Part shown: positions 1 through 24,887 of the stretch, piece after piece
Layout of the letters: each line of letters opens with the position of its first letter
Position numbering within the stretch: the first letter of the stretch is position 1
Source of the DNA: a virus
Length of the DNA: 24,887 bases
IMG/VR virus record: IMGVR_UViG_3300025603_000075
Location: 1 to 24,887 of that record
Reading direction: 5' to 3' (one strand)
The notes under the pieces: generated by a model
What the model saw: only the letters and a program-made list of their open reading frames with translations
What the model was told of the DNA's origin: nothing
Databases searched by the model: none
Program-made: the position numbers and the translations under genes

Positions 1-3000
1 CGGCCTGAATCATTATTAGCTATATCATCCATATTATCAATAGATACAAAGTCGTTAGCTTCCTGCATCTGTCTAACATGTGATTCAATCGTAGCATCAT
101 CATCAAATAAATTACTATCGTTTCGCGCCCTAATCTGTTGGTAAATAAGCTTTAAATATGGTTGCACCTCAAAGCCTGTTTGCTCAAGCATTTTTTGACT
201 AAAAGCGGAAAAAGTTCTAGCACCCGCTTCAATGTGAAAAGCGCCCATTTTAACCAATCTAAATAACTGAACGGGGTCAATCGGCAAACCGCCAGATATT
301 TTGTTTAAGTCTCGGTTGAAGTTGGCTTTTGTTCGCTCGTAGTCGGAACGGTCGACGATGCTATTGTTTGCTCCGTAGGCATCGGCTTGCGGTTCGTCAA
401 CTTGGCTATTGCCTTCTTCGCCACTAGTTTCTGCTCCCTGCTGCTTTGCGGATCGTCCAGTATTAATTGCGCCCTGTAAGCTAGATTCAACGCTTTTGTA
501 GGTCTGTTCATTGGTTTTCTTAATTTGATTGGTTTGTTCTTTGCTAAAGCCCGCTTTTTCTAAAGCTGCCTCAGCCTGTTCAGCTTTAAAAAATAAGTCT
601 TGCTCTTTGTCTTTTTCAAAAACACCTTTCTCTTTTTCTATGAGAATTGCTTCTTTTTGCGCTAACCTAATTTGCTCATCTATACCTGCTTTAACCTTTT
701 GAATGTAATCATTGGTTATTTCCACCTCACCAAATCCAACTGAACCATTTATTTGACTACGTTGTGCGTTATTGAGTTTTTTTAATCTTTCCTCACGCTC
801 AGTCCTTAAGTCGTCTACAACTTTATTAGCCTTAAACAATCTGTTATCATATTGACGCTCCATTTCACTACGTCTTCTTTCTAACGCAAGCGGTTTATCT
901 TGCTCAAAACCAAAATTAACCTTAGTACCAATAAACTCACTAAAAGCGCCTAGACTTCTAAATTTGTCATTATTTTCAGGTTTCATTAAAAACTTAAATA
1001 ACTGATTTTCATGAGAGGTTGTAAGCTGTGAGTACATTTGTCTAACTCGACCAATCCTTTGGCCAATAGACATCATTAAATCCTTGTTATCGCCTTCTGC
1101 GGTTTCTTGGAAATTACTTATTTCTTTTAATGTATCACCAGTCGTATCTAAATAAGAGAAATCAATCGCCCTAGAAGCAGCGCCAGTACCCTCAACTATT
1201 TTAGCTTTATCCTTAATAGCTTTTTTAGATTCTCCTTTTTCTCTCATTTCTCGATAAACTTTTGCCCTCTCTGATGGGGATTCCAAATCCCTACCAGTGT
1301 TTGATCTAACTGTAGCAAAATTCCTCGCCTCATCTTGAGTTCCGGTTAAAAAACGAGCAGGAGAAGACTCTTTCCCTAATCTTTTCATTGCTTCAAAACG
1401 ATGATGGCCAGCTAAAACATAAATTTCACCATCAATATCTTTCCATAAAACAAGCGGGTCTAAATCCACATTGCTAAAATCATCAACAATCCTTTGAACC
1501 TTTTCTTCCTTTAATTTTTCCCTATTTTGGAAAAGCTTTTCATTTGTTCTCATTCTTTCAACAGGTACTAAAACCGTTGAACGATCTACGGGAAACATTT
1601 CGCCATCAATTTCTACTAAATTTTTGGAATCTTCATTTTCTTCTTTATCCAACTCTGTAGTCAACTCTTGATCTAGTAAAGTTTCTTGCTCAAGTTGTAT
1701 CTCAGGACTTAATTCAGCTTCTGTCTGTACCTCATTATCTATTGGTATTGGTAGCATTGGTATAGACTCTGTGAATATCTCAGAAGAAGCAATATCAACC
1801 ACCGCTTCATCATCTGTTAGCTCTGATATAGGTTCGTTTTCTTGTTCAGTTTGCGTTAAATCATTCAAGGATTCACTCTCGCCTTGAACATGATCTTCTA
1901 ACGCCTGTAAACCACTAATAACATCTTGATCCGTTATTTCAGATTGACCGTTACTAATTTTTGCACGGCTTCTTTTTAATGAAGACACAATTATACCACC
2001 TGCGAAACCGATCACTCCACCCGCTCCGCCCGCTTCCATAACACCGTCTAAAAGTTGCCTGGATTCATCATATTTTTTTTGTGCTACAAGATTCGTTAAA
2101 GATGATTGAAGCGTTTCCTGCATTAATTCCTCTAAACCACCTTGAAAACCATCGGCTAATATCTTAGCTGATTTATTCCCACTTAAGCGGTTAATACTAT
2201 TAGCTATACCAGCAACACCCATTTTAGAAGCCACTTTTTTCATAGCACCGCTAGTCATAGCACCACCTCTAGCAAGTACTCTATTGGTTGGAATAGCTTC
2301 TGTAGAACCAATCATCCAATTATACACTTGCGCCTCAAAAGCATCTTGCTGTGTTGCACCCGATTTTATAGCGTTAGCGTATTCTTCGCCACCCATTGAT
2401 GAAGAACCTAAAGCTAAAGCTCCTACTCCACCACCAGCCGCCCCTGCTAAAACAAAAGCGCCAAAAGAACCAACGCCTTGAGGTACTACACTCAGCCAAA
2501 AACTTTCTTGCAATTCAGGGTTTGTAGGTAAAGCGTTTTCAAGACCCTTACCTATTCTATCCCCTAATTGAAAAAAATACCTCTCTTCGGGTTTCTGCTT
2601 TGAAACATCTACATCCTCGCCACCCGTAGCCTTGCTTAAAAACCGCTGTAAGCCAGCCGATACTAAAGCCGCTCCGTCAAGACCGTTGACTACACTACCC
2701 GCAATGCCAGGCATATTCTTTAAGACCGTTTTAGCTAGACCTGGTTTATCATCACCAGCCAAAATACGTTCACCCTTATTGGCCAAGCCCGCTTGATTAT
2801 AAGCAAGGCTTTGAGTAAAGGTTCTTGCAAACGATTGTATAGTACTGTTTGCAACATTTTTAAAACCGCCTATTTCATTAGCATCCTGTTGCTGTTCTTG
2901 TTCAGGCTCTGAAAAATACACACTTTGAAAACTAGAAATATCCTCACCCATACCCGTATAGCCCGATTCTTTTAATCGGTTGTATAACAAGGTTTGGTTT

Positions 3001-3104
3001 TTTTCGGTTGAGAACGTGCTTTTAAAGCTCTCGTAATCGCCTAATCCAGTTACCTCATTTATTTGCAACTGTTTATGCAATAATTCTAGTTTGTCGGTAG
3101 ACAT
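1..3104 (-). CDS. Large polyvalent virion (ejection) protein with ParB/sulfiredoxin-like domain, C-terminus cut off by window edge
   Basis: An open frame with no stop runs from an ATG at 3104 to the left edge, giving at least 1034 residues. Two Gly/Ala-rich hydrophobic segments (about residues 205-237 and 351-375) could insert in a membrane. Residues about 505-625 form a ParB N-terminal/sulfiredoxin-like domain: a strand ending in VLWKD, then the box AGHHRFEAMKRLG with GHHR at 566-569, then the helical EAR...ERAKVYREM tail usual in phage and mobile-element polyvalent proteins. A charged helical stretch follows (about 735-860). Near the edge, IEAGARTFSAFSQKML (from about residue 956) matches a motif recurrent in large polyvalent protein-associated domains. 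An AAAGGA ribosome site lies upstream. Its place after two small ejection-type genes suggests it is injected with the DNA. The domain calls are firm; nuclease or NTPase activity is not shown by the sequence. Confidence 0.85.
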   Translation of the reverse strand, partial: MSTDKLELLHKQLQINEVTGLGDYESFKSTFSTEKNQTLLYNRLKESGYTGMGEDISSFQSVYFSEPEQEQQQDANEIGGFKNVANSTIQSFARTFTQSLAYNQAGLANKGERILAGDDKPGLAKTVLKNMPGIAGSVVNGLDGAALVSAGLQRFLSKATGGEDVDVSKQKPEERYFFQLGDRIGKGLENALPTNPELQESFWLSVVPQGVGSFGAFVLAGAAGGGVGALALGSSSMGGEEYANAIKSGATQQDAFEAQVYNWMIGSTEAIPTNRVLARGGAMTSGAMKKVASKMGVAGIANSINRLSGNKSAKILADGFQGGLEELMQETLQSSLTNLVAQKKYDESRQLLDGVMEAGGAGGVIGFAGGIIVSSLKRSRAKISNGQSEITDQDVISGLQALEDHVQGESESLNDLTQTEQENEPISELTDDEAVVDIASSEIFTESIPMLPIPIDNEVQTEAELSPEIQLEQETLLDQELTTELDKEENEDSKNLVEIDGEMFPVDRSTVLVPVERMRTNEKLFQNREKLKEEKVQRIVDDFSNVDLDPLVLWKDIDGEIYVLAGHHRFEAMKRLGKESSPARFLTGTQDEARNFATVRSNTGRDLESPSERAKVYREMREKGESKKAIKDKAKIVEGTGAASRAIDFSYLDTTGDTLKEISNFQETAEGDNKDLMMSIGQRIGRVRQMYSQLTTSHENQLFKFLMKPENNDKFRSLGAFSEFIGTKVNFGFEQDKPLALERRRSEMERQYDNRLFKANKVVDDLRTEREERLKKLNNAQRSQINGSVGFGEVEITNDYIQKVKAGIDEQIRLAQKEAILIEKEKGVFEKDKEQDLFFKAEQAEAALEKAGFSKEQTNQIKKTNEQTYKSVESSLQGAINTGRSAKQQGAETSGEEGNSQVDEPQADAYGANNSIVDRSDYERTKANFNRDLNKISGGLPIDPVQLFRLVKMGAFHIEAGARTFSAFSQKMLEQTGFEVQPYLKLIYQQIRARNDSNLFDDDATIESHVRQMQEANDFVSIDNMDDIANNDSG

Positions 3105-3119
3105 GTACTTTTAATCCTT

Positions 3120-3866
3120 TTAATTAGAATCGTTGGTTATATCGCTTAAATCAAATTTTTTATTTGGTTGCAACGAATCTACTTGTGCAGAACCATAATC
3201 TGGGTATTGCCTTCTAATAATCTGCGCTTGCAAAATTGTAAAACGTCTTATAACATCAGAATAATCTTGCATTTCTTGCTTAGCTGAGGCTTTCATGGCG
3301 TCGCTAATTGAGCTATCCGTAGATTCAGTAATACGCTTCGCATTATTGTATAGCTGTTGATATTCAGGTATAGATTCGGTAATGCGAAGTATATCATCAG
3401 ATGTAGTATCTGAACCGCCGCCGCTTGCAAATGGATTTCCACCCGCTGCCAGTTGTTTTTCTACAAATGATATTTTTTGCTGTAGCTCCTTTGTCTGATT
3501 ATTAACCAATTCAGTCTGCGCCTGTGTTAATCCACCTTGTTTATTTAACATAGCCTCTCTAGCTTTACTAAATGAAGTGCTAGCATCATTTGCTTCAATA
3601 GAGCTAGTTTGTTGACGAAGAATATTGTCAGCCTCTGTTTGGTAAAAATCTTGATCTCTAGTTGAATTTAATTCTTGCTTTTCTCTCGTTTCTTGATTTA
3701 AAGCATTTACTCTTGATTCAGACAAGCTCTCTTGAGCCTTAACCAATTTATCTTGAACCTCAAGTTGTTTAGCTCGAAAATTTAAGTCTCGTACTTGCTG
3801 AATACGGCCTTCTGTAAACTGTCGCTCTCTAGCAAACACATTAGCAATACTTTGACCAAAATTCAT
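3120..3866 (-). CDS. Coiled-coil probable internal virion (ejection) protein
   Basis: This 248-residue protein is not recognised by family. Residues 1-130 are highly charged and helical, rich in Glu, Gln and Arg, as in a long coiled coil. A Gly/Ser linker at about 146-153 separates this from a second helical region, and the C-terminus is Asp/Asn-rich. There is no signal peptide or membrane segment. It starts at the TAATG junction with the upstream 158-residue gene and has a strong AAGGGGG ribosome site. It sits between a small glycine-zipper protein and the giant polyvalent protein. In T7 and P22 the equivalent positions hold ejection proteins that leave the capsid with the DNA, so a role as a middle-sized ejection protein is inferred from position and composition only. 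Confidence 0.65.
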   Translation of the reverse strand: MNFGQSIANVFARERQFTEGRIQQVRDLNFRAKQLEVQDKLVKAQESLSESRVNALNQETREKQELNSTRDQDFYQTEADNILRQQTSSIEANDASTSFSKAREAMLNKQGGLTQAQTELVNNQTKELQQKISFVEKQLAAGGNPFASGGGSDTTSDDILRITESIPEYQQLYNNAKRITESTDSSISDAMKASAKQEMQDYSDVIRRFTILQAQIIRRQYPDYGSAQVDSLQPNKKFDLSDITNDSN

Positions 3867-4342
3867 TATTTACCCCCTTCTGCTAACAAGCCTTTTAAAT
3901 CTCTATTAGATTGGCTCATAAAGCCATAGTTAAGCAAGGATGTAACCCCTCCTGTTATGCCCGCATCAATCGCTCCTGCGCGTAAACCCTTATAGCCTAG
4001 CTTAGTATTCTCTAATTGACCCAAAGCGCCCATACGCTGCCCTTCTAGCCCTCGCATGGTTTGAGTTATCTGCTCTTGAGATTGAGATTGCTGGTCCTGG
4101 TTAATTTCGTCCATCAAATTAGCATTGGCTGAAACGCCTTGTCTATTTAAAGAACGATTTATATTGCTATAGCCTTGATTAGCGCTAATAATTCGCTGCA
4201 ATAATGGAGCGTAATAATCAGGGTTCTGCAAGGCACTAATCTGATTGTTCAAACTATCTGGAACCTTAGCATTTCGGGCCCCAAGTAAGCCACCCAATAA
4301 AGAACCACCCACTCCTATAGCTGTTGATGCTATTAAACTCAT
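3866..4342 (-). CDS. Small probable ejection protein with glycine-zipper N-terminus
   Basis: A 158-residue protein whose first 23 residues are hydrophobic and small-residue rich (AIGVGGSLLGGLLGARNA), followed by a Gln/Asn-rich helical body. A second Gly/Ala/Leu stretch lies at about 120-142. A short N-terminal Gly-rich hydrophobic helix followed by a Gln-rich coiled region is typical of small podovirus DNA-ejection proteins of the T7 gp14 or P22 gp7 kind, which insert in the outer membrane, but I have no direct sequence match. It begins at an ATGA overlap with the upstream 210-residue gene and ends at a TAATG overlap with the next, so it is probably co-translated with both. Confidence 0.65.
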   Translation of the reverse strand: MSLIASTAIGVGGSLLGGLLGARNAKVPDSLNNQISALQNPDYYAPLLQRIISANQGYSNINRSLNRQGVSANANLMDEINQDQQSQSQEQITQTMRGLEGQRMGALGQLENTKLGYKGLRAGAIDAGITGGVTSLLNYGFMSQSNRDLKGLLAEGGK

Positions 4343-4971
4343 GAAACCACCTGAATCCCGTAATGTGTTGTTTTTAGTTTTGCTATTTCTTTTTTAGCGT
4401 CCTTAACAATTCTCGTCAATTCTCTATCGAAATAGGAAGCCTGAACCGTTAAATTTTTACTCATGTTAAAGAATTTTAAAGCATGGTAAACGCCGTAAAA
4501 TTCAAAATCTGGGCTAGACAACCCTAAATCTTCTGAATAATCCGTAGAAGCTTGTATTCTCGGATCAAAGCCAAACGTGTTCAACTGTAATAAACTACCC
4601 TGTATAAACCCGGATGAACCTATTAAAGCTAACTGCAAGCCATTTAAAGCATGATTAGTTGTGTAACTTACATTTGAAAGCCCTGCTGAGCTTATAGGGG
4701 GAATAAACACGCCATTATACCATACATCAAGTACACCAAAAGGCGTATAAGCTGCTGATGAAATATCGTCAAAACCAAGTTGATGCCTTAAGTGCCAACG
4801 GCCTCTGGTTATATCTAAGTCAGTTAAGGTTATGTCTGAGTGGCTACTGCGAATAAAACGTGATTTAAGCGCAAAATCCCTATAACCGCTTTTAACATAC
4901 TGAGCGATAACTTTGACAGGTTTTTCGGGATGTTCGTTCTGAACAATTTCAATAGCATTTGATAACGTCAT
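4339..4971 (-). CDS. Putative head-tail adaptor or other small structural protein
   Basis: A 210-residue protein with an N-terminal helix carrying YVKSGYRDFALKSRFI, a central strand-rich part (about 45-135) and a long C-terminal amphipathic helix ending in TRIVKDAKKEIAKLK. Helix, beta insert, helix is the general layout of podovirus adaptor proteins such as T7 gp11, and the N-terminal helix fits that style, but the resemblance is weak and unverified. It follows a 43-bp gap, one of few on this strand, and has no Shine-Dalgarno sequence: the start codon is preceded by TTGTTGTT, which is part of a 19-bp motif also found between the divergent gene blocks. It is the first gene of the block leading to the ejection genes. 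A minor virion or head-completion protein is the alternative. Confidence 0.55.
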   Translation of the reverse strand: MTLSNAIEIVQNEHPEKPVKVIAQYVKSGYRDFALKSRFIRSSHSDITLTDLDITRGRWHLRHQLGFDDISSAAYTPFGVLDVWYNGVFIPPISSAGLSNVSYTTNHALNGLQLALIGSSGFIQGSLLQLNTFGFDPRIQASTDYSEDLGLSSPDFEFYGVYHALKFFNMSKNLTVQASYFDRELTRIVKDAKKEIAKLKTTHYGIQVVS

Positions 4972-4989
4972 AACAACAATATGTAGTTT
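4971..4989. promoter_or_regulatory. 19-bp motif, near-copy of the divergent-region palindrome
   Basis: The plus strand reads TAACAACA-ATA-TGTAGTTT, matching the perfect palindrome at 21736-21754 at 16 of 19 positions. It abuts the start codon of the 210-residue gene on the minus strand, in the 43-bp gap 4972-5014. It may be an operator for a secondary promoter or an mRNA element affecting initiation; the sequence alone cannot say which. Confidence 0.35.
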
Positions 4990-5014
4990 TAAATATCATT
5001 TTAATATACCTATT

Positions 5015-5689
5015 CTATGGGTTTAATATAGCGTCTAGCTCCGTTTCAAAAGACGCTTGAGCATTAATTGTCTTATCTATTTTGAGTTGCGTCAATACAG
5101 CTTGTTTAGCATGATGTTGAGCAGACACATACATCATATATTGAGGAACCAATCCAAGCCAAGTATCTCGCTCTATCCCTAAAGTCGTATTTTCGTAAAC
5201 TGTTATATAAACCAAATCCCCTGATGTTTGGAAAAACTGCGCACTAAGAAATAATCCTATTATGTTTGTTTTATCTACATCTCTGGTTTGGATATGGTAG
5301 GTTTTGTTATCTGAATGAACAAAAGGCATACCTTTATACTGTGCATTTAAGTATATGGTATCTAAAAAGTTGTTCGCTAAGTGAACCCAATCTTTTTTCA
5401 ACTCATTCCAAAGATAATCTGGGTTGTCTAGTTCAGGATATTCAACAGGTGGCTCCCATGTATATGTGTTATTATTTAAAACCCAACTATCATAGGGTTG
5501 CGGTTTAATAAACACATTCCCCTCAGAATGGTAAAAATCTCCGATAGATGCTATTGTAGCTGGTGGTATTCTTTTAACAGTCCACCCAAAATGTTGAGTA
5601 AACACCGCTTCTAACTCTGTTTCAATTCCCTCAGCTTCTATTATCTGAGTGATTAGATTTTTTGTGTTTAATACTGCGTATTTATCCAT
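5015..5689 (-). CDS. Tail-fibre-associated protein, DUF4376-like C-terminus
   Basis: A 224-residue protein. The N-terminal half carries the pattern GDFYHSEGNVFIKPQPYDSW, then TYTWEPPVEYP, which recurs in short phage proteins encoded beside tail fibres, often in marine phages. The C-terminal half (about 105-224) has strands around a central ITVYEN segment, the helix LGLVPQYMMYVSAQHHAKQA, and a final helix ending FETELDAIL; this resembles the DUF4376 or fibre-assembly C-terminal domain. It starts at a TAATG overlap with the Gly-rich adhesin gene, suggesting coupled expression and a role as adhesin partner, chaperone or cap. The family assignment is from memory of the pattern and should be checked. 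Confidence 0.6.
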   Translation of the reverse strand: MDKYAVLNTKNLITQIIEAEGIETELEAVFTQHFGWTVKRIPPATIASIGDFYHSEGNVFIKPQPYDSWVLNNNTYTWEPPVEYPELDNPDYLWNELKKDWVHLANNFLDTIYLNAQYKGMPFVHSDNKTYHIQTRDVDKTNIIGLFLSAQFFQTSGDLVYITVYENTTLGIERDTWLGLVPQYMMYVSAQHHAKQAVLTQLKIDKTINAQASFETELDAILNP

Positions 5690-6885
5690 TAGCTTATTGT
5701 AATTGTTCCTGAACCTGATGTGAATGTTAAATTGCCCCCGGAGCCGCTATAACCTAGACCAGCCGATACACTAATACTTGAATGACCCGAAACACTTAAT
5801 ACGACTACACCTGACCCACCACTTGTTGTTGGGTTATTGTTACCGTCAACCCAAACCCAATTGTAAGAAACCGCTTCTGCGCCATTACCTGTATTACTAG
5901 CACCGCTAGCTGTAGATATTCCTGCGAGGCCTGGATCTAAAACAGAAGAACCTCCTGCCCCATAGCCTGATGAACCAGCACCACCAGCACCTGGGCTGCC
6001 TATGCTTCCAAATCCGCCAGCACCGCCAGCACCACCACCACCACCACCACCATAATAGTTAGATTGATTACCGTTATTGTTAGTATGTGCGTTACCACCG
6101 CTATTACCTTGACCCCCCATACCTGATCCAAAACCATTGTTATAAGCGCCTGAGCCAGCTCCACCGCCTGAACCACCGCCCGCACCTGCTGCCTGAAAAG
6201 AACCACCACCACCACCGCCAGTAGAGCTTATATTGTGAAATGAAGAAGATGAGCCATTATATCCACCACGAAAACCCCAAGTACCCACATAACTTCCACC
6301 ACCAGCTCCAACGGTTATATTATAGGTTCCAGCAGCTAGATTCATAGAGCCAGTCAGTAAACCACCGCCACCACCGCCACCACCACCTCCAAAGGTAGAT
6401 GTCATTCCTCCACCTCCACCGCCAGCTACTATGGTATAACCTACTGCTATGGGTGGGGCTAAATCTTGTATGGTTAAGTTCTGGTATCGTGTTGCTGAAT
6501 AAGAAAAAGAATCTGAAAAACTACATCCAACTTGTATGTTTTGGTTAGATGGTACGCTTGATGTCTGTATGTACGTCAAACTACCTGATGGAGTTAGACT
6601 AAAATACCCACCATTTGAGGATTCAAACCAAGAGTAATGTTTAGCCTGAGAGGTTATTCGAGCTGCTTTACTACCGCCCGAAAGACTAGCTGCAACATAG
6701 CATTGAAATACAGTACTCTCATCAGGTGTTGCATCATTAGTATAAAGACTCATTGAGTTTATATAAAAATCGTTATATAGCCTAGTGTAAGACGCACTTC
6801 CACCAGCTCCTGTACCTAGGCGTGTGTATGATGTAGTATTAGGCTTGCCTGTTGCATAACCTAAATTACCAAGTGAATACGACAT
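5689..6885 (-). CDS. Glycine-rich tail adhesin (receptor-binding candidate)
   Basis: A 398-residue protein in three parts: an N-terminal beta-rich domain (1-140), a glycine-rich domain (about 154-335), and a Ser/Gly-rich strand C-terminus ending in TFTSGSGTITIS. The middle part has the classic order YTIVAGGGGGG, a run of ten glycines, LAAGTYNITVGAGGG, then several Gly-rich blocks separated by short polar stretches. This matches Gly-rich domains of phage and bacterial adhesins; in T-even phages, gp38 uses polyglycine-II helices with variable loops to bind receptors. A receptor-contact role is inferred. TAATG overlaps at both ends couple it to the collagen/S74 gene before it and the DUF4376-like gene after it. 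Confidence 0.75.
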   Translation of the reverse strand: MSYSLGNLGYATGKPNTTSYTRLGTGAGGSASYTRLYNDFYINSMSLYTNDATPDESTVFQCYVAASLSGGSKAARITSQAKHYSWFESSNGGYFSLTPSGSLTYIQTSSVPSNQNIQVGCSFSDSFSYSATRYQNLTIQDLAPPIAVGYTIVAGGGGGGMTSTFGGGGGGGGGGLLTGSMNLAAGTYNITVGAGGGSYVGTWGFRGGYNGSSSSFHNISSTGGGGGGSFQAAGAGGGSGGGAGSGAYNNGFGSGMGGQGNSGGNAHTNNNGNQSNYYGGGGGGGAGGAGGFGSIGSPGAGGAGSSGYGAGGSSVLDPGLAGISTASGASNTGNGAEAVSYNWVWVDGNNNPTTSGGSGVVVLSVSGHSSISVSAGLGYSGSGGNLTFTSGSGTITIS

Positions 6886-7733
6886 TATTTTAATTTATTA
6901 ATTTGGGTTTTCATTACTTCAAATTCTTTTCTCAATTCTTTAATTCCCTCGATTAGTAACACGGAAATACCACCATAATTAACAGATAAAATGTCATTTT
7001 CGTCAACGTGTACAACCTCGGGTAATACCAAATGAATTTCTTGTGCTATAACACCTGCCCTCCTATATTTGCTTTCGTCCGCTTTTAGGTTGTATGTGTA
7101 CCCCGAAATTCGTTCTAACTTATCTAATGAGTTCTCAACAACTTCAAAATTCTCTTTTAATCGACTGTCTGAGTATGCAGCTATGTCTGCTGCTGCCGTT
7201 ATAGATACTCCACCACTATTCCCATTAACATTCAATGTGCCTGCAAGAGTCATTGATTGAAAATTAACACTATTATTTGTGTTTAAACTTTGATTCGCTG
7301 AGACACCTGCTGCACCTTGTGCACCAGTTGCACCTTGTGAGCCAGTTGCACCTTGTGAGCCAGTTGCACCTTGTGAGCCAGTTGCACCAGTTGCACCAGT
7401 TGCACCTACAAGACCCCTTGGACCTGTTGCACCAGTTGCACCTTGAATCCCTTGAATCCCTTGTTCACCTGTAACTGTATTGTTAGCAATCAACGTGTCA
7501 ACCTCGGCCTCTGTATAATAACGCCCATCGTGGTCATGGGATGCAGCTGCATAACTTCCACTCGCTTGTTTACCTGAAATAGTCGTGTCCATTGCAGCAA
7601 TTTTCGCAGATAAATCAAACTTTTTATCTTTATCAGCTACATTCGCTTCGTTTTCGTCGCGAATGTACGTAAAAGAGTCTGTTGAGGGTAGCGTCGTGAG
7701 CGTTGGTAGTTCGCTTAATTGTTCATCAGCCAT
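6885..7733 (-). CDS. Collagen-like tail fibre with self-cleaving S74 chaperone domain
   Basis: A 282-residue protein. Residues 65-78 hold [14 protein letters not shown], a common phage fibre motif. Residues 89-143 are Gly-X-Y repeats (GATGSQ three times in tandem), which should form a collagen-like triple helix. From S188 the sequence SDSRLKE starts an intramolecular chaperone autoprocessing domain of the peptidase S74 family; S188 and K193 fit the Ser/Lys dyad spacing known from endosialidase fibres, with cleavage expected just before S188. The [10 protein letters not shown] segment and the terminal coiled coil (about 250-282) are also typical. The released chaperone would promote trimer folding. 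It is translationally linked to the Gly-rich adhesin by TAATG. Confidence 0.9.
7327..7398 (-). repeat. Tandem 18-bp and 9-bp collagen-coding repeats
   Basis: On the plus strand GTTGCACCTTGTGAGCCA occurs three times without change at 7327-7344, 7345-7362 and 7363-7380, followed by two 9-bp units GTTGCACCA (7381-7398). They encode Gly-Ala-Thr-Gly-Ser-Gln and Gly-Ala-Thr triplets. Unit lengths are multiples of nine, so gain or loss keeps the frame and the Gly-X-Y register. Confidence 0.9.
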
Positions 7734-7740
7734 AATAATC

Positions 7741-8481
7741 TTATTGTAATATTTTTGAATCAGCGGTAGAGTACACTATGTAACTCGCCTTGCCTTTATT
7801 GTTTGTAATTCCTATCGGAATAAGCTGAAATGTGTAATTTGTTCCCGTGTTTGCGCTAAGTGTAAGCGTCTGTACATCTTTAGCTATCGTGTTCGTTACG
7901 CTACTTTCTTCTCGCTGGCCATCCGCTTTTTGAACTTGAACGCTATACGTCTCGGCTCCATCTTCCCACGTTAGCGTGATGTTACCGCCTGTACGCACCG
8001 CTTTAAAATTTGTAGGACGCTCAGGCCTATAATCTGGAACTATTGCTATGGCTTCGGCTATGGCTTCGGCTATAAATGTAGCACTAACGCCAAATTTAAT
8101 AACGGTCTCAGCATTTGCTTCAAATGTGAAAGGACCACCATAGCCAGATATTGAGTCCACACTCGCAATAGCAGTAGCCAGCATAACACCAGAAGCACTA
8201 AATGAGCTATCCACACTCGCAATAGCAGTAGCCACAAGTTTAGCGCTAACACTAAATCTAGCAACGGTTTCAGCATTAGAATCAAACGAGCTACCTCTAC
8301 TTTGAGTTGACGTTGAGTCCACACTCGCAATAGCAGTAGCCAGCATAACACCAGAAGCACTAAATGAGCTATCCACACTCGCAATAGCAGTAGCTAAAAA
8401 TTGCACATAGTAACCCGATAGTAGAAGCTTTCCCCCACTAGCAAGTGCTAAAGTATTTCCATTTGCAAGCTGTAAATACAT
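7741..8481 (-). CDS. Repeat-bearing tail decoration protein with fibronectin type III domain
   Basis: A 246-residue protein. The start [20 protein letters not shown] is strand-rich. Residues about 29-150 contain the phrase ATAIASVDS four times and [10 protein letters not shown] twice, alternating with NAET-containing segments; the repeats are nearly identical at DNA level. The C-terminal 95 residues, from about 152, form a likely fibronectin type III domain: [45 protein letters not shown]. Such domains decorate phage tails and may bind surface sugars. It overlaps the 121-residue gene by TAATG and lies 7 bp before the collagen/S74 gene. A role in the tail or fibre complex is inferred from neighbours. 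Confidence 0.75.
8151..8394 (-). repeat. 162-bp-period duplication inside the FN3 protein gene
   Basis: An 82-bp sequence at 8151-8232 recurs without change at 8313-8394, exactly 162 bp apart (54 codons). The 80 bp between the copies is itself a diverged copy of the sequence at 8071-8150, so this is an in-frame segmental duplication with one half conserved and the other drifted. Confidence 0.9.
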
Positions 8482-8846
8482 TACACCGTATTGTTAAGCC
8501 TTAATGTTACGCTTGAAACTGTAAAAGGCGTATCGCCCACAGCATCCGAAGGAATAGTTACAGCGCCTATTGGGTCTTGTTGTCTGACTAGTCCAACCGT
8601 TAAAGCGTTCATTATGGCTAAATGTGTAGCGCTATCATCCGCTCTTAGCTGAAATACTGGCGATTCAGCAGCTAAAACCGTACCATTTGTGGCTGTTGGA
8701 AAGCTAATGGCTTGACGCGCATAACTTGCGCTTGAAAGTTCAGTACCACCGTCTAAGGGGTCTCCATTAAATAGTGCTAAATGTGTAGATACCGCCGCCA
8801 CAGCGTTTAGCGCTACGGCTTTAGTTGCGTCTGACCATTTACTCAT
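8481..8846 (-). CDS. Small tail/fibre-type virion protein (GTEL...YARQ family)
   Basis: A 121-residue protein: an N-terminal helix (MSKWSDATKAVALNAVAAV), then HLALFNGDP, GGTELSSASYARQAISFP, and a series of strands ending in TPFTVSSVTLRLNN. The order LALF-GDP, GTE, YARQ, then a beta sandwich recurs in short proteins encoded near phage fibre and baseplate genes, usually of unknown role. It starts by an ATGA overlap with the 73-residue coiled-coil gene and ends by TAATG overlap with the FN3 gene. A structural role in the tail tip is inferred. Confidence 0.65.
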   Translation of the reverse strand: MSKWSDATKAVALNAVAAVSTHLALFNGDPLDGGTELSSASYARQAISFPTATNGTVLAAESPVFQLRADDSATHLAIMNALTVGLVRQQDPIGAVTIPSDAVGDTPFTVSSVTLRLNNTV

Positions 8847-9064
8847 TGTTTTATCTCTTTTTGTTTAATAGTTAATTCTTTGTTAATCGTATCACATTCT
8901 CGAAGCTTAATTAGCTCATTGGCTAAAAAGGCTTTTTCTTTCTCTAGTTTTTCAGTTTTCTGGGAAAGCTCTTTAAGCTCCTTTTCGTAGCTCTCAATGA
9001 CATATAGCGATTGAGAATCATTTTCTAGTCGTTGCTTAATTAACTGTTTAATTGATATTTGCAT
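8843..9064 (-). CDS. Small coiled-coil protein of unknown role
   Basis: A 73-residue, almost wholly helical and charged protein. Residues 25-70 show leucine-spaced heptads (YEKELKELSQKTEKLEKEKA, then LANELIKLRE). There is no signal peptide or membrane segment. It overlaps both neighbours (TAATG with the central fibre gene, ATGA with the 121-residue gene), so it is clearly expressed with them. It may be a chaperone or a trimerising accessory of the fibre complex; nothing in the sequence decides. Confidence 0.65.
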   Translation of the reverse strand: MQISIKQLIKQRLENDSQSLYVIESYEKELKELSQKTEKLEKEKAFLANELIKLRECDTINKELTIKQKEIKQ

Positions 9065-11535
9065 TAACTTTTACCTGTTATTATGCCATCTTTAACTATG
9101 GCTGTTTCTGTACCTAAAATGCTTCCTGTAAATCCTGCGCTTCCATCGGACGATTTATAATGACCTTGAATACCTCTTGTTGATGTTATATACCCATCAA
9201 AATTTATTCCTAAACTCGCATCTATTACTTTATTGCTAAAATTTAAGGCTCCATTTTCTAAATAAACTATATTATAATCAGCATTTATCTGATTTCTAAC
9301 AGAAACTAAATCTCTGTTTATTATAATACTTTTTGTATATCCATTACCTGCTGTATAACTAGAGGTTATTCCGCCAGCTGAGCCTAGTGTCAAAGCGCCA
9401 CTAACCGTAAGATTACCTAATATGCCGCTATCAGCTTCTATCTCGCCTTTAATAAAGGCAGAGCCATTTGATAATACTCGGATATTTGAGGTAGCTGTGG
9501 TTTGACCTGCTTCCCCAGCAAAAAACCCTGCTGTACTCATTACAGCGCCACCATTCGTTGTACCGTTTAAAGCATCTTCAATAGTTTCAAATCTTCCTGC
9601 TGTTCCTGTGAATGTAACTGCTTCAACTATTTTACCTTCACCTATTAGTAACTCTGTACCATCATAATGTATATACTTTTTACCGTTACCAACAGCAAGC
9701 TGATATACATTACCAGCTGCGCCCAAATAAAAGCCCGAGCCTGTACCAACCAAGCTTGGCTCGTAAGAATTACCGCGAATAAATCCATCGACCCCGACAA
9801 TAATTCTATCATTGACAGTTAAAAAGCCTGTTGTGGCTCTAAGACTAGATAAATCATCTCCTATAATCTTATTGGCGTTAATTGAACCTGTTTGGAAGTC
9901 GCCATCTACAATGACCGTAAATTCTCTTATCCATGCGCTACCATCCCATACGTGTGGTAAATTCCTTGCTACACCGCCTACCTGCGTATCTTTAAGCCAT
10001 CTATCGCCAATGACATATGTTCCTCCTGTTGGAGTTGTGGCTCCCTTGTATACTGCTATACCGCTAAATGTACTACCATCAATAGCACTAGCTACATCAC
10101 TAATAAATGTTGAATTACCAACAACAATAGCCGATACCGCATTTACTACATCTGCGTTTAGCTCGTTTGTTGTAACGCTATTATTTATTAAACGGCCACC
10201 ATCTATTCTAGTTGAATCCGTAGAATCAGCGTTCCAAATTGTTACCAAGCCCGCTAAATCAATATTAGCACCCGCTATCTTTATATTAGTGGTTGGGTTA
10301 GTACCATCAATCGCAGAAACTGTGATAGACGCTACGTTACCCGCGCCCACACTAGCCCTCATAATCGTGGTAGCCTGTATGGTATCAACCTCTCCCTCAA
10401 CAGCGGTTACACTCGTACTAAGTGTTGCAATTGCCGATAAGTCTATACCATTTAAAGCCGATTCAAGTGTAGTTATAGCGCTATTGGCTGTAGAAATTTG
10501 CGTTAGCGCGTTAGAAGCATTGGTTGAAGTGGTGCTTAAGTTTGTGGTAAGTGTATTTATTGCACTATTAGCGGTTGTAATTAAGCTTAAAGCGCTTGAA
10601 GCGTTACCCGCTGCGCTTTGCGCTTGAATTAAAACTTTTTCAGGCGAAATTTGCAGCTGAGATTGCTGACTAACTTGGTCGTGTACAATTTTAGCGCCTT
10701 TATAGGCTTCAATATATTGCGACTTTATGGAAATTGAAGTATCGCCTGCTCTGGCAATGGCAGAAAGCTCTATAAAATAGGGCTCTTTACCGCTTACAAG
10801 TAAAAGCCTTGATGCTTTGGGTAAATCAATCCGTAAAGGATTACCTAAAGCTATTGCAGACGTTTCCTGATTAATATGGCTACCAACAATAGCTATAATA
10901 GAATTTTCAAAAGCGGTTAGCATTTCTTCTATACTAGCATCAACATTCGCTTCTTTTGCTGCAAATAAACCAGTCGCTATTTGCTTCGGGAAAACGCTTA
11001 CAAAAGGTGCGGCAGGATCTGAAATTCTATCTACATTTGTGTTTTGAACAACGCTAAAAAGCTCGGTATAATTTACGATGTCGTAAGCCTCATCTGAATC
11101 AAGCCATGCCTCCAAAGTGTTACTAGTGATTGTATTGCGGGCTTTATCATAGTAAAAAATACGGGGTTCAGGGTCTTGCTCTGTGTAATCAATTTCGTAG
11201 GCAAATTGTCCGTCAGCAACCGTAAATCGTGTTCGATCTCTTAGAATGACTTGAATATCAGACCACTCAACAAGAACATCCGTCTGTATGTTTGTGACCT
11301 CAATTGCGCCCACCACTTCTTTTACTTCTACGGGTCTAACTAATGCTTGTGCGGTAGACCTCGCTAAAGAAGCTAATTGGCCAGCTCGATTAGCGAAATC
11401 AGTAGCGTTTCTCGCTTTAATATCATTGGCTTCTAACACATCATAGATTCCATCTACAATACGCTGCTGCTCGGCATTAAATGAGCTAGTATTTTGTGGA
11501 CGTAGCGGGGTTCTCTGGTTTCTATTCTTCGACAT
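9064..11535 (-). CDS. Central tail fibre / tip protein with lambda gpJ-like C-terminal half
   Basis: An 823-residue structural protein. Residues 1-290 are mixed alpha/beta and unrecognised. Residues about 299-370 are an Ala/Ser/Asn-rich coiled coil of the NASSALSLITTANSAI type. From about 395 comes the pattern of central straight fibres: NIKIAGANIDLAGLVTIWNA, RIDGGRLINNSVTTNELNA, then VIGDRWLKDTQ with PHVWDGSAW, GSINANKIIGDD, GFYLGAAGNVYQLAVGNGKK and HYDGTELLIGEGKI. Several of these phrases occur in the distal part of gpJ-type tip proteins of long-tailed phages. The C-terminus is beta-rich and repetitive, as in a trimeric beta-helix. A fibre or tip function is well supported; which partner it docks on is unknown. 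It overlaps the nozzle-like gene by 14 bp. Confidence 0.75.
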   Translation of the reverse strand: MSKNRNQRTPLRPQNTSSFNAEQQRIVDGIYDVLEANDIKARNATDFANRAGQLASLARSTAQALVRPVEVKEVVGAIEVTNIQTDVLVEWSDIQVILRDRTRFTVADGQFAYEIDYTEQDPEPRIFYYDKARNTITSNTLEAWLDSDEAYDIVNYTELFSVVQNTNVDRISDPAAPFVSVFPKQIATGLFAAKEANVDASIEEMLTAFENSIIAIVGSHINQETSAIALGNPLRIDLPKASRLLLVSGKEPYFIELSAIARAGDTSISIKSQYIEAYKGAKIVHDQVSQQSQLQISPEKVLIQAQSAAGNASSALSLITTANSAINTLTTNLSTTSTNASNALTQISTANSAITTLESALNGIDLSAIATLSTSVTAVEGEVDTIQATTIMRASVGAGNVASITVSAIDGTNPTTNIKIAGANIDLAGLVTIWNADSTDSTRIDGGRLINNSVTTNELNADVVNAVSAIVVGNSTFISDVASAIDGSTFSGIAVYKGATTPTGGTYVIGDRWLKDTQVGGVARNLPHVWDGSAWIREFTVIVDGDFQTGSINANKIIGDDLSSLRATTGFLTVNDRIIVGVDGFIRGNSYEPSLVGTGSGFYLGAAGNVYQLAVGNGKKYIHYDGTELLIGEGKIVEAVTFTGTAGRFETIEDALNGTTNGGAVMSTAGFFAGEAGQTTATSNIRVLSNGSAFIKGEIEADSGILGNLTVSGALTLGSAGGITSSYTAGNGYTKSIIINRDLVSVRNQINADYNIVYLENGALNFSNKVIDASLGINFDGYITSTRGIQGHYKSSDGSAGFTGSILGTETAIVKDGIITGKS

Positions 11536-13759
11536 TAGGTAACCTCACTCTAAAATAAACGCTATCTATTGTCTCAAAATAACCCAGTAAAAGCTGAACA
11601 GATTGTACTTTCACGTTATTCACAAAGCGTATAACATGCGTATCTCCGTCCGAAGTAAGTGTTACCGCTGTATTACCACCGCTAGGAGTTACTTCTATCC
11701 AATTTCCCCCATCAAATCGGTAAAAAATACTCTCCCCTCGTGCGGAATCTCCGCTATGAATCTGCCCTCGAATAATAGCTTCATACAACCAAAACTCCCC
11801 GTTATCGCTATTAAATGTATAATCGTATGTTACTAAAACTATTGGCTCGCTATCGTTGCTACTAAACATCTCAACCAGCTTTGGACCCGTAGAGACATAT
11901 AAATTGGAATCCATTATAGCTGAACCTTTTATCGTGGTATTATCCACCGATAATGAGCCTGAATAAGGCACGTAAAAATCCCATCTTTGGCGCGAGAAAT
12001 CATACATCCATGCTTTGCACTTAGTGCTATTGTACTGGCCTAAAATACACAACCGCCCTTCTCTAGGGTCATAGGCTAACTGCATAGAATTGCGCCTAGC
12101 TTCGGTTATATCTCTATAACCTACATTGGAAGAGTACCCACCGCTATGTACAGAGCTGCTAATGGTGGTTATAGCCGAACCTGTGTTCAAATAAATCCCG
12201 CTATGATCTGCGTGGCAAATACCGTAAGGCGTTGCACATACGTGATTCTGTGAAATTGCGCCAAAGCCGTCAAACTCACTCTCTATGTATAATCCAGCCG
12301 GATTTATTCTATATGTTTTACTCTCTGTATATGCGTAAAGTCTACTCTCAAAAGTAGCTATAGCTGTAACGGGTTCAGGTAGCTGAATAAAATCATTCAG
12401 TATATTAAATGAGCTAGGCGATCCCGCAACACTTCTAAAAATTAAACCTTCTGTAGTGTCGAAAAATCTGTTAGTACCAACACCCGAAACAAAAAGGTAC
12501 TCATTTACTTTAACGCCTTGCGTGTAATTTAATCCATTTTCTTCTAGCGTCTCGGGAATACCGCTATTACTCTCGTATGTAGCGCCTGCAAAACCATCAT
12601 CATAAAAACTTATAGACTTAACGCCACCGCCAGCCTCGATATTCGGCATGGTTTCAGTAGCTCTGCCACTGAGCCTAAAATCTGCCACAGCCCTAGATTG
12701 CCATTTTTCCGTTTGCTTTTCATCATCAAAAGAAAAAAACTTGACAAACTTAAATAATTCTTCTGGTGTACTTTCTAAACTTGACGCTTCGGCTCGATAA
12801 ATATTCAAGCCCGTTACGCGGTGGCTCATGCCATTAGGGTAATCATTTAACCCATTGGTGTAAGAAGTTGGTGGAAATGCTATAAATAACTCAACCTCTA
12901 TGCCTAGTGCATTTTGAGCTAATTTAATAGTATTAAAATATGAAACTCTAGATCGACCGTCTCCTCGTCGTGTTGCAGAGGTCTTTTCTGAATAACTTCT
13001 AATTAAAGGGCTTTCTTGATACCCGTCATAAATAAGACTAACAGCGTAAGCGTAACTTTTACCCTCTTTAAATACGGTTAGCATCGTTTCATCATCCGTA
13101 AACTCATAAACTTTACCTACCCTAGAAAATGTATCGACGCTATCAGTTACCGTACCATCACGAGAAATAATTCTATTTACTTTAGTACCACTAGATATAA
13201 ACGAAATAGCAACTTTTTCTAAATTGGTAGGGTTACTGTCATCTGTACTTACTTGTCTATAGGCACCTTCTTCCACATGATAAATATGCCCTTCTACATT
13301 GTTAAAGGCATTTAGTTTATTATCCTCGATGAAATAGCCGTCAACCGTACCATTCAAAACCTTTCTATCTATATAGCTAATATGCTTGGTTGAATTTACC
13401 TTTCCACAAGTAGCAATAAGCCTTCCATCTATCGGGATAAACTGCTGAACCTGAGTTGTATTTGGTGTATTACCTACGTCGGTAATCGCCGCTCCGCTAT
13501 ATAATTTAATAGCGCCAGACGAATAATCTTGGCCAATAATCTGCTGCTTTGCTTGCGCTAAAAATGTACCCAACACATCAGCCACAAAATTAGTTGAGTT
13601 AGCGGCATCAGGGCTACTACTAACCGCGCGCACTTGCCCAGATAAACCGCTATCGGCATTTTCTGCAAATGGATAAAATCCTTCTCTAGGGTCTCGCTCG
13701 GAAGCGTTTAGTAATATCCCTTTGTCAAAGTTAGTTATCTTGAGTAGGCGCTTGGGCAT
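11522..13759 (-). CDS. Nozzle-like tail tube protein (T7 gp12-type beta-propeller candidate)
   Basis: A 745-residue, strand-rich protein starting MPKRLLKITNFDKGI, with a GAGG ribosome site six bases upstream. Repeated blades with Trp/Tyr/Asp turns run through the middle and end, for example AIATFESRLYAYTESKTYRI, then MQLAYDPREGRLCILGQY and KAWMYDFSRQRWDFY. This order (short N-terminal arm, then a beta-propeller reporting fixed turn motifs) and the length suit the tail nozzle of T7-like phages (gp12, about 790 residues), or the P22 gp10 hub group. It lies between the adaptor-coil protein and the central fibre, which also fits the distal tail tube. The fold is inferred from the pattern only. 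Confidence 0.6.
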   Translation of the reverse strand: MPKRLLKITNFDKGILLNASERDPREGFYPFAENADSGLSGQVRAVSSSPDAANSTNFVADVLGTFLAQAKQQIIGQDYSSGAIKLYSGAAITDVGNTPNTTQVQQFIPIDGRLIATCGKVNSTKHISYIDRKVLNGTVDGYFIEDNKLNAFNNVEGHIYHVEEGAYRQVSTDDSNPTNLEKVAISFISSGTKVNRIISRDGTVTDSVDTFSRVGKVYEFTDDETMLTVFKEGKSYAYAVSLIYDGYQESPLIRSYSEKTSATRRGDGRSRVSYFNTIKLAQNALGIEVELFIAFPPTSYTNGLNDYPNGMSHRVTGLNIYRAEASSLESTPEELFKFVKFFSFDDEKQTEKWQSRAVADFRLSGRATETMPNIEAGGGVKSISFYDDGFAGATYESNSGIPETLEENGLNYTQGVKVNEYLFVSGVGTNRFFDTTEGLIFRSVAGSPSSFNILNDFIQLPEPVTAIATFESRLYAYTESKTYRINPAGLYIESEFDGFGAISQNHVCATPYGICHADHSGIYLNTGSAITTISSSVHSGGYSSNVGYRDITEARRNSMQLAYDPREGRLCILGQYNSTKCKAWMYDFSRQRWDFYVPYSGSLSVDNTTIKGSAIMDSNLYVSTGPKLVEMFSSNDSEPIVLVTYDYTFNSDNGEFWLYEAIIRGQIHSGDSARGESIFYRFDGGNWIEVTPSGGNTAVTLTSDGDTHVIRFVNNVKVQSVQLLLGYFETIDSVYFRVRLPNVEE

Positions 13760-16046
13760 TTAAACCTCGATTAGTGTAAAGCATTAAGGTGTCTTGGTAG
13801 AGCTGACGCAACAAACCCACTCTATTAATATTTATTTGAGAAGTAGTATTTGCAGCTTGAAGCTCATTCGATTTATTTTGCACAAATAGCCCCACATTTT
13901 GCCCATAAATCTGTGCTTCTGCATTAAAAATTGTAAGGGCTGTTTGCGTATTGGCTACTTTTGCCTGCAAATCATTAGCCGCACTTACCACCCTAAGTTG
14001 GTCGGATTGAATTTTTGCTAGACGTATTAGCTCTAGGTCTTTACTCATGTTCGCTTGCTCAATCGCCGCTTCGGCTTGCGCTTCTGAAATAGCCGCTTGC
14101 AGGGTATTAGCCGCATTACTAATTGCTACTTGATTAGCATAATCGGAGTTACGGACAAGTATCTGTAATTCATTGGCTTTATTTGATAGCGCTACGCTAT
14201 CAGCTTGCCCAGCATTTTGTAGAGAGACCTGAATATCTTTGGTAAGATTCGCTGCCGCTATTTGATTAGCGTTATTTGAACTCGTTAGCAATCGCTGTAA
14301 TTCATTGGCTTTATTTTGCAGCGTAACCTGTGTAGCGGCAGAAGCGTTGGCCAAGTTCACATTAACGGCTAATTGAGAATCTTGTAATTTACCCCTCACA
14401 TCTGCATCAAACTTTTGTAATACCCCTTGAAGGGAACCGCTATAAGTAGTTAATACGCCTTGAAATTCTGCGTTAGCCTTATCTACGTCTGCTCGGTACT
14501 CTGCAAGCAAACTACTAATAGCTTGATTTCTGGCCTGTAAACCTTGCGCTAATCCCTGAAATTCTGCCGCCCGATCTTGGGAGCGTAGTTGATTACGAGA
14601 TAATTTTAATTCTTCATTGGCTCGCTCTAGGTTGGATTTAACTTCTTCCGCACGTAGTCGAAGCTGGTCGGAGCTTAACCCCGCTTGATTCTGAGCTACT
14701 TCTAAATTACCAAACTGGACACGAACACCTCTGTCGGACAAGTCTAGCTCTCTATCTTTAAATCCACCCTCTACATTACGCACTTGACGCTCTAGCTCTA
14801 ATCTAAACTCGTCTAGCTTGACTTGATGGCTTTGTATATCGTTCTGTATATCTGACTGAAAACGCTGAACAAGCGTATTCGCCTGCGCCGTGAGAGCTGC
14901 GGCTACTTCTGTATCATCATTATCAGCTAGTCGGTTTGTTATGTTCGTAAGAACAGCCGTAAAGTCGGATAAAGTAGTTTTAGTGTGAGAGGGTACGGCA
15001 ACGCCGTCTTGATAATTTTCATCCGTACCAGTTGTGGCTGTTATATCCGAGCCGTCAACAACGTAAGACAAGCTAGTGGGAGCAAAGCTATTTAGCGTCT
15101 CACTAATATTGCCACCCGCTTCATTACCTGTATTCGAGGTATCAGCTGTAGCTAATTTTATTCTATCTACTATTAAACCAATTTTTGTAGCATCACTGAG
15201 TAACGCTGTAACCAATGTACCGATATTGGTATTTTTGGTAATAGTACCAAAGGAGCCTAGCGTAGGTAGGCTGCCAACTGCGGGAACCGTAACAACGTCG
15301 TTGGAAGCGTCGGTACTAGAGCCATCGGATTGATTACCTACAGCTACAACCGAAGCATTAGAGACACTAGCGTCCTCATTAGTAACGTCAAGGTCATTAG
15401 GCTTAGTAATACTTGCAGCAGTAGCGCTAGAGCCAGAAATAGCAGGATTTGATGCGTCAATCACAGAGCCTACTGAATCCCCTGTAACAGCCGCGCTAGT
15501 TACATCCGTTATAGTAGGAGTAGTCGGCTCATTACTAGTTACAAACCCGCTAAAATCAAAATTTAACGCGTCTATATCGGCACTAATAATAGATTGCAAT
15601 TCTACAATAGCTGCGCGGATTATAGACGCTTCTTCTAACTCGTTTGGTAGCCAAGTAATTTCATTACCAGACATATCTATTACAGCAACAGATAATAAAT
15701 AAGCTTTTGCATTTACTGTAGAAGGAATAGTATAGAGCTTTTGATTTAAGTAATAATATCGTGGAGATAGTATTGTCGCGCTATTCATGCTATCTGAATC
15801 GTTTAGCTCTGGAACTTGTGAAGCTTCGGCTAATAATGCTTGCCTAGACCCATTATGAACGCTTAAAATAATGTCATTAACTGATACCGTTAAGCCCGCA
15901 ACCGGAACAGTATGCTGAGTAGCTAATTTAGAAATATCTTCAAGCTGTATAAGTCTAAAATGTATCTTAGCACTAGCATTAAGCGCCTCCGCTGCGTTAG
16001 TTGCGTTAGCGCCTATATACTGCTGTAGTCGGGTTAATAGGCTCAT
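13731..16046 (-). CDS. Adaptor-like domain fused to long hendecad coiled coil, structural protein
   Basis: A 771-residue protein. Residues 1-160 look like a head-tail adaptor: helices followed by YYYLNQKLYTIPSTVNAKAY, a strand pair, and the helix WLPNELEEASIIRAAIVELQ. Residues about 165-370 are a low-complexity Ser/Thr/Asp/Val-rich linker. Residues about 390-745 are a long coiled coil; 547-711 divide without gaps into fifteen 11-residue blocks, with ANELQ, ANTLQ or ANDLQ starting every second or fourth block. An AAGGA ribosome site lies upstream and the 3' end overlaps the next gene by 29 bp. It follows the lysis cassette and precedes the nozzle-like protein. A connector with a rod that enters the tail tube or capsid is inferred; a short tape-measure-like or needle-like role is the alternative. 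Confidence 0.65.
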   Translation of the reverse strand: MSLLTRLQQYIGANATNAAEALNASAKIHFRLIQLEDISKLATQHTVPVAGLTVSVNDIILSVHNGSRQALLAEASQVPELNDSDSMNSATILSPRYYYLNQKLYTIPSTVNAKAYLLSVAVIDMSGNEITWLPNELEEASIIRAAIVELQSIISADIDALNFDFSGFVTSNEPTTPTITDVTSAAVTGDSVGSVIDASNPAISGSSATAASITKPNDLDVTNEDASVSNASVVAVGNQSDGSSTDASNDVVTVPAVGSLPTLGSFGTITKNTNIGTLVTALLSDATKIGLIVDRIKLATADTSNTGNEAGGNISETLNSFAPTSLSYVVDGSDITATTGTDENYQDGVAVPSHTKTTLSDFTAVLTNITNRLADNDDTEVAAALTAQANTLVQRFQSDIQNDIQSHQVKLDEFRLELERQVRNVEGGFKDRELDLSDRGVRVQFGNLEVAQNQAGLSSDQLRLRAEEVKSNLERANEELKLSRNQLRSQDRAAEFQGLAQGLQARNQAISSLLAEYRADVDKANAEFQGVLTTYSGSLQGVLQKFDADVRGKLQDSQLAVNVNLANASAATQVTLQNKANELQRLLTSSNNANQIAAANLTKDIQVSLQNAGQADSVALSNKANELQILVRNSDYANQVAISNAANTLQAAISEAQAEAAIEQANMSKDLELIRLAKIQSDQLRVVSAANDLQAKVANTQTALTIFNAEAQIYGQNVGLFVQNKSNELQAANTTSQININRVGLLRQLYQDTLMLYTNRGLNAQAPTQDN

Positions 16047-16051
16047 TTGTA

Positions 16052-16282
16052 TTAATCCTTGTCTATTTCTTTAGCTTCGTTAATCACATCCTCAGCGGTG
16101 CTGTACTGACCTTTAAAAACCAAAACCACCGCATATACAATGGTTAAAATCTGTATGTAGCTCTCGGGAATTTCTGGAAAGCTAAAAGAAGCAGCTGTAC
16201 CACCAAGCAGTACACCTCCAACGTTTCTAATTGTTTTTCCCAGCTTTGGGGTTTTGCTTAAAAGCTTTTTAATGAATTTCAT
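16052..16282 (-). CDS. Putative holin
   Basis: A 76-residue protein with a basic N-terminus (MKFIKKLLSKTPKLGKTIRN), a short Gly-rich hydrophobic segment (VGGVLLGGTAASF), a polar turn with two prolines, and a second hydrophobic segment (ILTIVYAVVLVF), then a charged tail. Two membrane segments and a charged C-terminus next to an endolysin gene fit a class II holin, which opens the inner membrane for the lysozyme. The frame is also open from a GTG at 16291, but the AAGGTG containing that GTG sits seven bases before the ATG at 16282 and serves it as ribosome site, so the ATG is preferred. No named family was recognised. Confidence 0.6.
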   Translation of the reverse strand: MKFIKKLLSKTPKLGKTIRNVGGVLLGGTAASFSFPEIPESYIQILTIVYAVVLVFKGQYSTAEDVINEAKEIDKD

Positions 16283-16292
16283 TAGTATCACC

Positions 16293-16637
16293 TTAGTTTT
16301 TCTTTTTTAAGTCATAATCTTGGTAGAGTCTTTGAATCCCTTCATCATACTTGTCAAATTTGTTCTCAAATCGCTCTAGCTTACTGTTTATGTCTTTGAG
16401 TGTCTGAATAATTACGGCGTTCATTTCTATTTGAAAGTCCTCAATCTGGTCTACATTTTTTTCCAATTCTTTTATAGACTTGGAATTGGTTTCAACTGAA
16501 CTTTCAACACCAGCTAAGCGGGTGGTAATTACGCCATAATCAACGGCAATGATAATTACTGCTATAAAAATAGCGTAGGAATGGTTTTTTATCCATTCTA
16601 TTAGGCTACCTTCATTTTTTACGTTTAAATCTCCCAT
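16293..16637 (-). CDS. Membrane-anchored coiled-coil lysis protein (i-spanin or accessory holin candidate)
   Basis: A 114-residue protein with a single membrane segment at about 21-38 (SYAIFIAVIIIAVDYGVI), followed by about 70 residues of coiled coil (SVETNSKSIKELEKNVDQI and onward) and a Lys-rich end. N-terminus inside and coil outside would be the inner-membrane spanin layout, but no outer-membrane lipoprotein partner is visible inside or beside it, so an antiholin or holin-accessory role is equally open. Its ATG lies inside the end of the endolysin gene (13-bp overlap), which ties it to the lysis cassette. Confidence 0.6.
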   Translation of the reverse strand: MGDLNVKNEGSLIEWIKNHSYAIFIAVIIIAVDYGVITTRLAGVESSVETNSKSIKELEKNVDQIEDFQIEMNAVIIQTLKDINSKLERFENKFDKYDEGIQRLYQDYDLKKKN

Positions 16638-17041
16638 AATCCAGCCTTCATCATTGCAGCCATTTTTTTGGCTCTCATTGGAGTTTGATTAGCCCACTTT
16701 GAATTAAGCATCTCAATAGACGCTTTAGCGTAGTCTTTTTGCTTAATCGCCTCAAGCATCATTCTGAATTTAAGTAAGCCACTGCTGCCCATCTGAAAAG
16801 CCATTTGTACGATCACGCTCTGGCGTACCTCGTCTAATTCATCAAAAAACTCAAATTTGGCTAAATTTGCATATAATTCAGTTACTTGGTGCTCAAGAAG
16901 GGAAGCAGCGGCACGTTCACTCATACCAGCGTCTACGTTAAAGCCGTAGCCAATTGTCTGAGCGCCTGTAGTGCATCGGTATAGCTTACCGCTAAAGCCC
17001 TCAAAAACCTTGAGCATGTCAAGAGTTCTATTTATTTTCAT
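16625..17041 (-). CDS. Endolysin, T4-type lysozyme (GH24 muramidase)
   Basis: A 138-residue glycoside hydrolase of the T4 lysozyme family, which cleaves the MurNAc-GlcNAc bond of peptidoglycan. The N-terminus has FEGF with catalytic E14, then C23 and T29 in TIGYG, exactly the family spacing E-8-(D/C)-5-T; this protein has the Cys variant where T4 has Asp. VIVQMAFQMG and the C-terminal SKWANQTPMRAKKMAAMMKAGLWE closely follow T4 lysozyme. It is shorter than T4 lysozyme (164 residues), mainly between the two halves. There is no signal or anchor peptide, so export needs a holin. No clear ribosome site precedes the ATG, which follows ACTTTACCAA. Confidence 0.92.
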   Translation of the reverse strand: MKINRTLDMLKVFEGFSGKLYRCTTGAQTIGYGFNVDAGMSERAAASLLEHQVTELYANLAKFEFFDELDEVRQSVIVQMAFQMGSSGLLKFRMMLEAIKQKDYAKASIEMLNSKWANQTPMRAKKMAAMMKAGLWEI

Positions 17042-17082
17042 TTGGTAAAGTCTATGCTTAATTGATTATTAATAATGGAGAA

Positions 17083-17105
17083 AGGGGGTCATAAATGCCC
17101 CCCCT
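17083..17105 (-). terminator. G/C-tract stem-loop downstream of the capsid gene
   Basis: On the minus strand AGGGGG pairs with CCCCCT around an 11-base loop, followed by TTCTCCATTATT. A smaller hairpin, GTGC-GCAA-GCAC (17120-17131), lies just before it. Together they fill most of the 93-bp gap after the capsid gene. The U-tract is poor, so this may be a partial terminator or an mRNA-stabilising structure that lets capsid mRNA exceed that of lysis genes; this is inference. Confidence 0.4.
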
Positions 17106-17134
17106 ATACTCCGCAAAGGTGCTTGCGCACATTG

Positions 17135-18457
17135 TTACCCAATCTTCATAATAGCATGACGCTTCATGTGTTGTAGGGCAATACCCGCATCTGAGAAATA
17201 CTCGTCCTTAACGCCGTCATAAGCGTTTTCCGTCTTAATATTGGTATTAAAACGATCAGGACGAAAGTAACGGTATTCAATACAATCTAAATCTGGAAGC
17301 AATATCCAATTCTCATAAGGCGTACCTCTAAGAATCTCTAGCTTAACCAGCTTTAAAGTAAGATTACCTGTCTCTAAGTAACGTACTCTCGTACCATACT
17401 TGTCTTCCTCGCCTGCCGTAATATTAATCTGCCATTGCGATTTTTGCAGCATTACCAAAGAAGACAAATAATTCATTGCACCTGGTCCACAATAAGCCAC
17501 ACGAATACCGTCTTGCATTGTGTACTGACTTAGTTTGTCGGTATCAGTGCCAAAATCGCTAAACGTGTAGTTATCAGGGTCGATAGTAAAGATGTTTTGC
17601 TCCGTACCCGTAGTAACACCGTAACGCTCCATTGCAGGAATAAATCCTTCTGTAGTTCGTACTACTTTGCCCTCTTTATCTAGTGTATGGCCTAAGAAAT
17701 TCTCGCCAGCGGCACCAATACCACCAACACGAGCGCCTAAAAGAACCTTACGCTGTAAACGCATCTTGTGCAGAAGCATTTTATCACGACGTAAACGCAT
17801 AAGCTCATCAGCCGATTTTTTACCATTGTATTTCAAGCCTTTCAAGGCGGCCTCTTTAAGCGTACCAGTTACCTCAATAGGTGTTCTAGTAATCTCTGTT
17901 GAGTTCCATACAATTCTTGGCTGTGTACCGTAAGCCTCTGGAGAATGAGAACCTTCCCCTGCTGCATGGGATATAACCATTAAAACGTCATTGTCCGCTA
18001 AAGCGGCTATACGTTGGTTAACAGCAGCAGGATTCGTTATCGCTGTTAGCGTTACTTGTCCATTCCCACTATTAACATCACGAACTCGCGCAATACCCTT
18101 TTTAGTTGTTTTAGCTGCGTTCCAAACTTCAACAAGCAAACCCTCTAGGGAAGCGTCTAGCTTTAGGCCTACTAAGCCATCCACTACAAGAGCGTCTCTA
18201 GTAGCACCCGGATCACCGTCGTCTGTCCAAGCGCCAGGAGTGGCTTTGTTTATCGTCATTTCCTGACGATACCAAAGACTATCGTCTTCAAACATTTTGA
18301 AATCCGCATCATCAGTTTTAACCTTTCTATCAATTAAATCTGTCAATAACGGTGTTGCATCTGGGCGTAATTCCTTTACATCCGAATCCATGTTGAGATC
18401 AAACTCGCGACGTTCGGTATAAATAATGCCCATATTTGCTAGCGTTTCTGCTGACAT
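17135..18457 (-). CDS. Major capsid protein (HK97-fold, SU10/DUF5309-like)
   Basis: A 440-residue protein placed directly after portal and scaffold genes. The N-terminus holds ELRPDATPLLTDLIDRKVKT followed by DADFKMFEDD, a pattern typical of a group of HK97-fold capsid proteins in which a PxxTPLL/F segment precedes a basic-acidic FxWFED-like stretch. Other landmarks are a beta-rich insertion (about 85-160), IVWNSTEITRTPIEVTGT, the basic helix RLRRDKMLLHKMRLQRKVLLG, and the strand-rich end. No cleaved prodomain is apparent. A ribosome site AGGAAA lies seven bases before the ATG. The capsid call rests on order, length and pattern; the exact subfamily should be confirmed by structure comparison. 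Confidence 0.85.
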   Translation of the reverse strand: MSAETLANMGIIYTERREFDLNMDSDVKELRPDATPLLTDLIDRKVKTDDADFKMFEDDSLWYRQEMTINKATPGAWTDDGDPGATRDALVVDGLVGLKLDASLEGLLVEVWNAAKTTKKGIARVRDVNSGNGQVTLTAITNPAAVNQRIAALADNDVLMVISHAAGEGSHSPEAYGTQPRIVWNSTEITRTPIEVTGTLKEAALKGLKYNGKKSADELMRLRRDKMLLHKMRLQRKVLLGARVGGIGAAGENFLGHTLDKEGKVVRTTEGFIPAMERYGVTTGTEQNIFTIDPDNYTFSDFGTDTDKLSQYTMQDGIRVAYCGPGAMNYLSSLVMLQKSQWQINITAGEEDKYGTRVRYLETGNLTLKLVKLEILRGTPYENWILLPDLDCIEYRYFRPDRFNTNIKTENAYDGVKDEYFSDAGIALQHMKRHAIMKIG

Positions 18458-18492
18458 AATATTTTCCTAAATATGTGTTTTTTTAAAATTGT

Positions 18493-19401
18493 TTATCCCC
18501 ATACACTGCGCTGCACTGTCTTCTTAGCTGAACCTGAACCAGTAATAGGTTTAGGGCTCTTCTTTTTAACGGTGGTTTGCTGTTTTGAAGCTGCTGGCTG
18601 CTTACCTTTTTTAATCTTGTATAGCTGAACTAAATCAGCTAAATCAGGTTGCTTGTCATTGAAGGTTTCAAAAAACTCTTTAACATCATTTTCTGCAAAC
18701 CCAAACTTAGATCGTAAATCTGTTTGAATCTGCTGAACAGCTTTTTCTCCTTCCTGCTTTTGCGCTCTAGTCTGCGTTTCAGCCTGCTGTAATTTGTCTT
18801 GTAGTTCTTCTTTTAAATCGGTGTACTCTAAACGGTCTTCTATGTAATTTTGACGCGTTTTTTCGTATTCCTCTCTTTCTTCATAACTCGCATTAGCGCC
18901 TGGTTTTTCGGGGCGTTCAGGGCGCTTAAGGTTCTGTAGCTGCTTGTTTATTGCCTCTGGACTATCTTTCGATACAGTTAAGCCAACGGATTCACCCTTT
19001 AACACTTTGTCTATTTTATCCAAAAGCTCAGGTTGCTTCTGAATACTATCAGCAAAGTCTAACACTTCTTTAGATATGCTACCTGTTTGGGCTTTATATT
19101 GGTCGTAATCGCTTTTTAGTCTGTCATATTTACTCTGCCATTCCCGAAGTTTTTCGGCAGGCTCTGGTTCCTCTTGATCGTCGTCTTCATTTGAATCTTC
19201 ATCTTCTGAATCATCTTCATTTTCTGAATCATCTTCATTTGAATCGTCTAAATCATTAGCATCCTCATTGTTGTCTGTTTGCTCTTCTTGGGAGCTGTCG
19301 CTTGCTTGATCGTCCGCATTATCCGAAAGGATTTCTTCCGAATCTTGGATTTCACTAACACTCTGTTCGGCTTTATCTGTAGCCCAAATACTTGCGTCCA
19401 T
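18493..19401 (-). CDS. Scaffolding protein
   Basis: A 302-residue protein located between portal and capsid genes, the usual place of the scaffold. Residues about 15-85 are extremely acidic, with repeats such as SNEDDSENEDDSEDEDSNED. Residues 85-245 are helical with long coiled-coil stretches (LREWQSKYDRLKSDYDQYKA; about 170-240). The C-terminal 35 residues are strongly basic (KKGKQPAASKQQ, KKKSPKPITG). Basic C-termini of scaffolds such as that of P22 bind the acidic face of the coat; this polarity fits. The ribosome site AAGGTG is formed by the last codons and stop of the portal gene. The call is from context and composition. Confidence 0.8.
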   Translation of the reverse strand: MDASIWATDKAEQSVSEIQDSEEILSDNADDQASDSSQEEQTDNNEDANDLDDSNEDDSENEDDSEDEDSNEDDDQEEPEPAEKLREWQSKYDRLKSDYDQYKAQTGSISKEVLDFADSIQKQPELLDKIDKVLKGESVGLTVSKDSPEAINKQLQNLKRPERPEKPGANASYEEREEYEKTRQNYIEDRLEYTDLKEELQDKLQQAETQTRAQKQEGEKAVQQIQTDLRSKFGFAENDVKEFFETFNDKQPDLADLVQLYKIKKGKQPAASKQQTTVKKKSPKPITGSGSAKKTVQRSVWG

Positions 19402-19406
19402 TTAGT

Positions 19407-21704
19407 TCACCTTTGCTGTTGGTTGTTTTGAAGGGGGATTTGAAATTCATTGACAGCCTTATCCATTGAAACGCGGCCATCATCTAGTATTTTATCATTC
19501 TCTCGCATAGCTTGAACCTCACCATCCTTTAGCGTGGACTTAAATTTCTCTAGCTCTGTTCGCTGTCTTGCGTGGAATAACTCTCGCTCTCTGGTCTGCA
19601 TATCTCCTTTGAGCTTGTCTATTTCTTCCTGTTGCGTTTGCATTTGCTGCTGCATTTGCTGCATAATTGCCATACGCTCCATAATCTTATCTTTATCAGG
19701 GAAATCAGCCTCTTTGAGAACCGCTTCTTGATCTACTAATCTTAGATTGTACAGCTCTTTAGCTTGCTCAAATCTAGCCCAACGGTTTGACGGTAGTGTA
19801 GAACCACTTATAAGCCTAACGTCGGCTTTCATGGTAGATAAATCGTTCAACCTGTCCACTACCTGACGGCTTAATTCATCATAGATAGGTTGGTTAAGTG
19901 TGGTTTGAACCTCACTCTTATAATTCGCATCAAAGGTTCTAATAATTTTATTTTCGCTGTAGGTAACCTGTGTCAATTCAAACATTACTTTACCCAATAG
20001 AGTAAGGCCATGTTCTATCACATCACGCTTTGAGCGCATACGACGCTGACCAAATTCTTCAAAAGCTAGTGTTGCATGGTAAGTTGGCGGCGCCGCACTA
20101 GAATCACCAGCCATCAAGTCATAAACACCAATAATTTGCTTCATTTTCATCTCAGCGCTCTTAAGAAGCTCGTAAACCTGACCTGAAAGCGGTGGAACCT
20201 GAATAGGTACGGGTTGGCCAAAGTCTAAGTCTATTTCAACCGTTCCAAAGCCCGCCTTAGACATCTGTTCGTTAATAGCTTCAATATCACTTCCTGTAGG
20301 CACTAAAAGTTTAGGACTGGCTGAATTAGCTGCATGAGCCATAACTAAGCTGCTAAGCTTATTGTAGAAGCGTTGCAAACCTCTAACATGCTCTACATCA
20401 CCTTTAGGGTATGGGTTTCTGGAATGACGGTTCATAACAGGTATAACAGGTATTTGTGAAACCTCTATAATCTGTTGATCAATCTCATGTGAATCAATAC
20501 TAATAATTCGCTTAACACGACCTACTTCATAGTTTTGCTCTCTTAAAAGGCCTTCTTGAATAAGCTGCTCTTTTACATCTTGAGCGCTAACAAAATTGAA
20601 CGTAATTGTTGAATCTGGAATAACAGCTTCTGGCATATCACTCATTTCTTCTGGACCAGGCACTAAGGTTGGATTGCCTGTGTTTTCATCCATAGCGTAG
20701 TGAGCAAAGTAATCACCGCTTTGGCTCTCGCCTTGCTGTGTGGCTAATTCTGTATAGGTTTGAACCATTTGCTCAGATAGCATAGGGCGATCTTCCACAA
20801 CAACAATAGTTAAGCCTTCTAAATACTCTTGCTTAGCCTGTTCGTCTTCAAATAATTGCGTTCTCTTATTCGGAAAGTCCTCTAGTTCACAGCGCATTAC
20901 CTGTATTTTTGTGTAGCGCTCTATAACCTCGTAAAAAACTTCTTCCTCTAAAGTGGAATCTATGCCATGAGTTGTAGAACCTATATTACCCGTAATATAT
21001 TCTTCGGGAGACATGTAGTTGTTCTGTATACTTGGGCGCCTAATAGCCTTTGATTGAGTAAGCTTTTCTAAGTCCTTACGCTTAATAAACCCCTTATAAT
21101 GATCTAGTACTTGGCTTTCGCTGTATTCTGTTGCAATAAGTATATTATGGGCGTCTCTAGCAAAACGGTCTCTTGAAGCAGGGTCTATATAAACGCTCAA
21201 AGGGTCTATAGCCTGAAAATGAACCTCTCCCCTACCACCATCAGCATCAGGGTCTCCCCAAGCAAGCCATACACCCATCCCAGCATTACAAAAATCATCC
21301 GCATGTGCTTCTAAATGTTGTTTACCGTTATTTTGCACCCATAAATACTCTAGGATATTACTTACTAAATCCGCTATACGGCCATCCGAATCTTCTGTAC
21401 CAATAGCCTGAAAACGTGGGTCATTAGAGGTAATAATGGAAATTAAATTATCTATTAAAGGCAATACTAGATTCCAACTAATAGCAGCGTGTCTACGCTC
21501 TGCCAATGTGTCTAATTCTTCCTTTGTAAACTGAGCGCCGTCTCTAAATTTGTAGTTTATTAATGCGTTTTTAGCATATTCATCTCTGGAAGAAGAGTAT
21601 TCTTCTAACAGTTTTTTCGATAGCTGAGCTTCGTTAAAAGCCTTATTATCACTCTTTTGCAAGCCATAAGCCGTTTTTGTAGAAAATATTCCCATAAAAC
21701 CCAT
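19407..21704 (-). CDS. Portal protein (P22-type)
   Basis: A 765-residue portal, forming the dodecameric DNA gateway at one capsid vertex. Family landmarks in order: INYKFRDGAQFTKEEL and RRHAAISWNLVLPLIDNLI (clip and stem approach), VSNILEYLWVQNN, the wing motif VWLAWGDPDADGGRGEVHFQ with IDPLSVYIDPASR, NRHSRNPYPKGDVEHVRGLQ, RFYNKLSSLVMAHAAN, then TLPSNRWARFEQAKELY and a Gln-rich coiled coil (about 660-740). P22 portal is 725 residues, so the length fits. Two ATG codons (21704 and 21695) are possible; neither has a Shine-Dalgarno sequence. It opens the leftward block next to the divergent intergenic region. Confidence 0.9.
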   Translation of the reverse strand: MGFMGIFSTKTAYGLQKSDNKAFNEAQLSKKLLEEYSSSRDEYAKNALINYKFRDGAQFTKEELDTLAERRHAAISWNLVLPLIDNLISIITSNDPRFQAIGTEDSDGRIADLVSNILEYLWVQNNGKQHLEAHADDFCNAGMGVWLAWGDPDADGGRGEVHFQAIDPLSVYIDPASRDRFARDAHNILIATEYSESQVLDHYKGFIKRKDLEKLTQSKAIRRPSIQNNYMSPEEYITGNIGSTTHGIDSTLEEEVFYEVIERYTKIQVMRCELEDFPNKRTQLFEDEQAKQEYLEGLTIVVVEDRPMLSEQMVQTYTELATQQGESQSGDYFAHYAMDENTGNPTLVPGPEEMSDMPEAVIPDSTITFNFVSAQDVKEQLIQEGLLREQNYEVGRVKRIISIDSHEIDQQIIEVSQIPVIPVMNRHSRNPYPKGDVEHVRGLQRFYNKLSSLVMAHAANSASPKLLVPTGSDIEAINEQMSKAGFGTVEIDLDFGQPVPIQVPPLSGQVYELLKSAEMKMKQIIGVYDLMAGDSSAAPPTYHATLAFEEFGQRRMRSKRDVIEHGLTLLGKVMFELTQVTYSENKIIRTFDANYKSEVQTTLNQPIYDELSRQVVDRLNDLSTMKADVRLISGSTLPSNRWARFEQAKELYNLRLVDQEAVLKEADFPDKDKIMERMAIMQQMQQQMQTQQEEIDKLKGDMQTRERELFHARQRTELEKFKSTLKDGEVQAMRENDKILDDGRVSMDKAVNEFQIPLQNNQQQR

Positions 21705-21730
21705 GTTTTATAGAAAATAAAACTATTTCA

Positions 21731-21759
21731 CTTAAAAACTACAATGTGTAGTTTATAAT
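21731..21759 (+). promoter_or_regulatory. Possible rightward promoter for the SSB-like gene
   Basis: TATAAT at 21754-21759 is a full sigma-70 -10 consensus, about 27 bases before the SSB-like start codon. The hexamer 17 bases upstream, CTTAAA at 21731, is a poor -35 match, so activity may need an activator or a phage factor. It overlaps the palindrome. Confidence 0.4.
21736..21754. promoter_or_regulatory. Perfect palindrome in divergent intergenic region, operator candidate
   Basis: AAACTACA-ATG-TGTAGTTT is a perfect 8-bp inverted repeat with a 3-bp centre, in the 81-bp region between the divergent portal and SSB-like genes. Its right end touches the TATAAT box at 21754-21759, so a protein bound here would cover a rightward promoter. 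A 16/19 match lies at 4971-4989. Confidence 0.5.
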
Positions 21760-21785
21760 GTTGACAAAAACTTAAAACAACCATT

Positions 21786-22457
21786 ATGCCAGTAGGAAAT
21801 TCAAAAAAGAGAATCTATTACAGCGTTTCTAAAGACACTGCAAAAATAAAGACTAAAAACGGTGATAACGTACTTGAGTACGATTATCTGGAAGGACGAT
21901 TAAAAAGCGTTCAATACCAACCCGCAGAAAATATGAACGGCACAAAAATAGGTGCAAGATTTGTATTTATTTTTAGCGACGGGCTGCAAGAAGAAGTTTT
22001 CCAAGCAGGAGTAGGAGCCAGCTATATTCATTTTATACTAGGAGCCCTTGATGCTAATGAAGCTATTAAAAATTCCATAAAGCTAAGCCCGTATCTGAGA
22101 ACGATTGTAAACAAAAGTACGAATGAATCGCGTGTAGGCATAGCTATGTCTGTTTGGAACAATAATGAAATGCTTCGCTATGGTGATGACTTCTATAATA
22201 GCTTAGCAGAAATTAAACAGATCAACGTCTCTGGTGAATTACACTTCGATAAAACAGATCGCATCAACCAAATTCGCACAATCGCCGAAAAAGTAAATGC
22301 AAAGTACACTATGGCGTGGTCTCAATCTCAGAAAGAAATCAGTAATCAAACCTCGTCAGTTGATCAAGAGCGTTTTGATGATGATGATGATACAGAGTTC
22401 GCTGTTACAGTAGCTAGTAACGCTTCTACAAATGAAGATGATGATTTGCCATTTTGA
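21786..22457 (+). CDS. Single-stranded DNA-binding protein-like
   Basis: A 223-residue protein with a strand-rich body (about 8-165) and a long disordered acidic tail: FDDDDDTEF at about 197-205 and the final EDDDLPF. An acidic tail ending in DDDxPF is the hallmark of bacterial and phage SSBs, where it recruits replication partners. The body, with IYYSVSKDTAKIKTKNGDNV, FVFIFSDGLQEEVFQAG and VGIAMSVWNN, does not match a named SSB family that I recognise, but alternating strands suit an OB-like fold. It is the first gene of the rightward block, next to the TATAAT box, as expected for an early replication gene. There is no Shine-Dalgarno sequence before the ATG. Its stop overlaps the next gene's TTG start. 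Confidence 0.7.
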   Translation: MPVGNSKKRIYYSVSKDTAKIKTKNGDNVLEYDYLEGRLKSVQYQPAENMNGTKIGARFVFIFSDGLQEEVFQAGVGASYIHFILGALDANEAIKNSIKLSPYLRTIVNKSTNESRVGIAMSVWNNNEMLRYGDDFYNSLAEIKQINVSGELHFDKTDRINQIRTIAEKVNAKYTMAWSQSQKEISNQTSSVDQERFDDDDDTEFAVTVASNASTNEDDDLPF

Positions 22458-23110
22458 GAAGACGCCAAAACGTACTCCGTTACCTTGAAGAGTTGTACCC
22501 ACGTATGCCCGAAAGGGCTTATGAAGTTATAGGCTATACGGGAAGACTTAACAAGGAGTTAATCAGATCAATACCCTACAAAAAAAGGGTTTGGTGGATG
22601 CGTGAACTTTTAACTACAAGATGGATTGATGTTCGAGACGCTATGGCTATTGAAATCATTCGTTTTGAACGGCTAGACGTAGATCAATTCGGTGAAATGT
22701 ACCGAAGCGACCAAAAAAAACCCGGTGCTACACTCACCGTAATGCTTAAGAACCCCATATTTGCCCTTGATTTGAAACAACAAATAGAAAAAGTCCTTGA
22801 AGAACAAGGCCTCACCAATGAATACCTAATTGGTAAGCTAAAACAAGTGATAGAGATATCCGAACTTAAAGGTGATCTTACAAATATGCGTCATGCTATC
22901 ATGGACACATTAAAAATTACGGGTGCTATTTCGCCCGCAAAACCTATGAGTAAATCAGGAAGGTTGGAGCAAGCCAACAGAGAAGATGCACTAGCTTTTC
23001 AGGACACCCACAAAATGCTAGAGCAAGCTAACCTGGATGATGATATAGAGGACGCAGACATTATAGGCTATGATGCTGTTGAAGATGAAGATGAAGATGA
23101 AGAAATCTAA
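22454..23110 (+). CDS. Unknown protein, possible small terminase or DNA-binding protein
   Basis: A 218-residue, mostly helical protein. The basic N-terminus (MRRRQNVLRYLEELYPRMPE) and the helix LNKELIRSIPYKKRVWWMRE suggest nucleic-acid contact. The central part, QGLTNEYLIGKLKQVIEIS followed by NMRHAIMDTLKITGAI, resembles the oligomerising helices of some small terminase subunits, but the match is weak. The tail is acidic, ending in EDEDEDEEI. The start is a TTG overlapping the SSB-like stop (TTGA); an ATG at 22505 would remove 17 residues but has no better ribosome site, so the TTG is kept. No large terminase is in the window to support the terminase reading. Confidence 0.6.
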   Translation: MRRRQNVLRYLEELYPRMPERAYEVIGYTGRLNKELIRSIPYKKRVWWMRELLTTRWIDVRDAMAIEIIRFERLDVDQFGEMYRSDQKKPGATLTVMLKNPIFALDLKQQIEKVLEEQGLTNEYLIGKLKQVIEISELKGDLTNMRHAIMDTLKITGAISPAKPMSKSGRLEQANREDALAFQDTHKMLEQANLDDDIEDADIIGYDAVEDEDEDEEI

Positions 23111-23393
23111 TTTAAAAGGAACGCTCGACTCTTTAATAGACATGGCAATAGTATTAGAGATTTACGAGCCATCTGATACCAGTTATGACCCTATTGAAGA
23201 CACTCAAGTCATATCTAAGCTTGTTAAATCGGTGGATGAATTACGCAGGGCAGAGACAGCCTATCTGTACAACATAAACCAAAACAGTAAGGACGCGGGC
23301 AACAAGTCAGAGCTAATAGAACGATTTAAAAAAGTTCAGCTTAATCTGCTAAGACTAAGCATAGCCCATAACATAGAATGTGATTCGATATAG
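23097..23393 (+). CDS. Small helical protein, unknown
   Basis: A 98-residue protein if read from ATG at 23097. Five in-frame ATG codons (23070, 23073, 23085, 23091, 23097) lie in the GAAGAT repeat that encodes the acidic tail of the upstream gene in another frame; the last one gives a sensible N-terminus (MKKSNLKGTLDSLIDMAI), while earlier ones only add Met-Lys repeats. The protein is helical with VKSVDELRRAETAYLYNIN and FKKVQLNLLRLSIAHNIE. No family is recognised. It overlaps the previous gene by 14 bp, so it is translated with it, perhaps as a partner. Confidence 0.55.
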   Translation: MKKSNLKGTLDSLIDMAIVLEIYEPSDTSYDPIEDTQVISKLVKSVDELRRAETAYLYNINQNSKDAGNKSELIERFKKVQLNLLRLSIAHNIECDSI

Positions 23394-23394
23394 T

Positions 23395-23442
23395 CTAGTG
23401 ATAACAAATAGCGCCTTAGTGGGTTTTGATCGGTTCACTAGG
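23395..23442 (+). repeat. Alternative inverted repeats sharing one arm
   Basis: In the 120-bp gap after the 98-residue gene, CACTAGG (23436-23442) can pair either with CTAGTG at 23395-23400 or with CCTTAGTG at 23414-23421 (one bulge). There is no T-tract, so it is not a clear terminator. The rest of the gap holds only a 4-bp hairpin at 23459-23473. Confidence 0.35.
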
Positions 23443-23513
23443 ATTACACTTTCATAAAAGCCCCAAAAAGGCTAAACCATCATTAAATCAAAAATGACAC
23501 CAAACCAAAAACC

Positions 23514-23858
23514 ATGATAGTAAAACGTCAAACTGGAATACCTGCAATAACACACAACGATTTTAAAAAGTATTGCAAATTAAAAGGTAAAACAATGAAT
23601 AAGGTTTTTAATGATCTGTTAATATACAACATTGGTAATTACGGGCTAAACTACCATCAAATACTAAGTCCAAACCTAAAAGATTCATTATCTAAATTAA
23701 GTAGGCGAGTACCAAATCACATAGATAAAAAGAATTTTTGCGTTTCAACGAATAAGGTAACTGGCAAATTAATTGACGATTGCCTTAAAGACCGTAAAAT
23801 TCCCTTCTCGTATTTGATTAGGGCAATCATCTATACAGAAATAAAAATTTACATTTGA
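23514..23858 (+). CDS. Unknown small protein, possible tandem ribbon-helix-helix DNA-binding protein
   Basis: A 114-residue, basic protein. Two segments, residues 3-40 and 75-110, each read as a short strand, a helix, and a second hydrophobic helix (TMNKVFNDLLIYNI; PFSYLIRAIIYTEI), the layout of a ribbon-helix-helix unit such as Arc. If real, the two units in one chain would form an intramolecular dimer, as in plasmid TraY proteins. Sequence identity between the halves is low, so this is a structural guess. The ATG overlaps by ATGA the stop of a seven-codon frame (23494-23517), and there is no Shine-Dalgarno sequence. Confidence 0.55.
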   Translation: MIVKRQTGIPAITHNDFKKYCKLKGKTMNKVFNDLLIYNIGNYGLNYHQILSPNLKDSLSKLSRRVPNHIDKKNFCVSTNKVTGKLIDDCLKDRKIPFSYLIRAIIYTEIKIYI

Positions 23859-23870
23859 AGGTTAGTTCAC

Positions 23871-24338
23871 ATGAAGAATAAAAAACTTATTGAATTGCTT
23901 GAAAAACGTATTTCTGATCTTGCGGAATATATTGACCTTAGAGGGAATAATCTTACGAAATATATTGACCTTAGAGTGGTAGAGCTTGTAGCTTTAATAA
24001 AGCAACCTGAGATAAATCAAGATTTACTTCACGGCGAATTAAAAATAAATAGCGAGCGGTTTCTACAAAATGTAGATATAAATCTTGTAGTTGATGCAGA
24101 TAACTACGATAACCAAACGGGTCAATTTTACTTTTTATCTGATTATGACAGAGTAAAGATGGAGAAGATGGAGAAACCTGAGCTAATTGAAGTGCCGTTT
24201 AAATTAAGTGTGTGTGACCATGTTACGTTTAAAACTGAGCAAGGTTATTATTCGAATTTCTTTGAATATTGCAAAGATAATATAATTGACCAGACAAAAA
24301 TCGAATCTATCTTTATTAAAATTAAGGAGACGAAATGA
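23871..24338 (+). CDS. Coiled-coil protein with shared C-terminal domain, paralogue 1
   Basis: A 155-residue protein of no recognised family. The N-terminal 45 residues are a coiled coil with an 11-residue duplication (YIDLR at two places, from an 18-bp DNA repeat 33 bp apart). A middle, polar region follows. Residues 104-155 form a compact domain (ELIEVPFKLS, FFEYCKDNIIDQ, IESIFIKIKE) that is 22/52 identical, without gaps, to the C-terminus of the next gene. A GAAGG ribosome site lies about ten bases upstream of the ATG. The 3' end overlaps the next start by ATGA. Function is unknown; the place in the rightward block suggests an early, possibly host-directed role. Confidence 0.65.
   Translation: MKNKKLIELLEKRISDLAEYIDLRGNNLTKYIDLRVVELVALIKQPEINQDLLHGELKINSERFLQNVDINLVVDADNYDNQTGQFYFLSDYDRVKMEKMEKPELIEVPFKLSVCDHVTFKTEQGYYSNFFEYCKDNIIDQTKIESIFIKIKETK
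23926..23976 (+). repeat. 18-bp direct repeat with 33-bp period
   Basis: AATATATTGACCTTAGAG occurs at 23926-23943 and 23959-23976. The period of 33 bp is 11 codons, so it duplicates one hendecad of the coiled coil. Confidence 0.8.
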
Positions 24339-24700
24339 CTAAAAACGAACGAATTAAATTGCTTGAAGATAATCAAGTAGTTTACAGAAAAAGAATTGAA
24401 TTTCTTGGATCTAATATTCAACTACTTCAACAAGATCTATTGGCATCAACTGAATACTCTAATGATAGAGTAAATAATCTTGATAGAAATATTAATGCTA
24501 GATTTGACAAAATTAGTAAAGAAAAAGAGAAAGAGAAAACTGAGCTAATAGGAATACCGTTTCAATTAGATAAATATGGAGACGTAGTGTTTAAAGACAA
24601 GCGAATAAATCCGGACGCTTTTTTTAATTATTTCATAGACGAAAACATAGATCAAAGTAATATTAAGGGAATCTTTATAGAAATGCAGGAGCCGAAATGA
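24335..24700 (+). CDS. Coiled-coil protein with shared C-terminal domain, paralogue 2
   Basis: A 121-residue protein. The N-terminal 68 residues are a different coiled coil (LLEDNQVVYRKRIEFLGSNI; VNNLDRNINARFDKISKEKE). Residues 70-121 (ELIGIPFQLD, FFNYFIDENIDQ, IKGIFIEMQE) are homologous to residues 104-155 of the upstream gene. A good AAGGAG ribosome site lies five bases before the ATG, which overlaps the previous stop as ATGA. The conserved end with a variable coil suggests a common binding module displayed on different oligomers. No function is known to me. Confidence 0.65.
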   Translation: MTKNERIKLLEDNQVVYRKRIEFLGSNIQLLQQDLLASTEYSNDRVNNLDRNINARFDKISKEKEKEKTELIGIPFQLDKYGDVVFKDKRINPDAFFNYFIDENIDQSNIKGIFIEMQEPK

Positions 24701-24885
24701 CTAAAATCGAACAAGAAAAAGTAATTGATATGCTTGAAGAAGCACATAACATATTAACAAAACTAAAGATTCGTGTTGCAGAAGGTACAATTAGCGCCGA
24801 ATTTATCTGCGCCGGAATCTCCGATATTCAAGGAGATTTAAAATCACACGGGCAAACGGTAGCACGAAATGAGGTTGAACTATGA
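24697..24885 (+). CDS. Small unknown protein in coupled chain
   Basis: A 62-residue protein: an amphipathic helix (EKVIDMLEEAHNILTKLKIR) then a second helix region with EFICAGISDIQGDL. It lacks the C-terminal domain of the two preceding genes but begins with the same ATGACTAAAA junction, with a CAGGAG ribosome site and ATGA overlap. Its own stop overlaps a following ATG (24882). Short helical proteins of this kind are common in phage early regions; no role can be assigned. Confidence 0.55.
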   Translation: MTKIEQEKVIDMLEEAHNILTKLKIRVAEGTISAEFICAGISDIQGDLKSHGQTVARNEVEL

Positions 24886-24887
24886 CT
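24882..24887 (+). CDS. Possible start of the next coupled gene (cut by window edge)
   Basis: ATGACT begins inside the stop of the previous gene (ATGA overlap), repeating the junction seen at 24335 and 24697. Only two codons are visible, so this rests wholly on the pattern of the chain. Confidence 0.3.

Follow-up and report, generated by a model that had tools for sequence, protein, structure and literature searches.

A giant ejection-type protein of a probable podovirus that may deliver a ParB module into the cell together with the genome

A 24.9-kb virus fragment (the window, that is, the whole stretch of 24,887 nucleotides that was analysed) raises the question of what a very large protein with a ParB-like domain does at the end of a block of genes for DNA ejection. 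The preliminary description suggested a single chain that helps the DNA to cross the envelope and then delivers an effector. We favour, with a probability of about 60%, the reading that the protein is the last and largest of the three ejection proteins of a podovirus, and would bring a DNA-binding ParB module to the inner membrane. Judging from sequence, a protein that handles DNA probably enters the cell along with the viral genome. The domain homologies, operon position, cargo exchange, exclusion of cysteine and pocket substitutions discussed here were all computed in this work, and packaging, topology, DNA binding and a clamp role are inferred.

The gene starts with an ATG that is preceded by a ribosome site (AAAGGA), and the minus strand frame (3104..3) runs open to the window edge after 1,034 residues, as had been described. 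Practically the same gene is present in two public viral contigs (L003 and L002). Extension past the left edge gave uninterrupted frames of 2,283 and 2,284 residues, and the full protein has 2,284 residues. One of these two contigs, of 46,587 bp, has ends that overlap by 419 bp with 97.6% identity, and is probably a complete genome. The gene products of the phage include a P22-type portal (Pfam P22_portal, 4e-46) and an SU10-type major capsid protein (1.5e-13), together with a phage lysozyme, a large terminase, an integrase, a DnaB helicase, a DNA repair protein and an anti-restriction protein (phrog_7245, E 2e-80). In view of this gene content, the virus is probably a temperate podovirus, i.e. 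a short-tailed virus with a bacterial host. The features of the locus are collected in Table 1. As is typical for polyvalent proteins, the giant combines several unrelated domains in one large late-gene chain. No curated polyvalent Pfam domain (LPD, ART-PolyVal, ddrB-ParB, MuF_C) was found in it at E values up to 1, whereas its relatives have such domains.

Table 1. Features of the giant gene and of the two genes upstream of it (window coordinates)
Feature	Position	Strand	Remarks
Giant ejection/polyvalent gene, N-terminal 1,034 codons	3..3104	(-)	continues left to 2,284 codons in L003:8732-15586 and L002:8703-15554
N-terminal membrane-type domain, residues 150-396	1917..2657	(-)	Gly-rich hydrophobic stretches; homology to L031, L045 and N4-type vRNAP N-terminal region
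Strongly acidic linker, residues 401-500	1605..1904	(-)	net charge -30 per 100 residues
ParB module, residues 506-836	597..1589	(-)	ParB N-domain 510-633, helices, 'HENxxFxFL' block at 698, long coiled coil
DarB-like polyvalent region, residues 852-1003, with HIEAGARTF (957-965)	96..551	(-)	phrog_10089 E 3.7e-14, phrog_938 E 2.7e-9
gp15-like (periplasmic tunnel) position, 248-aa helical Gln-rich cysteine-free protein	3120..3866	(-)	position, composition; directly upstream of giant
gp14/gp7-like (outer-membrane pore) position, 158-aa cysteine-free protein	3866..4342	(-)	position, hydrophobic Gly-rich N-terminus, peak hydropathy 1.64

By position, size and composition, the giant is the last member of a gp14/gp15/gp16-like triad among the virion genes, after the 158-aa and then the 248-aa protein. 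The same gene order, with similar sizes, is found in many relatives, and mirrors T7 gp14-gp15-gp16 and N4 gp52-gp51-gp50. The triad order in the window and in these relatives bears out the earlier placement of the gene at the end of a podoviral ejection block. The two small proteins have no detectable homology to their counterparts in the relatives, and agree with them in position, size, hydropathy and cysteine content. The 248-aa protein has no sequence match to a named family, and the 158-aa protein has no confident family match.

The giants are also depleted of cysteine. The giant studied here has none among its 2,284 residues, and the giants at 19 loci together have only 16 in 47,374 aa (0.34 per 1,000). 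In neighbouring ORFs, the frequency is 8.0 per 1,000 for sizes of 500-1,300 residues and 10.8 per 1,000 for smaller ORFs, which amounts to an about 30-fold depletion in the giants. T7 gp15, T7 gp16 and the N4 vRNAP are likewise free of cysteine. The absence of cysteine from N4-type vRNAPs is known, and it has been proposed that disulfides would get in the way when the chain passes the tail (PMC3915230). The depletion is in part a general trait of virion proteins, because the other late proteins in the window are also low in cysteine (2.1 per 1,000; at that rate, none in 2,284 residues would be expected with a probability of about 0.008).

It had been guessed that the then unseen C-terminus may hold further enzymatic domains. 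This turned out otherwise: by sequence comparison, the C-terminus is a homologue of podoviral internal virion proteins, and not an enzyme. For residues 1669-2274, there is a match to a 1,121-aa protein of podovirus ctQWt234 (E 5e-44). This protein is encoded by the terminal gene of an operon of the same kind, and is itself similar to 'internal virion protein D' from many T7-like marine phages (about 1e-10 to 1e-12). The direct match of the domain to the 'internal virion protein' family phrog_6651 has an E value of 1.9e-8, and a profile built from 16 relatives detects such proteins with E values of 1e-16 to 1e-29. When a two-sequence alignment was used as the query, the domain was found in 24 contigs, i.e. 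22 further viral contigs in addition to 2 near-copies of the window. It is C-terminal in every one of them; the proteins have 1,380-3,759 residues, apart from two frames that are truncated by a contig end. The AlphaFold2 model of the domain (pLDDT 71, pTM 0.66) matches internal virion proteins of Pelagibacter and Synechococcus phages in BFVD (2e-12 and 4e-11), as well as ART, MuF-C and LPD giants, and has no significant match to a solved structure in the PDB. T7 gp16 was reached neither by the sequence profile nor by structure comparison against the PDB, and the term gp16-like therefore rests on position and on the annotation of the relatives. N4 gp50 has no match to the profile of the domain either. 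The giants L012, L028, L029 and L031 were considered as further carriers of this C-terminal domain, and the profile did not detect it in them.

At the N-terminal end, the two membrane-like Gly-rich segments of the preliminary description are present (residues 201-237 and 351-379, peak Kyte-Doolittle values 1.78 and 1.57), and the region is conserved. For a protein of this composition, they are only mildly unusual, since at least two segments above 1.5 occur in 14% of composition shuffles. By hydropathy, they are borderline membrane segments, and this property is not strong evidence by itself. For residues 207-434, there is a match to phrog_2206, the family of the N4 virion RNA polymerase (E 4.4e-9); it lies in the N-terminal region of that family, and covers only positions 229-479 of the 3406 in the profile. 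According to an N4 preprint, the corresponding region of the N4 vRNAP is likely a membrane-spanning domain (PMC12633501). Residues 150-396 are common to two other giant phage proteins. An RNA polymerase domain was not found in the giant by Pfam match. The N-terminal domain was also looked for in the compact internal virion proteins, where the profile did not detect it.

Between these ends, residues 510-633 are a real ParB N-domain, of the ParB/Noc and not the DdrB type. They match the ParB-like family phrog_1033 (E 2.9e-14, or 8e-14 with the full-length protein), so that the profile match anticipated for residues 500-630 was indeed found. Pfam ParB_N matched the giant with E values of 0.012-0.036, which do not reach the cut-off of that model, and phmmer against the PDB found Spo0J (6.6e-4) and a sulfiredoxin (1.8e-3). 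A family profile with seven relatives (A5) matches M. xanthus ParB (1.8e-11) and Noc (1.4e-10). In a Foldseek search with the AlphaFold2 model of the module (pLDDT 80, pTM 0.47), the best solved matches are ParB, Noc and KorB (6.7e-7 and up), and sulfiredoxins rank behind (5.9e-4). The profile and the fold thus agree on a ParB N-domain. Of the 'ParB/Srx-like' label in the preliminary description, the ParB superfamily part holds, but sulfiredoxin chemistry is excluded, because the entire protein lacks cysteine and has GHHR in place of the GCHR with the catalytic cysteine. Membership in the DdrB-ParB family was rejected as well, since PF18763 gave no match up to E 1, while the same library detects this family in the giants L048 and L052. 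The order of the helices that follow the N-domain hints at a putative helix-turn-helix; Foldseek alignments extend over about 200 columns, but with an rmsd of 8-12.

The family assignment bears on the possibility that the cargo is a nuclease, namely a nucleotide-regulated, non-specific DNase that would introduce nicks into the DNA of the phage for replication, or act against host DNA or rival elements. Such a role has been proposed for the DdrB-like ParB domains of polyvalent proteins (Iyer et al., PMC5512222), and several ParB-fold proteins have DNase activity (PMC5512222). The giant has kept the pocket arginine R569, and a true DdrB-ParB is present on the same C-terminal domain in L048 and L052. 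However, the module is nearer to ParB, Noc and KorB than to DdrB-ParB, its top fold matches are CTPase ParBs, and helices and a long coiled coil come next, as in DNA-binding ParBs. Moreover, a DNase located at the entry pore would put the genome of the phage itself at risk, unless its activity was regulated. On balance, we regard a nuclease as unlikely, albeit as an alternative to be taken seriously.

The nucleotide pocket of the module is in part conserved and in part altered. The GHHR motif comprises residues 566-569. Q526, which aligns with the residue mutated in the M. xanthus ParB Q52A entry, is kept, whereas H567 replaces the glutamate of the GERR motif, which is mutated in the M. xanthus E93A entry (the numbering of Q52 and E93 was derived from their spacing of 41 residues and from the sequence of the E93A entry). 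In addition, the first arginine of GERR has become H568, and is followed by the retained R569. In the later EN motif, S601 replaces the glutamate, and the adjoining N602 is kept. The catalytic glutamates of the GERR and EN motifs that mark the ParB/Noc/KorB CTPases are thus both missing. This is not a peculiarity of the giant, as all seven aligned module proteins have histidine at the first glutamate site, and serine or alanine at the second. In B. subtilis ParB, the E78Q and E111Q exchanges abolish CTP hydrolysis, alanine or histidine substitutions behaved similarly in initial tests, and the E78Q variant still entraps DNA (PMC8494293). From their position, we read E78 and E111 as the GERR and EN glutamates. 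The ParB of S. coelicolor binds CTP less well when the GERR motif is changed, for instance by R142A (PMC12207404). Since H568 replaces the arginine of this motif, nucleotide binding by the module is uncertain, and may have been lost.

The loss of both catalytic glutamates could also indicate that the middle part is functionless, and merely a spacer or packing mass of a structural ejection protein. Compact internal virion proteins of 1,217-1,415 aa, which have no cargo insert, serve for ejection without it. Nevertheless, this explanation is improbable, because the Q, GHxR and N residues of the pocket are conserved in 7 of the 7 aligned module proteins, and because the same C-terminal domain is found with ParB-type domains of two subfamilies.

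The ParB domain and about 200 further residues recur in seven other proteins, namely L012 (2,965 aa, 37% over 202 residues), L028 (3,317 aa), L029/L030 (3,073 aa), L031 (at least 3,775 aa), gp43 of SSIP-1 (2,319 aa), a chromosomal Bizionia protein and a protein of an Aquimarina MAG. The module is accompanied by MuF_C (1e-25) and LPD3 in L028, by three ART-PolyVal stretches and an SNF2-type ATPase in L031, and by a methylase in SSIP-1 gp43. The latter is annotated as a structural protein, and among isolated phages, its ParB module is the closest. A survey of 395 genomes from the phylum to which Bizionia belongs gave the full module only for Bizionia and for one 2,067-aa frame; the remaining matches are short frames, mostly similar to chromosomal ParBs. 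Scans with single sequences (the whole protein, its C-terminus or the ParB part) only found the near-identical contigs and one ParB relative, L012, and detection of the further relatives required alignments as queries. Partition is the usual role of ParB proteins, and the phage, which has an integrase, is probably temperate. It could therefore be argued that a ParB for maintenance was fused by chance into a late gene, and is not injected at all. The position in the late operon, the ejection-type ends, the lack of cysteine and the recurrence of the module in unrelated virion giants make this highly improbable.

The IEAGARTF motif of polyvalent proteins had already been noticed in the giant. As HIEAGARTF, it falls within the match to the DarB-like family phrog_10089, and therefore belongs to a recognised polyvalent-protein region, which is also present in L047, L052 and L053-L055, relatives with the same C-terminal domain. 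The ParB and DarB-like parts might also serve as anti-defence cargo that coats or mimics DNA, and blocks restriction or nucleases without clamp or nuclease chemistry. P1 DarA and DarB protect injected DNA (PMC5512222), the linker ahead of the ParB module is acidic, and the phage encodes the anti-restriction protein mentioned above. Yet a domain scan found no methylase or helicase domain in the giant, the DarB match is limited to a stretch that is common to many giants, and the acidic stretch is short. An anti-defence role of this kind thus appears doubtful.

The C-terminal domain is not tied to one type of cargo. It occurs with DdrB-ParB in L048 (6e-38) and L052 (7e-26) and with two ART-PolyVal stretches in L040 (4e-23), and the proteins L057-L060, which share it, match ART-rich parts of L031. 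With the ParB/Noc-type domain here and DdrB-ParB in L048 and L052, this chassis has received ParB superfamily domains of two subfamilies, probably independently. The different cargo on the same chassis, the internal-virion-protein domain, the N4 vRNAP-like N-domain and the absence of cysteine all agree with the original suggestion of one chain that crosses the envelope and carries an effector. More speculatively, podoviruses and related phages may share one exchangeable ejection chassis, and one of its cargoes could be a hydrolysis-dead ParB clamp. At the inner membrane, this clamp would hold on to the incoming genome and act as a one-way DNA catch that replaces an RNA polymerase motor. This wider proposal is tentative, and unlikely to hold in all its parts.

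By homology, the last ~780 residues of the giant (1500-2284) belong to the internal-virion-protein type, and its N-terminal domain is similar to the membrane-spanning N-domain of virion RNA polymerases. About 1,000 residues of cargo lie between both ends, in which the ParB module and the DarB-like region are recognisable, while residues 1040-1500 matched no family. In the proposed mechanism, the chain would be packaged in the head and threaded through the tail behind the gp14- and gp15-like proteins, and its two hydrophobic ends would insert at the inner membrane, with the intervening cargo exposed in the cytoplasm. T7 gp16 combines two hydrophobic regions with a cytoplasmic part that is implicated in DNA binding (PMC8954989), and for DEV and N4, the third ejection protein has been proposed to project the RNA polymerase into the cytoplasm (PMC10925440). 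By analogy, the ParB module would be located in the cytoplasm, between two membrane-associated parts, where it would meet and bind the first entering DNA. Because both glutamates for CTP hydrolysis are replaced, it would be expected to hold or clamp DNA for long, and not to work as a recycling CTPase. Such a clamp could stop the entering genome from slipping back. Alternatively, it could shield the leading end of the genome from host nucleases and restriction until expression starts.

The individual parts of the giant are of known kinds. As far as our searches of open-licence papers show, a GHHR module of the ParB/Noc type inside an ejection protein, and the direct link by sequence that joins podoviral internal virion proteins to the C-termini of polyvalent giants, are apparently new. 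The latter connects the polyvalent giants, which are mainly known from sequence, with the podoviral DNA ejectosome, which is known from structure. If the C-terminal domain is indeed a common delivery chassis, the route by which ADP-ribosyltransferase, MuF-C nuclease and ParB effectors enter the cell becomes testable. The near absence of cysteine is a simple sequence mark of ejected proteins, and a naturally glutamate-free ParB that is tied to the DNA entry channel is a concrete candidate for a holder of entering phage DNA.

Among known systems, the phrog_6651 family, 'internal virion protein D' in the gp16 position of Pelagibacter, cyano- and roseobacter podoviruses, shares with the giant the homologous C-terminal domain, the last place in a three-gene ejection operon and the (nearly) complete lack of cysteine. 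In contrast to these proteins of 1,217-1,415 residues, the giant has about 1,000 residues of additional cargo upstream. The vRNAPs of N4 and DEV (Schitoviridae) have a similar N-terminal domain, and are also cysteine-free giants with an enzyme-type module in the third ejection protein. The giant differs from them in having a ParB module instead of an RNA polymerase domain, and an internal-virion-protein C-terminus that is unmatched by N4 gp50. With the polyvalent proteins (P1 DdrB and DarB, and the ART, MuF-C and LPD giants; Iyer et al. 2017), it has in common the many unrelated modules in a late-gene giant and the DarB-like region, and its module is found in other giants together with ART-PolyVal, MuF_C, LPD3, SNF2 and methylase. 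However, its ParB domain is of the ParB/Noc type with GHHR and not DdrB-ParB, and it contains no curated LPD. SSIP-1 (Salisaeta icosahedral phage 1) gp43 has the same ParB-plus-helical module in a 2,319-aa chain that is annotated as structural, but comes from a tailless phage, has a methylase and is without a detectable internal-virion-protein C-terminus. Finally, the module resembles the ParB/Noc/KorB CTPase clamps in the fold of the N-domain, the glutamine and asparagine of the pocket and the helices that come next, but has replaced both catalytic glutamates (H567, S601) and is part of a giant late protein.

The ParB module of the giant candidate ejection protein extends to a crAss-like phage, since the 67-kb phage that carries the closest such module among the viral contigs (locus L012) also encodes a protein whose C-terminal domain is of the crAss muzzle type. 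The genes for the muzzle-domain protein and the ParB-module protein lie in one late gene block.

The module is also found in bacterial genomes. In the Bizionia protein, it is joined to a putative P-loop ATPase, as judged by eye. The GNHR variant lies in a larger frame, which is possibly a mobile-element polyvalent protein, and cysteine is absent from the portion of this frame that was read.

Coordinates of the features discussed
Feature	Location	Remarks
Protein with crAss-type muzzle C-terminal domain	L012:62-3925	E 1.6e-8
763-aa protein with ParB module	L033:9605-11896	Bizionia chromosome
GNHR variant of ParB module	L064 (G006 contig 2), about 155928-156707	within 2,067-aa frame
Anti-restriction and DNA repair genes	L006:5579-6505 and 6585-7076	near terminase gene
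Integrase	L006:9341-10498	phrog_1, 1.5e-29
Tail-region protein	window 7741-8481	repeated 10-residue blocks
771-aa helix-rich late protein	window 13731-16046	no cysteine; between lysis and tail genes
DdrB-type ParB domain	L048:7163-7558	
DdrB-type ParB domain	L052:6404-6784	

The two ends of IMGVR_UViG_3300025502_000035 overlap by 419 bp with 97.6% identity, and this record, which includes the window, is therefore probably a complete genome with a length of about 46.2 kb and with either circular permutation or terminal redundancy. The phage (locus L006) is probably temperate, judging from its integrase gene. Its anti-restriction and DNA repair proteins match phrog_7245 (E 2e-80) and phrog_10276 (E 7e-32), respectively. 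The 771-residue late protein had no confident family match. The tail-region protein contains internal direct repeats, and the rest of its sequence is without a match.

In two viral contigs with the same C-terminal internal-virion-protein domain, the ParB domain is of the DdrB type (PF18763), so that a domain with the ParB fold has been placed on one ejection chassis for a second time.
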